From contig CP024912.1 of assembly GCA_002813895.1 (NCBI GenBank), forward strand, positions 1,612,001-1,676,000: 64,000 bases of DNA. Direction: 5' to 3'. The notes below the pieces were generated by a model. The model did no database searches. It saw nothing but the letters and a program-made list of their open reading frames with translations, and was not told the origin of the DNA. Below, piece by piece: positions 1 through 64,000 of the stretch; the stretch's first letter is position 1, and each line of letters starts with the position of its first letter. The position numbers were made by a program, and so were the translations under genes. The DNA is from Cyanobacterium sp. HL-69. Its GTDB lineage: Bacteria; Cyanobacteriota; Cyanobacteriia; Cyanobacteriales; Cyanobacteriaceae.

Positions 1-921
1 ACCATAGGGAGGATTACAAATGAGGACACCATGATCCGCAGGGGCTTCCACATCAATCAACCTTTGATGATAAAACTTCACCTTATCGGCAAATCCACAG
101 GCACGAGCATTACTTCTGGCTTGGATAATCACATCTTCCTCTGCATCACTGCCCGTGATTATGGGCATAGTATCTTTTTCACTAGCCTCTGCCTCCGCAA
201 ACACTTTCTCCCATAAATCAGGGTCAAAACCTGCCCATTTTTGGAAAGCAAAATCCTTTCGATATAATCCTGGAGCAATGTTCAGAGCCATTAAAGTAGC
301 CTCGATAGGTAAAGTACCAGAGCCACAAAGAGGATCTACTAAAGGTAAATCAGGAGTCCAATCGGTCATATATAACAAAGCCGCTGCCAAGGTTTCCTTA
401 AGGGGCGCTCGTCCCATGGCGGGGCGATAACCTCGACGATGGAGGCTTTCTCCAGAACTATCCAAGCTCAGGGTACATTTATTATGACGGATATGGGCAT
501 TGATAATCACGTCTGGATTTTCTGTATCCACATCAGATCTTATGCCGTACTTTTCTTGTTGTTGATCAACGATCGCACTTTTAACCTGTAAAGCGGTAAA
601 ATGACTATGATTAAGACGAGGAGTTTTTCCCGTACAATGAACCGCCAAGGTTTGAGAAGGATTAAGATAAGGTGACCAATCAAAACTGTTTACACTCTCA
701 TAAAGTTCGTCCGAGTCATAACTAGGAACAGTTTCCAAAGTTAATAAAACCCTAAATATGGTCCTACTCCATAAATTTACCCGATAAAGTAATTCTGTAT
801 CTCCCTTAAAATGAACCCCCGTAAAATCTGTTTCAACATTTGTCCCCCCCAAATTAATAATCTCTTGGGAAGCAATATCTTCTAAACCTCTGCCTACAGT
901 GGCAAAATATTGATAGGTCAT
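1..921 (-). CDS. THUMP-domain class I SAM-dependent RNA methyltransferase, 5' part only
   Basis: Partial gene running off the left edge; 307 codons are visible from the ATG at 921. The protein begins MTYQYFATVGRGLEDIASQE, as in the RlmL/YcbY N-terminal family. A THUMP-like RNA-binding region (about residues 60-160) contains CTGKTPRLNHSHFTALQVK. The linker RRGYRPAMGRAPLKETLAAAL is followed by the SAM-binding motif DPLCGSGTLPIEA. The catalytic NPPYG motif lies exactly at the window edge. Known role of the family: N2-guanine methylation of 23S rRNA or other structured RNA; the exact target is not shown here. The C-terminal end and stop lie outside the window. It is transcribed in the same direction as ndhH downstream of its start but separated by 147 bases with a terminator, so probably not co-transcribed. 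Family call is firm; target base is not. Confidence 0.88.
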   Translation of the reverse strand, partial: MTYQYFATVGRGLEDIASQEIINLGGTNVETDFTGVHFKGDTELLYRVNLWSRTIFRVLLTLETVPSYDSDELYESVNSFDWSPYLNPSQTLAVHCTGKTPRLNHSHFTALQVKSAIVDQQQEKYGIRSDVDTENPDVIINAHIRHNKCTLSLDSSGESLHRRGYRPAMGRAPLKETLAAALLYMTDWTPDLPLVDPLCGSGTLPIEATLMALNIAPGLYRKDFAFQKWAGFDPDLWEKVFAEAEASEKDTMPIITGSDAEEDVIIQARSNARACGFADKVKFYHQRLIDVEAPADHGVLICNPPYG

Positions 922-1016
922 TAATAATTATTTTTTTTTACTCTGTCTGCTAATTATCTTAATCTGCAAACAACACCTCTTCACAAATCAACCTGATAAC
1001 CTCAAATTTTAGCCAT

Positions 1017-1043
1017 AAAAAAAGGATGCTCCGAAAAGCACCC
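1017..1043 (-). terminator. Rho-independent terminator after ndhH
   Basis: On the minus strand a seven-pair stem (GGGTGCT/AGCATCC, one G-T pair) is followed directly by a run of seven T. It sits 26 bases beyond the ndhH stop codon and reads in its direction. Confidence 0.85.
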
Positions 1044-1068
1044 TTCCATATAGATTCCAAAAATCAGA

Positions 1069-2253
1069 TTAACGATCCACAGATCCCATAATTACATCAA
1101 TACTACCGAGAATTGCCATAACATCAGCAACCTTAACCCCCTTTAGTAAATGAGGAAGAATCTGTAAATTATTAAAATCAGGAGCTCTAATTTTCCAACG
1201 CCAAGGGAACACATCATTATTACCCACAATAAAAATGCCCAACTCACCCTTGCCACTTTCCATGCGAACATAATGCTCACCTTCAGGAATTTTGAACGTC
1301 GGGGCTACCTTTTTCGCAATATACTGATACTCAAAATCATTCCACTCAGATTTTTTGCCCTCAGCCATTCTTTTAGCTTCCAAATTTTCGTAAGGACCAC
1401 CGGGTAAACCTTCGAGGGCTTGACGAATAATCTTAATAGACTCACGCATTTCCCGAATGCGAATCAAATATCGAGAAAAACAATCCCCAGCAGTTTCCCA
1501 CTGAACATCCCAATCAAAATCATCATAACATTCGTAGTGGTCAACCTTTCTAAGATCCCACTTTACCCCAGAACCACGCAACATAGGGCCAGATAAACCC
1601 CAGTTAATAGCCTGTTCACGGGTAATAGTACCAATACCCTCAACCCTTTTACGGAAAATAGGATTATTAGTAATTAACTTTTCGTACTCATCAACCTTGG
1701 GTAAGAAATAGTCACAAAAATCTTCACACTTATCTACCCAACCATAGGGTAAATCAACTGCTACCCCACCAATGCGGAAATAGTTATTGTTAATTAAGCG
1801 CATTCCTGAAGCCGACTCCCATAAATCATAGATCATTTCCCGTTCACGGAAAATATAGAAAAAAGGAGTTTGGGCGCCCACATCTGCCAAGAAAGGGCCA
1901 AGCCAGAGAAGATGATTAGCGATGCGATTAAGCTCAAGCATAATTACCCTAATATATTGAGCCCTTTTCGGAACATCAATATCTGCCAACTTTTCAGGAG
2001 CATTAACCGTAATAGCCTCATTAAACATTCCTGCTGCATAATCCCAACGGCTAACGTAGGGGACGTACATTACATTAGTACGGCTTTCCGCAATCTTTTC
2101 CATACCTCGGTGTAAATAACCGATGACTGGCTCACAATCGACTACGTCTTCACCATCGAGGGTAAGAATTAACCTTAACACCCCGTGCATGGAGGGGTGA
2201 TGGGGTCCCATGTTTAATACCATGGGTTCTGTTCTAGTTTCAATTTTAGGCAT
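1069..2253 (-). CDS. ndhH: NAD(P)H-quinone oxidoreductase subunit H (NDH-1)
   Basis: 394 residues, the usual full length for NdhH, the 49-kDa-type subunit in the peripheral arm of the cyanobacterial NDH-1 complex on thylakoid membranes. It helps form the quinone-binding cavity used in respiration and cyclic electron flow around photosystem I. Recognisable stretches are the N-terminal [22 protein letters not shown], the [11 protein letters not shown] segment, [13 protein letters not shown], and the C-terminal [18 protein letters not shown], all typical of this family. No other ndh genes are adjacent, which is usual for cyanobacterial ndhH. An ATG start gives the standard N-terminus [21 protein letters not shown] clear terminator follows the stop. 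Confidence 0.98.
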
Positions 2254-2504
2254 ATAGCAAATTTATATTTTGTTAATATTTCAACCTGTGAAACAATTTA
2301 GTGGAGAAATTTGACAATGATTTAGTCTCTAATCTCTATTATTAATTATTATTCTTATATTTTATAGGTTATTCGCCTTTTGTTTCCCATGGGGTTAGGT
2401 AAATACATCTTTACTTTTCTTAATAAATAACATAACATATAAATCTAAGTTACAATCAGTTACTTAACTTTAATAAAATCAACAATAATAAACTTTTCAT
2501 AATT

Positions 2505-2654
2505 ATGGCTACTCAATCTCAATCTAAAGACTCTAAAATAGAACAGTTACAAAGAGCCTACAACGCTGACCAACAAGTAAAATACATTCACCTAGAAGCC
2601 GAAATAGACTTATTGTTACATCAAGTTCAAGCCCAACAAAATAAAATCAAATAG
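2505..2654 (+). CDS. Small conserved-looking hypothetical protein (49 aa)
   Basis: A 49-codon frame starts at ATG 2505 and stops at TAG 2652-2654. The product begins MATQSQSKDSKIEQLQRAYN and is rich in Gln, Lys and Glu, with a heptad-like helical pattern (IEQLQRAY, YIHLEAEIDLLLHQVQAQQ) suggesting a short coiled coil. There is no signal peptide or membrane segment. It is followed 31 bases later by a strong hairpin terminator, which supports it being a real, independently transcribed gene. I do not recognise a function. Similar small proteins occur in cyanobacteria, but that resemblance is from memory and unproven here. Confidence 0.7.
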   Translation: MATQSQSKDSKIEQLQRAYNADQQVKYIHLEAEIDLLLHQVQAQQNKIK

Positions 2655-2685
2655 TTCAGAGACTAGCCAAATTTATTATTTGTTA

Positions 2686-2728
2686 GGAAATTTAACTGTT
2701 AATGGTTGACCGTTAAATTTCCCTTTTA
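2686..2728 (+). terminator. Terminator after the 49-aa gene
   Basis: Perfect 11-pair stem GGAAATTTAAC/GTTAAATTTCC around a 15-base loop, followed by CTTTT. It separates the small gene from pdxJ. Confidence 0.8.
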
Positions 2729-2792
2729 TCAAAAAAAGTATTTCGGACATAAAATTTTTTCACAAGTCTAACAAAAGGAGTAGTAAATAAAA

Positions 2793-3515
2793 TTGTTAAC
2801 CCTTGGTGTAAATATTGACCACGTGGCGACCATTCGCCAAGCTAGACGTACCATAGAACCTGATCCCATTGGGGCCGCCGTGTTAGCCGAATTAGCAGGG
2901 GCTGATGGCATTACAGCGCACCTTAGAGAAGATAGACGACACATTCAAGATCGAGATATTAAGCTACTAAGGCAAACAGTACGCACCCATTTAAACTTAG
3001 AAATGGCTCCCACAGAAGAGATGATCAATATTGCCCTAGATATTAAACCTGATTATGTCACTCTTGTACCCGAAAAAAGAGAAGAAGTAACCACGGAAGG
3101 AGGTATTGATATTGTTAATAATTTAAGTCGTTTTACTGATGTAGTTGAGAGGTTACAGGGTGCTGGTATTCCTGTAAGTTGGTTTATTGATGCTGATGAG
3201 GCTCAAATAGAGGCATCTTTCAAAACTAAAGCTTTGTTTATTGAGTTGCACACAGGAAAATATGCTGATGCTCCAAATAAGGACATTGAGAGGAAGGAGT
3301 TGGAAGCCCTGAAGGTGGGTACAAAACAAGCCCTTGATTTAGGTTTGAGGGTGAATGCTGGTCATGGTTTAACTTATTGGAATGTTTACCCTGTGGCTTG
3401 TATTGAGGGCATGGAGGAGTTAAATATTGGTCATAGTATTATTAGCCGTGCTGTTTTAGTTGGTTTGGAAAGGGCTGTAAGGGAGATGAAGTTGGCTATG
3501 AGGGGAGAACTTTAA
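2793..3515 (+). CDS. pdxJ: Pyridoxine 5'-phosphate synthase
   Basis: 240 residues, the normal PdxJ length. The enzyme condenses 3-amino-2-oxopropyl phosphate (1-amino-acetone 3-phosphate) with 1-deoxy-D-xylulose 5-phosphate to give pyridoxine 5'-phosphate in the DXP-dependent vitamin B6 pathway. It is a TIM barrel: the N-terminal [16 protein letters not shown], the [19 protein letters not shown] segment, the IELHTGKYA loop and the C-terminal [11 protein letters not shown] and [10 protein letters not shown] (phosphate-binding) are all family hallmarks. The start is TTG at 2793: an AAGGAG Shine-Dalgarno lies at 2775-2780 and the N-terminus [10 protein letters not shown] matches the family. No in-frame ATG fits. 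Confidence 0.97.
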
Positions 3516-3549
3516 TTGATTAGGTTTAGTGAATTGGATTAAATGTTTT

Positions 3550-3580
3550 AAGCCGTGTATTTGGTTAGGTTACACGGTTT
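3550..3580 (+). terminator. Possible pdxJ terminator hairpin
   Basis: Inverted repeat AAGCCGTGTA/TACACGGTTT (G-T wobble) with an 11-base loop, 34 bases after the pdxJ stop. There is no strong T run, so termination is plausible but not certain. Confidence 0.45.
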
Positions 3581-3698
3581 GAATATAAGTATCGGAAAAT
3601 AGATGTAACTGTAGCCCCTAGCAATATTTTTTAATTACGTTCAAAAAGTGCAAAAGTCTCTATTAATGATAAGTTACTTTATGTTTTGCTCTACAAAA

Positions 3699-6600
3699 CT
3701 AAACATTTTCCTTTGATTCTGAGATAATAACATAAGTAGCAATTTCGCAAGGTTTAATAGATTTGCAATCAATGTCATTGAGGGCATTTTCTAAAATATT
3801 GACTTTTTTGTGAACTCTTAAATTTAAAGTGTTTTTTAAGAGAAAATTAGCAGGTTTATTCTCTGCTTCATAACAACGTATAATAATTTGATTATGGTCA
3901 TCATAACTTTGTTTTAAGGCTGTCAAAATTAAATTATTTGAACCTAAATTTAAAAACTCTTGGGCTGAGGGTAATATATCAGCATTATGCTCATTTTCAT
4001 CCAAAACTATTACTTGTAAAGGTACATTTAACTCATAGCCTTTATGAACAGTTTTTGCATCTTGCCAACTATCTTGATGGGGATAGATAGCATAGGTAAA
4101 GTTATGTATCATCATATCAGAAGTAGGGTCAGGCCATTTAGGACTACGCAACAAACTTAGTCGAATTTGATTTGCTTTAAAATCATGACCGTATTTACAA
4201 TTGTTTAGTAAACTTACTCCATATTTATTATTGCTTAAGTCAACCCAATGATGGGCGCAAATTTCCCATTTTGCTTTTTCTAATGTAGTTTTTGGTGTGG
4301 TAGGATATTCCATCACTGCACAGGGAGTTTCATAATAAGCTTTGGGGCTAGTAAAGTTTAGGGGAAAGTTAACTTTTAAGAGAGTGTATTCTTCCTGCCA
4401 ATCGATGGTATTTTCGATATAAATAATAGGGCTATTACAGTTTAAAATATATTTCTGTATGAAGGTTGATTTTTTATATTTTTTAACTATTTTTACGGTT
4501 TGTCTTAATTTTCCATTTTCTAGCCACTGAATCTCTATTAATTTAGGATTGTTTAGGGGATATTTTTCATAATTAGGGTCAATGTTCCAAGCATCCCAAT
4601 ATTGTCCTTTATCTTGAAATAGTTGTAATTCATTCCCTTGACCATTAATTATTTCTTTGCCTATGTTGTAATCATAAATGCTGATTAAGTTTCCTGTTTT
4701 AGGATCAATTTTTGCTTTTATAAATTCATTTTGTAAAATAAATTCTCTTTCTAATTTTAAAGGTTTTAATTTATCTATTTCTTGGGCAGGAGTTAATATT
4801 AATTGAGTATAGCCAACGCCATAAATATTATTAACAAAAACTAATAGCTTATTCTCTTCAGAAATTTGAGTTTCTAATATATTACCCTGACAGTCTTTTA
4901 CTTGATACTGTTTTCCATCAACATCTATCTCCACTATTTCTGAGCGTTTCCAATTTAAGCTATTGAAAATTATTACTCTTTTTGCTCCTTTTGGTAACTC
5001 TTTTTCTGTATTATCAATATTAAGGGCGATCGCCCTTAGGCAATCTTGTAAAATTAATTCTCCTTGTTCTATTACCTCCTGCCAAAGTTGATTTGCTTCT
5101 TTAAAAACCGGAGTAATAGAAGTGCCTGGAAGAATATCATGAAATTGATTTAATAGTACTTTTTGCCATAGAGTATCAATGTTAGACTGTATTTTATTAA
5201 CTTTTTTAAAACACATCTGATAGTTATGATTTAAAATATTAATAATTGTAGAGAATAACTCAGCCTGAAAAAGTAACTTCTCACAATATCTATTAAAATA
5301 TTTTTGATCTCCATGGGTAGTATAACAACCCCGATGTAACTCTAAATAAATATCTTCATCCCATATGGGAATATTACCTTTTAATTTATCCTTAATTTTA
5401 TCTAAATAATTTTCCGCCTTAGCAAAATTTACCTGCGGGAAAAAAGGAGAATCATCATAACGTTTTACTACTTCTAACATATCACGGGTAGGCCCTCCCC
5501 CATGGTCACCAACTCCTGGTAACCAAAAAATATCCTGTAACCCTGTTTGCTTTTCCCAATCCACACTATAGTCACTCATCACCACAGGATTAGTATTCAT
5601 TACCCCCGCCACATTTGGAGGAGACATGGCCGTAAAAATCCTACTCCCATCAGGAGACTGCCACCAAAAACAACCATGGGGAAACTTATTAGTGTCATTC
5701 CAGTGTAGTTTTCCTGTTACGAAATAATCAATTTGTCCCAAACTCAAAATTTGAGGCAATTGAGCAGGAAAACCAAAACTATCAGGCAACCATGCCACCC
5801 GATTATATTTTACAAACTTTTCTTGGAAATATTTTTGCCCATATAATACTTGTCTAATTAATGATTCTCCACTAATTAAATTTACCTCTGGCTCTACCCA
5901 CATTCCTCCTAATATTTCCCAAGTATTATTTTTTACTTTTGCTTGAATTTGAGCAAATAAAGGTTTATTATGATTTTCTATCCATTGATATAGGTATGCA
6001 GTGGTATGTCCAAATGTTAATGAAGGACTATCTTTTTGTAAATTTAAAACTGAGTTAAAAGTTCGTTGGGCAACGGTATAAGTTTCATCCATTGTCCATA
6101 ACCAAGCCATATCTAAATGGGCATGACCTAATAAATAAAAGTTTCTATTTTTGATGTATGCAGATAAAGGTAAAAGTTTATTTCTCAACTCAATTAGTGA
6201 CTGATTAAATAAGTTTTGTTTATTAACATTATTCCAGTTAATTAGTTGAATAGCATTCTCTAATTTAATGTTATCTTCGGGGTAAAAGTTATCAATATAT
6301 TGAGATAAAACGGTAAGTTCGTTAGCCACAAAACTAGGGTCAATGGTGTTGTTGTACTCACTTTCATAAAGACATCGAGAAGACATTAATCCTCCGATGT
6401 CATGATTCGGACTAACTAATTTTAGACTAATGATAAACTCTTCATTTGGTTGACTATTATTAGTAATTAAAACTCGACTGGAGGAGTCGAATAAATCTCC
6501 TTCACAGACTAATTTATTATTAATATATATCTCTGCTGATTCTGCCCACCATGTTAATCCAATTCGTAATGAGAGGTTATCAAGAGGATAGTTATTTAGA

Positions 6601-6812
6601 TGATCTGGAATGGTTATTTTTTGAGCAAACCAACGAATTTTATTACCTTTTTCCCAAACTAAATATTTTTTTTCATTGGCGATCGCCCTTTGCCAATTAC
6701 TATCGATGGCTAAGGGGGGAGTTGATAATTTTTCATCTAAAAAATACCAGTGGTTTTGTATGTCTAGTTCAGTTAAAGATTTAAGTTTATTTATAGTTTC
6801 TTTTAATAACAT
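3699..6812 (-). CDS. Alpha-mannosidase, glycoside hydrolase family 38
   Basis: 1,037 residues, usual for bacterial GH38 alpha-mannosidases, which remove alpha-linked mannose with retention of configuration using an active-site Zn. An N-terminal beta-sandwich region (about 1-215) precedes the catalytic domain. That domain opens with LLGHAHLDMAWLWTMDETY near residue 229, the Zn-binding HxHxD motif. RVAWLPDSFGFPAQLPQI near residue 341 carries the expected nucleophile Asp. A central helical segment and C-terminal beta domains follow (LEREFILQNEFIKAKIDPKTG). No signal peptide is seen, so it is probably cytosolic. It stands alone between pdxJ (convergent) and a divergent universal stress gene; no sugar transporter is adjacent. 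Base composition is very AT-rich. The natural substrate is unknown. Confidence 0.92.
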   Translation of the reverse strand: MLLKETINKLKSLTELDIQNHWYFLDEKLSTPPLAIDSNWQRAIANEKKYLVWEKGNKIRWFAQKITIPDHLNNYPLDNLSLRIGLTWWAESAEIYINNKLVCEGDLFDSSSRVLITNNSQPNEEFIISLKLVSPNHDIGGLMSSRCLYESEYNNTIDPSFVANELTVLSQYIDNFYPEDNIKLENAIQLINWNNVNKQNLFNQSLIELRNKLLPLSAYIKNRNFYLLGHAHLDMAWLWTMDETYTVAQRTFNSVLNLQKDSPSLTFGHTTAYLYQWIENHNKPLFAQIQAKVKNNTWEILGGMWVEPEVNLISGESLIRQVLYGQKYFQEKFVKYNRVAWLPDSFGFPAQLPQILSLGQIDYFVTGKLHWNDTNKFPHGCFWWQSPDGSRIFTAMSPPNVAGVMNTNPVVMSDYSVDWEKQTGLQDIFWLPGVGDHGGGPTRDMLEVVKRYDDSPFFPQVNFAKAENYLDKIKDKLKGNIPIWDEDIYLELHRGCYTTHGDQKYFNRYCEKLLFQAELFSTIINILNHNYQMCFKKVNKIQSNIDTLWQKVLLNQFHDILPGTSITPVFKEANQLWQEVIEQGELILQDCLRAIALNIDNTEKELPKGAKRVIIFNSLNWKRSEIVEIDVDGKQYQVKDCQGNILETQISEENKLLVFVNNIYGVGYTQLILTPAQEIDKLKPLKLEREFILQNEFIKAKIDPKTGNLISIYDYNIGKEIINGQGNELQLFQDKGQYWDAWNIDPNYEKYPLNNPKLIEIQWLENGKLRQTVKIVKKYKKSTFIQKYILNCNSPIIYIENTIDWQEEYTLLKVNFPLNFTSPKAYYETPCAVMEYPTTPKTTLEKAKWEICAHHWVDLSNNKYGVSLLNNCKYGHDFKANQIRLSLLRSPKWPDPTSDMMIHNFTYAIYPHQDSWQDAKTVHKGYELNVPLQVIVLDENEHNADILPSAQEFLNLGSNNLILTALKQSYDDHNQIIIRCYEAENKPANFLLKNTLNLRVHKKVNILENALNDIDCKSIKPCEIATYVIISESKENV

Positions 6813-7200
6813 TTAGAAGATATATATATTGACATAGATAACTTTATATTACTAATATAATACCTTTATTTTCAGCAAAATACTATGAAAAAACTCACTT
6901 ACAGTATTTAAAAAAAGTTAGGATATATAGGAAATAGATTATAAAGACTAGTTATTCAAAATTTTTATAATATCTTAATTATTTATAATGGAACATCTTT
7001 ATATTACTTTGATTGTTAATCATAGATTGACCATAGTTAGAAGTCTTTTGGTTACAAGTTATTGAGAAAATATTCAGCATCAATGATTAAACATTGTTGT
7101 ATGTAAGAAGAAAGTTAATTTTTTTATCATAAACCGTAAAAAAATAAGTAGTGATGTCAAACTATATATAGGGAAAAAAATATAAAAAAGGTACAAAATC
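6813..7200. other. 388-base divergent intergenic region, no gene seen
   Basis: Very AT-rich spacer between the divergent mannosidase and universal stress genes, so it must hold both promoters. Short frames are broken by stops and none has a credible start. No clear hairpin terminator or repeat family was found. Confidence 0.6.
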
Positions 7201-7737
7201 ATGGATAAAAAATTAGATAGTGAAAATAAAAAAAATAATAGTTTATCCCTAGGCTTTCATAAGATTATTGTAAGTTTAGACTACCCCGAAACTAATAAAG
7301 AAGTTTATCAACAAGCCCTAGAGATAGCAAAAAACAATCATAGCCAATTGATGCTGTGCCATTGTTTGCACGAAAATTTGTCTCATAACACTGATTTATT
7401 AATGCCCTCTGTGGTGGGTAGTGGAATGTACACCTCAGAAGTGTGGGATGTCGAGCAAGAAATGCTAGAAGATAGCAGAAAGAAAGTGAATGAATGGTTA
7501 GAATCGCTACAAGCTGAAGCCTATCAAGCAGATGTCAAATGCGAATTTATGTGTCTGACTGGTAGTATTGCTCTCGAAATCTGTGAATTAGCAAAGGATT
7601 GGGAAGCGGATTTAATAGTTACTGGGCGCCGTGGTTTAAAAGGTTTAGGAGAGGCTTTACTAGGTAGTGTCAGCAACTATGTTGTCCATAATGCTCCCTG
7701 TGCTGTTTTAGTAATACAACATGGGATAAAAAATTAA
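7201..7737 (+). CDS. Universal stress protein (UspA family)
   Basis: 178 residues with one Usp domain. The N-terminal strand IIVSLDYPETNKEVYQQALE and the C-terminal nucleotide-binding motif GRRGLKGLGEALLGSVS fit the ATP-binding Usp consensus G-x2-G-x9-G-S, followed by the closing strand CAVLVIQ. A roughly 15-residue polar Lys/Asn-rich leader precedes the domain. An insertion around residues 65-85 (LLMPSVVGSGMYTSEVWDVE) is typical of longer cyanobacterial members. No membrane segment is present, so it is cytosolic. Usp proteins help cells survive starvation or stress; the specific signal is unknown. A weak Shine-Dalgarno (AAGG) precedes the ATG. Confidence 0.92.
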   Translation: MDKKLDSENKKNNSLSLGFHKIIVSLDYPETNKEVYQQALEIAKNNHSQLMLCHCLHENLSHNTDLLMPSVVGSGMYTSEVWDVEQEMLEDSRKKVNEWLESLQAEAYQADVKCEFMCLTGSIALEICELAKDWEADLIVTGRRGLKGLGEALLGSVSNYVVHNAPCAVLVIQHGIKN

Positions 7738-7801
7738 TCATGAATAATTTTAGTTTGGCACGGTTGTTAAATTGTCTTCAATTCCTTACCATTGGCAGTC
7801 G

Positions 7802-7834
7802 AATAAAAGTTAATGTGACACAATAAAAGTTAAT
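7802..7834 (+). repeat. Two 13-nt direct repeats spaced 20 bases upstream of argD
   Basis: AATAAAAGTTAAT occurs at 7802-7814 and again at 7822-7834, a repeat distance of 20 bases, about two helical turns. It lies 55-87 bases before the argD start and could be an operator, though chance in AT-rich DNA is possible. Confidence 0.4.
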
Positions 7835-7888
7835 TATTAATATTTAAACAGTAAAAAAGTCTTTAAGAAAATTTAAGGAGTTTAATTT

Positions 7889-9139
7889 GTGAGCACGGCA
7901 ACTTTAACATCTAGCTTTGACGTAACGGAAAGAGACACTTTTGATAAATACGTAATGAACACCTATGGGCGTTTTCCTGTAACTATCGAAAAAGGAGAAG
8001 GCTGTAAGTTGTGGGATACGGAAGGAAAAGAATATCTTGATTTTGTAGCAGGAATTGCGACTTGTACCCTTGGCCATGGACATCCTGCTTTAATTGAAGC
8101 GGTTACTGAGCAAATCAAAAAACTTCATCATGTTTCTAATCTTTACTATATTCCTGAACAGGGAGCATTAGCAAAAAAGATTGTAGAAAATTCCTGTGCG
8201 GATAAGGTTTTCTTTTGTAATTCTGGGGCAGAAGCCAATGAGGCGGCAATTAAATTAGTAAGAAAATATGCCCATACGGTATTAGAATTTTTAGAAGAGC
8301 CTGTAATTTTAACGGCGAAGTCTAGTTTTCATGGACGGACTTTGGCGACTGTCACGGCAACGGGACAACCCAAGTATCAAAAGCACTTCCAGCCTTTAGT
8401 TCCAGGGTTTGAATATGTAAACTATAATGATATTCGTGCGGTAGAGGAAGCTATTACTGATATTGATGAGGGCGATCGCCGTGTAGCTGCTATCATGATA
8501 GAACCTTTACAAGGGGAAGGCGGTGTGCGCCCTGGGGATTTGGACTACTTCCTCAGACTCAGAAAAATATGCGATGATACGGGCATTCTTCTGGTGTTTG
8601 ATGAGGTGCAAGTGGGAGTAGGACGCACAGGAAAAATGTGGGGCTACGAAAATCTGGGGGTTGAGCCTGATATTTTCACCAGTGCTAAAGGATTGGCTGG
8701 GGGTATCCCCATCGGGGCAATGATGTGTAAAGCTAGTTGTGATGTTTTTGAACCTAGCAACCATGCTAGTACCTTCGGCGGGAATCCCTTCGTTTGTGCG
8801 GCGGCTCTCAAGGTGCTAGAAACTGTCGAGAGTGGGGGTATTTTACAAAATGTTCAGGCCCGTGGAGAACAACTTAGAACCCGCTTAAGGGCGATTGCAA
8901 CTGCCTATCCTCAAATATTTGAAGAAGTGAGAGGTTGGGGTTTAATTAACGGTATTGAAATCAAAGCCGATGCCGATTTAACCTCCATTGAAGTAGTTAA
9001 AAAAGCCATGGAAAAAGGTTTATTGCTAGCCCCCGCAGGGCCTAAAGTAATTCGTTTTGTACCTCCTTTAATCATTTCCAGTGAAGAAATTGACCAAGGG
9101 GCTGATATTTTAGAACAAACCCTGAAGGATTTAGTCTAG
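7889..9139 (+). CDS. argD: Acetylornithine aminotransferase
   Basis: 416 residues. This PLP-dependent class III aminotransferase converts N-acetylglutamate semialdehyde to N-acetylornithine in arginine synthesis. Seen in the sequence: the cofactor-phosphate region NSGAEANEAAIKLVRK, SSFHGRTLATVTATGQ, IEPLQGEGGVRP, the DEVQVGVGRTGKMWGYE segment that contacts the PLP ring, and the Schiff-base lysine in FTSAKGLAGGIPIGAM. It starts at GTG 7889 with AAGGAG at 7875-7880, giving MSTATLTSSFDVTERDTFDKY; that N-terminus is usual for cyanobacterial ArgD. Dual use as succinyldiaminopimelate aminotransferase, known for some ArgD proteins, cannot be excluded. Confidence 0.95.
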   Translation: MSTATLTSSFDVTERDTFDKYVMNTYGRFPVTIEKGEGCKLWDTEGKEYLDFVAGIATCTLGHGHPALIEAVTEQIKKLHHVSNLYYIPEQGALAKKIVENSCADKVFFCNSGAEANEAAIKLVRKYAHTVLEFLEEPVILTAKSSFHGRTLATVTATGQPKYQKHFQPLVPGFEYVNYNDIRAVEEAITDIDEGDRRVAAIMIEPLQGEGGVRPGDLDYFLRLRKICDDTGILLVFDEVQVGVGRTGKMWGYENLGVEPDIFTSAKGLAGGIPIGAMMCKASCDVFEPSNHASTFGGNPFVCAAALKVLETVESGGILQNVQARGEQLRTRLRAIATAYPQIFEEVRGWGLINGIEIKADADLTSIEVVKKAMEKGLLLAPAGPKVIRFVPPLIISSEEIDQGADILEQTLKDLV

Positions 9140-9146
9140 TTGCATA

Positions 9147-9180
9147 GGGGCGTTTGATGGAACGTCCCCCCAATCTCTTT
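9147..9180 (+). terminator. Probable argD terminator
   Basis: Hairpin GGGGCGTT/AACGTCCCC with a one-base bulge, eight bases after the argD stop, followed by a pyrimidine-rich stretch. It may also act for the convergent DUF3769 gene. Confidence 0.5.
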
Positions 9181-9236
9181 ATTAAGGATTAAGTTGTAAA
9201 CTTTGACAATTATTCATCCTCAATTATCCATTAAAT

Positions 9237-11564
9237 CTAATCCCTACCATCAAAAGATGTAGTATCTCCTGACCAGTTGAAGTTACTAATGCGGAAATTT
9301 ACTGAACCAATTTCCAAGACAGGGTTATAGCGTAAAAGAATACCATAGGCACGACGACTATATTCAAGAATATAATCGGTGCTAATGGCCTCATCGGTGT
9401 CGAGGTTAATAAAGGTTTGAAAACCAGCCCTCACAGGCCCATATACTTGTTGATTCAAGCCCACGGATAACACACGGGTATCAGCAAAACGATCAAAAAG
9501 AAATGGGGAGTTACTGTTGGCTAAACCTTGGCTATAAGTAACATTAAAACCAGTATAATCAAAGGTTTTGCGGGAAAAGTTCCCAAATTGTCCTTGTAAT
9601 CCCACACTGGCAGTTAATGAGCCTTGGGTATCTCCGTTACTGTAATAGTTACCGATGGCGGTTAAACCGTTGGTGACTGCCACAAAAGGGGTTAGGGGTG
9701 CAGGAGTATATTTCAATCCCTCGTTGGGGGTTGGAGGCAAGGCTTCACCTCTCCAAAGAAAGATATTACCATTAATTAAGGCGGCGGCTTGGGCGCGGGT
9801 AAGGTTAGTTTCATTATCAGTGCGATCGCCATTACCCAACAATTCAACCCTATCCGTATCCGCCGTAATATTTTGCAGTGAACCTTGATAAACTAAACCA
9901 TAACCACTATTTCCCAAGGGAATGTTAGGAGAAGTAATAATCGCCCCAATACTTCTTTCCACCGTCTGAAAACCTAAAGAGCCGTTAAATAACCTTTCTC
10001 TGCTGGTAAACTCCCCCGTTAAACGATAGGGGTTCGCCAAATCACCAATTTTATGGTTAAGGCTGATATTAGCCCGAAGACGATCATTAAAATTCTCCAA
10101 ATCTAATCCCGTTAGGTGGGTAGTAGAAATTAACTCTGTGCGCTCACTGAAAGTAGCATCCAACTTTACCACCAACCCATAACTAGAAGGATTGGTCAAA
10201 CCTCCATTATCTTCGGGATTAGGGATATTAGTATCTTCAATGGAATCAGGAAATAAAGCCCGTTGCACCAAAAATTGAGGAGTAATACTTAGAACAATAT
10301 CATTCTCATCATAAATATTAAAATCTCTTTCAATAAATAAACCCCCCAAATCCTCTCCATCAAAACCCACCGAGAAAAAGAAAGGACGACGACGACGAGA
10401 GCTAAAAGTAAACTGGCTAAAAAACAGAGGTAAAGAAAGAGTTTGATCTAAAACCACCCTAGCATTATCAGCACTCAAGTCATCCCGAAAAGGACTAATA
10501 TTAGTTAACCTCGCTTCACTAGCCCTCACCTCCAAATCAGGGGGGGAAAAAGGGTCATTGGTTACTCTTATATTAAAGGCTTTCCAATCCCGACCATCAA
10601 AATCAACTCTTTCGGCCTCAAATCTGAGTCGAGTAATAGTTTCATCTTCTTCGGTAACGGGAATACCCAATCGACTTTGTAAGGCTTCCAAGTCTTGCTC
10701 ACTACCCAAAAGAAGGTTTAGAGAGCCACTAGATTGTACTTGGGTAATAGGTTGATTTGCTCTGATTTGCCCAGAAAAAGGTAAAGAAGGTTGAACAATG
10801 GATGTATCTCCTATACTGACATCCTCATCAAGGGTGGGTTGAAAAATTGTTCCCCGAGCATTTTGGATGGTACCTTCATTTTGCACAAAAAAGTACTCGA
10901 AGCGATCGCCCCTTAAAAGTTGTTCTCCCCTGACAAGGGATACATCCCCTTGCGCCACAGCAATTCTCGTATCAAGATTAACGGAAACTTGATCAGCACT
11001 CAAAACCCCATTAGCAAAGCGAATCACCACATTTCCCCTTGCCGTCACAACATTATCTTGATCGGAAAATTCCTGTTCATCGGCGACAATTTCCACCACA
11101 TTAGCTAAATCATCACTGATAATAGTCGGATTCTCGTCATCAGTTTCTTGGGCTACCTGAAAAGAATCAGAGTTTTTATTAAAATCAAACTGATATTGTT
11201 CTCCTCCCCTTTCCGTGGCAACTAATCGCACCGTCTCATCATCGATAGTCAGAACCGTTGGAGAATTAGTATTTGTGGTTTGTGCCACTGTCCATGAAGA
11301 TGATTCCGAAATGGGTAAGTTTTGAAAAGGTAAATGACCTAAATCATATTCTAAATCTTGGGAAAGTAGAGGAATTTTCTGATTATTTTCCGTAATGTCC
11401 ATGGTTTCTTCGACCACAGGAGTATTCTTGTTAATGGTTGTCAACTCCTCTTGAAAATCAACATTAGCAGGGGAAAAGGCAACGAGGGAGCTAGTAAAAA
11501 TCGGAATCATCTTGGTTAATTTTCCACTAATTTTTTTTGAGAGTGAGCCATTGTTATTCAACAA
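9237..11564 (-). CDS. DUF3769 protein, LptD/OstA-like outer membrane protein
   Basis: 775 residues. The N-terminal third has an export-like hydrophobic segment (MIPIFTSSLVAFSP) and a low-complexity linker. An OstA/LptA-like stretch follows (VVTARGNVVIRFANGVLSADQVSVNLDTRIA, residues about 165-230). The remainder is rich in alternating hydrophobic/aromatic strands with Asn, Thr and Arg and ends in SVNFRISNFNW, as expected of an outer-membrane beta-barrel. This layout fits cyanobacterial DUF3769 proteins, thought to be the LptD-type lipopolysaccharide-assembly component; the role is inferred by family resemblance. The start is uncertain: TTG at 11564 or 11561, or ATG at 11510, which places a hydrophobic stretch right at the N-terminus. 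Convergent with argD. Confidence 0.82.
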   Translation of the reverse strand: MLNNNGSLSKKISGKLTKMIPIFTSSLVAFSPANVDFQEELTTINKNTPVVEETMDITENNQKIPLLSQDLEYDLGHLPFQNLPISESSSWTVAQTTNTNSPTVLTIDDETVRLVATERGGEQYQFDFNKNSDSFQVAQETDDENPTIISDDLANVVEIVADEQEFSDQDNVVTARGNVVIRFANGVLSADQVSVNLDTRIAVAQGDVSLVRGEQLLRGDRFEYFFVQNEGTIQNARGTIFQPTLDEDVSIGDTSIVQPSLPFSGQIRANQPITQVQSSGSLNLLLGSEQDLEALQSRLGIPVTEEDETITRLRFEAERVDFDGRDWKAFNIRVTNDPFSPPDLEVRASEARLTNISPFRDDLSADNARVVLDQTLSLPLFFSQFTFSSRRRRPFFFSVGFDGEDLGGLFIERDFNIYDENDIVLSITPQFLVQRALFPDSIEDTNIPNPEDNGGLTNPSSYGLVVKLDATFSERTELISTTHLTGLDLENFNDRLRANISLNHKIGDLANPYRLTGEFTSRERLFNGSLGFQTVERSIGAIITSPNIPLGNSGYGLVYQGSLQNITADTDRVELLGNGDRTDNETNLTRAQAAALINGNIFLWRGEALPPTPNEGLKYTPAPLTPFVAVTNGLTAIGNYYSNGDTQGSLTASVGLQGQFGNFSRKTFDYTGFNVTYSQGLANSNSPFLFDRFADTRVLSVGLNQQVYGPVRAGFQTFINLDTDEAISTDYILEYSRRAYGILLRYNPVLEIGSVNFRISNFNWSGDTTSFDGRD

Positions 11565-11808
11565 TATTTAATACTTTTAGCCCAAAATTTCAAGTCATAA
11601 AAAACTATGCTAAATCATTAATTGACATTTTTAATCAATTCTTTGTACTATTCTCTGTTGCCCATAACCCATTTCTTTTTGTAACAGAGCAATAATATCC
11701 CTCCTCGTCAGGTTTTCCGCAAATAATCTTAACATTTCTTGGAGAAAAAATAGGTCTAATGATAAGCTGAGTGTTGCACTAAAATTTGAGATAAAAAATA
11801 TATATCTA

Positions 11809-12846
11809 ATGAGCGATTTACCTCTTTTATTAAGGGTTGCAAGGGGAGAAAATGGCGATCGCCCTCCCGTGTGGATGATGCGTCAAGCGGGACGTTATAT
11901 GAAAGTATATAGAGATTTAAGAGATAAATATCCCAATTTTCGGGAACGCTCAGAAAATCCAGATCTTGCCATCGAAATCTCCCTACAACCTTGGAGAGCA
12001 TTTCAACCTGACGGAGTGATCATGTTTTCCGACATCCTTACACCGTTACCCGGTATGGGTATCCCCTTCGACATCATCGAAAGCAAAGGGCCTATCATCG
12101 ATCCTCCCATCCGTAGTTTAGAACAAATCGAGAATCTACGCCCCCTAGATCCCGAAGAATCATTACCCTTTATAAAAACTATTTTAAAAACCCTTCGCTC
12201 CGAAGTGGGCAACAAATCCACCGTACTAGGTTTTGTAGGCTCTCCTTGGACTTTAGCCGCCTATGCCATTGAAGGTAAAAGCTCTAAAAATTACTCCATC
12301 ATCAAGAGTATGGCGTTTTCAGAGCCTGAAATATTACATAAATTACTTGGTAAAATAGCCGATGCGATCGCCGTTTATGTGCGCTATCAAATCGACTGCG
12401 GAGCGCAAGTAGTCCAACTATTCGACTCCTGGGCAGGACAACTCAGCCCCCAAGACTATCAAATTTTTGCCCTACCCTATCAACAAAGAGTAGTAAGACA
12501 AGTAAAAGAAACCCACCCCGACACTCCCCTAATTCTCTATATCAGCGGTAGTGCTGGAGTCCTAGAAAAAATGGGTCAATCAGGAGTAGATATTGTCAGC
12601 GTTGATTGGACAGTCGATATGGCCCAAGCCAGAGCCAGACTAGGACAAGACATGAAAGTGCAAGGTAATATGGATCCAGGCACCCTATTCGGTTCCCCCG
12701 AATTTATCAAAGCTAGAGTCCATGACACCGTCAAACAAGCAGGAAACCAAGGACATATCATGAACTTAGGTCATGGTGTCTTAGTCGGTACTCCAGAAGA
12801 CCATGTTAGAGTTTTCTTTGAAACTGCCAAAAGTATCCGCTACTAA
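11809..12846 (+). CDS. hemE: Uroporphyrinogen decarboxylase
   Basis: 345 residues, full length. The enzyme decarboxylates the four acetate side chains of uroporphyrinogen III to give coproporphyrinogen III, the branch leading to haem and chlorophyll. Hallmarks are the N-terminal [20 protein letters not shown], which contains the substrate-binding Arg residues, the catalytic-Asp segment [18 protein letters not shown], the [16 protein letters not shown] motif, [12 protein letters not shown], and the C-terminal [18 protein letters not shown]. The start at ATG 11809 gives [20 protein letters not shown] as in other cyanobacteria. It is divergent from the DUF3769 gene and convergent with guaB3; a large hairpin lies in the convergent gap. 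Confidence 0.97.
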
Positions 12847-12863
12847 TAAAAAAACATAAGTTT

Positions 12864-12945
12864 CCTTCTCCCCTTTCAAGGGGAGATGCCGAAGGCAGAG
12901 GGGTAGAATTGGGTAAAAAAAGCCCCTCTCCCGAAAGAGAAGGGT
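12864..12945. repeat. Large GC-rich inverted repeat between hemE and guaB3
   Basis: Outer arms CCTTCTC and GAGAAGG enclose two smaller palindromes, CCCCTTTCAAGGGG and CCCCTCTCCCGAAAGAGAAGGG, with a run of seven A between them. It belongs to the same CCCCTCTCC-type interspersed family that occurs inside the restriction gene at 47.6-50.7 kb. It lies in a convergent gap and could act as a bidirectional terminator. Confidence 0.65.
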
Positions 12946-13069
12946 TACTATAAAAATTATTTATATGGATTAAGGTGCGCTGGATAAATCAAAACAATTA
13001 GGGGATATTGAAAACACCCAAAAAGCACCATTATCAACTATTCATTCTCAATTATCAATTCCCGTTAAA

Positions 13070-14233
13070 CTACTTACCCATCCCTAACTGTTGAGCCTTT
13101 TGATATACCTTACCTTCAGTCAACAGAGAAGGAGCAATAACCACCTCAACCTGTTGCATTTCCTTGATGTCCTTAGCTCCCAAAGTACCCATACTGGTTT
13201 TAAGAGCGCCCAGTAAATTGTGAGTACCATCATCTAGTTTTGCAGGACCAGTTAAAATTTCCTCAATAGTACCAGTAGTACCTACATTAATACGAGTACC
13301 ACGGGGCAACACAGGGCTAGGAGTTGCCATACCCCAGTGGAACCCACGTCCAGGAGCCTCAGCACTACGAGCAATGGGAGAACCAATCATCACCGCATCC
13401 GCACCACAGGCGATACATTTACAAATATCTCCCCCAGTGATGATACCACCATCAGCAATGATAGATACATATTTACCAGTTTCTCTGTGGAAATCATCCC
13501 TAGCCGCCGCACAATCAGCCACTGCTGTCGCTTGGGGAATACCTACCCCTAAAACACCACGGGAAGTACAAGCAGCCCCAGGTCCAATACCGACCAAGAC
13601 TCCAGCAGCCCCTGCTTTCATCAAATTCATAGCCACCTCGTAGGTAACACAGTTTCCGAGGAATACGGGCATGGGCATTTTTTCACAAAAATCAGCTAAA
13701 TCTAAAGGATCAATAGATTCAGGGGAAAGGTGTGCAGTGGATACTACCGTGGCTTGAATAAAGACAACATCTGCCCCCGCTTCAGCTACCGCATCGCCAT
13801 AATTAGCCGCCCCTGCAGGAGTTAAACTAACTGCCGCAATGCCCCCTTTTTCTTTGATTTCGCTAATTCTTTTTTTGATCAACTCAGGTTTTACAGGCTC
13901 ACTATATAATTCTTGCATTAAGCCCACAAACTCAGACTTACCCACAGAGGCAATACGGTCTAAAATAGGGTTAGGATCTTCGTAACGGGTTTGAATGCCT
14001 TCAAGATTAAGCACTCCCATAGATCCTAATTCGGAGAGTAACACTGCCATTTTTACGTCAACTACACCATCCATGGCACTGGCAATAATGGGAATTTCTC
14101 TTTCAATGCCCCCTAATTCTACTTTTGTATCTGCTAATATAGGGTCTAGGGTTCTCATCCCCGGTACTAAGGCGATTTCATCTATACCGTAAGCTCGACG
14201 AGCTGTTTTTCCACGACCAATTGCGATTTCCAC
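13070..14233 (-). CDS. guaB3: GuaB3 family IMP dehydrogenase-related protein
   Basis: 387 residues, a TIM barrel with no CBS domains; this length and the N-terminus MEIAIGRGKTARRAYGIDE identify the GuaB3 class found in cyanobacteria and actinobacteria. The catalytic-loop motif is present as GIGPGAACTSRGVLGVGIPQ with its Cys, and IIADGGIITGGDICKCIACGADAVMIGSPIA is the phosphate-binding part. The family was long of unknown role and has been described as a GMP reductase-like enzyme in some bacteria; which reaction occurs here cannot be told from sequence alone. It stands alone, convergent with hemE and divergent from petM. Confidence 0.93.
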   Translation of the reverse strand: MEIAIGRGKTARRAYGIDEIALVPGMRTLDPILADTKVELGGIEREIPIIASAMDGVVDVKMAVLLSELGSMGVLNLEGIQTRYEDPNPILDRIASVGKSEFVGLMQELYSEPVKPELIKKRISEIKEKGGIAAVSLTPAGAANYGDAVAEAGADVVFIQATVVSTAHLSPESIDPLDLADFCEKMPMPVFLGNCVTYEVAMNLMKAGAAGVLVGIGPGAACTSRGVLGVGIPQATAVADCAAARDDFHRETGKYVSIIADGGIITGGDICKCIACGADAVMIGSPIARSAEAPGRGFHWGMATPSPVLPRGTRINVGTTGTIEEILTGPAKLDDGTHNLLGALKTSMGTLGAKDIKEMQQVEVVIAPSLLTEGKVYQKAQQLGMGK

Positions 14234-14474
14234 TTTAATATTTATATTTTCTGCTATAAGTTATTTGCTTAGATTATCAAATTTTGACATCTTTAGGCAA
14301 GATAGGAATAATGGACGATGAGGAGTTATTAATTTTGTTGTGTTGAGTGATCAATATCATTGGTTTTTTTGTGAGTTTAGCGATTACTATGGAGCTTTAA
14401 TTTTCCTAGGGTAAAGGGTTAGGATATAATTGTTGAGATAAATAAGTTAATAATTAATCAGGAGATATTAGATC

Positions 14475-14585
14475 ATGACTGCTGAAAGTATGTTGTTTGG
14501 TGGGGCAATTCTTTGTTTTAGTGTTGTATTAGTAGGTTTGGCTTGGGGCTTTTTGCTTTTAAAAATTACTGGAGAAGCTGAATAA
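14475..14585 (+). CDS. petM: Cytochrome b6f complex subunit 7 (PetM)
   Basis: 36 residues beginning [20 protein letters not shown], with one membrane helix (about residues 8-29) and a short acidic tail ITGEAE. This matches cyanobacterial PetM, a single-helix small subunit at the edge of the cytochrome b6f complex in the thylakoid membrane. Length and both termini fit the family closely. It has its own gene with an AGGAG Shine-Dalgarno at 14460-14464, 10 bases before the ATG at 14475. It is upstream of, but 56 bases apart from, the epimerase gene. Confidence 0.95.
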
Positions 14586-14641
14586 TATTAGGCTTGGTTG
14601 GGTGTTAGGTTATTTTTGCTTATATAAAATAAAAAGTTTTT

Positions 14642-15559
14642 ATGAAAATTGCTATTACCGGCGCCACGGGATTTGTGGGCAAAGAGTTGGTTAAAAAACT
14701 GGCGGTAAATCACCAAATTGTTGTTCTAACCCGTAATGTTGATAAGGCAAGATCGGTTTTTCCTAGCAACTTACAATCTAATTTGGAATATGTCAGTTAT
14801 ACCCCCAAACAGTCTGGAGATTGGCAAAAACAACTTGATGGTTGTGATGGGGTGGTTAATTTGGCAGGGGCTCCCATCGCTGAAAGATGGAATCCTAGTT
14901 ATAAACAAGAAATTTTTGATAGTCGTCAGCTAGGTACGAGAAATATTGTTGAGGGTATCGAATCTTGTGAGCAAAAACCTTCTTTTCTTATTAATGCTTC
15001 GGCGATAGGTTTTTATGGTACTAGCGAAACGGATACCTACACTGAAATTAGTCCTGCGGGGGATGATTTTTTGGCGAAGGTATGTGTGGCATGGGAGGAG
15101 GAAGCCCAGAAGGTGAAGGAAGCGGATGTGCGTTTAGTTATCTTTCGTCTTGGTATTGTTTTGGGAGATGGCGGCGCTTTGGCTAAAATGATTCCTCCTT
15201 TTAAAATTTTTGCAGGGGGCCCCATTGGAGAAGGAAAACAGTGGTTTTCTTGGGTTCATATCGATGATTTGGTTAATTTATTGGTAAAGGCGATCGCCGA
15301 TAGTAGTATCGAAGGAACTTTTAATGCTACTGCTCCTTATCCTGTGACGATGACTCAATTGTGCAGTACTTTAGGGGAGGTGATGAATCGTCCCTCATGG
15401 TTGCCTGTTCCTGGTTTTGCCCTCGAATTACTATTGGGAGACGGAGCGAAAGTGGTATTGGAAGGACAAAAGGTATTACCAGAAAAAACCATGGAGACAA
15501 TGGGCTATAACTTCCAATATGCTGATCTCAAACCTGCTCTAAAGGACATTGTTGATTAA
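14642..15559 (+). CDS. TIGR01777 family NAD(P)-binding epimerase (SulA-like)
   Basis: 305 residues. An N-terminal Rossmann motif GATGFVGKELVKKL is followed by VVNLAGAPIAERWNPSYKQEI, the INASAIGFYGTSETD segment and a C-terminal DUF1731-like part (NRPSWLPVPGFALELLLGDGAKVVLEGQKVLPEKTMETMGYNF is the family's end). These define the TIGR01777 branch of extended short-chain dehydrogenases, often annotated as a cell-division inhibitor SulA homologue or nucleotide-sugar epimerase. The plastid and cyanobacterial homologue affects division in published work; substrate is unknown. The Ser/Tyr catalytic pair appears in SAIGFYG. It lies between petM and tkt in the same direction, but intergenic gaps suggest separate units. 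Confidence 0.9.
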   Translation: MKIAITGATGFVGKELVKKLAVNHQIVVLTRNVDKARSVFPSNLQSNLEYVSYTPKQSGDWQKQLDGCDGVVNLAGAPIAERWNPSYKQEIFDSRQLGTRNIVEGIESCEQKPSFLINASAIGFYGTSETDTYTEISPAGDDFLAKVCVAWEEEAQKVKEADVRLVIFRLGIVLGDGGALAKMIPPFKIFAGGPIGEGKQWFSWVHIDDLVNLLVKAIADSSIEGTFNATAPYPVTMTQLCSTLGEVMNRPSWLPVPGFALELLLGDGAKVVLEGQKVLPEKTMETMGYNFQYADLKPALKDIVD

Positions 15560-15601
15560 TCAATAATTATCAAAAAATAACAAGTTACGGATATTAAGTG
15601 A

Positions 15602-15650
15602 CAGAACAAAAATGGGGAAATCATTGCCTATCAATCATTCCCCGTTCTTT
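15602..15650 (+). terminator. Probable terminator after the epimerase gene
   Basis: GGGGAA/TTCCCC stem with an 18-base loop, extended by AGAAC/GTTCT and followed by TTTC. A smaller TTTCCCTTCGGGAAAA hairpin comes directly after. Confidence 0.55.
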
Positions 15651-15783
15651 CCCTTCGGGAAAACATCTTTTCGACAACTGTATATAATTGTTGTGGCGAA
15701 AACTTGCGATCTCTGCTAAACAATGAGAAGATAAACGGTAAATTCTCTAACAATTTTTATTAAATCTAGTAAAAAAAATAATT

Positions 15784-17796
15784 ATGGTGGTTGCAACCCA
15801 ATCTATTCAAGAACTTTGCGTTAACGCAATTCGTTTTCTCTCCATTGATGGGGTAGAAAAAGCAAAATCTGGACACCCCGGTTTACCTATGGGAGCCGCT
15901 CCTATGGCTTTTGTGCTATGGGATCAATTCATGAAGTTTAACCCTAAAAATCCTCAATGGATTAACCGCGATCGCTTCGTACTTTCTGCGGGTCATGGCT
16001 CTATGCTTCAATATTCTTTGTTGCACCTATACGGTTATGATAGCGTAACTATCGAAGATATTAAACAATTTCGTCAGTGGAAATCCAGAACTCCTGGACA
16101 CCCTGAAAACTTCGTAACTGCAGGGATTGAAGTTACTACAGGCCCTTTGGGTCAAGGTATTGCCAATGGTGTTGGTTTAGCCCTTGCTGAAGCTCATTTG
16201 GCTGCTAAATACAACAAACCCGACTGTACTCTCATTGACCATTACACCTATGTAATCATGGGTGATGGTTGTAATATGGAAGGTATTTCTGGGGAAGCGG
16301 CCTCTATCGCTGGTCACTGGGGCTTAGGTAAACTCATCGCTTTATATGATGATAACCACATCTCCATTGATGGTTCTACCGACATCGCTTTCACCGAAGA
16401 TGTTTCCAAGCGTTTTGAGGCTTACGGTTGGCATGTTCTCCATGTGGAAAATGGTAATAGTGATTTAGATGCGATCGCAAAGGCGATCGAAGAAGCAAAA
16501 TCTGTCACCGACAAACCTACTATGATCAAAGTAACCACCACCATCGGTTATGGTTCTCCCAAAAAAGCCAATACCGCAGGGGTACACGGTGCCGCTTTAG
16601 GTGGTGATGAAGTAGATGCAACCCGTAAAAACCTCGGTTGGAATTACGAACCTTTTGTCGTTCCCCAAGATGCTTATGATCATTTCAAAAAAGCTGGAGA
16701 AAAAGGTGCTGATTTAGAAGCCCAGTGGAATGAAACCCTCGCTACCTACAAATCAAAATACCCCACCGAAGCCAAGGAATTTGAAACCATCACCTCGGGT
16801 AAACTTCCCGAAAATTGGGCAGATTGTCTTCCTACCTACACCCCCGAAGATAAAGCCTTGGCTAGTCGTAAACACTCTGAAATTTGTTTAAATGCTATTT
16901 CTGAAGTATTACCTCAGTTAGTAGGTGGTTCTGCGGATTTAACTCACTCCAACTTAACTCAATTAAAAATCTCTGGTGATTTCCAAAAAGGTGCTTACGA
17001 AAATCGTAACATCCACTTTGGAGTTAGGGAACACGCCATGGGTGCCATCTGTAACGGTATTGCCCTTCACAACACAGGTTTAATTCCTTACGGTGCTACT
17101 TTCTTGGTATTCACTGACTACATGAGAAACTCCATCCGTCTTTCTGCCCTTTCCGAAGCACAGGCTATCTGGGTAATGACTCACGATTCTATCGCTTTGG
17201 GTGAAGATGGTCCTACTCACCAGCCCGTTGAACACGTTGCCTCTTTACGTTTAATCCCTGATTTAATGGTATTCCGTCCTGCAGATGGTAACGAAACTTC
17301 TGGGGCGTACAAAGTGGCGATCGAAACCAAGAAAACCCCTTCCCTCATGGCCTTAACCCGTCAAGGTTTACCTAACCTCGCAGGTTCTTCCATCGAAGGA
17401 GTAGCCAAAGGCGGTTATGTGGTAGCCTGTGGTTTCCCCCCCGAAGAATTAGATTTAATCCTCATCGGTACTGGTAGCGAAGTTTCTCTTTGTGTGGATG
17501 CCGCCGAGAAACTAAAATCAGAAGGCTTGAAAGTTCGTGTGGTTTCCATGCCTTGTGTAGAACTATTCGACAAACAAAGCGACGAGTACAAAGAATCTGT
17601 ATTACCCAAAGCCATCAGAAAACGTATTTCCGTTGAAGCTGGTACTACTTTTGGTTGGGAACGTTTTGTAGGTGATGAAGGATTATGTATCGGTGTCAAC
17701 ACCTATGGTGCATCTGCTCCTGGTGGAGTTGTCATGGAAAAATTTGGTTTCACTGTTGATAATGTTGTTGCTAAAGCTAAATCTATCCTTGGTTAA
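15784..17796 (+). CDS. tkt: Transketolase
   Basis: 670 residues, full length. Thiamine-diphosphate-dependent transfer of two-carbon units in the Calvin cycle and pentose phosphate pathway. Domains in order: pyrophosphate-binding domain with [21 protein letters not shown] and the Mg/ThDP motif [20 protein letters not shown]; pyrimidine domain with [17 protein letters not shown] (catalytic Glu) and [22 protein letters not shown]-terminal domain with [15 protein letters not shown]. The ATG at 15784 gives [20 protein letters not shown], usual for cyanobacteria. Codon use is strongly biased (frequent GGT, AAC, GAA), consistent with high expression. A strong terminator follows. Confidence 0.98.
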
Positions 17797-17820
17797 TTTC
17801 TGTTAACTGATTAATTTTTT

Positions 17821-17876
17821 AAGTCACTAAGGGCAAAATTGACTATGATAAGTTAAAAGCCTTTAGTGACTTTTTT
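17821..17876 (+). terminator. Transketolase terminator
   Basis: Long stem AAGTCACTAAGGGC/GCCTTTAGTGACTT with one wobble and a 27-base loop, ending in TTTTTT. It also separates tkt from the low-GC glycosyltransferase gene. Confidence 0.88.
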
Positions 17877-17900
17877 GCTGATATAAAATATTACTTAATA

Positions 17901-19019
17901 ATGGTAGATAAAAAAAAGATTGCAGTTTACGCTCCTTACTTTGCAGGGGGCGGAGCAGAAGCAGTAGAACTAGGAATAGTAGATGCTTTACAATATGATT
18001 ATGAAGTAACTATATTCACTTTTGTAGATGTAAATATTAATAAGTTAAATCAATTTTATAGCACTAATATTATTCAGAATAATATAAAAATAAATTATAT
18101 CTTATCCTATCCTTTAGCTAAATTTCTTAGTTATTTATCATCAAATAATAATTTTTTTAGATCTTTGATACTGTATTCTGTCATTGCAAAAATGAAGTAT
18201 GAAAAAAATAACTATGATCTTCTATTTTCAGGATACAATGCGGTTGACTTAGGAAAAAAAGGAATTCAATATTTACATTGGGTTAAGGTAGTTGAAGATC
18301 AAAATAAATTTTTGTCTAAAATATTTAGATTTTCCAAACAACAAATAAAAGAAAATATTTCTATTACCAATTCTAATTTTACTGCCGATGCAGTAAAAGA
18401 AGTATACGGCTTAGATTCAACGGTTATTTATCCTTGCGTTATGCTCGAAGACTCACAGATTCCTTGGGAAGAAAAAGAAAATGCATTTATTTGTAGTGGG
18501 CGTTTAGTAATGGAAAAAGCACCTCATCGAGCCTTAAATATGCTTAAAGAAGTAAGACAAAAAGGTTTTAATATCAAGTTATATTTGACTGGGGGAACAA
18601 GCAGTGTTTATAAAAGCAAATATTATCGTTTTTTAAAGAAAGTAGTGAAAGAAAATAGTGATTGGGTAACTTTATATGAGAATTTAAGTTATCAGGAATA
18701 TACTCAAGTTTTGAATAAGTGTAAGTATGGTATTCATTTTAAATTTGAACCTTTTGGTATCTCGGTGGCAGAAATGATGAAAGCGGGAGCAATTCCTTTT
18801 GTTAAAAGCAGAGGAGGACAAATGGAAATTGTAGGATTAGAGAATACGGAGTTATTTTTTGAGAAGGAGAAAGATGGTGTGAAAAAAATTATTAATGTCC
18901 TTAAAAGTCAGGAAAAAAAAGATAGATTAAGGAGTATATTGGACGGTCGAAAAAATTTATTTTCACAGGAAAAGTTTTATCGAGATATTAAAAATTTTGT
19001 AGATAGTTTTTTCGTTTAA
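17901..19019 (+). CDS. Glycosyltransferase, GT4-like
   Basis: 372 residues. The N-terminal KKIAVYAPYFAGGGAEAVEL is the acceptor-side Gly-rich loop of GT-B fold enzymes. The second half has FICSGRLVMEKAPHRALNML, the nucleotide-sugar domain start, and KFEPFGISVAEMMKAGAIPFVKSRGGQMEIV, the E-x7-E region of family 4. This fits sugar transfer in exopolysaccharide or glycolipid assembly, but donor and acceptor cannot be named. Codon use is much more AT-rich than neighbouring tkt, and no other polysaccharide genes are adjacent, suggesting acquisition or relaxed selection. No membrane span is evident. Confidence 0.85.
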   Translation: MVDKKKIAVYAPYFAGGGAEAVELGIVDALQYDYEVTIFTFVDVNINKLNQFYSTNIIQNNIKINYILSYPLAKFLSYLSSNNNFFRSLILYSVIAKMKYEKNNYDLLFSGYNAVDLGKKGIQYLHWVKVVEDQNKFLSKIFRFSKQQIKENISITNSNFTADAVKEVYGLDSTVIYPCVMLEDSQIPWEEKENAFICSGRLVMEKAPHRALNMLKEVRQKGFNIKLYLTGGTSSVYKSKYYRFLKKVVKENSDWVTLYENLSYQEYTQVLNKCKYGIHFKFEPFGISVAEMMKAGAIPFVKSRGGQMEIVGLENTELFFEKEKDGVKKIINVLKSQEKKDRLRSILDGRKNLFSQEKFYRDIKNFVDSFFV

Positions 19020-19049
19020 CCAACAATCTTGAGAATGAGGATGTGATAA

Positions 19050-19087
19050 TACGGACTATCATAAATTATACGGACTATCATAAATTA
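19050..19087. repeat. Perfect tandem duplication of 19 nt
   Basis: TACGGACTATCATAAATTA at 19050-19068 is repeated without a gap at 19069-19087. It lies about 260 bases before the CP12 start. It could be a recent slippage duplication or paired binding sites. Confidence 0.9.
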
Positions 19088-19180
19088 CCTGAATAAAGTT
19101 TTTGAAATGCTATTTTATCAATGGCATTATTGCTGTATTTGCGATAAACCTAAGTAAGTAGGCATAATTAAATCGATTTA

Positions 19181-19201
19181 GGCAAGGGGTTTAAACCCTT
19201 T
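19181..19201. repeat. GGCAAGGGG palindrome family, degenerate copy
   Basis: GGCAAGGGGTTTAAACCCTTT, an imperfect palindrome of the same family as those at 41989, 60167 and 63038. Confidence 0.65.
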
Positions 19202-19343
19202 ATTTATAAAAGTCTTAACAGCCTAAAATACTATCTTTGATTCTTTCTAGGAGTGTGTCACCGTAGTAGAATTATCCCTATAACAAAGATCTTAATTCTG
19301 TTATAAGCTATAAAGGTATAAGAAAATCATAAGGTATTAAACT

Positions 19344-19568
19344 ATGAGCAACATACAAGATCAAATTCAAGAAGAATTAAAACAGGCTAGGGAAGTATGT
19401 AGCACTGAAGGTGCAACCTCTGGTGACTGTGCCGCTGCTTGGGATGCAGTAGAGGAGCTACAAGCTGAGGCTTCCCACCAACAACAGGGAGACAAAAAGA
19501 AAAATTCTTTAGAGCAATATTGTGAAGATAACCCTGATGCGGCTGAGTGTCGTATCTATGACGACTAA
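19344..19568 (+). CDS. cp12: CP12, Calvin cycle regulator
   Basis: 74 residues, an intrinsically disordered redox switch that binds GAPDH and phosphoribulokinase and holds them inactive in the dark. The N-terminal Cys pair (C19 and C29), the central CAAAWDAVEELQAE core (the AWD-VEEL motif) and the C-terminal pair in YCEDNPDAAECRIYDD (C60 and C69) are all present, so both regulatory disulfides can form. The final residues are those that insert into the GAPDH active site in known complexes. A Shine-Dalgarno AAGG lies before the ATG at 19344. Two genes downstream of transketolase, so Calvin-cycle functions are near each other, but a terminator intervenes. Confidence 0.97.
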   Translation: MSNIQDQIQEELKQAREVCSTEGATSGDCAAAWDAVEELQAEASHQQQGDKKKNSLEQYCEDNPDAAECRIYDD

Positions 19569-19596
19569 TCGGTCAATTTATTGTTTAATAAAAGCT

Positions 19597-19623
19597 AGGG
19601 GTGGGGTTATCCCACCTCTTTTT
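19597..19623 (+). terminator. CP12 terminator
   Basis: AGGGGTGGGG/TCCCACCTCT stem with a short TTA loop, G-T pairs included, running into TTTTT. Confidence 0.85.
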
Positions 19624-19648
19624 GTGGTGAATATTAAAATTTTTTATT

Positions 19649-20242
19649 ATGGAAGATACCTTATTAAGGGCTTTGGTTTGGACTAATTACAAGTTATTTT
19701 TGGTTTTCTGTTTATTTTTTCCTCTTTGTCTTTCTATTTGGGGCTTATTCTCTAATATTGCTTCGATTCAAAGGTTATTGTTGATTTTTTGGCGAGTTGC
19801 TAGTTTATTGGCGATCGCCATTTATTTATTTATTCCTGTATGGCAACTGGGTTATTTAGCTTGGTTTGTGGGTCATATTTTGATTGTAATTAGTCTTTGG
19901 TTTTGGGTGGATATTAATGACGAAATTCGAGATTTACCCAAAAGCCCTTTGCGTTTGCTGCTCACTTCATGGCGCTGGGCAACTTCTATTTATGGTACCC
20001 TAGGGGCGATTGCCTTTGCACCTTTTTTACGATGTACTTTTTCCGAAGATGCGGCGGTGGAGAAGGTTTGCCGTGCATGGTTAGAAGCGCCATGGCATTA
20101 TAAAAGTTGGTTTCATCCCAATGCTACCACAGGATTTCTTGGCTTTTTGGGAATATCTGGTTTGATTATCTACACCATTTACTTACTTTACTTCCTCGCT
20201 TTTCGTTTAATTAAACAAGGTAGAATTGCCATTGAGCAATAA
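19649..20242 (+). CDS. DUF3177-like integral membrane protein
   Basis: 197 residues with about five hydrophobic helices (around residues 15-37, 42-62, 65-86, 108-128, 165-187). The N-terminus MEDTLLRALVWTNYKLFLVF resembles the cyanobacterial DUF3177 family, whose role is unknown. A soluble loop between helices four and five has two Cys (RCTFSEDAAVEKVCRAWL). It begins 26 bases after the CP12 terminator and is followed after 12 bases by the next gene and then cpcF, so the three probably form one transcript. No obvious Shine-Dalgarno is present. Function unknown. Confidence 0.8.
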   Translation: MEDTLLRALVWTNYKLFLVFCLFFPLCLSIWGLFSNIASIQRLLLIFWRVASLLAIAIYLFIPVWQLGYLAWFVGHILIVISLWFWVDINDEIRDLPKSPLRLLLTSWRWATSIYGTLGAIAFAPFLRCTFSEDAAVEKVCRAWLEAPWHYKSWFHPNATTGFLGFLGISGLIIYTIYLLYFLAFRLIKQGRIAIEQ

Positions 20243-20254
20243 AAACAATGGATA

Positions 20255-20542
20255 ATGAATAATTTACTCTTAAACATTGAAGAATATACCAAGGAAAACC
20301 CCCATTTTGTGATCATAATCAGAGCCGAAGAAAATGGAGAAAACCTTGAAATTATGACCTTTAGGGGTTTTTCTAGTTGTCTGACAGGAGCCACAGAATA
20401 TGACCCAGATTTGCCTGTGTTATCATCCTCTGGGTTAATTTCATCTATTGATCTACTCCAAGCCCCTTACAACCCCATAAGTCCCCAATATATTGAACAA
20501 AATTTGACCCCTGCACAATTTGAAGCAAACTTTTTGTCCTAA
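20255..20542 (+). CDS. Conserved small protein, function unknown (95 aa)
   Basis: 95 residues beginning MNNLLLNIEEYTKENPHFVI. The core IIIRAEENGENLEIMTFRGFSSCLTGATEYDPDLPVLSSSGLI predicts a small alpha/beta fold, and a C-terminal helix-rich tail follows. I recall similar proteins encoded in cyanobacterial and plant genomes, but no activity is known to me. No signal peptide or membrane helix. It sits between the DUF3177 gene (12-base gap) and cpcF (9-base gap), which supports translation as part of one operon. Confidence 0.75.
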   Translation: MNNLLLNIEEYTKENPHFVIIIRAEENGENLEIMTFRGFSSCLTGATEYDPDLPVLSSSGLISSIDLLQAPYNPISPQYIEQNLTPAQFEANFLS

Positions 20543-20551
20543 AAATTGACC

Positions 20552-21190
20552 ATGACAGAAACTATTACCCCTATCAACGATTTAATCAAAGCTGTAGAAA
20601 AGGCGGATTCGTCCTCCTCATTATTTTTAGCGGTTAGTAATTTGGCTAAAGTGCGATCGCCCCTAGCCATTCCTACTCTCATCGAAGTTTTAGCATTTAA
20701 TAACCCCGGTGCTGCCGTAGCTGCCACAGAAGGATTAATCGCCCTAGGGGAAACCGCCATAACCTCCCTTCTCGAAAACGTTGACGATTACAACTATGGG
20801 GCAAGGGCATGGGCTATCAGAGTATTTGCAGGCATTGGCGATCCTCGTGGGCTAGACTTGTTACTAAAAGCCGCCAGTAGTGACTTTTCCCTCAGTGTTA
20901 GAAGAGCGGCCACCAAAGGCCTAGGAAGTATCACATGGGACAAAATGACCTCCGAAAACCTATCCCAAGCCCAACAAAGAGTATTAGATACCCTCCTCAT
21001 TACGGCCCAAGATGGTGAATGGGTAGTACGTTATGCCACCGTGGTTTCCCTGACTAATCTTTATGTTGCCATGGATAATCAAGGGATGAAGAATACCATC
21101 CGACAAACCTTAATCAATCTTCAGGATGATGAAGAAATAGCCATCAAAACCCGCTCAAAATTGGCCCTAAAAACCCTCGCAGAAAAATAA
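20552..21190 (+). CDS. cpcF: HEAT-repeat protein, CpcF-type bilin lyase subunit
   Basis: 212 residues from the ATG at 20552; a TTG six bases earlier is also in frame, but ATG is preferred. Made of PBS-lyase HEAT repeats: AIPTLIEVLAFNNPGAAVAATEGL, YNYGARAWAIRVFAGIGDPRGLDLLLKAA and SVRRAATKGLGSITWDKM. The NYGARAWAIR segment and total length match CpcF, which with CpcE attaches phycocyanobilin to the alpha subunit of phycocyanin. CpcE and the cpc antenna genes are not in this window, so the assignment rests on sequence alone; another HEAT-repeat lyase is the main alternative. Confidence 0.75.
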   Translation: MTETITPINDLIKAVEKADSSSSLFLAVSNLAKVRSPLAIPTLIEVLAFNNPGAAVAATEGLIALGETAITSLLENVDDYNYGARAWAIRVFAGIGDPRGLDLLLKAASSDFSLSVRRAATKGLGSITWDKMTSENLSQAQQRVLDTLLITAQDGEWVVRYATVVSLTNLYVAMDNQGMKNTIRQTLINLQDDEEIAIKTRSKLALKTLAEK

Positions 21191-21191
21191 T

Positions 21192-21219
21192 AAAAAACCC
21201 CTCACCATGGGGAGAGGGG
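21192..21219 (-). terminator. Terminator of the nucleotidase gene
   Basis: Read on the minus strand: CCCCTC/GAGGGG stem with a 10-base loop, followed by TTTTTT. It lies in the convergent gap with cpcF. Confidence 0.8.
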
Positions 21220-21257
21220 CTAATAACTAAAAGTAAATAAGATTAATTTTTGATTGA

Positions 21258-24200
21258 TTAAACAACAGGAGCAAACCTAACCACTGCATCATTAAAGTCG
21301 AAATCACTTACTCCTAAATTACCTGGCAAATCTTCAAATCCAAAGATATTATTACCCAAACTACGGATGTGAGCAGAATTATCAGGATTAGCACCTAGAT
21401 AACTAAAGTAAGCGACAATATCAGTGTCAAAGTTTTCCAGAGTTGCACCCACATTTGAAGGATTAAGCTCTAGAAAAGCATTGATACCATCTCGAATACT
21501 ACCCTCATCAGGAATTAAATTACCCGCATTGGTAATGATGAAAGGAGCATAAATTCTTCCCCCTTGTAGTAAAGCATCACCAAAGGCATCAGCGTTGGTA
21601 TTTTTATTGGGATCTCCATCTGCCCCTAATTCAAGATTAAAGTTATTAACCGCATTAGAAACAGCAGTAAAGGCATAACCTTCATCACCCGGATTTAATA
21701 AATCAGTGGTAGAGCCGTTATTGTTAGAATCGAAAGTATCGAAAATAGATCCATTGACATTTTGTACTTGATATAAGCCAATAATGTTATGGAAACTGGC
21801 ATCGGTGCGATTTAAGATATTATCCTCTACTCTGACAGTGACATTTTGAGGGTTTTGAGATAGATTAATGACGATACCTTCTCCGTTGCCAACTTCTTGC
21901 ACGGTAAAACTAACGTTATCATCTACATTATTATTGTCCCCTTGGTTGTTATTACCCCCTCCGCCTCCGCCAGAGCCAGAATTATTTATCAAGGAATCGT
22001 TACGGAAATTGAGGTTTTGGATACGAGTATCTTCTTCAATAGGAGTGTCAGCTTGATTAAAAGCTCGATCTGCATCGGGATGAAATTCTGCTAAATATTC
22101 TGCTAATGCATCTTGCTCTCCGCCAATAGGTAGGTCAGAATTATTAGGTAAATTATCCACCGTTAAACTATCTAGGGTGACAACATTTTCAAAATAGAAA
22201 GCGGGATAGCCATCACCTCCAGTGGCTAAGAAATCCAAAATTGCCATTTTATAGGTACTATTGGGATCAACTACTAATTCACCATTAATAACGATCGCCT
22301 CTTGAGTACCATCTTCACGGTTTAAGACGAGGTTTCGGATTCTTTCCCCTGCTACTGCTACCCCAGTGGCATCGCCGTTATCATCACGGGTAAACTCGAT
22401 GGGTGTATTATCAGGGTCAAAACTAAAGCTAAAACCACCAATTTGCCCGAATTGCCCGGGGGTTGCACCTTCTGCCCATTGTGCCACAAAATGCTCTGCT
22501 AAATCTCTGATACCTTGGGCTGAAATATCGGCAACGGAGAGTTTATTATCAAAACGTAAGGAATTTTCAATATCTAATACCGAAATATCTCCTTCTTCTT
22601 TGCCTACGGCAGGATTAGCTTGGGGAGGTAATTGCACTAATTCATTTGTGCCACCATCAATGAAAGATACCCCTATTTGATCTCGGATACCGCCACCATT
22701 TTTAACGGAAATATCGATGTCAAAGCCATATTGTTCGGCATACCAGAGGTTAGCATCAGCGGTTAAGTTACCTAAATTGGTTTCTTCCGTGCGCACACTA
22801 GAACGAAAACCGTTAAGCCATACTTCTGAATTACCAAAAATAATGCCATCTTTGCCATTAATGAAGTTACCTACGTTATCGACAACGGCTACTAAGTCTG
22901 GATTAGCAACTGCTTTTACTTGCTCAAAAGTAGTAATATCTTCTTCATACAGACGATCAACCCCTGCAATATCCGTGGCGAAAGTACCGCTATCATCACC
23001 AATTTCAATAATTTGACCTTCAGAATCAAAATCGATGATTAATTGCCCTAAATAACGATAATTCGCCCCTGTATTAATTAAGTAAACATCATTACCATCC
23101 GCATCTTGGAATACTTGGGGATAAGGTTGTAATAATTCGGGAGCTACTTGAGTTTCATCTTCACGCAAAATATCGTCATCATTGGCCATGACACGATTAG
23201 AACCACCGCCCATGATAATATCAACGTCAGTGAGTTTAGTGGCCAAAGCCTGTTCAATCTCAAACTGTTGTAAGTGAGTCATCAAGACTATTTTATTGAT
23301 GCCTTGATTTACTAATTCATCCACAAAGGGTTGAATATTATTTGCCAAATTTTGGGCGTTAACTTCAATATCTCGACTGGTGGGATTAGTTAACATGGTG
23401 ATACCACCGATATTGGCAATTTGAGGAAGATAAGGCACGACCGCCCCAATAACCCCCACTTCTTCACCATTAACATCAATTACCACACTTTCAGTTAGAC
23501 TATTGGGTTGAGGTGCTTGACCAGATTCTACTACTAAATCTTTCAAATCAGAGCTATCGGTGGAATAGTCTAGGTTGGTAGCTAAGTAGGGGAACAATGC
23601 TCCCTCATAACCCGTTTCAGGATCAATACCGACTCCATCAATGAAAAAGTCAGGGGCGATCGCATTATAGAAAGCACTAGGTCCCGCGTCAAATTCATGA
23701 TTACCAACAGCAGCCGCATCCCAACCTAAGGCATTTTGAACTAAGATGTCTGCAATGCCTTGTTGTCCATAAATGTTTGAACTAGCATTAAAGAAGGGGC
23801 CAGCGATAAATAAGTCACCAGAAGTGAGTTTCAAGGTATTTTCATAACGGGCATCTAAGGCATTCATTACGGCTGAAAAACCGATGGCATCTTGTAATGC
23901 TGGAATACCAGCTTCTTGATCCGAAGCATGAAGGATTTGTAAACTGAAGGGTTTTGGTTCTATTTCATAAACGCTAGTGGAGCCACTCACTTCGTTGGAA
24001 ACCACCAATAAAGGAACACCATTGGGGCTATCATCAGCACTGATAAAAACTAAACCCTCTGGTCCTAAATCCCCTGCTGCTGGATTGGAAGAACCATCTT
24101 CCAATTGAGCATCTACGGTAAAATCACGGTTGTTGATATATTGAACAAACTGAGCATCAGTGGGATCACTAATATCATATACCATAATACCGCCTACCCT

Positions 24201-25487
24201 TTCTAGGCCAATGAAGGCATAGGGAGTGCCGTTTATTTCTCCAATTGTTACTCCTTCCGGTTCTGGCCCTTTGTCATCGGAACGAGCATCAAAGGAATCA
24301 TTATCATCGTTGTTACTGTTGAAGTATTCGGGGATTTCTTGGGCAACGATATTTTCAAATTCACTACCGCTATCAAATACTAGGTTCCCAGATTCATCCC
24401 AGATGGAAAAAGAACGTGCACCGTAAGCATATATTTCTTCATAAATCCCATCACCATCAGCATCCCCTAGGGTAGTGGTAATGTTTAAACGTCCTAATTG
24501 ACTATTTTCTTGTAACTGTGCAGCGTTAGGGAAGACTGTGGGATCAAGGTTTAAATCTCCTACCCTTGCTTCTTCACTGAAGTTATCATAATCTCTGGCA
24601 TCCCCTTCGTTGGCGGTGACAATGTAGTTCATGCCGTCAACGGTGTAAGAGGCGATCGCATCGGGCTGAAACATTCCTTTCACTGGCCAGTTACGAATAT
24701 TGATGGCATCATCACGGTTACTAGCATCTAGCTCATTACCCGTTAAACTATGATCTTTAAACCCAAGGGGAATTATATTAGTAACGGTACTAGAAGCAAT
24801 ATCCACCACCGCTAAAGCGTTGTTTTCCTGTAAAGCCACATAAGCGGTGGTAGAATCCGCAGAAATGGTAATATATTCGGGTTCTAAATCTTGAGAAACT
24901 GTGGCATTAGGTCCAAAAATTCTTACCCCTTGACTAATTAATTGATCTTTTTGATCATCAAAGGCATTGAAATCAGCAGTGGTAACGGTGGCGTTAGCTA
25001 TCCCATTACTGATGTCAATGATACTGATTGAACCCTCTGGATCGATAGACGCTTCTGTATTGTAGTCATTGGGTTCTCCTTCATTGGCTACTAATATTTT
25101 AGTTCCATCGGGGGTAAAAGTGACCATGTCAGGTAATGCTCCAACCCCAAAACTGGCGATAGGATTAATAGCGGAACTAAAATCACTGTTAGAGTTAAAT
25201 AAAATTATACTGCCAGGATCAGTTTTAACATTGGCTTCAAGGGCGATCGCAACGATACCATTGTTGATGGCGACACTGTTAATAACACCACCCAAGTTGC
25301 TTCCCACAATTTCCCCAATTTTCGTAGGCTGTGTAGGATCGCTTAAATCCAAAACATCCACCGAAGCTGATTGAGCATTCACTACAAACAACCTTTGGGT
25401 TGTAGGGTCATAAGCAGGAATTTCTGCTGCGCTTTCATCAAAAAGACCCGTATTATAGGTACTGATGCGATTAAGATTTATAGTCAT
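21258..25487 (-). CDS. Extracellular nucleotidase/phosphatase with choice-of-anchor I and DUF4114 domains
   Basis: 1,409 residues. Residues about 1-500 form a choice-of-anchor I beta-propeller (LYVVNAQSASVDVLDLSDP-like repeats, VTANEGDARDYDNFSEEARVGDL). About 510-830 is a metallophosphoesterase with GNHEFD and MTHLQ. The 5'-nucleotidase C-terminal domain follows (RTEETNLGNLTADANLWYAE and NGGGIRDQ). A Gly/Asn-rich linker leads to a DUF4114 domain ending in SDFDFNDAVVRF. There is no N-terminal signal peptide, as is common for proteins exported by type I secretion. Likely role: releasing phosphate from nucleotides outside the cell. Two usual metal-ligand motifs are altered: SDQEAG where D-x-H is expected, and GGGSNR where GGHSH is expected. 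Activity is therefore inferred, not certain. Confidence 0.85.
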   Translation of the reverse strand: MTINLNRISTYNTGLFDESAAEIPAYDPTTQRLFVVNAQSASVDVLDLSDPTQPTKIGEIVGSNLGGVINSVAINNGIVAIALEANVKTDPGSIILFNSNSDFSSAINPIASFGVGALPDMVTFTPDGTKILVANEGEPNDYNTEASIDPEGSISIIDISNGIANATVTTADFNAFDDQKDQLISQGVRIFGPNATVSQDLEPEYITISADSTTAYVALQENNALAVVDIASSTVTNIIPLGFKDHSLTGNELDASNRDDAINIRNWPVKGMFQPDAIASYTVDGMNYIVTANEGDARDYDNFSEEARVGDLNLDPTVFPNAAQLQENSQLGRLNITTTLGDADGDGIYEEIYAYGARSFSIWDESGNLVFDSGSEFENIVAQEIPEYFNSNNDDNDSFDARSDDKGPEPEGVTIGEINGTPYAFIGLERVGGIMVYDISDPTDAQFVQYINNRDFTVDAQLEDGSSNPAAGDLGPEGLVFISADDSPNGVPLLVVSNEVSGSTSVYEIEPKPFSLQILHASDQEAGIPALQDAIGFSAVMNALDARYENTLKLTSGDLFIAGPFFNASSNIYGQQGIADILVQNALGWDAAAVGNHEFDAGPSAFYNAIAPDFFIDGVGIDPETGYEGALFPYLATNLDYSTDSSDLKDLVVESGQAPQPNSLTESVVIDVNGEEVGVIGAVVPYLPQIANIGGITMLTNPTSRDIEVNAQNLANNIQPFVDELVNQGINKIVLMTHLQQFEIEQALATKLTDVDIIMGGGSNRVMANDDDILREDETQVAPELLQPYPQVFQDADGNDVYLINTGANYRYLGQLIIDFDSEGQIIEIGDDSGTFATDIAGVDRLYEEDITTFEQVKAVANPDLVAVVDNVGNFINGKDGIIFGNSEVWLNGFRSSVRTEETNLGNLTADANLWYAEQYGFDIDISVKNGGGIRDQIGVSFIDGGTNELVQLPPQANPAVGKEEGDISVLDIENSLRFDNKLSVADISAQGIRDLAEHFVAQWAEGATPGQFGQIGGFSFSFDPDNTPIEFTRDDNGDATGVAVAGERIRNLVLNREDGTQEAIVINGELVVDPNSTYKMAILDFLATGGDGYPAFYFENVVTLDSLTVDNLPNNSDLPIGGEQDALAEYLAEFHPDADRAFNQADTPIEEDTRIQNLNFRNDSLINNSGSGGGGGGNNNQGDNNNVDDNVSFTVQEVGNGEGIVINLSQNPQNVTVRVEDNILNRTDASFHNIIGLYQVQNVNGSIFDTFDSNNNGSTTDLLNPGDEGYAFTAVSNAVNNFNLELGADGDPNKNTNADAFGDALLQGGRIYAPFIITNAGNLIPDEGSIRDGINAFLELNPSNVGATLENFDTDIVAYFSYLGANPDNSAHIRSLGNNIFGFEDLPGNLGVSDFDFNDAVVRFAPVV

Positions 25488-25551
25488 CGTGATTTATAGA
25501 TTAATTGTAGTCTCAAAATACTGGCTCAGTATTATCTGTACTGTCTAACAA

Positions 25552-25575
25552 AGTACCCTGAAAAGTACTCTGAAA
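25552..25575 (-). promoter_or_regulatory. Tandem 12-nt repeat, possible operator of the nucleotidase
   Basis: Plus-strand AGTACCCTGAAA and AGTACTCTGAAA lie head to tail (11 of 12 identical) about 65 bases upstream of the nucleotidase start. The spacing is close to one helical turn, as in PhoB-type sites. The sequence does not match the cyanobacterial PHO box consensus I know, so the regulator is unidentified. Confidence 0.35.
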
Positions 25576-25660
25576 GGTTTAACGAATAATTAAATTTTGA
25601 ATAAGAGATGATTAAGAAGAAAGGTGTTGGTGAATTAAGGTATGATTTTTAGTTTAGTTT

Positions 25661-25695
25661 GGCAATAGGGAATGGGCAATGGGCAATAGGCAATG
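25661..25695 (+). repeat. Short heptad repeat (GGGAAT/GGGCAAT type)
   Basis: Five near copies of a 7-nt unit (GGCAATA, GGGAATG, GGCAATG ...). This resembles the short tandemly repeated sequences known from cyanobacteria. Related runs occur at 33484, 51064, 53884 and 56516. Confidence 0.75.
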
Positions 25696-25911
25696 GTCAT
25701 AATAGTATAGTTTTAATACTAGACATTTACTGTAATTCAATAGTGTTTCATACTCAAAATCAGCAATGCCGAACAATAAATAATCCAACCATTATTATCC
25801 TAACTCCCTTACCCCTCATCTCCCCTACTCCCCATCACCATCAAATAACCCATTGTGTGATGACAGATTTTAGTTAATAATTGGTTGAGTCACCATTGCA
25901 AAAGTAAATCC

Positions 25912-26544
25912 ATGTTAACGATCGCACTTCCTAAAGGCGCATTACTAAAAGACAGTATCGAACTATGTCAAAAGGCAGGGCTAGATTTCAGCCTATTTCT
26001 ATCATCTAGTAACCGTCAACTGCAAATCGAAGATCCCACGGGAGTAGCCAAAGCCTTATTGGTCAGGGCGCAAGATGTTCCCGTATATGTAGAATATGGT
26101 CAAGCCCATCTCGGTATTGCAGGTTATGATGTCCTGAAGGAGAAAAAAGCGAACATTGCTCACCTAGCGGATTTAGGATTTGGCTATTGTCGGATGTCTG
26201 TGGCAGTGCCAAAGGATAGCCCCTATCGTAAATCAGTTGATATACCAGCCCATGGCATCGTCGCTTCAAAGTTCGTTAACTGTGCAAAAGAGCATTTTAG
26301 AGCCTTGGATTTACCTGTGGAAATTGTACCTTTATATGGCTCGGTAGAATTAGGCCCCATTACGGGAATGTCAGAGGCGATTGTCGATTTAGTCTCTACG
26401 GGCAAAACTTTACGGGAAAATGGTTTGGTAGAAATCGATGTCCTTTTTGAAAGTAGTGCCTATCTGGTTGCGAATCCCCTTCTCTATCGTCTCAACCGTG
26501 ATAGTATTGGTGATTTTGTCAAACAAATGACGGCAAGTAAATAA
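25912..26544 (+). CDS. hisG: ATP phosphoribosyltransferase, short form
   Basis: 210 residues from the ATG at 25912, which gives [20 protein letters not shown], the standard cyanobacterial start. A TTG 27 bases upstream is in frame but adds unrelated residues. The enzyme joins ATP and PRPP, the first step of histidine synthesis. Seen: [36 protein letters not shown] (catalytic domain), [30 protein letters not shown] (PRPP-binding loop is [17 protein letters not shown]). The short form lacks the C-terminal regulatory domain and needs HisZ as a partner; hisZ is not in this window. No operon partner is adjacent. Confidence 0.96.
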
Positions 26545-26567
26545 TTAACATCCATTATAAGGATATG

Positions 26568-26600
26568 AGCCCCCCTAACCCCCCTTAATAAGGGGGGAAT
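26568..26600. repeat. Palindromic repeat CCCCCCTTAATAAGGGGGG
   Basis: A 19-nt perfect palindrome core (26579-26597) preceded by AGCCCCCCTAA. The same family occurs at 62933-62962 and, in the other orientation, at 35226-35258. It lies 35 bases after the hisG stop and may serve as its terminator. Confidence 0.8.
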
Positions 26601-26724
26601 TAAATTCAAATTTTTTTTAGTTTTCGTAAGGCAAACAAACCCTTTATTGACAAAAAAAGTTTCCCAACATTGGAGAATTTAGGGGGCAAAACACGTACAC
26701 ATCTCCCCAAAACCATAACATTCC

Positions 26725-28305
26725 ATGAAAAACCTATCCTTAAAAGAAAAAATAGGACAATTAATAGTTGTACGCACCACAGGCTATTTATTTGATCATC
26801 AAATTCGCTATCCTGCATGGGAAGCCAACCAGCAACAATTGCAGACATGGTTATCTGAATATAACATTGGTGGGGTCATTCTTTTGGGGGGAAGTTGTGC
26901 AGAAATTGCTCAACGCACTAAACAGTTAAATCAATGGGCAAAAACACCTTTATTGGTAGCTGCAGACATCGAGGAAGGAGTGGGACAAAGATTTACGGGT
27001 GCTTCTTGGTTTCCCCCTCCCATGGCATTGGCACAAATTGCTCAGGATGATTTGGAGTTAGCCAAAAAGTATGCTGAGGAAATGGGTAAAATTACCGCCA
27101 AAGAAGCTCTTTGTATTGGGGTTAATTGGATTTTTGCCCCTGTAGTGGATGTGAATAATAACCCTGATAATCCTGTTATCAATGTTCGGGCTTTTGGGGA
27201 TAATCCAGAGGTGGTAAAGGAGTTAAGTTCGGCTTTTATTCGGGGTACTCAATCATACCCTATCCTCAATGGGGCGAAACATTTTCCTGGTCATGGGGAT
27301 ACTTCTACAGATTCCCATTTGGATTTACCTGTAATTAATCATTCTCAGGCAAGGTTAGAGAAAATAGAGTTAGTACCTTTTCAAGGGGCGATCGCCCTTA
27401 ACGTTGATGCTATTATGACAGCACATTTGTTAGTTAGTGCCTATGATAATCAAAATCCTGCCACTCTTTCTCACCGTATCTTGACGGAGGAATTAAGACA
27501 TAATATGGGTTTTGAAGGTTTAATTGTCACCGATGCCCTCATCATGGGAGGAGTGGCGAAATATGCACCCCCTGAAAAAATTGCAGTCAAAGCGCTACAG
27601 GCAGGGGCAGATATTTTATTAATGCCAGAAAATCCCGTAGTAGCCATTCACTCTATCATCGAGGCGGTGGAAAAGGGCGAAATCAGCGAACATCGCATTG
27701 ATGAAAGTTTACAAAGGGTATCCAAAGCTAAGGAAAAATTATTTAAGTCTCAAGAGTCTTTTTCTTTCGTTGATATTAGTACTAACGACTCTCAACAGGT
27801 AATAAATGAAATTTTAGTCAAAAGTAACCAGACAAGTGTGTTAAAACCTATTGTAGGGTTAGATAAAGGCATAAATTTAGTAGTAGTAAATAACCTTTTA
27901 AACTGTGATTTCTTGGATCGGCAAAGTCCCTCTATCACCATTCCTGACAGCTTCGGTTATCATGCCCAAGTATTTGACCAATGTAACCTCTATATTTGGG
28001 AAAATCAACTAATTACTGAGCCTTTTATTCTCCAAGTTTTTGTCCGTGGTAATCCTTTTCGTGGTACTGCTGGACTAAGTGCGATCGCCCTTAAAGCCTA
28101 TGAACAAATCCTCGAAAATCATCACCTACAGGGAATAATGGTTTATGGTAGTCCTTATGTCCTAGATTGGTTTAAAAATCAGATTCCAACACCCATACCA
28201 TGGGGCTTTTCCTATGGACAAATGGCGATCGCACAACGAACCATTTGTAACAAAATGTTTCAATTATCAACAAACCTTGACATCACTAAAGGAAACTTTC
28301 TGTAA
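26725..28305 (+). CDS. Glycoside hydrolase family 3, beta-N-acetylhexosaminidase-like
   Basis: 526 residues. The catalytic TIM-barrel region spans about residues 1-340. It carries KHFPGHGDTSTDSHLDLPVI, the NagZ-type loop with the His/Asp acid-base dyad, and GLIVTDALIMGGVAKYA with the nucleophile Asp. VAADIEEGVGQRF and INVRAFGDNPE are further family segments. The remaining ~180 residues form a C-terminal alpha/beta domain not present in minimal NagZ. No signal peptide is visible, so the likely role is cytosolic removal of N-acetylglucosamine from muropeptides during wall recycling. Substrate is inferred from the NagZ-type motif. Single gene; neighbours hisG and DUF4327 give no extra clue. Confidence 0.9.
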   Translation: MKNLSLKEKIGQLIVVRTTGYLFDHQIRYPAWEANQQQLQTWLSEYNIGGVILLGGSCAEIAQRTKQLNQWAKTPLLVAADIEEGVGQRFTGASWFPPPMALAQIAQDDLELAKKYAEEMGKITAKEALCIGVNWIFAPVVDVNNNPDNPVINVRAFGDNPEVVKELSSAFIRGTQSYPILNGAKHFPGHGDTSTDSHLDLPVINHSQARLEKIELVPFQGAIALNVDAIMTAHLLVSAYDNQNPATLSHRILTEELRHNMGFEGLIVTDALIMGGVAKYAPPEKIAVKALQAGADILLMPENPVVAIHSIIEAVEKGEISEHRIDESLQRVSKAKEKLFKSQESFSFVDISTNDSQQVINEILVKSNQTSVLKPIVGLDKGINLVVVNNLLNCDFLDRQSPSITIPDSFGYHAQVFDQCNLYIWENQLITEPFILQVFVRGNPFRGTAGLSAIALKAYEQILENHHLQGIMVYGSPYVLDWFKNQIPTPIPWGFSYGQMAIAQRTICNKMFQLSTNLDITKGNFL

Positions 28306-28454
28306 CATAAATTACAAAAAACCTATATCTACAAAGACATCCATAGAAAATCTTAAGATAATGTAATAAATTATACAGAAGGACTTTATTTCTGATTTTC
28401 ATAAGTTAGACTATAGTGAAGAGTAGATAAAATCAATCAACGAGGAAAAAGCAG

Positions 28455-28688
28455 ATGAAAACCCTAGAAAAAACTGCCACCAGATATTCCATCGACATGA
28501 TCAAAGACGAAGTAAGACAGTTAGTAGAAAAAGGCACTGTCAGTCGTCATCAGCCCATTTATATCCTTTGTCAATACATTCCTGCCAGAGAGTGGGTGTG
28601 TGTAGAATGTGAACTTGAGAAATGTGATTATTTATTGAGAGACCAAATCGGTGATTTAGTTTCCTCAGAACAATGGGACAATGACTAA
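28455..28688 (+). CDS. DUF4327 family protein (77 aa)
   Basis: 77 residues beginning MKTLEKTATRYSIDMIKDEV. The pattern RYSIDMIKDEVRQLVEKG-SRHQPIYILCQYIPAREW and the Cys pair in CVECELEKCDYLLRDQIGDL match the cyanobacterial DUF4327 family of unknown function. Four Cys residues in all. No membrane segment. A GAGGAAA Shine-Dalgarno lies before the ATG. The region after it (669 bases) is gene-free. Confidence 0.88.
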   Translation: MKTLEKTATRYSIDMIKDEVRQLVEKGTVSRHQPIYILCQYIPAREWVCVECELEKCDYLLRDQIGDLVSSEQWDND

Positions 28689-29357
28689 AATTAGTTAGTT
28701 TTATTTAGCTCTTAATTTACTCATTGATAAAACTTTATAAGTTTTTTTATAAACTACTTAGATAAGAACAATTTTGCAAAAACGATTGCTAAAGACCCAG
28801 GTTGAGGCGATATATTTGTCGGTAATTCAAGTCAAAATGGTTTAAAAACAATTAAGTAAAATTTTGATATATAAAGAATCATTTTGGCTCATCCAATTAA
28901 CCTTTTACCTTTATCTTTGTTCCAAAGCATATATCTGTAAAGACAAGCGATATTAAACTTTCAAGTTATTGTAGATAGTTATTAAAACTTAAATATAGTT
29001 AATGACAACCATAATTGAGGAAAACAAATTTAGCGTAATAAATTAGTTGTTTGTCCAAAAAAAGTAATTAATAAAAGTTTTGTAATTGACACAAATAAGA
29101 ATTAATTTTTAAAGAAAAAAGAAACTTCCACATATCATTTTGATGTCCGAAAAGCTCAAAAATAACCCTTCATTTTTTGTCTTTTGATGATCTTCAACTA
29201 TCTCAATATCTATTTTTTTTAGCAAAACCGCCCCTCAATTGCCATATCTCGACAATATTGTCATTGAATAGAAACAAACTAAAAGAACAATAAACAACGA
29301 TAGGCATTAAAATATGTGAGACTAATATAAATTAGAGAGTTAAGGCGGTAAAGATAT
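28689..29357. other. 669-base gene-free AT-rich region upstream of carB
   Basis: No open frame longer than about 20 codons with a plausible start. A hairpin-like run (AAACTTTATAAGTTTTTTTATAAAC) near 28730 may terminate the DUF4327 transcript. The carB promoter and a Shine-Dalgarno (AAGGCGG, 29344-29350) lie at the right end. A small RNA or long leader is possible but no known RNA family was recognised. Confidence 0.55.
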
Positions 29358-32300
29358 ATGCCACGTCGTGAAGATATAAACAAAATTCTTATTTTAGGTT
29401 CTGGCCCTATCATAATTGGACAAGCCTGTGAATTTGACTATTCAGGAACACAAGCCTGTAAAGCCCTAAGAGAAGAGGGTTATGAGGTTGTGTTGGTCAA
29501 TTCCAACCCTGCAACCATTATGACTGATCCTGATACGGCTGAACGCACTTATATTGAACCTATTACCCCAGAAATTGTTGAAAAAGTAATCGCCAAAGAG
29601 CGCCCCGATGCTTTACTGCCCACCATGGGGGGGCAAACTGCTCTTAATACTGCGGTTTCTTTGGCAGAGTCAGGAGTTTTAAATAAATACGGTGTGGAAT
29701 TGATTGGGGCAAAACTACCTGCTATTAAAATGGCGGAGGATAGAGAATTATTTAAGGATGCCATGGCAAGGATAGGAGTGCCTGTATGTCCTTCGGGTAT
29801 TGCTAGTAGTTGGGAAGACGCGAAGGCGGTAGCCGAAGAAATTGGCTCTTATCCTCTAATTATTCGTCCTGCTTTTACCATGGGAGGTACTGGGGGCGGT
29901 ATCGCTTACAACCAAGAGGAATTTGAGGAGATGGCGAAGTTTGGTATTGATGCTTCTCCTATGTCGCAGATTTTGATTGAAAAGTCTTTGATTGGCTGGA
30001 AGGAATATGAGTTGGAAGTGATGCGAGATATGGCGGATAATGTGGTTATTATCTGTTCCATTGAAAATATTGATCCTATGGGGGTACATACGGGGGATTC
30101 TATTACTGTTGCTCCTGCTCAAACTTTGACGGATAAGGAATATCAACGCCTCAGGGACTATGCGAAGGCGATTATTCGGGAGATTGGGGTAGAAACGGGG
30201 GGTTCAAATATTCAATTTTCCACTAATCCTGTCAATGGAGAGGTGATTGTTATTGAGATGAATCCTCGGGTTTCTCGCTCTTCTGCTTTGGCTTCTAAGG
30301 CTACGGGCTTCCCCATTGCGAAGTTTGCGGCTAAGTTGGCGGTGGGTTATTCTTTGGATGAGATTTCTAATGATATTACTAAGAAAACCCCTGCTTCTTT
30401 TGAGCCTACCATTGATTATGTGGTTACGAAAATTCCTCGTTTTGCTTTTGAAAAATTCCCTGGCTCATCTTCTACTCTTACTACTCAGATGAAGTCTGTG
30501 GGGGAAGCTATGGCTATCGGGCGTACTTTTAATGAATCTTTCCAAAAGGCGTTGAGATCCCTTGAAATTGGTCGTTTTGGCTTTGGGTGCGATCGCCATG
30601 AAACCTTGCCCACTCTCTCTCAAATTAGCTCTCAATTACGTACTCCTAAACCTGAGCGCATTTTTAGCGTTTACCATGCCCTTAAATTGGGGATGAGTGT
30701 GGAGGAAATTTACGGATTAAGTGCGATCGATCCTTGGTTTTTGGATAAAATGCAAGAGATTGTAGAGATCGAGAAATTTATGAAGCGTACTCCCCTTAAA
30801 CAAATGACGAAGGAGGAGATGTTAGAAATTAAAAAACAAGGTTTTAGCGATCATCAAATCGCCTTTGCTACCAAAACCACCGAAGATGAAGTGAGAATTT
30901 ATCGTAAATCATTGGGTGTATTACCTGTTTACAAATTGGTAGATACTTGCGCCGCCGAATTTGAAGCCTTTACCCCTTACTATTACTCCACCTACGAATC
31001 AGGGGAAAGCGAAAATAACGTCACCCAAAATAAAAAGGTAATGATTTTGGGCGGTGGTCCCAACCGTATTGGACAGGGAATAGAATTTGACTACTGTTGT
31101 TGTCATGCTTCCTTCTCCCTCCAAGATGCAGGTTTTGAGACTATTATGGTCAATTCCAACCCCGAAACCGTATCCACCGACTACGATACGAGCGATCGCC
31201 TTTACTTTGAACCCCTCACCAAAGAAGATGTTTTAAATATCATCGAATCGGAAAATCCTGATGGGGTAATTATTCAATTTGGCGGACAAACCCCCCTCAA
31301 ATTAGCCATGCCCCTGAAAAATTATCTTGCAGACGCTAATTGCCCCGTCAAAACCAAAATTTGGGGTACATCCCCCGACTCCATCGACACCGCCGAAGAC
31401 AGGGAAAAATTTGAAGCCATCCTCGATGACTTAGGCATCAAACAACCCCCCAACGGTATTGCTCGGAGTTTTGAAGAAGCCCTTATCATTGCCGAGAAAA
31501 TAACCTATCCCGTGGTGGTACGTCCTTCCTACGTTCTTGGGGGTCGTGGTATGCGTGTAGTTTATAATGTGACTGAGCTAGAACAGTATATGAAATATGC
31601 CGTACACATTGAACCTGAACATCCCATTTTAATTGATAAATTCCTGCAAAACGCCATCGAAGTAGATGTGGATGCTATATGTGATCATACTGGGCAAGTG
31701 GTCATCGGCGGTATTATGGAACATATCGAAGAAGCAGGGGTACACTCTGGAGACTCTGCCTGTTCTATTCCTTATACTACCCTGAGCGATAAAATTGTCG
31801 ATGTTCTCCGAGATTGGACAGTAAAATTAGCTCAATCATTAAAAGTGGTGGGCTTGATGAACATTCAATATGCAGTGCAGGGAGAAACAGCCTATATCCT
31901 CGAAGCCAATCCCCGTGCCTCCCGTACCGTGCCTTATGTCTCCAAAGCCACTGGGCGCCCCCTCGCCAAAGTTGCATCCTTGGTAATGTCGGGCAAAACC
32001 CTAAAAGAGTTGAACGCCACCGAGGAAATTATCCCCCGTCATGTAGCCGTAAAAGAGGCGGTATTACCCTTTAACAAATTCGTGGGGGCTGATACTCTCC
32101 TAGGACCTGAAATGCGTAGTACAGGGGAAGTAATGGGTATAGATAGCGATTTTGGTAAGGCGTTTGCAAAAGCGGAAATCGGTGCAGGGGTTACTATTCA
32201 TACTTCTGGTACGGTATTTATTTCCATGAGTGACAGGGATAAAGAGGCGATCGTACCTGTGGCGAAGGATTTAGTAGCTTTAGGGTTCAAACTTGTGGCA

Positions 32301-32606
32301 ACCTCTGGCACTCGTAAAGCTCTTATGGACAATGGGGTGGAGGATGTAGAGTTAGTGTTAAAACTCCACGAAGGTCGTCCCCACGTCATTGATTGCATTA
32401 AGAATAATCAGATTCAATTTATTATTAATACTCCCAGTGCTGAAGAAGAATCTCTCTATGATGGACGCAAAATTCGCCGTTCAGCCCTAGATTATAGATT
32501 GCCTATCATCACTACCATTGCAGGGGCAAGGGCTACAGTAGAAGCCATACGCTCTTTACAGTCCGAACCTTTACAGGTTAAGGCTCTTCAAGATTACTTT
32601 ATTTAA
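29358..32606 (+). CDS. carB: Carbamoyl-phosphate synthase large subunit
   Basis: 1,082 residues, full length. It makes carbamoyl phosphate from bicarbonate, ATP and ammonia supplied by CarA, for arginine and pyrimidine synthesis. Two homologous ATP-grasp halves are seen: the first begins [21 protein letters not shown] with [11 protein letters not shown], the second [21 protein letters not shown] with [12 protein letters not shown]. The C-terminal MGS-like allosteric domain follows ([39 protein letters not shown]). ATG start 29358 gives [17 protein letters not shown], standard. carA is not adjacent, as is common in cyanobacteria. A strong terminator follows. Confidence 0.98.
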
Positions 32607-32613
32607 TTTAACG

Positions 32614-32639
32614 GGTGGGTATATTACCCACCTTTTTTT
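32614..32639 (+). terminator. carB terminator
   Basis: Perfect eight-pair stem GGTGGGTA/TACCCACC with a 3-base loop, followed by seven T. Confidence 0.92.
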
Positions 32640-32813
32640 ATTATTTAAAACATTGTTACTGCTGCCCATTCTTTAAGAAACTAAGCATAATTCAATGGAT
32701 TTAAACCCTTTGTTCAGAACAGTTTTCGTACAATAAGAGCGATAACTGATTTTACCAACCTACTTATTCCTCCGCTAAATTAAGAATAAAGATAAATAAT
32801 TCTAATAACAAAA

Positions 32814-33359
32814 ATGAAACTATTTCAAAATCTAGCTATTATTTCTATCGTTACAATTATTGCTGCTGTTGGATTTCGCCTCAACAGTTCGACTTACGCC
32901 GAGGGAAATCAAAATAATCAAGAAAATCAAGTCATAACAGCCAGTGTTTGGGAAACATCCAATGTTAATTATGAGGGAATTAATGAAATTACAGTGTATC
33001 GTAGTCCATCCTGCGGTTGTTGTGGACAATGGATTTCTCACATTGAGAAACATGGGTTTGAAGTCAAAGACATAAAAACCGATGATATGGAGACTATTAA
33101 ACGTCAAAATAATTTACCTTCAGAGTTAGCATCTTGTCATACGGCTATTATTGACGGTTATGTGATGGAAGGACATATTCCAGCGGATGATATTAAACGT
33201 TTTTTGAGCCAAAAATCCACCATGAAAGGATTAGCTGTGCCAAATATGCCTATTGGTAGTCCAGGTATGGAATCTAACAATATCAAGCAACCTTTTGCTG
33301 TTTTAAGTTTTAATAATCAAGGAGATATTGCAGTTTTTAATGAATATGAAAACTATTAA
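32814..33359 (+). CDS. DUF411 exported metal-binding protein
   Basis: 181 residues with an N-terminal signal/anchor helix (about residues 5-22, LAIISIVTIIAAVGFRL) and a polar Gln/Asn linker. The DUF411 domain follows from about residue 58: ITVYRSPSCGCCGQWISHIEKHGFEV. The CxCC motif and the conserved LASCHTAIIDGYVMEGHIPADDI segment identify the family. Members are periplasmic and have been linked to copper or other metal handling (CopG-like). No copper pump or chaperone is next to it, so the metal is unproven. It is flanked by a hairpin-terminated carB and a gene-free region. Confidence 0.9.
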   Translation: MKLFQNLAIISIVTIIAAVGFRLNSSTYAEGNQNNQENQVITASVWETSNVNYEGINEITVYRSPSCGCCGQWISHIEKHGFEVKDIKTDDMETIKRQNNLPSELASCHTAIIDGYVMEGHIPADDIKRFLSQKSTMKGLAVPNMPIGSPGMESNNIKQPFAVLSFNNQGDIAVFNEYENY

Positions 33360-33436
33360 TAGAGTAAATAAAATTACAAAAATAGGTTTACATATTCTTC
33401 CGACAAGTAAGGCGGATAATGTATTTTAAGATATTA

Positions 33437-33591
33437 AACCAAATCATACTAAACCCCGTTTAAATAATGTACTAATTATGGCGGAGAACAGGGAATAGGG
33501 AACGGGGAACACTTTATAATTGTGGATTAATAAGCGAATCCTCTCCATTTCAAATTGATGAATAGGTACATTATCTAATAAGGATTTGGTA
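33437..33591. mobile_element. MITE-like element, copy with internal heptad repeat
   Basis: The left end AACCAAATCA (8 of 10 versus consensus) and right end GGATTTGGTA are flanked on both sides by TTA. Inner arms AATAATGTAC/GTACATTAT extend the terminal pairing. A GGGAACA-type heptad run lies inside (33484-33511). No transposase is encoded. The family is inferred from three copies in this window (also 35075-35165 and 50984-51123). Confidence 0.5.
33484..33511 (+). repeat. GGGAACA heptad tandem repeat
   Basis: Four heptads: GAGAACA, GGGAATA, GGGAACG, GGGAACA. Same family as 51064-51090 and 53884-53907. Confidence 0.8.
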
Positions 33592-33750
33592 TTATTTATT
33601 TATTGTTTTAAAATAAAAGATAAATGTAAAAGATAAATGAAAATTTTAAAAAAATTGTAGTATATATAATCCCTTAATTATCAATTGTTATGAAATTAAT
33701 TAATAGTAAGAAAAAATGGAAAGTGATAAAAGAGAAATAAGTTGTAGTTA

Positions 33751-35040
33751 TTATTTTTCACCGTTAATAAATTTATCTAATTCTTCATAGTCGGGGAGTT
33801 GAGCATCTACTATTTTACCATCTCTGATTAAAGTGCGATCGCACTGATTTCGTGACAACAATTCACTAAAATAACGACCTTTAAAAACAATTAAATCTGC
33901 GGTACTTCCCACGCTTATTATGCCTAGGTGGGGCAATTTGATCATTTTTGCTGGAGTTTTAGTAACAGAGGCGATCCAGTCGCTGTAGGGGGTGTCTAGG
34001 TGAGCAATGCGCACAGACTGGGTAAATACCTCTAGCATATCATGATCTCCAAAACCAAAAAAGGGATCTCGACAATTATCACTGGCAAAAGCCACGTTTA
34101 TTCCTGCGTTTTTCAACTCTTTTGCCCTTGTTACTCCGCGCCAAAAGGGGGTAGTTTCTTCCTGTCTATCTTGCAAATACAGGTTACACATGGGTAAACT
34201 AACGATGCTGATATTTGCTTGTTTTACTAATTCAATGGTTTTTTTGACTACTTCGGGGGGTTGCACTGCTAAGCTACAACAATGACCACAGATAATGTTA
34301 CCTTGATAGTTCATTTTAATGGCAGTCTTTGCTATTTTTTGTAAACAAATTGAATCTATCTCATTATTTTCATCGGCATGAAAATCTAAGTCTAAATTAC
34401 GCTCAATGGCAAGTTTAAATACGGTTTCTATTTGTTTATCTACATCTTTATTCATATAGGCAACTCCCCCCAAAATACCTTCTTTTTCTGCCATTTTATC
34501 GGCTAATTTTGCTCCGTCAGGGGTAAGAAAATAATCTAAACTAACGAGTGATACTGCTTGAATAGTCAGTTTATTTTGCCATTCTTTTTGTAGTTGTTTC
34601 CAGATTTCTACACTCATAAAAGAGTCATAGCTATAACAGTCTAAATGGGTTCTAAGGGCGATCGCACCGTGGACATAACTACACTTTAAACCAAAGTTCA
34701 TTCTCTCATAAACTTCTTCTGGGTTCCAAAATTTAGCATCATTTCTAGCCATTTTTAAAGCCGTTTCAAAATCCCCTTTTAAGTTAGGAGAACGTTGATA
34801 AATATGTCCTTTATCTAAGTGAGTATGAATATCGATAAAGCAGGGTAAAACAATCCCTTTTTTCAAATCTTTTCCCTGTGTATTATCATTAGCAGGAATA
34901 ATTTGCTTTATTTTTTCTCCCTCAATTTCAATGTCACAAAGAACCAGATTTTCTCTAGTCTTTTGCTCAAATTTTATAGTTGAATTTTCAATCAGATCTA
35001 AGGGAATATGAGCATTCTTTAGCCAATATTTATTATTCAT
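33751..35040 (-). CDS. Amidohydrolase, cytosine deaminase-like
   Basis: 429 residues. The metal-binding motifs of the cytosine deaminase/amidohydrolase superfamily are all present: IDIHTHLDKGHI (HxH), HADENNEIDS (His/Glu), NIICGHCCSLA (His) and VAFASDNCRDPFFGFGDHDML (Asp). KLPHLGIISVGSTADLIVFKG is the usual C-terminal return to the small beta domain. The LDKGH and DNCRDPF forms match CodA-type enzymes, which convert cytosine to uracil; an atypical purine/pyrimidine or creatinine-like substrate is possible. No signal peptide. No transporter or nucleobase gene is adjacent. ATG 35040 gives MNNKYWLKNAHIPLDLIENS. Confidence 0.88.
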   Translation of the reverse strand: MNNKYWLKNAHIPLDLIENSTIKFEQKTRENLVLCDIEIEGEKIKQIIPANDNTQGKDLKKGIVLPCFIDIHTHLDKGHIYQRSPNLKGDFETALKMARNDAKFWNPEEVYERMNFGLKCSYVHGAIALRTHLDCYSYDSFMSVEIWKQLQKEWQNKLTIQAVSLVSLDYFLTPDGAKLADKMAEKEGILGGVAYMNKDVDKQIETVFKLAIERNLDLDFHADENNEIDSICLQKIAKTAIKMNYQGNIICGHCCSLAVQPPEVVKKTIELVKQANISIVSLPMCNLYLQDRQEETTPFWRGVTRAKELKNAGINVAFASDNCRDPFFGFGDHDMLEVFTQSVRIAHLDTPYSDWIASVTKTPAKMIKLPHLGIISVGSTADLIVFKGRYFSELLSRNQCDRTLIRDGKIVDAQLPDYEELDKFINGEK

Positions 35041-35074
35041 TATCTAATATTTTTTATTATTAATAGTATAATTA

Positions 35075-35165
35075 TACCAAATCCTATTTAGATAGTATAT
35101 TTATTTACTTGAAATCATTGAGATTGATGATAGTTATTAGTCTACTTTTAATGTAGGATTTGGTA
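35075..35165. mobile_element. MITE-like element, compact copy (91 bp)
   Basis: Perfect 10-bp terminal inverted repeats TACCAAATCC and GGATTTGGTA, directly flanked by TTA on the left (35072-35074) and TTA on the right (35166-35168). The flanks are direct, not inverted, so they look like a target-site duplication. There is no coding capacity. Confidence 0.6.
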
Positions 35166-35225
35166 TTACTTCAGTTTATCGGTACTATAGCGTTTTTATA
35201 AGTATGAGGTACATTTATTATTCTC

Positions 35226-35258
35226 AAGTCCCCCTTATTAAGGGGTATTTAGGGGGAT
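35226..35258. repeat. CCCCCTTAATAAGGGG family palindrome, variant copy
   Basis: CCCCCTTATTAAGGGG followed by a separated GGGGGATC half, the inverse orientation of the copies at 26568 and 62933. Confidence 0.7.
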
Positions 35259-35386
35259 CGTTTTGTACCCCGTAATCATGATAATTGCTATATATTATCT
35301 TTTAAAATTCTAACTTGAATTTTCTACTTATTAAGGCGGATAGGGGGGATCAAATTATTTACATTTTTAGAAAATAGATACTATAT

Positions 35387-36439
35387 TTAATTACTTAAAA
35401 CCGCTTTTATTTCTTCTAATTTAGTCAATAATTTATCAGTTTTTAGGACATCATTAACAGTGTCTATTGCTTCCTTCAAAGAAGGCGAATATCCGCAACG
35501 CCAAAGATAAAAGCCACCATTTAAAACAACCCCTTCCGACAAAGTAGATTGTTGCCCTTGTAAAAGTTTATGTAACTGTTGATAATAACTATCATAGTCC
35601 TCTAATTCGATGTCATGACGAGTCAAATCGAATTCTTCAGGATGAATTTTTAAATACTCATAACCCTCTTCTTTATCAGAACTATTAATACATACAATGG
35701 TGGTTTGTGCTAACTTTAAATCGGGGCTACCTTCTAAACCTTTGATGAGGGTAAACTGTTTTACTCCCCTAAGATGTAGGGCTTCTCGGATCATTTTTTC
35801 GGTGGGAGGATGAACAAAACCAGCTATTAAATGACTGTTACCTGTGTAGGGTTGCCAGATTAATTCTAGGGTGGCAAGGGGGGGGCGTTTACCGATTTCT
35901 TCTCTATATTGAACCAATTTATTTGCTAGGGGGAAATGTTGAGGTAAATAGAGGAAAGAAAAGTTAGTTTTTGCTAATAAACTTTGAGCTTTTTCTATGG
36001 TTAATTTACTTAAATTTACGCCTAAATTTTGCCAAATTTCAATAAGAGGTAATCCATATTTGGTGGGCATGGTTTTCCCTCCGTGCATTAATACGGGGAT
36101 GTTATGACAAGCCAAAATTAGGGCGGTGATAGGAGAAATGGGGGCTGTGCGCGATCGCCCATCGTAGGGAATTCCGAGTATAGTTAAGGGATAAGAGGTA
36201 TTGGGGATAGTATCTAATGTTGCCCCCAATTCGCTGTAGGCATCTAGCATTCCAGCCAATTCAATACCTGTGGGGCGTTTAATACGTTGGGCAATGAGAA
36301 AAGCACCGATTTGGGCGGGGGTAGCTACCCCTGTCAACATCATTGTGGCGGCTTGGTGGGCTTCTTCTCTGGTTAAATCTTTATGGGTATGCGCCCCACT
36401 ACCAACTTTTTTTAATAATTCTCTGAATTCTGCGCTCAT
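35387..36439 (-). CDS. TrpD2-like (anthranilate phosphoribosyltransferase family) protein
   Basis: 350 residues with the nucleoside phosphorylase/TrpD fold: N-terminal helical domain (LTREEAHQAATMMLTGVATPAQIGAFLIAQRIKRPT) and the alpha/beta domain. In true TrpD the PRPP-binding GTGGD and KHGNRS motifs are required. Here the matching positions read GIPYDGRSRTAPIS and LMHGGKTMPTKYGLPLIEIW, so catalysis of the tryptophan step is unlikely. This pattern fits the TrpD2/YbiB branch, for which nucleic-acid binding has been reported in Escherichia coli. Gene order gives no further clue: it lies between an amidohydrolase and a HEAT-repeat gene, all on the minus strand. Confidence 0.85.
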   Translation of the reverse strand: MSAEFRELLKKVGSGAHTHKDLTREEAHQAATMMLTGVATPAQIGAFLIAQRIKRPTGIELAGMLDAYSELGATLDTIPNTSYPLTILGIPYDGRSRTAPISPITALILACHNIPVLMHGGKTMPTKYGLPLIEIWQNLGVNLSKLTIEKAQSLLAKTNFSFLYLPQHFPLANKLVQYREEIGKRPPLATLELIWQPYTGNSHLIAGFVHPPTEKMIREALHLRGVKQFTLIKGLEGSPDLKLAQTTIVCINSSDKEEGYEYLKIHPEEFDLTRHDIELEDYDSYYQQLHKLLQGQQSTLSEGVVLNGGFYLWRCGYSPSLKEAIDTVNDVLKTDKLLTKLEEIKAVLSN

Positions 36440-36497
36440 TATGATGGATTTTCATTTAAGTTAGGGCTTGTCTATGGATTAAGACAATAAAGTTATT

Positions 36498-37649
36498 TTA
36501 ATCTATGGTGGGAGTTTTATTTATGTTGTGAAAGGCTGATTGGGCATAAATTTTACTTTTTTCTCCCCCTGTATTGATAATGCTTATTAAAATGTCAAGG
36601 GATTCTTGAGCGTTGATTTGTTGCCATGTATAACAGAGATTTTGAATGATTTGATCTGATTTTTTTGCTAACTCATGGTTACGATAAAATTTTAGAGAGA
36701 TTTTAGCAATGGTTTCTTTTATTTTTGGTTTGTTTATTCTGCCTAAAATGGCTATTATTTCACAACAAATTTCTTCTGATACTAAATATAATGCTTTTTC
36801 AAGGGCATGAATACTATGGCTGGTTTCTTGCCAAGCCAAGGATTTTGTGATGGTATGTTGTAGGGGAATGGGGGTATGTGGTTTGATGAGGGTGGAAAAA
36901 AGAATGTCAGTGGCTAATGTATGGGGTATATGACTTAGGCAGATGGCGGCTTGTTGACAAACAGTCAAGTCAACGTCATCGAGGAAGGGGGTAATGAGGG
37001 TTGCTAATTGTTGAGGGGAATAATATTTAGTTTTTCGGACTAATCCTATTAATGCTTCTTTTCTGATGACAGAATTGTAGTCTTTGAGGGCGTTTTCTAA
37101 AATGGGGATAATGCCAGAGTCATCAAAGTTGCTTAAAGAGGCGATCGCACTTTGTCTTATGTCAACATTATCATCATCAGCCACAGAAAGCAAGGGTTTA
37201 ATAACTAAACGATGGGGAATTTGGGCTAGGGCTTTGGTAGCGCAAAGACGATATGAAGGAGAATCCAGTAGGGCAGTCAAGATAGAAATAGCCCTTTCCC
37301 CTTGACTAGCTAAAATCTGAGCGCCAACACTGATTAAATCTTCATCTTCCGTGGTGTTTAATAATTCACTGATGATTAAAACAGTATCAGGGTTATCTAA
37401 CTGACTAATAATTTTTAGGGCAAACCAACGATATTCACTATCTCTATTTTCGTCCAGAATTACCCCTTTTAATGGTTCAATGACTACTTCACCGTATTTT
37501 ACCAGAACCTTGGCGATCGCCCATCGTTCTTCAAAACTACCATTTTCCAAAGTTTTAAGGGCAGAATGCAAGGAAAAAGACTCAAGATTGTTTAAAGGGA
37601 GATTGCTCTGTTGAGATAAATACATTATATTCTCAGTTTGTTGTACCAT
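36498..37649 (-). CDS. HEAT-repeat protein (PBS lyase-like repeats)
   Basis: 383 residues made almost entirely of roughly 30-residue helical repeats: RWAIAKVLVKYGEVVIEPLKGVILDENRDSEYRWFALKIISQL, LCATKALAQIPHRLVIKPLLSVADDDNVDIRQSAIASLSNF, VIRKEALIGLVRKTKYY and similar. This is a protein-protein interaction solenoid of the phycobilisome-lyase HEAT class. It lacks the NYGAR-type signature of CpcE/CpcF, so lyase activity is not claimed. The first ATG (37649) gives MVQQTENIMYLSQQ; a second ATG at residue 9 is an alternative. No membrane segment. It precedes the TrpD2-like gene by 58 bases and may be co-transcribed. Confidence 0.85.
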   Translation of the reverse strand: MVQQTENIMYLSQQSNLPLNNLESFSLHSALKTLENGSFEERWAIAKVLVKYGEVVIEPLKGVILDENRDSEYRWFALKIISQLDNPDTVLIISELLNTTEDEDLISVGAQILASQGERAISILTALLDSPSYRLCATKALAQIPHRLVIKPLLSVADDDNVDIRQSAIASLSNFDDSGIIPILENALKDYNSVIRKEALIGLVRKTKYYSPQQLATLITPFLDDVDLTVCQQAAICLSHIPHTLATDILFSTLIKPHTPIPLQHTITKSLAWQETSHSIHALEKALYLVSEEICCEIIAILGRINKPKIKETIAKISLKFYRNHELAKKSDQIIQNLCYTWQQINAQESLDILISIINTGGEKSKIYAQSAFHNINKTPTID

Positions 37650-37865
37650 TTATTAACTACCATAGTCTAAGAAAATTCATTAACCTGATTTAGTCATTCA
37701 CAATACATTTTTATTTTTGCCATGCAATAAACGCATCAAGTCAAATCATTATATGCATAAAAAGTGTAAAAAAATAAACTTTCTTTGACAAAACTCACCT
37801 AACCACAGCAACAAATAGAAACAAAAAAAAGAATGGGGAGAAAATATAACCCCCAAACCATAATA

Positions 37866-38072
37866 TTAACTCAACTTAAGAGCATTAACGGGAACATCAT
37901 CCCAACTGTTAACAGTACGCAAAACAGCCTTCCAGCCTTGCTTTTGTTGATCATCCGTCAACTTTTCTTGCCAATCACGATGACAATCATCCGCTGCTTC
38001 CTTATTCATTCCAGCAATACAGGCTTGAACAATTCCACAACCGTCAATTTGTTCATTTACCCAAATAGTCAT
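37866..38072 (-). CDS. Small conserved cyanobacterial protein (68 aa), function unknown
   Basis: 68 residues beginning MTIWVNEQIDGCGIVQACIA and ending SWDDVPVNALKLS. Three Cys (C12, C18, C30) lie in the first half and a helix-rich charged middle (AADDCHRDWQEKLTDDQQKQGW). I recall close relatives in many cyanobacteria with the same MTIWVNEQ start and NALKLS end, always unannotated. A GAGG Shine-Dalgarno nine bases before the ATG supports translation. It is not CP12: the AWD-VEEL core and C-terminal Cys pair are missing. It stands alone, divergent from the amidase gene. Confidence 0.8.
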   Translation of the reverse strand: MTIWVNEQIDGCGIVQACIAGMNKEAADDCHRDWQEKLTDDQQKQGWKAVLRTVNSWDDVPVNALKLS

Positions 38073-38208
38073 AACTCAAACCTCTATATTTTTACTCTAT
38101 ACCTAATATTCTAAATGCCAACTCAAACCTAGAATCACTGCTTAATGTTTTGTAAATCTTTCACCATAGCAAAGTCAATGTTACCGTATAAAAAAACAAG
38201 ACTGATTT

Positions 38209-39618
38209 ATGATGGACAAAAACAATCTCCCTTTTACCAGCGCCCACAAGTTAGAAAAACTAATCCGTAAAAAAGAAATATCACCCCTCGAATTAACGGA
38301 ATTATACTTGCAACGTATTGATGATATGGATGCCCAATGGGGTAGCTTCGCCCATGTTGCCCACGATAGCGCCATCAAAGATGCCCATGTGAAAACAGAA
38401 ATTTTAGGCAACACCAAAGACACCCAAGAATTACCTACCTTTTTCGGGATTCCCACCGCCATCAAAGATTTATACTCCGTAAAAGGAATGCCCACCGCCT
38501 ATGGTAACGGTTTTATAAAAGATAATATTGCCGATTTTGACAGTGGTATTGTCACCAAAATTAAAGAAGCAGGGATGATTATTTTAGGCAAAACAGCCAC
38601 CTCAGAATTAGGCTCATTACCCTACATTGAGTCTCCTAGTGTCCCCCCTTGTCGCAACCCTTACAACCCCAAATACACCGCAGGAGGCTCTAGTGGAGGG
38701 GCAGCAGCAGCCGTAGCAGGGGGCTTAATTCCTGTAGTACATGGGTCAGACGGTGGTGGTTCAGTGCGTGGTCCTGCTTTTTGTTGTGGTTTGGTGGGTT
38801 TAAAGCCTTCTCGGGGCAGAATTTCTAGCGCCCCTGTGGGAGATTATTTAGCAGGAATGGCAACCCAAGGTTGTTTGAGTCGTAGCGTCATGGATTCGGC
38901 TATGTTACTAGATATTTTATCGGGTTATGTGATGGGAGATCCCTATTGGTTAGACAATCCCTCCGAAGGTTTTGCTTCTTTGGTTACAAAAAATCCACCT
39001 TCTCTCAAAATTGCTTTTGCTACGGAGATATTACCTTTTGGGAAGGCTGATGATTGTTTACAAAAACAGGTAAAGGATGCGGTAGATATTTTTGCCGATA
39101 TGGGACATAAATTAACGGAAGGTTGTCCAGATTTTTCTAGTATCGTTGAGCCTTTCAAAGTCATTTGGCAAGGAAGTATGGTACAGGGCGATTTCCCTGA
39201 TGCCATTCTTAGCCCCATGAATCTTTGGCTAAGGAAAACCGCCCCTAGTTTGAGAGAGTATTTAAATGCTGTCCATCAAATACAGGTGATTTCCCGTCAA
39301 ATAGTGGCTTTTTTTGCTGATTTTGATGTGTTGATTTTACCTACTTATCTTCAACCGCCTATTAAAGTCGGCGAGTGGGCGAGTCTATCATCTGAAGTTA
39401 CTTTAGATCATATCATTAATTGGATTGCACCTTGTCCACCCTTTAATGCTACGGGACAACCGGCGATCGCCCTTCCCACAGGATTTACAGACTCAGGCTT
39501 ACCCATCGGCATCCAAATTGTCGGCAAACCTAAAGATGAAACAACTATTCTTCAATTAGCCTATCAACTAGAGCAAATTAAACAATGGCAAAAACATCGT
39601 CCTTCTAGCATAGACTAG
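38209..39618 (+). CDS. Amidase (amidase signature family)
   Basis: 469 residues. The Ser-Ser-Lys catalytic triad is visible: the Lys in FFGIPTAIKDLYSVKGMPTAYG, and the Gly/Ser-rich signature YTAGGSSGGAAAAVAGGLIPVVHGSDGGGSVRGPAFCCGLVGLKPSRGRIS, which carries both Ser residues. GQPAIALPTGFTDSGLPIGIQIVG near the C-terminus completes the family. It hydrolyses an amide bond; the GatA branch acts on Gln/Asn mischarged tRNA, but no gatB/gatC is adjacent and the sequence also resembles 6-aminohexanoate-type or indoleacetamide-type amidases, so substrate is unknown. Two adjacent Met codons (38209, 38212) are possible starts; no clear Shine-Dalgarno. Confidence 0.9.
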   Translation: MMDKNNLPFTSAHKLEKLIRKKEISPLELTELYLQRIDDMDAQWGSFAHVAHDSAIKDAHVKTEILGNTKDTQELPTFFGIPTAIKDLYSVKGMPTAYGNGFIKDNIADFDSGIVTKIKEAGMIILGKTATSELGSLPYIESPSVPPCRNPYNPKYTAGGSSGGAAAAVAGGLIPVVHGSDGGGSVRGPAFCCGLVGLKPSRGRISSAPVGDYLAGMATQGCLSRSVMDSAMLLDILSGYVMGDPYWLDNPSEGFASLVTKNPPSLKIAFATEILPFGKADDCLQKQVKDAVDIFADMGHKLTEGCPDFSSIVEPFKVIWQGSMVQGDFPDAILSPMNLWLRKTAPSLREYLNAVHQIQVISRQIVAFFADFDVLILPTYLQPPIKVGEWASLSSEVTLDHIINWIAPCPPFNATGQPAIALPTGFTDSGLPIGIQIVGKPKDETTILQLAYQLEQIKQWQKHRPSSID

Positions 39619-39664
39619 CATTGAATAATCGGTGTGATCTGACACTTCCCCATGAAAAGAAACT

Positions 39665-41422
39665 CTAATGGTTTCTAAGACTAATTAAATCAATTAGTTG
39701 GTCAAAAGCAATGGGACGACTAAATAAATAACCCTGAAAAATATCACAATCATTATTAGCTAAAAAGTTTAATTCTCCGGGGGTTTCTACCCCTTCTGCC
39801 ACTACTTTTAAATTTAATTGGTGTGCCATTTGAATCAAACATCTAACAATACTGGCATTTTTATAATTGCCATCAATATTTTTTATAAAATCTCTATCAA
39901 TCTTTAAAGTATCAAAATTAAAATGTTGTAAATAACCAAGAGAAGAATAGCCTTTCCCAAAGTCATCGATCGCAATTTTTAATCCAGCAGATTTAAGTTT
40001 GTTTAATTTTTTTACTGCCAAAGAAGGATTTTTGATTAATAAACTTTCCGTTAATTCTATTTCTAAAAACTGAGGGTTAAAATAGTGATCAGCTAATATT
40101 TTAAATATTTTTTGTTCTAGTAGATTATCATTAAATTGACGGGGAGAAAAATTTACAGAAACCTGCATTTGTTGACCACATCTTTTTTCCAAAAGTTTAA
40201 AATCTTCACAGGCTTTATTTAACACCCATTCCCCAATACTATCAATTAAACCAATTTGTTCGGCAATGGGAATAAAAACAGCAGGGGAAATGTTATTATG
40301 TCCTGGATCATTCCATCGTAAAAGAGCTTCAATACCGATTATTTTGTTAGTTTTAAGGTTTACTTTTGGTTGATAAAAAACTTCAAATTCTTCATTGGCT
40401 AAAGCATCATGTAATTTTGTTTCTATGGCTACTTCATTTTTATTATTAGTATGAAATGCGGGAGAATAGACTTCGTATTGATTTAATCCTACAGTTTTAT
40501 TCTCAGTAACAACAGCTTTCGCATTATTTAATAACTCATTAATTGTGTCTCCCTGAATAGGATAAAAACTGATACCAATATTAAAATCAATATAAATTTT
40601 TTGTTTTTTATAAATCAGAGGAGGAGTAATGTTTTTTAATAAATCTTCTGCTAAATCAATGGCACTTTGACGATGTCTAATAGGTTCAGTAATTAAACAA
40701 AATTCATAGTGTTCTAATTTTGCAATGATTATGTCATCTCCTAGATTCGCTTTTAACCTTTTGACCACTGCTTTAAATAAGGAATTAGAAACATCAATAC
40801 CTAATTCATCTCGAATTAAATTAAAACGGCTAAAGTCAAGATAAAAAATAGGAATTAAAGATGGTATTGTTTCTTCGTTATTGTCGGCACTTGCATTTAT
40901 TTGTTGATAAAAAACTTCTAAAATGGCGTTGAAGTTTTCTACTAAGGATAGCTGATTTGGTAATTGAGTTAAACTATCGTACTTACTAACAGCGTTTAAC
41001 TTTTCTTGTTGTTTTAATAACTGTAATTCTTTATCAACAATTTGTTGATGTTTATTGAGGGCTATACTAATGTTGCTTTCTAAAACTTCTATTTTGTAAG
41101 GTTTGGCAATGAATCCATAGGGGGAAGTTTTGACGGCTCTTTTAATGGTATTTTGATCTGTATAAGCGGTAAGGTAGATGATTGGAATGGAATTGGAAGT
41201 TTTTTTGGCTATTTCTTCTGCAAGGATAATGCCATCATCATTTTTTATTTTAATGTCCATCAGAACTAAGTCTGGCTTACTTTTATAAATACCGTGTAGG
41301 GCATCTTTTCTATTGTCGGCTAATCCTACTACTCTATAACCTATGGTTTCTAAGTCTAATTTTAGGCTTTCTGCCGCGATCGCCTCGTCTTCTACTATAA
41401 ATATAGTAATGGGATTAGTCAT
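39665..41422 (-). CDS. Response regulator with degenerate GGDEF and intact EAL domains
   Basis: 585 residues in three parts. A receiver domain (1-125) has acidic residues EDE and phospho-acceptor D56 in LVLMDIKIK. A coiled linker leads to a GGDEF-like domain (about 145-320) whose signature reads KLEHYEF instead of GGDEF, so diguanylate cyclase activity is unlikely. The EAL domain (about 335-580) keeps EALLRW, the Asn-containing VSVNFSPRQF, IELTES, IDDFGKGYSSLGYL, KIDRDFIKNI and VAEGVET, all expected of an active c-di-GMP phosphodiesterase. Likely role: lowering c-di-GMP in response to a histidine kinase, which is not encoded nearby. Single gene, convergent with the amidase. Confidence 0.93.
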   Translation of the reverse strand: MTNPITIFIVEDEAIAAESLKLDLETIGYRVVGLADNRKDALHGIYKSKPDLVLMDIKIKNDDGIILAEEIAKKTSNSIPIIYLTAYTDQNTIKRAVKTSPYGFIAKPYKIEVLESNISIALNKHQQIVDKELQLLKQQEKLNAVSKYDSLTQLPNQLSLVENFNAILEVFYQQINASADNNEETIPSLIPIFYLDFSRFNLIRDELGIDVSNSLFKAVVKRLKANLGDDIIIAKLEHYEFCLITEPIRHRQSAIDLAEDLLKNITPPLIYKKQKIYIDFNIGISFYPIQGDTINELLNNAKAVVTENKTVGLNQYEVYSPAFHTNNKNEVAIETKLHDALANEEFEVFYQPKVNLKTNKIIGIEALLRWNDPGHNNISPAVFIPIAEQIGLIDSIGEWVLNKACEDFKLLEKRCGQQMQVSVNFSPRQFNDNLLEQKIFKILADHYFNPQFLEIELTESLLIKNPSLAVKKLNKLKSAGLKIAIDDFGKGYSSLGYLQHFNFDTLKIDRDFIKNIDGNYKNASIVRCLIQMAHQLNLKVVAEGVETPGELNFLANNDCDIFQGYLFSRPIAFDQLIDLISLRNH

Positions 41423-42017
41423 AATATTTTTTTGTAAAGAGAGAGGTTAATGATTTTTTATTTTATCTTGAATTCCTCGATTTTAATCAAGTAAAATTTT
41501 CACCTTCGTAAGGATGTGTTTAACTCACTTTGAAGGAAACGTATAAATAATAAACTATTTTTACTTACTCTTGATTATAGTTGATGGAAAAGATTAATTA
41601 CTATGATAAGTGCAATAAACTCCATTTAATTTAAGTATGGTTGATTACCGAAATTTTGAATTATTGGTCTTACAATAATACTTAATAATTGGGAGATAAA
41701 AGATTTAAATATTTTTTTCAAATAAAACCCATAATTTTTTTGACTATGGTATTTATTTTGCAAATAATTGTCGTTAAGGCACTTTTTTCATATTAAAAGT
41801 TTACGCTAACTAATAATATTTTGCAATAAAAATAGAAGGGTTTAAATTAGATAGAGGGGAGATAAAGAAAAATTATTAAATTTTTAACGATGTTGGAGTG
41901 ATTGGGCGTTAAAAGTAATGATTACGACATGAACCGAAACTCAATTACTTTTTGTTCTTTTTGATTTCTCGGTGCAGATAAGATTTTACAAGGGGTTAAA
42001 ACCCCTTGCCTCGTCAA
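41423..42017. other. 595-base intergenic region, no gene seen
   Basis: AT-rich; short frames are closed by stops. It ends in the palindrome CAAGGGGTTAAAACCCCTTG (41989-42008), just past the stop of the cobalamin operon. The promoter of the REC-GGDEF-EAL gene lies at the left. Confidence 0.6.
41989..42008. repeat. CAAGGGG palindrome, perfect copy
   Basis: CAAGGGGTTAAAACCCCTTG, a 20-nt near-perfect palindrome followed by CC, same family as 60167-60186 and 63038-63057. Placed to act as the terminator of the riboswitch operon, though without a T run. Confidence 0.8.
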
Positions 42018-42614
42018 TTATTTCATTTTCCCTTTGGGGCTAAATTTAAGTTTTTGAACGATTAAAAGGTTATGTAATGCCACTAATCCGACAGTCCATA
42101 AAGCATTAACATAAAATACCTGCCAAAGTACAGATACATTAAAACCGTGTAAATCTCCTAACACCACTCCCCCTAGCCAAATCATGGCTTGATAGGCGAT
42201 GAAACCGATGACCAAGGTTAAACCGATAGCAGAGATATATTGACGGAAGTTTTTGCTTTGTCTGTCAAATTGAAACAAACCGAAGGCAGCGGCAAGTAGT
42301 CCGCCCAATAAGATGACAACACCCCAAGCGAAGGTACTAAAATCGAGAGGATAATCTCTCATGGTAAAGCCAATTACTTGGTTTACAAACCACATTAATA
42401 AGATGGTGGTAATGGCTTTTGATTTTGATAAATTAGTAGATGCGATCGCACCGAAACCCACTAAAGGTAAGGCACAGGTAAACACCACATTACTAAAACT
42501 ACCCAAAGCAAGGAGAGCAAAAAACCAAGTACGGCTATTATTCACCGTCATTTGACAACTTGCCCAATTAATCTTGTCTGAATCATTGGGAAATCTGGAA
42601 ACTGAAATAGTCAT
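42018..42614 (-). CDS. Membrane protein of the cobalamin-riboswitch operon, function unknown
   Basis: 198 residues with about five or six hydrophobic helices (around 30-50, 52-70, 78-100, 106-125, 140-158, 165-185). A conserved-looking segment FTCALPLVGFGAIAST begins helix two and carries one of only two Cys residues. This is the last gene of a three-gene unit behind a cobalamin riboswitch, after a TonB receptor and a 2Fe-2S protein. A role in passing corrinoid or cobalt through the inner membrane is a reasonable inference. I cannot assign it to a named transporter family: size and the Cys-containing helix recall the BtuM type, but I could not confirm this. Start ATG 42614. Confidence 0.75.
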   Translation of the reverse strand: MTISVSRFPNDSDKINWASCQMTVNNSRTWFFALLALGSFSNVVFTCALPLVGFGAIASTNLSKSKAITTILLMWFVNQVIGFTMRDYPLDFSTFAWGVVILLGGLLAAAFGLFQFDRQSKNFRQYISAIGLTLVIGFIAYQAMIWLGGVVLGDLHGFNVSVLWQVFYVNALWTVGLVALHNLLIVQKLKFSPKGKMK

Positions 42615-42657
42615 GGAAATACCTCATTAAATAAAATTTGTAACGGTAACCAAATCC

Positions 42658-43533
42658 CTAAGAAGGAATAGGGGGATAAAGATGATCAGTAATTTTTTCA
42701 CCTCCGACAATATGCTTGTGAACAATATCTTTTGCCACCTCTGGTGTCACCCTTGTGTACCAAGTTTTATCCCCAGAGTAGAAAACCACAGGCCCCATTT
42801 TGCAAACCTCCAAACAACCCGAACTTTTTACCTTAATATCAAGCCCTGCTTTTTCCACTTCCCCTTGCAAAGCATCAAAAATCGGTTGCCAATCGTAAAA
42901 AGGATTACAACGCCCCGAGCGACACACAGATAAATAGGGCTTTTTGAGAGGATTACAATCGTAGGGAATAGGTTTTTTACCCAAAACATAAATCTCCCGT
43001 AACTCTTCATAAAGACTGAGTTTTGTTAAATTAGGCTTATGCTCAGGCAATAAATTCTCGTCTTCATCCACAAAAGGATTAGGCAGAAAAATATTCATCA
43101 TCCTTTCCCCTGCCCCATTCCAAAACTGAATACCCCAACTACGGGGCTGGTTTTTTTCATTAAAACGACGATAAAAAGAAGCTCTACTAACTACCCTCTG
43201 CTGTCGTAACGATAAGGGCGTTTTCTCATCCGGGCCTCCCCCATGTTCTTCTAAACAAAGGTGTAAGTGCCAAGCATCGGTTACCACCGTCAGATAACCA
43301 TCATAGATAACACACACCTTGGGAGGTTTAGTTAATTCTAATTCTAAGACACTACCTTCTACCACATGACCCACTTGGGTTTCTTGCCAATGTTCTTGAA
43401 ACAAGGTGTATAGTAAACAACCGAGGGTATCCACATCACAGGGAATATCTTCATATTCCATCAAGCCCCCTGTAACGAGATTTTCTGTAGTTAACTTATT
43501 TAGAGATTTAACCCAAGGATTAAATTCGCCCAT
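42658..43533 (-). CDS. Protein with C-terminal thioredoxin-like 2Fe-2S ferredoxin domain
   Basis: 291 residues. The C-terminal ~95 residues hold four Cys in the thioredoxin-like ferredoxin pattern: YLSVCRSGRCNPF and later SSGCLEVCKMGPVVFY, then WYTRVTPEVAKDIVHKHIVGGE. The N-terminal ~190 residues form a domain I do not recognise; it has VCVIYDGYLTVVTDAWHLHLCLEEHGG and an Arg-rich RQQRVVSRASFYRRF stretch. The gene starts nine bases after the TonB receptor stop and is 43 bases before the membrane-protein gene, so it is under the same cobalamin riboswitch. A redox step in corrinoid handling (for example reduction or dealkylation) is inferred from context only. Confidence 0.82.
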   Translation of the reverse strand: MGEFNPWVKSLNKLTTENLVTGGLMEYEDIPCDVDTLGCLLYTLFQEHWQETQVGHVVEGSVLELELTKPPKVCVIYDGYLTVVTDAWHLHLCLEEHGGGPDEKTPLSLRQQRVVSRASFYRRFNEKNQPRSWGIQFWNGAGERMMNIFLPNPFVDEDENLLPEHKPNLTKLSLYEELREIYVLGKKPIPYDCNPLKKPYLSVCRSGRCNPFYDWQPIFDALQGEVEKAGLDIKVKSSGCLEVCKMGPVVFYSGDKTWYTRVTPEVAKDIVHKHIVGGEKITDHLYPPIPS

Positions 43534-43542
43534 AATTGACTC

Positions 43543-45630
43543 CTAAAATGTTGCATTCACCCCGACTCGGAAATTTCTACCGAGAGCGGGAAAACCGGGG
43601 AATTGTTCATATTGTTTATCAAATATATTATCTATTCCCCCTGTTAAGTTAACATTATCAGAGAGAGGAATGCGGGTTTTAAAATCTACGGTGGTGTATC
43701 CTGGCAAAGAATCGGTATTGGAGTTATTGATAAAGTAACCGCCCAAACTTTTGAGAATCAGAGCAAGATAAATGTCTTTTTCGTAAGCAATACCAAGGTT
43801 AAAACTATTTGCCCCCCTGAAGCCTAGCTCATTTCCTTCGATGGAGGGGTTAACATCTTCTATGATGCGAGGATCATTTAAAGTATAGTTGGCAAAAGCA
43901 AAAAAGTTGGGGGCAACCTGAACATTTAGGTCAGCTTCTATGCCTGTGCTTTTGATTTCACCGATATTGGTGTAGGTGCTAGGGTTGCCAAACTCGAAGT
44001 TAATGAGGTTATCAATGCGATTACTAAAAAAGGTTAATCTTAATAGCCCGATGTCTCCCAATTGTTGATCGACACCAATATCAAAACTATTGCCCCTTTC
44101 GGGTTTTAGCTCAGGATTCCCGACAATATTAAATGCTCCTAAACCTTCTAGGTTAACAATTTGGGGAGATCTAAAACTTCTACCATAGTTTGCCCTGACG
44201 GTGGTGGTGGGGGTAATGTGGTATCTTGCCCCGATGCTAGGGGAGGTAAAAGAGCCATTTACAAGGCTATTAAAGTCTTGTCGGAGTCCTAGATTAAGGT
44301 TAAATTCGGGGCTAAAATCGACGTTATAACTGGCAAAAAGGGCTTGTTGGCTAATGCTACCGTCATAGTTGAGGGTGGTGATGCCACTGTTGCTACTAAA
44401 GGTGTTGTTTTCTGCTTGGGTGTTACGAAAATCGTAGCCGTAGGTAATGTTTTGGTTGGGGGTTAGTTGCCAGTTGTGTTGAACTTGTAACCCTAATGCT
44501 CGGCGGTTAATGTCATCTCTCCCAGCAGAAAAACCATCGGGGTTCTCAAATTTGTAGTCGAGAAAATCTCCAAAAATTCTGGTGGTAAGGAGGGAGTCGT
44601 CTCCTTCTCCTAGTTTTGATTCTAGGGTTAAATCAAGGAAGAGTTCGTCGGTATTTTGTCGGGCGAGGGGAGTAAGGTTGTTGAAAGGGGCTTCGGGTAC
44701 AGCGATTCCCCCTGCGACTCCAAATTCTTTGTTGAGGTAAAGGGCGCTGAAGGTGAGCTTGTTGCGATCGCCCAGATTTCCTGCTAATTTCAAATTGAAG
44801 TTATTGTAAAGTACATCGGCGTTTTCTCTTTGGGATTCAAGCCCGATGCGATCGATACGGAAGGGGAAGTTATTATCAGATTGGGTTCTGGTGTATCCCA
44901 CCGCCCAACTAACACCATTCGTTTCCCCACGACTCTGAATGGCTTGTTCATTTAAACCAAAACTACCCACATTAGCCCTGACAGTTACTTGAGGAGTTTC
45001 CCCCGCACCGCTACGGGTAACAATGTTGATAACACCTCCAAGGGCATCAGAGCCATAAAGGGTAGAGCCGCCTCCTGGTAAGAGTTCGATTCTTTCAATG
45101 TTATCGGTGGTGAAGCTAGATAAATCAAAACCCCCAAAACGACCAACATCATTAATGGGTCTGCCATCGAGTAATATCAATACTTGAGAGGTACTAGCAC
45201 CCCGAATAATTTGGGTACTTTGCGCCCCTAATTGCCCTCCTGTGGTGCCATCACTCAGAACCCCAGGCAAGTATTTTAGGGCTTCTTGCACTGTCCTAGC
45301 CCCCTGAGCCTCTATCTGTTGCCTATCGATGACATATACGGGGCGACTAGAATCCCTGACGGTGGCTTCCCTTCTGAAGGGGGCAAACACTGGTTGATTA
45401 AGGATTTTATCGGTTATGATAATAAAAATTTCCTGTTCTTCTTCGGGAGTTAGATTATTTTCTACCTCTTGCTCTTCTTCTGACTGAGTTAAACTATTTT
45501 CTATTTGTGGCTCTTCTTCGGGTTGAGCGGACAAGGGAACACCATTATCAAACAGGACAGTTGCCACTAATAAAGGCAATGCCCAAACTAGACTTTTGCT
45601 TTGCAAAAGCCACCAATATTTATTCTTCAT
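43543..45630 (-). CDS. btuB: TonB-dependent outer-membrane receptor, BtuB-like
   Basis: 695 residues. Signal peptide (about 1-35, LVWALPLLVATVLFDNGVPLSAQ) and a Glu/Gln-rich linker. The plug domain follows with VIDRQQIEAQGARTVQEALKYLPGV, QIIRGASTSQVLILLDGRPIN and IERIELLPGGGSTLYGSDALGGVINIV, then a beta-barrel ending in FRVGVNATF with a terminal Phe. The cobalamin riboswitch directly upstream makes corrinoid the most likely ligand (BtuB role). A strict TonB box is not obvious. It heads the operon with the 2Fe-2S protein and membrane protein and lies divergent from exbB-exbD, which would supply the energy. Confidence 0.9.
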   Translation of the reverse strand: MKNKYWWLLQSKSLVWALPLLVATVLFDNGVPLSAQPEEEPQIENSLTQSEEEQEVENNLTPEEEQEIFIIITDKILNQPVFAPFRREATVRDSSRPVYVIDRQQIEAQGARTVQEALKYLPGVLSDGTTGGQLGAQSTQIIRGASTSQVLILLDGRPINDVGRFGGFDLSSFTTDNIERIELLPGGGSTLYGSDALGGVINIVTRSGAGETPQVTVRANVGSFGLNEQAIQSRGETNGVSWAVGYTRTQSDNNFPFRIDRIGLESQRENADVLYNNFNLKLAGNLGDRNKLTFSALYLNKEFGVAGGIAVPEAPFNNLTPLARQNTDELFLDLTLESKLGEGDDSLLTTRIFGDFLDYKFENPDGFSAGRDDINRRALGLQVQHNWQLTPNQNITYGYDFRNTQAENNTFSSNSGITTLNYDGSISQQALFASYNVDFSPEFNLNLGLRQDFNSLVNGSFTSPSIGARYHITPTTTVRANYGRSFRSPQIVNLEGLGAFNIVGNPELKPERGNSFDIGVDQQLGDIGLLRLTFFSNRIDNLINFEFGNPSTYTNIGEIKSTGIEADLNVQVAPNFFAFANYTLNDPRIIEDVNPSIEGNELGFRGANSFNLGIAYEKDIYLALILKSLGGYFINNSNTDSLPGYTTVDFKTRIPLSDNVNLTGGIDNIFDKQYEQFPGFPALGRNFRVGVNATF

Positions 45631-45671
45631 CCATACCTCGCAGATGATATTTGATTATGTAGATTTATTTT

Positions 45672-45832
45672 GGTGGGCATCCTGACTCAAAGACTTGATA
45701 TGTCTTATTTACAGTTGCGGGACAGTGCTGGATTTTCACCAATCTTTCCCCGTTACCTCTAATGGCTGACCCCCATTAGAACCAAAAGTTTATGTGATAG
45801 CCTACTAATGTATCGCACCAGGTGGCTTTTGT
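45672..45832 (-). promoter_or_regulatory. Cobalamin riboswitch
   Basis: On the minus strand the leader begins with GCCACCTGGTGCG, has GGTAACGGGGAAAGATTGGT, then AAAATCCAGCACTGTCCCGC followed by AACTGTAA, and closes with AGTCAGGATGCCCACC. These are the conserved elements of the cobalamin (B12-box) class in the right order. It ends about 42 bases before the TonB-receptor start. Known behaviour: adenosylcobalamin binding lowers expression of the downstream genes. Confidence 0.95.
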
Positions 45833-45944
45833 CAAACTGAGCTCCATCAATTTTATTGCTAAAGATTATACATAACTTTACTATTTTGTTATATTATATT
45901 TTTGAGTTTAATTAATAACTATTTGCAATTAGTGTGGTGATTAA

Positions 45945-46578
45945 ATGTTTTTTGATGATTTGTTGAGTATGGGAGGGGTGGTCGCCATTCCCTTATTGAT
46001 TTTTTCTTTGATTACGGTGGCTTTGATGGTGGAGCGGTTCTGGTTTTGGACTAGAATTAAGTCAAGAGAGAAGCCTTTGATTCGAGAGGTTTTGAAAATT
46101 TATCGTTCTGATTGTGTAACGGCGATCGCCCGTTTGCGCAAAAATATAGATCTACCTATGGCGAGAATCTTTCTGGAGGCTTTAGAATTAGAAGGGGCCG
46201 ATTCCACAGAGTTTCGCCTTGCCCTAGAAACCGCAACCCAAGCGGAATTACCTTTATTAAAAAGATTTAATACTTTCTTTCAAACCGTTATCACCGTTGC
46301 CCCCTTATTAGGATTATTAGGTACTATCTTGGGTTTAATCGAATCCTTTGCATCCCTTGATTTGGGTAATGCAGGAGGGACAAATACCGCAGGGGTGACA
46401 GGGGGGATTAGTGAAGCGCTTGTGTCCACCGTAATGGGGTTGGTAGTGGCGATCGCAACTTTGATATTTGCCAATGTTTTTCGTTCTTTTTATCTACGCC
46501 AAATTGCTTTGATACAGGAATATGGTGGACAGTTAGAGCTTTTGTATCGTCGTTTATATGAAAAAGGAAATAAGTCTT
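45945..46578 (+). CDS. exbB: ExbB/MotA/TolQ proton channel protein (runs on to 46592)
   Basis: 215 residues; the stop codon lies at 46590-46592 and overlaps the start of exbD by 14 bases. Three membrane helices: about 12-32, 110-135 and 160-182. The family segment TVITVAPLLGLLGTILGLIESFASL and the Gly-rich GGISEALVSTVMGLVVAIATLIFAN are present. With ExbD it converts proton-motive force into work at TonB-dependent receptors. It is divergent from the cobalamin riboswitch operon, so pairing with that receptor is likely. tonB itself is not in the window. Confidence 0.93.
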
Positions 46579-46977
46579 ATGCGAATACCTGAAGAAAATG
46601 ATGTGCAGGGAGAAATTAATATTGTGCCGATGATTGACGCTATTTTCTCTATTTTGGCGTTTTTCATCATCTCCAGTTTATCCCTGATTCGCTCCCAAGG
46701 ATTACCAGTAAATCTGCCTTCTGCCCAAACTTCTCAACCAAATCAGCAGGAGGAAATCAATATCACCATCCAAGAAGACGGTAGCACTTTCCTTGATGGA
46801 CAACCTATTTTAGTGGATGATGTGCGATCGCAAGTTAGTAATTTAATGGGAGAAAATCAACAAGCCATGGTAATTATCAATGCTGATGAAAAAGTATCCC
46901 ACGGGGTTGTGGTATCAGTAATGGATCAACTTAGACAGGTACAAGGAGCTACCTTGGCGATCGCCACTAAAGATTAA
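46579..46977 (+). CDS. exbD: ExbD/TolR proton channel protein
   Basis: 132 residues from the ATG at 46579, giving MRIPEENDVQGEINIVPMID, the usual cyanobacterial ExbD start; AAGGA at 46564-46568 precedes it. An ATG 21 bases upstream is also in frame but less family-like. One membrane helix (about 17-39) carries the essential Asp in VPMIDAIFSILAFFIISS. The periplasmic domain follows (QEEINITIQEDGSTFLDGQPILVDDVRSQV). It overlaps exbB, showing translational coupling. Confidence 0.93.
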   Translation: MRIPEENDVQGEINIVPMIDAIFSILAFFIISSLSLIRSQGLPVNLPSAQTSQPNQQEEINITIQEDGSTFLDGQPILVDDVRSQVSNLMGENQQAMVIINADEKVSHGVVVSVMDQLRQVQGATLAIATKD

Positions 46978-47125
46978 TAATACTTATTAGGCTTTTTCTT
47001 GCTAACTCAAATTCCCCGTAAATGTTGAAAGTAAAAGGTATTTAGTTTATTTAAAAAACTTATTCAATTTTAGGGTGGCTTTATTCTAAACTTAAAAAAA
47101 TGTTCCCTTTAAAGCCTATCAGCCT

Positions 47126-50100
47126 ATGTCTCGCATTCTCATTAACCAATACCGCAAAGAATTGGAAAATAGAAAACGTTATGGAGGCAGTACCAATGAA
47201 GGCTCCATTCGTTATGCTTTCGCCACTTTATTAAATGGTTATTGTCGTCCGAGGGATTTTATTCTGGTAGAAGAATTAACCATTGCATCTCGTCTGCAAA
47301 CAAAAATTCGCCTAGATGGCATCGTCAAAGACGCACTCAGACTTGATTGGGGATACTGGGAAGCCAAGGACGAAAAAGATAGCCTTGATGCAGAAATTGA
47401 AGCGAAATTCAAAAAAGGTTATCCCACGGACAATATTTTGTTTGAGGATACCAAAAACGCCATCCTAATCCAAAACGATAACGAATCCATGCGGATTCCT
47501 ATGGATGATGACGATGCTTTGGATGAGTTAATTAATAAATTTTTAGACTATGAAAGGGCAGAAGTAAAAGATTTTCGCAGTGCGATCGCCACTTTTAGCC
47601 AAGATTTACCCACCATAATCGATACTCTTAGGAATTTGATCGATGCTCAAGATCCCCCTATCATATCCCCCTCTCCTACGGGAGAAGGTTTAGATGTGAG
47701 GGCAAAAAATCAAAAATTCATAGAAGCGAGAAATAAATTTCTCAAAGTCTGTCAAGAGTCCATCAACCCTGACATCTCCATTGATGACATTCGAGAGATG
47801 ATTATTCAACACATTTTGACAGAAGATATATTCACCAATATTTTTAGTGATGCTCAATTTCACCAAGAAAATAACATCGCTAAACAACTGAATGAAGTTA
47901 TCAAAACTTTCTTTACAGGCAGTGTTAAAAGAAATACATTTAAAACGATTCAAAGTTATTATAACGCCATTATTCGCACCGCCTCAAGCATCGTTAATCA
48001 CCAAGAAAAACAAAAGTTTTTAAAAGTAGTTTATGAGAATTTTTATAAAGCCTATAATCCTAAAGAAGCTGATAGATTAGGAATTGTTTATACCCCCAAT
48101 GAAATCGTTAAATTCATGGTACAAAGTACCGATTATTTATTAGAAAAACACTTTAACAAAACCCTAGGGGATAAAGGAGTAGAAATATTAGATCCCTGTA
48201 CTGGTACGGGTACATTTATCACAGAAATATTAGATTATTTATTAACTAGAGATGTTGAACATAAATATCAGCATGAGATTCATTGTAATGAGATGTCAAT
48301 TTTGCCCTATTACATTGCGAATCTGAATATTGAATATACCCATCAGCAAAAAATGGGGGAATATTTAGAGTTTCAGAATATCTGTTTAATGGATACTTTG
48401 GATAATAGTAATTTTGCAGGGAAACAATTTGATTTGTTTGCCATGAATCAAGAAAATACGGGCAGAATTAAGCGACAAAATGAAACGGATATTTCAGTAA
48501 TTATTGGCAATCCTCCTTATAATGCCAAACAGGAAAATTTTAATGATAATAATGCGAATCGTAAGTATGAAACTATCGATAAAAGAATTAAAAATACTTA
48601 CATAAAGGAAGGTACAGCCCAAAATCAAATCGTTGTTTATGATATGTACACTCGTTTTATTCGCTGGGCTACGGATAGATTAGCGGATGAGGGGATTGTT
48701 GCTTTTATCTCTAATTCTTCTTTTATTGATGCTAGGGCATTCGATGGTTTAAGAAAGTGTTTGGAGGATGAATTTGATTATATTTATATCATTGATTTAG
48801 GAGGAAATGTTAGAGCAATTTCTGGTAAAGATGGCATTTTTATTTCTGAGAAACATACCATTTTCGGTACTGCTGCTATGACTGGTATTGCAATTTATTT
48901 TTTAATTAAAGATACAAGTGCGGTTAGTAAAAGATTATATTATAGTCATCCTTTTCACATTCATGAATTGAGAGAGAATAAGTTAAATTATCTTAATACA
49001 AATCCTTTTAAGGATATTCCTTTTGAAAGTATAAAACCTGATAAAAAACATAATTGGATAAATCAAACGGATAATGATTTTGATGATTTAATTGCTTTAA
49101 TTGATAAGGATGTGAAGGCAGGTAAAATTAAAACGGTTAGAAATGAAACAACAGGAAAGTTAGAAAATCAAGTTTGTGATGAGGCAATTTTTCAACTGTT
49201 TTCTAGGGGTGTTGCAACCCAAAGAGATGAATGGGTTTATGATATTAATAAAAATAATTTAGAAGCAAAAGTTAAATTTTTAATTAAGACTTATCAGGCA
49301 ACTTTAAAAGATAGTAATTATCAAGATAAAAATAAAATAAAATGGGATGCTGACTTAACTAGCTATTTAAAAAGAGGAATAAAAAAAGACTTTAATAGTA
49401 AACAAATTATTAAAAGTAATTATCGTCCTTTTTATACTCAATATTTTTATTTTGATAAGCATTTTAACGGTAGGACTTATCAATGGTTTAATATTTATAA
49501 TACAGACAATTTAGATAACAAATATATTTCTATACTCACATTAGGGGCTACAAAATCTTTTCATTGCTTAGTAAGTAATAAATTAATTGATTTACATTTA
49601 ACGGGTGATAGTCAATGTTTATCATTATATAGATACGAAGAAGGAGAGAGGATAGAAAATATAACCGATTGGGCTTTGGATTTGTTCAGGGAATATTATC
49701 AACCCTCACCCCCCCAGCCCCCCTCTCCCAAAGGCGAGGGGGGAGAAACTTCCCCATCTTCATCTTCATTCCCCTCTCCTGCGGGGGAAAGTTTAGAGGT
49801 GAGGGCAGATTCTCCTGCGGGAGAAAGTTTAGATGTGAAGGCAAATTCTCTTACGAAAGAAGATTTATCGGAAATAGTTGGTGCAAAGCGTGAAATTCCA
49901 CGAGAGTTATTAGAAAAAGCAAGGCAGTTACGGGCTAAACAAACCCCAACGGAAGTTATTTTGTGGGAATGTTTGCGGGGAAATCGGTTATTTAATTTCA
50001 AATTTCGCCGTCAGCATAATATAGGTTCATTTATTGTGGACTTTTATTGTCATTCAGCAAAATTAGTAATAGAAGTTGATGGTAAAATTCATGAAAAGTC

Positions 50101-50965
50101 AGAACAAAAAGACAAGGATAAAAATAGAGATGAATGGTTAAAAAGTCAAGGCTTAAAAGTATTAAGAATTACTAACGAAATGGTAATCAATAACTTAGAA
50201 GAAACTCTAAATATAATCACTCAAAACTTATTCCCCTCTCCTGCGGGAGAGGGGTTAGGGGTGAGGGTAAATTCTCCTGTGGGAGAAAGTTTAGACGTGA
50301 GGGAAGATTCTCCTGTGGGAGAGGAGTTAGGGGTGAGGGCAGATTCCCCTACGGGAGAAGGCTTAGACGTGAGGGCAAATTCTCCTGTGGGAGAAAGGGC
50401 GCTGGATAGGCAACAACGAATTATTAATAAAGAAGACATTTTTAATTATGTTTATGGAGTTTTACATAACCCCGAATATCGTCAAAAATATGAACTAAAT
50501 TTAAAGAGAGAATTTCCAAGAATTCCATTATATGAAGACTTTTGGCAGTGGGCGATTTGGGGTAAGAAACTGATGGATTTACACTTAAACTATGAAACAA
50601 TCAAACCCTATGAATTAAGAAGGATTGATTTACCCTCACCCCCCCAACCCCCCTCTCCCAAAGGCGAAGGGGGAGTAAAAGTAAAATTGAAAGCGGATAA
50701 AGTCAAACATAAAATTACTCTTGATGAGATTACCACTTTAGAAAATATTCCTCCTGTGGCATGGGAATATAAATTGGGCAATCGTAGCGCCTTGGAGTGG
50801 ATTTTAGATCAATACAAGGAGAAAAAACCGAGGGATAAAACCGTCGCTGAAAAGTTTAACAATTATCGTTTTGCTGACTACAAGGAGGAGGTAGTTGATT
50901 TGTTGATGAGGGTAACTACGGTAAGTATAGAAACGATGAAAATCATTGATGAAATGAATCTGTAA
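47126..50965 (+). CDS. Single-chain type ISP-like restriction-modification enzyme with inserted DUF559 domain and repeats
   Basis: 1,279 residues. An N-terminal PD-(D/E)xK nuclease has D64, E79 and K81 (RLDG ... YWEAKD). The methyltransferase domain has SAM motif DPCTGTGTF near residue 356 and the catalytic motif NPPY near 462 (N6-adenine type). A C-terminal specificity part ends in AWEYKLGNRSALEWILDQYKEKKPRD and FADYKEEVVDLLMRVTTVSIETM. It thus both methylates and cuts DNA as one chain. Three stretches look foreign to the family: a repeat-coded PSPTGEGLDVRA near residue 183; residues about 860-1060, holding two repeat blocks around a DUF559 domain; and PSPPQPPSPKGEGG near 1170. The frame stays open throughout. 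Without them length would be about 1,065, near normal. Whether it is still active is unknown. Confidence 0.9.
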   Translation: MSRILINQYRKELENRKRYGGSTNEGSIRYAFATLLNGYCRPRDFILVEELTIASRLQTKIRLDGIVKDALRLDWGYWEAKDEKDSLDAEIEAKFKKGYPTDNILFEDTKNAILIQNDNESMRIPMDDDDALDELINKFLDYERAEVKDFRSAIATFSQDLPTIIDTLRNLIDAQDPPIISPSPTGEGLDVRAKNQKFIEARNKFLKVCQESINPDISIDDIREMIIQHILTEDIFTNIFSDAQFHQENNIAKQLNEVIKTFFTGSVKRNTFKTIQSYYNAIIRTASSIVNHQEKQKFLKVVYENFYKAYNPKEADRLGIVYTPNEIVKFMVQSTDYLLEKHFNKTLGDKGVEILDPCTGTGTFITEILDYLLTRDVEHKYQHEIHCNEMSILPYYIANLNIEYTHQQKMGEYLEFQNICLMDTLDNSNFAGKQFDLFAMNQENTGRIKRQNETDISVIIGNPPYNAKQENFNDNNANRKYETIDKRIKNTYIKEGTAQNQIVVYDMYTRFIRWATDRLADEGIVAFISNSSFIDARAFDGLRKCLEDEFDYIYIIDLGGNVRAISGKDGIFISEKHTIFGTAAMTGIAIYFLIKDTSAVSKRLYYSHPFHIHELRENKLNYLNTNPFKDIPFESIKPDKKHNWINQTDNDFDDLIALIDKDVKAGKIKTVRNETTGKLENQVCDEAIFQLFSRGVATQRDEWVYDINKNNLEAKVKFLIKTYQATLKDSNYQDKNKIKWDADLTSYLKRGIKKDFNSKQIIKSNYRPFYTQYFYFDKHFNGRTYQWFNIYNTDNLDNKYISILTLGATKSFHCLVSNKLIDLHLTGDSQCLSLYRYEEGERIENITDWALDLFREYYQPSPPQPPSPKGEGGETSPSSSSFPSPAGESLEVRADSPAGESLDVKANSLTKEDLSEIVGAKREIPRELLEKARQLRAKQTPTEVILWECLRGNRLFNFKFRRQHNIGSFIVDFYCHSAKLVIEVDGKIHEKSEQKDKDKNRDEWLKSQGLKVLRITNEMVINNLEETLNIITQNLFPSPAGEGLGVRVNSPVGESLDVREDSPVGEELGVRADSPTGEGLDVRANSPVGERALDRQQRIINKEDIFNYVYGVLHNPEYRQKYELNLKREFPRIPLYEDFWQWAIWGKKLMDLHLNYETIKPYELRRIDLPSPPQPPSPKGEGGVKVKLKADKVKHKITLDEITTLENIPPVAWEYKLGNRSALEWILDQYKEKKPRDKTVAEKFNNYRFADYKEEVVDLLMRVTTVSIETMKIIDEMNL
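47672..47707 (+). repeat. Single 36-nt palindromic repeat unit inside the nuclease-methylase linker
   Basis: TCTCCTACGGGAGA hairpin followed by AGGTTTAGATGTGAGGGC. Same unit and same reading phase (Ser-Pro-Thr-Gly-Glu ...) as the arrays at 49775 and 50237. Confidence 0.85.
49703..49745 (+). repeat. 43-nt direct repeat, copy 1
   Basis: CCCTCACCCCCCCAGCCCCC followed by CTCTCCCAAAGGCGAGGGGGGAG. It codes PSPPQPPSPKGEGG. Copy 2 lies at 50633-50675, 930 nt downstream, with about two differences. Confidence 0.88.
49775..49882 (+). repeat. 36-nt palindromic repeat array, three units (5' of DUF559)
   Basis: Units start at 49775, 49811 and 49847, exactly 36 nt apart, each opening with a TCTCCTGCGGGAGA-type hairpin. 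Translated as 12-residue steps (SPAGESLEVRAD, SPAGESLDVKAN, then a degenerate SLTKEDLSEIVG). Confidence 0.88.
49885..50232 (+). other. DUF559 nuclease-like domain embedded in the restriction gene
   Basis: Residues about 921-1035 of the host protein. The core REIPRELLEKARQLRAKQTP, then EVILWECLRGNRLFNFKFRR, QHNIGSFIVDFYCHSAKLVI, EVDGKIHE and LKVLRITNEMVINNLEETL are those of DUF559 (PF04480), a PD-(D/E)xK or Vsr-like fold normally encoded as a free-standing protein. It sits exactly between the three-unit and five-unit repeat arrays. Function of DUF559 proteins is not established; catalysis is inferred from the EVDG motif. Confidence 0.85.
50237..50410 (+). repeat. 36-nt palindromic repeat array, five units (3' of DUF559)
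   Basis: Units start at 50237, 50273, 50309, 50345 and 50381. The first contains the full palindrome CCCCTCTCCTGCGGGAGAGGGG. Translated as SPAGEGLGVRVN, SPVGESLDVRED, SPVGEELGVRAD, SPTGEGLDVRAN, SPVGERALDRQQ. Confidence 0.9.
50633..50675 (+). repeat. 43-nt direct repeat, copy 2
   Basis: Second copy of the 49703-49745 repeat, in the same reading phase, coding PSPPQPPSPKGEGG again. Confidence 0.88.
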
Positions 50966-50983
50966 ATTTTAACAAGGGGCTTA

Positions 50984-51123
50984 TACCAAATCCGATTTGT
51001 AAAATTTACTATCATCCACCTTGCCACAGTTGACAATAAACAATTATTATCTTTTTTCTGTTGCCTGTTCCCCGTTCCCTGTTCCCCACCCTAATTAGTA
51101 TATTATTGGAACAGGATTTAGTA
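50984..51123. mobile_element. MITE-like element nested in a CAAGGGG palindrome
   Basis: Ends TACCAAATCC and GGATTTAGTA (one mismatch) flanked by TTA on each side. The left flank reads CAAGGGGCTTA and the right flank TTAAACCCCTTGCC. Removing the element with one TTA rejoins a CAAGGGG...CCCCTTGCC palindrome. Internally there is a heptad run on the opposite strand (51064-51090). Confidence 0.6.
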
Positions 51124-51146
51124 TTAAACCCCTTGCCTGAAACTAG

Positions 51147-51168
51147 AAAACCCTCCAAAAAGGAGGGC
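51147..51168 (-). terminator. RuBisCO operon terminator
   Basis: Minus strand: CCCTCC/GGAGGG stem with a TTTTT loop followed by TTTTC, 28 bases beyond the rbcS stop. Confidence 0.85.
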
Positions 51169-51195
51169 TTAACACTGAGTTTATGAACTATAAAC

Positions 51196-51531
51196 CTAGA
51201 AACGAGTGGTGTTAGGTTTGTGAACGATGAAACTCATGGTTTGACACTGTTTGAGGTTGTCGAAACCGATAACTCTGATGTAGGAGTCAGAATACTGACC
51301 TTTACATTCACGAACTTCGTTTAATACTTCTTGGGGAGAAACAGCATTGAATAAAGGTAGTTTCCAAAGAGTCCAGTGGTGGTCGTTGGGTAAAGGATCT
51401 TTTTCAAATTCGATGGCGGGAATAAATCCTTGATCGAGTAAGTATTGAACTTGTTTAACGATTTGTTGATCGGTTAGGGGGGGTAAGTAAGAGAGAGTTT
51501 CGTAACGACGCTCTTTTGGTAAAGTTTGCAT
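51196..51531 (-). CDS. rbcS: RuBisCO small subunit
   Basis: 111 residues, normal for cyanobacterial form [22 protein letters not shown] and [22 protein letters not shown] are the family N-terminus; [21 protein letters not shown] and [22 protein letters not shown] follow. Eight copies cap the L8 core of the holoenzyme in carboxysomes. It starts two bases after the rbcX stop, so it is the last gene of the rbcL-rbcX-rbcS operon, and a terminator follows. Confidence 0.98.
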
Positions 51532-51533
51532 TT

Positions 51534-51938
51534 TTATTGTTCCTTGTTTTCTGATTGATTTGATTCGGTATCTATTTGTGTTTCATCCAACGATGAAGAC
51601 TGAGTTTGAGTCAAACGTTCTAAGAGATAGCGACGATGTTCTATGTTAGATTGCTCTATGTTTGTCTTGACCATTTCTGGTAAAAACTCCACCGTTTGTT
51701 CCGCAATTTCTTTTCTTACTGTCAAGATTCGTAAAACTAATTCTTTATTTTCTTTCACCAAAGCCCTAAGGTAATTTTCACTATCCTGAATGGGGTGATG
51801 ATGGGAAAATTCCCTTAACCAAATTGCCAAAGCTGGATTTGTTTCGGTCAGTTGTTCAATGATTAGCTTTACGGCTTGATAGGTAAGATAGCCTTGCAAA
51901 ACTTTTGCTGTCTCTTTTACCGCTTGTTTGTAACACAT
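51534..51938 (-). CDS. rbcX: RuBisCO assembly chaperone RbcX
   Basis: 134 residues. It clamps the C-terminal tail of newly folded RbcL during L8 core assembly. Family segments are [62 protein letters not shown], and [16 protein letters not shown]; the all-helical pattern fits. The acidic Ser/Gln-rich tail ([20 protein letters not shown]) is longer than in many homologues. It lies between rbcL and rbcS, the usual cyanobacterial place. Confidence 0.95.
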
Positions 51939-52101
51939 AAATTTTAGTGGGCGATCGCCCCTTGGGTGAATCAGAAGATCGGTAATAAATTTCGTTTGTT
52001 ATATCAATTACTTAATTATTCCTATTATGCTCAGAATTATTGTTCATTGATTACTGTTTCCATTTATTTTCCGTAAATCCTGAATCCCCAGCAACTAAAA
52101 T

Positions 52102-53508
52102 TTAGAGGGTGTCAACGGTGTCAAACTCGAACTTGATCTCTTTCCAAAGTTCACAAGCCGCAGCAAGTTCAGGACTCCAACGACAAGCTTCACGGATTAC
52201 GTCATTACCTTCACGGGCAAGAGAACGACCCTCGTTACGAGCTTGTACACAGGCTTCTAAAGCTACACGGTTAGCGGTTGCACCAGGTGCGTTACCCCAA
52301 GGGTGTCCTAGAGTACCACCACCGAACTGTAAACAAGAGTCGTCACCGAAGATTTCTACAAGTGCGGGCATATGCCATACGTGGATACCACCAGAAGCCA
52401 CAGGCATTACACCAGGTAAGGAAGCGTAGTCTTGGGTAAAGAATACACCACGAGAACGATCTTCTTCTACGTAGTCTTCACGCATTAAGTCAACGAAACC
52501 TAGGGTTACAGCGCGATCGCCCTCTAGTTTACCTACAACAGTACCAGAGTGTAAGTGGTCACCACCAGATAGACGGAGACACTTAGCTAAAACACGGAAG
52601 TGAATACCATGGTTTTTCTGACGGTCAACTACTGCGTGCATAGCGCGGTGAATGTGTAGTAAGATTCCGTTATCACGACACCATTTAGCAAGGGTGGTGT
52701 TAGCAGTGAAACCACCAGTGAAGAAATCGTGCATGATGATAGGAGTACCGATTTCTTTAGCGAATTCAGCACGTTTCATCATTTCCTCGCAAGTACCAGC
52801 GGTAACGTTGAGGTAGTGACCTTTCATTTCATTGGTTTCAGCTTGAGCTTTTACGATCGCCTCTTGAACGAATAAGAAACGATCTCTCCAACGCATGAAG
52901 GGCTGAGAGTTGATGTTTTCGTCATCTTTGGTGAAGTCTAAACCACCACGGAGACATTCATAAACTGCACGACCATAGTTTTTAGCAGATAAACCTAATT
53001 TAGGCTTAATGGTACAACCCAATAAAGGACGACCATATTTATTTAACAAGTCACGCTCTACGGTGATACCGTGGGGAGGTCCTTGGTAAGTTTTGATTAA
53101 AGCAACGGGGAAACGGATGTCTTCTAAACGTAAAGCACGAAGAGCTTTGAATCCGAATACGTTACCGACTAAGGAGGTTAATACGTTAGTGATAGAACCT
53201 TCTTCAAATAGATCTAAAGGATAAGCAACAAATACGAAATATTGGTTATCTTCACCAGGTACAGGCTCAACGTTGTAACAACGACCTTTATAACGATCCA
53301 AGTCGGTTAGACCATCAGTCCATACGGTGGTCCAAGTACCAGTAGAAGATTCAGCCGCTACCGCCGCCGCACATTCTTCGGGGGGAACTCCTGGTTGGGG
53401 AGTCATTCTAAAACAGGCTAATAAATCGGTATCTTTAGGGGTGTAATCAGGGGTGTAGTAGGTTAAACGATAATCCTGAACACCAGCTTTAAATCCAGCT
53501 TGTGCCAT
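52102..53508 (-). CDS. rbcL: RuBisCO large subunit (form IB)
   Basis: 468 residues. The start is taken at ATG 53508 ([20 protein letters not shown]): GGAGG at 53518-53522 is nine bases upstream of it, while the ATG at 53517 directly abuts GGAGG and has no spacer. The enzyme fixes CO2 onto ribulose 1,5-bisphosphate. The carbamylated-Lys motif [17 protein letters not shown], the active-site [37 protein letters not shown] and [15 protein letters not shown] are intact. Codon use is highly biased. First gene of the rbc operon. Confidence 0.99.
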
Positions 53509-54015
53509 TAGTGGCATCCTCCAAATATATAAATTTTCTTTATAGCTTTATTGTTAACAACCTCTATAAATAGAAGTCAGTTGTTAGGCTTTTGCTTTTC
53601 GAGTTTCAATCTTATCATGAAGGGGGATCATCTTCTTTCAGAAAACATTTTTTTTTCCATTAATATTTATTCTGATTTTTATTAATTTAACTAATCTTAT
53701 TTTTTCCCTTGATCACTGTTTCATAGGCATTAATACTCTTTTTCCTACAATTCCTTGATTCTAAAACATTATTTTCTACATATTTCTTTACACTTTTTCC
53801 TAAATTCATTTACCTGTTATTGTAATGATTAGATTTACTTATAGTAGGTGAAGCTCAAAATTACATTTTCTGGTCAAGACAGGGAATGGGGAACAGGGAA
53901 CGGGCAATGGTTAGACTATTTTTCATAATTTATTATGCCAGAGGGGATTTGCCCATGAATATGACACCGAATTTGGGTGAGTTAAACTGGAATAGTAGCA
54001 CTCAAGGCTAAAATT
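53509..54015. other. About 500-base rbcL promoter region, no gene seen
   Basis: Holds the rbcL promoter and leader, the Shine-Dalgarno GGAGG (53518-53522, minus strand) and a GGGAACA heptad repeat at 53884-53907. Divergent from the Fe-S/MBL gene. No further gene was recognised. Confidence 0.6.
53884..53907 (+). repeat. GGGAACA heptad tandem repeat
   Basis: GGGAATG, GGGAACA, GGGAACG heptads, related to those inside the MITE-like elements but without the TACCAAATCC ends here. Confidence 0.75.
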
Positions 54016-54891
54016 ATGGCATCTTTAACAGAAAAACGAGAGGAAAATATTTCGGGTAATTTTTATGTAGATAGCAGTTGCATTGATTGTGATACTTGTC
54101 GTTGGATGGCGCAATCAACTTTTTCGAGGGTGGGAAAACAGTCGGCCGTATCCCATCAACCTTCTAATTTGGAGGAAGAAATAAAAGCCCTACAAGCGTT
54201 GTTGTCTTGCCCTACAAATTCCATTGGTACGATACAACCTCCTGAAAACATTAATCAGGTACAGAATACCTTTCCTATTTTGGTAGATGAAAATGTCTAT
54301 CATTGTGGTTATCATTCCCCCAAATCTTTTGCCGCAGCTTCCTATTTTATCCAACGGGAGGAGGGTAATATTTTGGTTGATTCCCCTCGCTTTAATGCTC
54401 CTTTGGTGAAAACACTAGAGGAGATGGGGGGAGTAAGATATATGTATCTTACTCATAAAGATGATATTGCTGATCATCAGAAGTTTCATGAACATTTTAA
54501 GTGCGATCGCATCTTACACCGTGACGAAATCAGCGATAAAACCAAGAATATTGAAATTCCCCTTGACATAAACGAACCACTACAGTTTGCGGAGGATATT
54601 ATCATTATTCCTGTACCCGGGCATACCAAAGGACATACCGTCATGTTATACAAAAACAAATTTTTCTTTACAGGGGATCATCTAGCGTGGTCAGATAAAC
54701 TAAATACACTGATAGCCTTTAAAAATCATTGCTGGTATTCTTGGGAAAAATTGGTAAAATCCACCGAAAAACTAACTGAATATTCCTTTTCTTGGGTATT
54801 ACCCGGCCATGGTAGAAGACACTATGGCTCACCTGCCGATATGAAAAACGAATTAAGAAGTTGTATCCGTTGGATGCAAACCACCTTGTAA
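54016..54891 (+). CDS. Metallo-beta-lactamase-fold protein with N-terminal ferredoxin-like Cys motif
   Basis: 291 residues. Residues about 18-75 carry CIDCDTCRWM and a later C, resembling a partial 4Fe-4S ferredoxin. The MBL-fold domain (about 90-285) has LVDSPRF, LTHKDDIADHQKFHEHF, IIIPVPGHTKGHTVMLYKNKFFFTGDHL and SWVLPGHGRRHYG. The usual HxHxDH is replaced by HKDDIADH, a form I associate with this cyanobacterial/plant subfamily, so metal binding may differ from classic hydrolases. Substrate is unknown. It is divergent from rbcL, and its last 39 bases overlap the convergent MscS gene. Confidence 0.87.
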   Translation: MASLTEKREENISGNFYVDSSCIDCDTCRWMAQSTFSRVGKQSAVSHQPSNLEEEIKALQALLSCPTNSIGTIQPPENINQVQNTFPILVDENVYHCGYHSPKSFAAASYFIQREEGNILVDSPRFNAPLVKTLEEMGGVRYMYLTHKDDIADHQKFHEHFKCDRILHRDEISDKTKNIEIPLDINEPLQFAEDIIIIPVPGHTKGHTVMLYKNKFFFTGDHLAWSDKLNTLIAFKNHCWYSWEKLVKSTEKLTEYSFSWVLPGHGRRHYGSPADMKNELRSCIRWMQTTL

Positions 54892-56169
54892 CAAAGAAGG
54901 GTTATCCAAAGTAATGACATAACTATTGGTGGGAGTTTTAATATTTTCTTTTTCCAAGACTTCCTTAATGCCCTGACATACATCCGAGGTTACTTTTAAA
55001 AAAGATTGACGACGGGAATTAACCCAAAACAAAACTTCAATATTAACGGTACTAGGAATCAATTCTGTTACTAAAATCATTATTTCGCGCTCTGACTCTA
55101 CCCCCTCGGTGTTAACCACTGTTGCCCGAATGATTTGTTTTACAAAACTTAAGTCTGAATCGTACTCAATGCCTAACATGAGACTACTACGGCGAAAAGG
55201 AGAAGCGGTAATATTGACAATGCTACTTTGAAACACTTGTTGATTAGGAATATAAACTAACCGTCCATCATAGGTTTGTAGTGTGATAGCCCTTAACTGA
55301 ATTTGAATGATAGTTCCTTCATAATCGGTGATGATTACTTGATCATTTATCCGAAAAGGACGGGCCGCCAGTAATATAACCCCAGAAATGTAGTTACCCA
55401 AAACATCCTTGAGACTAAAACCAATGGCGACACTGGTTAAGCCCAAAGTGCCGAGTAACAATCCAAAATCTAGACCTAAAATTCCTAAACTGATTACACT
55501 GCCGACTATCCAAACTCCTCCATAACACAAGCGACTTATTAATATGTCTGTACTGCGATCGCCCTCAGTCTTTTCAGCCCATAAATAAGCAAGATTTTTA
55601 ACTGCGATCGCCACCAACCAAGTAAAAACAACTACGATAAAAGCTCCCATAAAAGAAGGCAAATTATCAATAGTATCCTGAAGCAAATTTTGAATAGTAA
55701 CATCCAATCTTTGAGCCACATCCACCATAAAACTAGGCTGACTCAAACTATCATCTAAATCCTGCGCCCATAACTGAGCCAACTCCTTCACCGAAACATT
55801 AAAATCAAGGGCATCCTGACTTGTCACAGTCATCAAAACTCGATTATTAACCTGCAATAGAGCACTACTACCCCCATCAATTAAAGCAATTTGCACAGAA
55901 TTAAATGAATCCGACTGACTCACCAAACTAGCAATACGACGATTTATAGTTCTCGCCCTTTCCTTTGCAGTTATATCAACCAAACCCCCCACCTGAAATA
56001 TCGGCTTTCCACGCACCATCACATCGGCAAAAAAAACATTTTCCTCCAAACTCTCCACTGACGAATCCTGCGCCTTTAGTTGCCCAGATACGTCAGACCA
56101 TTGAGGGTAAAAAAATGTACTAAAATAAGTGAAACAAAAAAGCGTCAATACATAATATTTTTTCATCAT
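54853..56169 (-). CDS. Mechanosensitive ion channel, MscS family
   Basis: 438 residues from ATG 56169; ATG 56166 and TTG 56172 are adjacent alternatives. Signal peptide/first helix at the N-terminus, then a periplasmic-looking region (about 40-165). Three membrane helices (about 175-195, 212-232, 240-262) end in the pore helix GLLLGTLGLTSVAIGFSLKDVLGNYISGV. The MscS beta domain follows: RPFRINDQVIITDYEGTIIQIQLRAITLQTYDGRLVYIPNQ. It opens on membrane tension and releases solutes under hypo-osmotic shock. The N-terminal extension is longer than in E. coli MscS. Its 3' end overlaps the Fe-S/MBL gene by 39 bases. Confidence 0.93.
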   Translation of the reverse strand: MMKKYYVLTLFCFTYFSTFFYPQWSDVSGQLKAQDSSVESLEENVFFADVMVRGKPIFQVGGLVDITAKERARTINRRIASLVSQSDSFNSVQIALIDGGSSALLQVNNRVLMTVTSQDALDFNVSVKELAQLWAQDLDDSLSQPSFMVDVAQRLDVTIQNLLQDTIDNLPSFMGAFIVVVFTWLVAIAVKNLAYLWAEKTEGDRSTDILISRLCYGGVWIVGSVISLGILGLDFGLLLGTLGLTSVAIGFSLKDVLGNYISGVILLAARPFRINDQVIITDYEGTIIQIQLRAITLQTYDGRLVYIPNQQVFQSSIVNITASPFRRSSLMLGIEYDSDLSFVKQIIRATVVNTEGVESEREIMILVTELIPSTVNIEVLFWVNSRRQSFLKVTSDVCQGIKEVLEKENIKTPTNSYVITLDNPSLLQGGLHPTDTTS

Positions 56170-56196
56170 CAAAACCCCATTGAAAGCAGATATAAA

Positions 56197-56502
56197 ATGT
56201 CAAAAAAAATTCATATCGCCATTTCCACAGACAACCTCACAGAAAGCATCAAAGACTATAATAAACGTTTATCCGCTTCACCCATCATAATTGTGGAGAA
56301 TCAATATGCCCTCTGGGAAACAGAAACTGTAAACTTTTCTGTCAGAGTGGATAAAAATGTTCCTTCTGGTAGCCTAAGACATCTGGGGTGGCAAGATTCC
56401 ACCGCCGAAAAATTCAGTGAAGAAAAAGATGTTAATGGAATTACTTGGGAGAGATTTAATCGACAAAACCAATTAGACGAAATAAATCAACTAATTAATT
56501 AG
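56197..56502 (+). CDS. VOC/glyoxalase-like small protein
   Basis: 101 residues from ATG 56197 (MSKKIHIAISTDNLTESIKD); an upstream in-frame extension would run through the MscS gene and is unlikely. HIAISTDNLTESIKDYNKRL and NVPSGSLRHLGWQDS resemble half of a glyoxalase/bleomycin-resistance (VOC) fold, in which such proteins pair to bind a metal; His6 and Glu65-type ligands cannot be fixed from sequence alone. No function is assigned. Divergent from mscS by 27 bases. A short hydrophilic tail follows. Confidence 0.6.
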   Translation: MSKKIHIAISTDNLTESIKDYNKRLSASPIIIVENQYALWETETVNFSVRVDKNVPSGSLRHLGWQDSTAEKFSEEKDVNGITWERFNRQNQLDEINQLIN

Positions 56503-56515
56503 GAATGGGGTAATT

Positions 56516-56536
56516 AGGGCAGGGAACAGGGAATAG
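56516..56536 (+). repeat. GGGAACA heptad repeat, short copy
   Basis: AGGGCAGGGAACAGGGAATA: about three heptads between the VOC-like and YggT genes. Confidence 0.65.
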
Positions 56537-56680
56537 TTTTTTTGACTTTAATTAGTTAGTGTAGTATCTAGGGTTTAAATACATATTTCATCAAAAATGT
56601 CGGCTATTTATCCTAACCCCACTACAAAGTCAAGATAAATGCCGACAAGTACATTAATTTCCTATCAAACGGTTACTTTT

Positions 56681-57109
56681 TCAACGCCGAGCATAGATAT
56701 ATTTAACTAAACTCACCCCAAGCCAACCTAAAAGAGCATAAACGACAATGGCCATTAATACATTGAGATCAAAAATGTTTCCTTCACCGATAGGATTTGT
56801 GCTATCCTCAGCGGCAAGGCTCGTAAATAACGTAGAAAAGGGTGCAACAAAAACATCAGAAATACCGTAAATAAATTGAGTAAACTGATTTTCAGTATTC
56901 GCACCCATCAAACGAAGAAAGAATCGTAAACTCAGTAATATTTGCAAAAATCCAATTAGGATATAAATACTCCTGAGAATCCAAGCATAAGAAGAATCCC
57001 GTTGTCTTGTTCTTAATGTTCTTTCCTCTTTTCGCAATAAAAAGGCTTCTTCCTCGTGTCGAAGTTCTTGTTGTCGATCAAGATTACTTTCTGATGGATC
57101 TTTATTCAT
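56681..57109 (-). CDS. YggT family membrane protein
   Basis: 142 residues. An N-terminal charged stretch (EEEAFLLRKEERTLRTRQRD) is followed by two membrane helices (about 45-66 and 115-138), with FLQILLSLRFFLRLMGANTENQFTQFIYGISDVFVAPFSTLF between them. This is the YggT family pattern; homologues are involved in cytochrome b6f maturation (CCB3) or osmotic tolerance. The acidic loop AAEDSTNPIGEGNIFD is unusual in length. It heads a minus-strand stress cluster with the Lmo0937-like and CsbD-type genes. Confidence 0.9.
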   Translation of the reverse strand: MNKDPSESNLDRQQELRHEEEAFLLRKEERTLRTRQRDSSYAWILRSIYILIGFLQILLSLRFFLRLMGANTENQFTQFIYGISDVFVAPFSTLFTSLAAEDSTNPIGEGNIFDLNVLMAIVVYALLGWLGVSLVKYIYARR

Positions 57110-57141
57110 TGTTTTCTATCACTCATTTAATGTTTTTGGAA

Positions 57142-57294
57142 TTAAACTCTGCGACCGACCATTAAATTGTAAACAATACCAATAAGAGCTAAAACGAGAA
57201 GGATATGAATTAAACCTCCCCCAATGTTAATAGAGAATCCTAACAACCATAAAATTATTAAAACCCCTACTCCTGTCCATACTATATTCGGCAT
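57142..57294 (-). CDS. Lmo0937-like small membrane protein (50 aa)
   Basis: 50 residues from ATG 57294: MPNIVWTGVGVLIILWLLGF, a loop, then HILLVLALIGIVYNLMVGRR. The two-helix pattern with IVWTGVGVLIILWLLGF matches the Lmo0937 family of short membrane peptides. Function unknown; members often sit next to stress genes, as here (YggT on one side, CsbD-type genes on the other). GAGAGGAAAA before the ATG offers a Shine-Dalgarno. Confidence 0.85.
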   Translation of the reverse strand: MPNIVWTGVGVLIILWLLGFSINIGGGLIHILLVLALIGIVYNLMVGRRV

Positions 57295-57393
57295 TTTTTT
57301 CCTCTCAAAAATTTTATAGTGATTTTTTCATAAAACGAAAAACAGACTTGACTAAATTGTTTAAATTGTCATTGCCCATTTCTCTAAAAAGGT

Positions 57394-57873
57394 TTAGTTA
57401 CCTTTTATATCTTCGATCGCATTGCGAACTTGACTTTCTACTTGCTTGACATTGCCCATTAACTTATCTTTTGGGTCTCTTGTGGTATTACCCACAGCTT
57501 CTTGAGCCTTACCTTCGAGATTTTTAGTTACAGCTTTTGAGCGACCTTTTAACTTCATACTGTCTTTCATGTCTTCTTTTTTGTTCATCGCTCGACTTTC
57601 TACCTGCTTGGCATTACCCATTAATTGATCTTTGGGATCACCTGTTATGTTACCGAGTGCCTCTTGGGCTTTACCCTCGATGTCCTTGGCGAGAGCTTCT
57701 GAACGTTTACCCCAACCCCATGCAATTTGATTTGTGGGGGGATTTATGGATGAATTTCCTAGTTGCGCAGCGTAGCTATCATCCATAGCACCAAAAGCGG
57801 TGACTGTTGAAATAACGAAAAACAAAGTAATTGTTATTAACAATAACTTACGAATTTGTTGAAATAAAATCAT
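57394..57873 (-). CDS. Exported protein with two CsbD-like repeats
   Basis: 159 residues from ATG 57873, which has GGAG six bases upstream; a TTG 12 bases earlier overlaps that Shine-Dalgarno and is rejected. A signal peptide (about 1-33, LLLITITLFFVISTVTAFGAMDDSYA) precedes NPPTNQIAWGWGKRSEAL. Two CsbD-like repeats follow: DIEGKAQEALGNITGDPKDQLMGNAKQVES and NLEGKAQEAVGNTTRDPKDKLMGNVKQVES. CsbD proteins are small stress-induced, poorly folded proteins of unknown activity. The export signal is unusual for the family. Confidence 0.87.
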   Translation of the reverse strand: MILFQQIRKLLLITITLFFVISTVTAFGAMDDSYAAQLGNSSINPPTNQIAWGWGKRSEALAKDIEGKAQEALGNITGDPKDQLMGNAKQVESRAMNKKEDMKDSMKLKGRSKAVTKNLEGKAQEAVGNTTRDPKDKLMGNVKQVESQVRNAIEDIKGN

Positions 57874-58177
57874 ATTATTCTCCAAAAAAATTGAATTGTT
57901 ATTGATTAAATTATTTTTATTAAAAATCTAGTTAAGCCAAAATTCATATAAGTTTACAGATGTTGAAATTGCTTGGTGTCTAGCAATGACAAAATATCGT
58001 TATCATTACGTGAATCCTATTAACTATCAAAAATTCAGAGTAAATCTGTGTGAGTTTGGTTGAAAATGCTTTAAATAATGATCCATTAGAAATTATCAAT
58101 CAATTTACACTTAAAGACTATTTATCAACTTCACTAAAAGGGATTAAAGTGCGATCGCACTTACTTGTGGCAAAAGT

Positions 58178-58552
58178 TTAATTAGAAAGCATCGCATCAC
58201 GAGCTTCAGCTTTTATATCTTTTGTTGATTGACGCTCTTCTTTTTGAATCTGTCCTTTATTGGGTTTGTAGCTAGGATTTTGAATAGCATTACTGATACT
58301 GTCTTGAGTTTCGCTGTCTAGCTTCTGAGACTCTTCCATCTGAATCTCCGTTTTTCCCTCAAGATTTTTATCACCAGTTTCTATATCTTCATCTCCCCAC
58401 GCTATCTGATTACTTAAAGGACTTATAGAGGACATTGGCTTTGTTGACGCAAAACTATTTCCACCCATAAAACCAAAAGCTGTAACCATGGAAATAAGTA
58501 ACACTAAACTAATAGTGATAAAAGATTTATAAATTGGTCTTAATAAAATCAT
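58178..58552 (-). CDS. Exported paralogue of the CsbD-like protein lacking the CsbD repeats
   Basis: 124 residues. The signal peptide and PLSNQIAWG segment are clearly related to the neighbouring gene at 57394-57873 (LLISMVTAFGFMGGNSFAS ... SNQIAWG). The rest (EGKTEIQMEESQKLDSETQDSISNAIQ) keeps only a trace of the NLEGK CsbD start. It may be a diverged copy after duplication. Function unknown. Confidence 0.75.
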   Translation of the reverse strand: MILLRPIYKSFITISLVLLISMVTAFGFMGGNSFASTKPMSSISPLSNQIAWGDEDIETGDKNLEGKTEIQMEESQKLDSETQDSISNAIQNPSYKPNKGQIQKEERQSTKDIKAEARDAMLSN

Positions 58553-58723
58553 ATACCCTCCGCAAAAATGAATATGTTTCGTACTTAATACCTAGGTTAA
58601 TTTTTTATAAACTATTAACTAAAATGAGGGACTTTTAAACAAGTGATCAATAAATAATACTAACTATTTATCTTGATACCATCCCCCATAAAACTACCCT
58701 AAAAAACTATGATGTTATGACAA

Positions 58724-58906
58724 TTAATCCATCGCTTTTTTTGTCTCATCCTTAACATCTTCAGTGGTATGTTTAATCTTTGCTTCCACTTGCTTGGCTT
58801 TTCCCTCAGCTTCATTTTTAGCTGAACCTGTAGCATTACCGTAGGTTTCTTGGATTTTACCTTCGATATTTTTAGCTGTTGCTTTGATTTTATTTTTCGA
58901 ACCCAT
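58724..58906 (-). CDS. CsbD family protein (60 aa)
   Basis: 60 residues: MGSKNKIKATAKNIEGKIQE, then TYGNATGSAKNEAEGKAKQVEAKI. The KNIEGKIQETYGNATG and EGKAKQVEAK segments are the CsbD signature, single copy and without a signal peptide, so this is the ordinary cytosolic type. Part of the three-gene CsbD-related group on the minus strand. Stress-associated by family; activity unknown. Confidence 0.92.
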   Translation of the reverse strand: MGSKNKIKATAKNIEGKIQETYGNATGSAKNEAEGKAKQVEAKIKHTTEDVKDETKKAMD

Positions 58907-59224
58907 AATTTTATGCTCTTATTTTTGAAACAACATTAGGTAAACAATTTTTACTTTTGATTTTAAAATTAAGGTACTACATTTTTATTTTCGCCAGAAG
59001 TCATACTTGACTTTTAGCCAAATTATTAAAAGCAATTAAAATTAAAATTTATCAAGAATCAAATCATTCAAACCTAAGCCGAGAATAACATTATTTTTTC
59101 AAAACTAATGTACGATTTTGTACTTAGCAAAAAAGTATAAAGATTAATAGTCATTCTCTATGTACCTTGTAGAGATTGTTAAGAAAATAAGTAGTTGAAA
59201 AAATCAATCTTTGAACATTTGAAC
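58907..59224. other. 318-base intergenic region, no gene seen
   Basis: AT-rich spacer between the uptake lipoprotein and the CsbD gene. Nothing beyond the likely CsbD promoter was recognised. Confidence 0.55.
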
Positions 59225-60121
59225 CTAATCTTTTGTCAAAGCAGATAATTTATTAACGGTTTCCTCCACCTTGCCAGTATTGCCAGGATTCACCAACCCA
59301 TAGTAATCAAAAACATGAACATTATCCTCCTTCACTGCCCGTAAATTGCCCCAGAAAGACTCTGTCTTCATTTGTTCTTCTATACCCTGTTGCCCAGGAT
59401 CTACTAAAATGATAATCTCTGGATCAGTTTCCAAAATTTTCTCAGGAGATAAAGTTACATAACCTCCAAATTGTGAGCTACCTTGTAAATCTGCCACCAC
59501 ATTATTAAATTGAAACTGATTTAATAAATCTCCAGCCCAACTATTTTTATTGGGGGCGAGAATGGGTTGACGACTTACCAAAACCACCACGGAAGTATCA
59601 GAGTTTACCTGTGCAGGTATCCAGTTTTGGTAACTATCCACAAGAGATTGAGCATCTTCCCCTATGATAGAGGCTATATTTTGGGTTAGTGTTGTCAAAG
59701 ATTCTAAATTATCCACGTTGGTAGAAATGGTTTTGATGCCTACTTCTTCGAGTTTTGCTAAGGTTTGATCACTAAAACCCTCTGCACCAATCACCAAATC
59801 TGGCTCAAGGGCGACAATTTTTTCTAAATCTGGGGGTGTATTTCCTTCACTGACGGTGGGATAATCAGCAAATCTGGGGTCATTTCTGGTTAGGCTACTA
59901 CCTGGAATTCCTACTAATTTTTCGGGGTTTAGTTGATAAATAATATCTGCACTCAAGGAGGTTAATGCAATAATTCTCTGGGGTTGATTAACTGTTTCTA
60001 ATTCGGTATTGATACTTTCTTGTTGATTCTCTTGTAAGGCAATATTATCGGAATTATTACAGGCGGTAATGGTTATTAAGAAAAAAGATAACAATATTGA
60101 ATTAATAGATTTAATATTCAT
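59225..60121 (-). CDS. ABC transporter substrate-binding lipoprotein (BtuF/HmuT-like)
   Basis: 298 residues from ATG 60121 (MNIKSINSILLSFF); an upstream start would put 16 extra residues before the signal. Lipobox ITAC with Cys21. The periplasmic-binding domain has QRIIALTSLSADIIYQLNPEKLVGI, PPDLEKIVALEPDLVIGAEGF and VVVLVSRQPILAPN, the cluster A-type fold for siderophore, haem or cobalamin. It follows the AMIN/TonB receptor by 122 bases that hold a palindromic repeat, and belongs with the ATPase and permease downstream of 63,030. Haem or ferric chelate is likelier than cobalamin given the receptor, but unproven. Confidence 0.87.
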   Translation of the reverse strand: MNIKSINSILLSFFLITITACNNSDNIALQENQQESINTELETVNQPQRIIALTSLSADIIYQLNPEKLVGIPGSSLTRNDPRFADYPTVSEGNTPPDLEKIVALEPDLVIGAEGFSDQTLAKLEEVGIKTISTNVDNLESLTTLTQNIASIIGEDAQSLVDSYQNWIPAQVNSDTSVVVLVSRQPILAPNKNSWAGDLLNQFQFNNVVADLQGSSQFGGYVTLSPEKILETDPEIIILVDPGQQGIEEQMKTESFWGNLRAVKEDNVHVFDYYGLVNPGNTGKVEETVNKLSALTKD

Positions 60122-60166
60122 ATTTTTAAAGTGTTTGAATAGATGGATTTGAGCACAAATTATTAA

Positions 60167-60186
60167 CAAGGGGCTTAAGCCCCTTG
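60167..60186. repeat. CAAGGGG palindrome, perfect copy
   Basis: CAAGGGGCTTAAGCCCCTTG, a perfect 20-nt palindrome followed by CC, between the receptor and lipoprotein genes. Confidence 0.85.
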
Positions 60187-60243
60187 CCTCACAAAGCCTT
60201 TTTGTTAGAATAAAAGCCGATTAAGATGCAAGATAACACTCCA

Positions 60244-62874
60244 TTAAAAACGTAGTCTAAAGTTAATTCCGGCATTAAATCCTGGAGGGGCAAACCTTTC
60301 TAAATTCGCATTATCAACGGTAGTGCCACGCACATCTGACCAGACAAAATATTTTTGGTCAAATAAGTTAAATAAACCAATATTTAAAGAGGCATTTTTG
60401 GAAAAATTATAGTAGCCAATTAAGTCTAGTAAAAAGTAACCATCGGGAAGGAATAAATTATCTCCATCAGCGTTTGTTTTTGCCCCTACAAATGTTCCGA
60501 CTAATTCTGAACCCCATCTATCTTCGGGGGCTCGATACCGTACACCTACTACGGCTTGAAAGGGATCAATGGAGTTGAGTGGTATAGAGTTACCATCGCT
60601 GTTATTATTACCTTCAGTCCATGCTAGGCTACCCACTAAGCTAAAACCGTCTTGTCTGGTGGGATTAAAGAAATATTCTGCCCTTGCTTCTACACCGTAA
60701 ATTTCTGCACTATCAATGTTTTGAGCTTGAAATTGTCTAAATCCGTCACTGGGGCGATCGCCCAGAGCCACATTATCGATAAAATTATTGTAGTTGTTAT
60801 AAAATCCTGCCAAACTAAAATCCACTTGAGGATATGAACCACGCACCCCAATTTCAAAACTATCACTGGTTTCAGGGCTTAAATTAGCATTGGGTAACAC
60901 CGCATATTGAAATGCAAAATTAGTAAAACCAATATTAGCATCATCATAGGGAGGACTGCGAAAACCTCTGGCATATTGCCCATATAAAGATAACTCTGGG
61001 GTAGCCTTGTAAACTACGCCAATTTTGGGAGAAAAAGCCGAGTCATTACGATTTTCCACCTCGAAATTATCCACATTAATACGGCGAAAATCATCATCCT
61101 CATTGGCATTGAGACTAAAATAATCCCACCGTAAACCAGGTATTATTGACCATTTACCGATTTCAATTTCATCCTGAATATACGCCCCGATGCGAAGGGT
61201 ATCAGTATCAGGGAAAGTCTTGTTAGGAAATTCCTCCCCAATGACAAATTTACTGGTAGTGCCATCACCGAAAATTAAGGTATTATCCCTTGGGCGAGAA
61301 GTGCTGGTGTTAAATAACTCTAAGCCATAAACTAAACGATGGGATGCTCTGGAGGTTTGAAAGTCACTTTGTAACTGAATTTCACCACCAAATACTTCTT
61401 GGGAAAACTCGTTAATTTCGTCTCTGGTGACAGAGGCAAATCTCGGTGGCCCCATGCCAAAGGATTGTTGGATACCGCTAGATATTTTTTGTTCTCGAAT
61501 GAAGGCATCTTGATAATATATCTTGGCGTTAATGGCATCTAACCATGAAGGGCTAGGGTTGGTGCTGTTGTAGTCGAGGCTGAAACGGTTTCTTTTACGG
61601 GTGTCTGTGGCTTCGGATAATTGGCGATCGAAAAATACAAGATTAGGGGGGCGAAGGTTAAAAGGTGTTCTACCCACTTCATCAAGAAGGTTGGTTTCTA
61701 CTTCCTCATCCAAAAATTCCCCTGTAAATTTAAGGCTACTATGGTCATTAAAGTTATAGACTAATTTGGCAGTAAGGCTTAAATCTCTAGTGTCTTGAGG
61801 ATTGGCGATCGCATCTCCCCTCGTTTTAAATTCTGAACCACTACCAAAACCAAACACCGTGGAAAATTGTAGTTTTCCGTCTTCATCTTCCCCTGCTAAT
61901 ACCCCTGTGAGGGAAATGCTTTCATCTCGGCTATCGTAACTTATCTGCCCACTAGTATAAAAGGAGTTTCCAAAAACATCCAGATAGTCTTGAGGGTCTT
62001 TGGTAATAAAAGAAACTACACCGCCGATCGCATCGCTACCGTATAATGCAGAGGCTGGCCCTTTAATAATTTCTACCCTTTTGGTGGTTTCCATATTAAA
62101 GTAATCTCTACCCCTACCCACATAATTATCAGGTACTCTGATACCATCAACTTGTAATAATACTCGGTTGCCGTCAATGCCTCGAATATTAAAATCTTGA
62201 TTACCAAAACGATTTGATGCTCTGCCGACGGATACCCCAGGCTCATATCTAACCAAGTCTTGGATATTTTGAATTAGTTGTCTTTCTATTTGTTGGGAGT
62301 CGATAATGGTAATGGAGTTGGCAGAATCAAGAAGTCTTCGGGCGGTTCGTGTGCCTGTTATGGTGATGGTAATGTCATCTTGGTTAAAAATGTTTTGTGC
62401 GGTGTTTATTTGTCCTGTGGTTAGGCTCAAAACTAGGTTGTCGGGGGAGGGTACTATTTCACCGAACGGGGTTTGTTGAGTGCCTGTAACTACCATTCTA
62501 ACGGTGTTATCATCAAGGGTGGTCAGGGTAATATTACCAATGTCTGAGCTAACGTCATTTACCTGAAATTGGTTGTCACCGTTAATGTTGAGGGTGGTAT
62601 CAACAAAGTCAATGATTACTTGCTCTGATTCGTTCATAATTAGGGGAACGGGGCGGGTGCCGTCTTCGGTTTCGATGGTGATTTCGATTCCTGATGGTTG
62701 GGGGTTGATTTGGATACCTGTAATGATGGTTTTGTTATCATTTTGGGCAACAATCAAGGGTTGCTGTTGATTTTTTATGGTTGTTTCTTGGGCTTCTACG
62801 GGATTGCCTATGGTAAGAATTGTTAATGATAATAGGGTTGATTTTTTTATTATTTGTCGTCGGGTTTTGTTCAT
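60244..62874 (-). CDS. TonB-dependent receptor with N-terminal AMIN domain (haem/ferric-chelate type)
   Basis: 876 residues. Signal peptide (about 1-30), then an AMIN-like domain (about 45-155, IITGIQINPQPSGIEITIETED), the form common in cyanobacterial receptors. The plug has IERQLIQNIQDLVRYEPGVSV, DFNIRGIDGNRVLLQVDGIRVPDN and RVEIIKGPASALYGSDAIGGVVSF; the RGIDGNRVLLQVDGIR form is typical of the haem/haemoglobin receptor group. A beta-barrel to the C-terminal Phe (INFRLRF) follows. The neighbouring ABC genes would carry the ligand inward. No Fur box or riboswitch was recognised upstream. Confidence 0.9.
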   Translation of the reverse strand: MNKTRRQIIKKSTLLSLTILTIGNPVEAQETTIKNQQQPLIVAQNDNKTIITGIQINPQPSGIEITIETEDGTRPVPLIMNESEQVIIDFVDTTLNINGDNQFQVNDVSSDIGNITLTTLDDNTVRMVVTGTQQTPFGEIVPSPDNLVLSLTTGQINTAQNIFNQDDITITITGTRTARRLLDSANSITIIDSQQIERQLIQNIQDLVRYEPGVSVGRASNRFGNQDFNIRGIDGNRVLLQVDGIRVPDNYVGRGRDYFNMETTKRVEIIKGPASALYGSDAIGGVVSFITKDPQDYLDVFGNSFYTSGQISYDSRDESISLTGVLAGEDEDGKLQFSTVFGFGSGSEFKTRGDAIANPQDTRDLSLTAKLVYNFNDHSSLKFTGEFLDEEVETNLLDEVGRTPFNLRPPNLVFFDRQLSEATDTRKRNRFSLDYNSTNPSPSWLDAINAKIYYQDAFIREQKISSGIQQSFGMGPPRFASVTRDEINEFSQEVFGGEIQLQSDFQTSRASHRLVYGLELFNTSTSRPRDNTLIFGDGTTSKFVIGEEFPNKTFPDTDTLRIGAYIQDEIEIGKWSIIPGLRWDYFSLNANEDDDFRRINVDNFEVENRNDSAFSPKIGVVYKATPELSLYGQYARGFRSPPYDDANIGFTNFAFQYAVLPNANLSPETSDSFEIGVRGSYPQVDFSLAGFYNNYNNFIDNVALGDRPSDGFRQFQAQNIDSAEIYGVEARAEYFFNPTRQDGFSLVGSLAWTEGNNNSDGNSIPLNSIDPFQAVVGVRYRAPEDRWGSELVGTFVGAKTNADGDNLFLPDGYFLLDLIGYYNFSKNASLNIGLFNLFDQKYFVWSDVRGTTVDNANLERFAPPGFNAGINFRLRF

Positions 62875-62932
62875 TTTTTTGATGAGTTTTTATAAAGTTT
62901 TCAAGTTTTATCGTTCTATTTTTTTTTAATAG

Positions 62933-62962
62933 ATCCCCCCTAACCCCCCTTAATAAGGGGAG
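62933..62962. repeat. CCCCCCTTAATAAGGGG palindrome
   Basis: GATCCCCCCTAACCCCCCTT followed by AATAAGGGG, the same family as 26568-26600, upstream of the receptor gene. Confidence 0.8.
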
Positions 62963-63029
62963 AATGAGTGTTAGGTTTTTTAAATTTCTCAACTATGAAA
63001 GATTTTGACTCTCATGGTTTTGGTACTTA

Positions 63030-63848
63030 CTAGGAGGCAAGGGGATTAAGCCCCTTGTTAAAAGGGTTAGCGGCAACAGAGGTACTAAGGGGACAAATTT
63101 GTTTGCCGATGGGGGTATCAATAATGATGGTTTCTACGTCAAAAACGGCGGATATATTTTCGGGGGTTAAGACGGTGTCTATGTCGCCGATTTGATAGAT
63201 TTGTCCTTGTTTGAGGAGGCCAAGGCGATCGCTATAGCGCACCGCAAGGTTAATCTCGTGTAATACTGTTATGATGGTCAAACCTTGTCGATTTAACTGT
63301 TTCAATAGTTCTAATAGTTGCAGTTGATAATGAATATCAAGGTAGGTGGTAGGTTCATCGAGTAATAACACTTGGGGATTTTGGGCAAGGGCAAGGGCTA
63401 AAAAGGCTCTCTGTCTTTCCCCCCCTGATAATTGGCTGACGGGGCGATCGCCATAAGCCATTAATTCGGTTTCTTCGAGGGCTTGATATACCGCCTGTTG
63501 GTCTTCCCCTGTCAAATCCCACTGATACCATGATTGGTGAGGAGTACGCCCCAAACTGACCAATTGACGAACGGTTAAACCTTGGGGAATGGTTTGCTGT
63601 TGGGGTAAGATAGCGATTTTTTTGGCGACGGTTTGGGGAGGGAGGTTATGAATGTCTTTACTATCGAGTAAGATTTTTCCCTGACTAGGTTTGAGGATAC
63701 GACAGATGAGCTTGAGGAGGGTTGACTTTCCTGAGCCGTTAGCACCCACTAAACTAAGCCATTCTCCCCTTTCTAAATCGAGGTCAACGGATTTAATAAT
63801 CGCACTTTTACCGTAACCCCCATATAGGTTATAAGTATTTAAAGGCAT
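63030..63848 (-). CDS. ABC transporter ATP-binding protein (iron/haem/B12 type)
   Basis: 272 residues. Walker A GANGSGKSTLLKLICR, Q-loop region AILPQQQTIPQ, signature LSGGERQRAFLALALAQN, Walker B VLLLDEPTTYLD and switch His in LHEINLAVRYSDRL are all intact. This is the FecE/BtuD/HmuV type, which powers uptake with a FecCD permease. The permease C-terminus lies next to it (from 63863). The last residues, NKGLNPLAS, and the stop codon are encoded by a CAAGGGG palindromic repeat (63038-63057). It starts 14 bases after the permease stop, so they are one operon. Confidence 0.95.
   Translation of the reverse strand: MPLNTYNLYGGYGKSAIIKSVDLDLERGEWLSLVGANGSGKSTLLKLICRILKPSQGKILLDSKDIHNLPPQTVAKKIAILPQQQTIPQGLTVRQLVSLGRTPHQSWYQWDLTGEDQQAVYQALEETELMAYGDRPVSQLSGGERQRAFLALALAQNPQVLLLDEPTTYLDIHYQLQLLELLKQLNRQGLTIITVLHEINLAVRYSDRLGLLKQGQIYQIGDIDTVLTPENISAVFDVETIIIDTPIGKQICPLSTSVAANPFNKGLNPLAS
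63038..63057. repeat. CAAGGGG palindrome overlapping the ATPase 3' end
   Basis: CAAGGGGATTAAGCCCCTTG with one central mismatch. It codes the C-terminus of the ABC ATPase on the minus strand; the stop codon TAG lies just beyond. Confidence 0.85.
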
Positions 63849-63862
63849 GATTGATGATGATG

Positions 63863-64000
63863 TTAAAAAGAGCGTTTATACAGTAGCCAAACAAAAAGGG
63901 GCGAACCGATGAGGGCAGTAACAGCGCCCACGGGCAACTCCACCGCACCGATGCGAGAGAGTAAATCGGCCCAAGACAATACCATCGCCCCCCCTAATGC
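63863..64000 (-). CDS. FecCD-type ABC permease, C-terminal end only
   Basis: Partial: 45 residues and the TAA stop are in the window. The visible ALGGAMVLSWADLLSRIGAV, then ELPVGAVTALIGSPLFVWLLYK is the conserved C-terminus of FecCD/BtuC permeases. It continues beyond the right edge. Fourteen bases separate its stop from the ATPase start, so permease, ATPase, receptor and lipoprotein form one uptake locus on the minus strand. Confidence 0.93.
   Translation of the reverse strand, partial: ALGGAMVLSWADLLSRIGAVELPVGAVTALIGSPLFVWLLYKRSF

What the first reader, a model, noticed from the sequence alone, without database searches (positions are those of the whole stretch)
49775..50410. DUF559 nuclease domain inserted in-frame into a restriction-modification enzyme, bracketed by 36-nt palindromic repeat arrays
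Seen: three 36-nt units, a DUF559 domain, then five 36-nt units, all in one open frame and one codon phase (36 = 12 codons), interrupting the C-terminal region of a type ISP-like enzyme between segments that join smoothly in the family (FREYYQ... and ...NKEDIFNYVYGVL). Established: DUF559 is normally a separate protein with a PD-(D/E)xK/Vsr-like fold. Inference: repeat plus DUF559 behaves as a mobile cassette that entered and stayed in frame, giving a chain with two nuclease-like modules. The repeat arrays may be what DUF559 acts on.
Basis: partly seen in the sequence, partly recalled or inferred. Interest (0 to 1): 0.82.

Follow-up and report, generated by a model that had tools for sequence, protein, structure and literature searches.

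The report
In-frame mobile nuclease with palindromic ends
A small DNA-cutting gene framed by hairpin repeats sits in frame inside a DNA-modifying enzyme, and similar units sit in and between many other genes of distant bacteria, so it looks like a widespread, little-noticed kind of mobile DNA.

Summary
ORF 47126-50965, a type ISP-like methylase, is interrupted by an in-frame cassette, 49703-50422: palindromic repeats, an intact DUF559 nuclease domain, more repeats. Relatives show a clean empty site (18 of 27 readable loci). In cyanobacteria both flanks share a repeat at 37 of 40 in-frame and 47 of 60 free-standing copies (control positions: at most 3.3%), and at 46 of 76 copies elsewhere. Several free-standing copies are one-gene elements with terminal inverted repeats. 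The 25 cyanobacterial in-frame hosts scanned are restriction-modification or methylase-like proteins; elsewhere DUF559 also lies in frame in MetH, class I tRNA synthetases and UvrA. The filled MetH is the only one found in 7 of 7 genomes, though all seven lack clear hairpins on both sides. The fold matches the homing endonuclease I-Bth0305I. The ISP site is filled at three places on the host tree, by two DUF559 lineages, one shared by two host clades. Best reading: a homing-type mobile nuclease that stays in frame instead of splicing. Cleavage, target and movement are untested. No paper found in the held library links DUF559 to such repeats.

The parts
47126..50965 (+). host gene: type ISP-like methylase/specificity protein, 1279 aa, one open frame through the cassette
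49703..50422 (+). whole in-frame cassette (repeats - DUF559 - repeats), absent from relatives
   Evidence: empty-site comparison
49703..49748 (-). left end unit in inverted orientation (CCCTCACCCC... then palindrome)
49775..49850 (+). 36-nt palindromic units, 2.1 clean copies (a decayed third follows to about 49880, by eye)
49907..50230 (+). DUF559 nuclease domain; residues invariant in 31 aligned homologues are all present
50237..50395 (+). 36-nt palindromic units, 4.4 copies
47668..47705 (+). single repeat unit elsewhere in the same gene, also in the open frame
50632..50678 (-). second copy of the left-end unit (94%) in another loop of the same host domain

Best explanation
It is a mobile nuclease element of homing type. 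Shown: a DUF559 domain with the predicted fold of the EDxHD homing endonuclease I-Bth0305I is bracketed by hairpin-forming repeats that in several better-kept copies are terminal inverted repeats; here the unit sits cleanly in frame in a type ISP-like enzyme, and DUF559 recurs in frame in many other genes. Inferred: the nuclease cuts alleles that lack the cassette at or near its insertion site, and repair from a filled copy inserts it (homing); rarer jumps to new sites use the palindromic ends, and solo repeats are leftovers or non-autonomous offspring. No sign of splicing was found: the insert keeps the frame, the repeats are translated into stretches predicted to be disordered, and the host protein is assumed to fold around a tethered nuclease.
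For: Flank association with internal controls: shared left/right repeats 37 of 40 in-frame and 47 of 60 free copies, against 12 of 800 and 37 of 1200 (direct) and 2 of 800 and 3 of 1200 (inverted) control positions. Y-armed hairpins 7.00 and 2.28 per kb within 250 nt against 0.12 and 0.07 at 4-8 kb. Non-cyano: 46 of 76 shared (controls 13 direct and 2 inverted of 800), 3.29 per kb within 250 nt against 0.13 at 2-4 kb. Inverted flank matches of score 20 or more in 27 of 60 free copies, several of them long arms around the one gene, some only the palindrome itself. DUF559 identity predicts repeat similarity between different cyanobacterial families, 0 of 500 permutations. Genomes with strong DUF559 hold more copies of one TIR pattern, mean 21.4 (n 138) against 4.2 (n 152), within-family permutation 0 of 2000. 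Fold: 3hrl and 3r3p (I-Bth0305I, TM 0.65-0.73), more weakly Vsr; profile hit to 3r3p_A E 1.9e-5. Empty, repeat-only (L178) and filled alleles at one site. Filled state needs three changes on the host tree; the G015 cassette (L090) belongs to the DUF559 lineage of the Pseudanabaena-type clade f34 although its host groups with empty alleles. Only-copy MetH hosts in 7 of 7 genomes. Model: DUF559 mostly folded, repeat stretches disordered.
Against: No cleavage, target site or movement was observed. No target-site duplication was seen by eye (not tested systematically), and no base-precise empty site was found for a free-standing copy. Three changes may be one gain and two losses. The ISP copies are two DUF559 lineages: beyond its partner L140 (78%), the window copy is nearer to copies at other host sites (L089, 64%) than to the other ISP copies (61%), so one lineage per site does not hold here. 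Copies without shared repeats: 3 of 40 in-frame, 13 of 60 free, 30 of 76 non-cyano, 4 of 7 further loci. Of 26 non-cyano long-frame hosts 11 lack Y-armed hairpins on both sides, all 7 MetH copies among them. Co-variation between cyanobacteria and others is weak (Spearman 0.07). In families f25 and f37 repeat counts do not differ by DUF559. The model of the host region is weak as a whole (pLDDT 63).
Confidence: 0.55

Rival explanations
1. REP/RAYT-like transposition: DUF559 recognises the hairpins, perhaps as single strands, and itself moves the repeats and the gene; homing plays no part.
For: Terminal inverted repeats and hairpins; many solo repeats per genome; repeat abundance and DUF559 presence correlate within families; co-variation; two DUF559 lineages at one ISP site and repeats in other loops of the same gene fit a tolerant landing place.
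Against: The predicted fold is that of site-specific nucleases, not of an HUH or DDE transposase. At shared host sites the best DUF559 relative is at the same site in 53 of 69 copies (site groups edited by hand, near-identical pairs over 97% skipped).
Confidence: 0.25
2. Domain acquisition by RM enzymes: DUF559 serves as an extra nuclease module for the host enzyme, and the repeats are just linkers.
For: The 25 cyanobacterial long-frame hosts that I scanned are RM or methylase-like proteins. The residues invariant in the family are intact here.
Against: The same domain lies in frame in MetH, tRNA synthetases and UvrA and as a free-standing gene with inverted repeats. Six site groups occur in MmeI-type proteins alone (crude grouping).
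Confidence: 0.1
3. Hitchhiking: the repeats are spread by another enzyme, and DUF559 genes were merely caught between copies.
For: Solo repeats are more numerous than DUF559 genes, and 8 of 152 genomes without strong DUF559 have at least 20 copies of one TIR pattern. RAYT genes were not searched for.
Against: The association holds across phyla and with different repeat families, and repeat and nuclease sequences change together between cyanobacterial families.
Confidence: 0.08

Closest known systems
EDxHD / Vsr-like homing endonucleases (I-Bth0305I)
   Same: Same fold by prediction and profile; nuclease found in alleles that are empty in relatives; one paper already puts a DUF559 gene in the EDxHD family (PMC9403480, passages).
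   Different: The review passages I saw (PMC3943268) describe I-Bth0305I as an extended multi-domain enzyme among homing enzymes of mobile introns; here no intron or intein is found, the domain stands alone between palindromic repeats, and the insert is read through in frame.
Rickettsia palindromic elements (RPE)
   Same: Palindromic DNA inserted in frame in many protein genes (PMC10969869, passages).
   Different: RPEs are about 150 bp and no enzyme of their own is named in the passages I saw; here a nuclease gene is part of the insert and the repeats are its ends.
REP / RAYT (REPtrons)
   Same: Hairpin repeats flank a small gene thought to mobilise them; repeats also sit inside genes (PMC3733652, passages).
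   Different: The enzyme here is a DUF559 nuclease, not a tyrosine (HUH) transposase, and the repeat parts of the window cassette contain no GTAG tag on the + strand (one CTAC).
Inteins
   Same: In-frame insert with a homing-type nuclease.
   Different: No intein splicing domain among the Pfam matches of the ORF; the flanks are repeat-derived.

Membership tests
EDxHD/Vsr-like nucleases | fold of I-Bth0305I / Vsr | tested here: met
   (3r3p E 5e-5; Vsr only E 0.02-0.06)
EDxHD/Vsr-like nucleases | conserved acidic/His residues of the DUF559 family present in this copy | tested here: met
   E16, D45, E56, D58, H62, D71 and the other invariant columns are present; that these are the EDxHD catalytic residues is recalled, not tested
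homing endonuclease | cuts the empty allele at a specific site | not testable with these tools
   needs protein
homing endonuclease | repeated gain at one site, with empty and filled alleles among relatives | tested here: inconclusive
   three changes, gain plus loss not excluded; two DUF559 lineages at the site, one of them in two host clades
group I/II intron-borne homing gene | intron RNA around the gene | tested here: not met
   no intron family; three matches far below gathering scores
intein | Hint splicing domain | tested here: not met
   none among Pfam matches up to E 1
REP/RAYT | Y1 tyrosine transposase as the encoded enzyme | tested here: not met
   the cassette's only Pfam domains are DUF559 and related nuclease models; RAYT genes elsewhere in the genome were not searched
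Rickettsia palindromic element | palindromic DNA inserted in frame in a gene | tested here: met
Rickettsia palindromic element | sequence of an RPE family | not tested
   no RPE sequence was compared
type ISP RM enzyme | coupler, N6 methylase and ISP C-terminal specificity domains | tested here: met
type ISP RM enzyme | nuclease and ATPase domains in the same chain (definition recalled) | tested here: inconclusive
   one search reports neither; aa 1-190 has no Pfam match, so 'ISP-like' is the safer label

The most novel reading that the evidence does not exclude
DUF559 elements are a cross-phylum class of unspliced homing elements: a minimal nuclease gene with palindromic ends that invades restriction genes and conserved genes in frame, survives without intron or intein because its ends translate into harmless linkers, and seeds many of the non-RAYT palindromic repeats of bacterial genomes.
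Probability: 0.42. Interest if true: 0.92.

Novelty: new variant of a known kind. Interest (0 to 1): 0.83.

Why it matters
DUF559 is a widespread family of unknown function (a match at E 0.001 or better in 193 of 290 cyanobacterial genomes; 138 of them below 1e-20). If the reading is right, many members are selfish or homing nucleases with their own palindromic ends. That gives a candidate enzyme for a large pool of bacterial palindromic repeats, explains odd insertions in restriction enzymes, MetH and tRNA synthetases, and offers a homing element that needs no splicing. The empty sites are readable, so candidate targets of compact nucleases can be tested directly.

Tried and rejected
Chance or artefact: rejected (shuffles; internal controls). 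Ancestral DUF559 domain of all ISP enzymes: rejected by empty alleles in 16 of the 25 tree rows, interleaved with filled ones. Intron or intein: no support. RM-only function: not supported because of housekeeping hosts. One DUF559 lineage per host site: my first idea; one search showed two lineages at the ISP site, so it was dropped and the odds for homing lowered a little (0.6 to 0.55; novel case 0.45 to 0.42; the rival RAYT-like reading raised to 0.25, hitchhiking to 0.08). A base-precise empty site for a free-standing copy was sought with L111 in its genus (parts of the flank matched in 5 other genomes of 26) and with L106/L107 (the element is shared by G162 and G244; in the other sister loci L336-L341 homology to L106 stops at 8732-8762 and nothing beyond matches, so the right junction could not be read). 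Near-identical plasmids were searched without a usable empty site. E. coli (L289), Azospirillum (L305, L306) and Sinorhizobium K101 (L304) copies have no shared flank repeats; L303, L290 and L291 do. Literature: the 14 papers naming DUF559 (listing; passages of two of them) and the 20 naming COG2852, PF04480, pfam04480 or ycjD (listing, several plainly unrelated) show none on such repeats by title, abstract start or passages; searches likewise by listing. This covers only the held open-licence library; Taylor 2011 on I-Bth0305I is not held. Rows dropped: 6 of 180 loci (short flanks or stops); 1 of 60 free-standing copies; L073 left out (N runs); one search counts only frames of at least 400 aa and its site grouping is crude.

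Full report
WHAT IS THERE. The window holds one 1279-aa open frame, 47126-50965, with type ISP coupler, N6-methylase and C-terminal specificity domains; the last is split in two by a DUF559 domain. The cassette runs from 49703 to 50422: an inverted-orientation palindromic unit, 36-nt palindromic units, DUF559 (49907-50230), and more 36-nt units. The repeat cores are above chance, and five of the six perfect cores of the 3.3-Mb genome lie in this gene. A single unit at about 47668-47705 and a 94% copy of the left-end unit at 50632-50678 show that other loops of the same gene also received repeats.

EMPTY SITE. A search of 290 cyanobacterial genomes with the segment left of the site gave 53 genomes with a match; 30 loci were returned. 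Of these 30, 18 are empty, 8 filled (the window included), one (L178) carries repeats of another family without DUF559, and 3 could not be read across. Empty alleles read for example NITDWGLKQIQTHYQ-DPT-ITKIDIFHYTY (L163), about 9-12 nt where the window has 720. In 7 of the 8 filled alleles CCCTCACC follows directly on the host codons (the eighth, L166, has CCCTCCCC); right ends vary more. On a tree of 25 host rows (16 empty, 8 filled, 1 repeat-only) the filled alleles fall in three places; well-supported branches force three changes, which may be gains or losses, and the bootstrap had not fully settled. The DUF559 domains at this site form two lineages: the window with L140 (78%), whose next relatives sit at other host sites, and the five f34 copies with L090 of G015 (68-75%). 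L090's host, however, groups with empty alleles. So one lineage is shared by two host clades, as homing would give, and the site was probably entered more than once. Over all shared host sites the best relative is at the same site for 53 of 69 copies.

THE REPEAT LINK IS GENERAL. DUF559 was found in 193 of 290 genomes, some of these matches weak. I fetched 40 regions with DUF559 in long open frames and 60 others taken as free-standing (one, L140, proved to be the frameshifted ISP copy), chosen from the best-scoring rows, not at random. Left and right flanks share a repeat in 37 of 40 and 47 of 60; at control positions in the same regions this occurs in 12 of 800 and 37 of 1200 (direct) and 2 of 800 and 3 of 1200 (inverted). 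Y-armed hairpins on both sides occur in 39 of 40 and 17 of 60, and in 0 of 2000 controls. Their density falls from 7.00 and 2.28 per kb next to DUF559 to 0.12 and 0.07 at 4-8 kb. Inverted flank matches of score 20 or more occur in 27 of 60; several are long arms around the single gene, others only the palindrome itself. In Sinorhizobium meliloti Ak57 the arms are 114 nt (score 102), and the arm's doublet matches at 19 places in that replicon (the 39 places include an IS). A scan of a collection of 84,980 species genomes kept 80 loci, 76 outside cyanobacteria; 46 of these 76 share flank repeats (controls 13 direct and 2 inverted of 800), and hairpin density is 3.29 against 0.13 per kb.

DO NUCLEASE AND REPEAT BELONG TOGETHER? 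Between free-standing copies of different cyanobacterial families, pairs with 40-50% DUF559 identity share a similar repeat in 4% of cases, at 60-65% in 58%, at 70-75% in 100% (1536 pairs; 0 of 500 permutations as strong). Between cyanobacteria and others the trend is weak. Genomes with strong DUF559 hold more copies of one TIR pattern, overall and within families f28, f34, f35 and f6, not clearly in f25 and f37. This fits a nuclease and ends that travel as one unit; it does not by itself prove recognition.

HOSTS. Crude grouping of 83 long-frame hosts gives 13 families and 29 host-site groups. The 25 cyanobacterial hosts scanned, the window's included, are MmeI-like, Eco57I-like, ISP-like, HsdR, HsdS or DUF1156 proteins; for DUF1156 the methylase label rests on matches below cut-off. 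Elsewhere DUF559 lies in HsdM, HsdR (also in an archaeon, L210) and an ISP protein (L231), but also in MetH, LeuRS, MetRS, ValRS, a class I synthetase that I read as IleRS, and UvrA, and is fused to ends of a His_biosynth protein (HisF by my reading) and of dihydroorotate dehydrogenase. The filled MetH is the only one found in 7 of 7 genomes, six of them MAGs; a PF00133 search shows one frame only that fits the LeuRS of L232 and the synthetase of L255, judged by length. So these proteins must work with the insert, unless it is removed by an unknown route. In these hosts the repeats are poorer: all 7 MetH copies, L224 and L252 lack Y-armed hairpins on both sides, while L232, L234 and L255 have them; peptides that look repeat-derived are visible in several MetH copies. 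Over all long-frame hosts, Y-armed hairpins on both sides occur in 53 of 57 cyanobacterial and 15 of 26 other cases. No intron family and no intein domain was found at the window locus. In an AlphaFold model of the window's C-terminal part the repeat stretches are disordered (block means mostly 26-41), DUF559 is mostly 68-88 with one block at 47, and host helices stand on either side; the model as a whole is weak (mean pLDDT 63).

THE ENZYME. The DUF559 domain (mean pLDDT 91) matches NGO0050 (3hrl), the I-Bth0305I homing endonuclease catalytic domain (3r3p) and, at weaker E-values, Vsr. A profile search agrees for the first two. One genome paper assigns a DUF559 gene to the EDxHD homing family (PMC9403480, passages), and Caulobacter VsrA contains DUF559 (PMC12907096, passages). 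The window copy keeps all residues invariant in 31 homologues.

AGAINST. Three of 40 in-frame, 13 of 60 free, 30 of 76 non-cyano and 4 of 7 further loci show no shared repeats. Samples were drawn from top hits. No target-site duplication (by eye only), cleavage or movement was observed. RAYT genes were not searched for.

VERDICT. The most likely mechanism is homing by an unspliced nuclease element with palindromic ends (0.55). The parts are of known kinds; the combination was not found in print in the searches.

Noticed in passing
L002 / L148 (G000:C1:3029609-3029923): The genome's only other DUF559 match is a free-standing gene, before an ORF that reads like a pilin, with palindromic repeats of two kinds around it.
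   Followed up: partly
L230, L244, L268, L241, L260, L272, L273: DUF559 in frame inside B12-dependent methionine synthase (MetH) of Bacteroidota, mostly between the two B12-binding domains and at another site in L268; the only MetH found in each genome.
   Followed up: partly
L232, L252, L234, L255, L224: DUF559 in frame inside LeuRS, MetRS, ValRS, a probable IleRS, and UvrA.
   Followed up: partly
L085, L198, L210, L211, L212, L215: One HsdR site group is filled in cyanobacteria, a Methanophagales archaeon, Kryptoniota and Brocadiaceae (L085, L210, L215 confirmed as HsdR).
   Followed up: no
L303:2817-3529: S. meliloti Ak57 DUF559 lies between two inverted copies of a two-hairpin doublet found at 19 places in that replicon; it resembles RIME elements (name recalled, not tested).
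   Followed up: partly
L291:2465-2830: On plasmid pAQ6 of Picosynechococcus PCC 7002 a free-standing DUF559 gene with long direct repeats lies just before a DUF1156 gene; DUF1156 proteins are in-frame hosts elsewhere.
   Followed up: no
L140 (G285:C1:704975-705295): A genome of the same family has the cassette at the same ISP site but out of frame, so the host frame is broken there.
   Followed up: partly
L290: A Neisseria gonorrhoeae DUF559 gene is flanked by a direct repeat of about 114 nt that contains palindromes.
   Followed up: no
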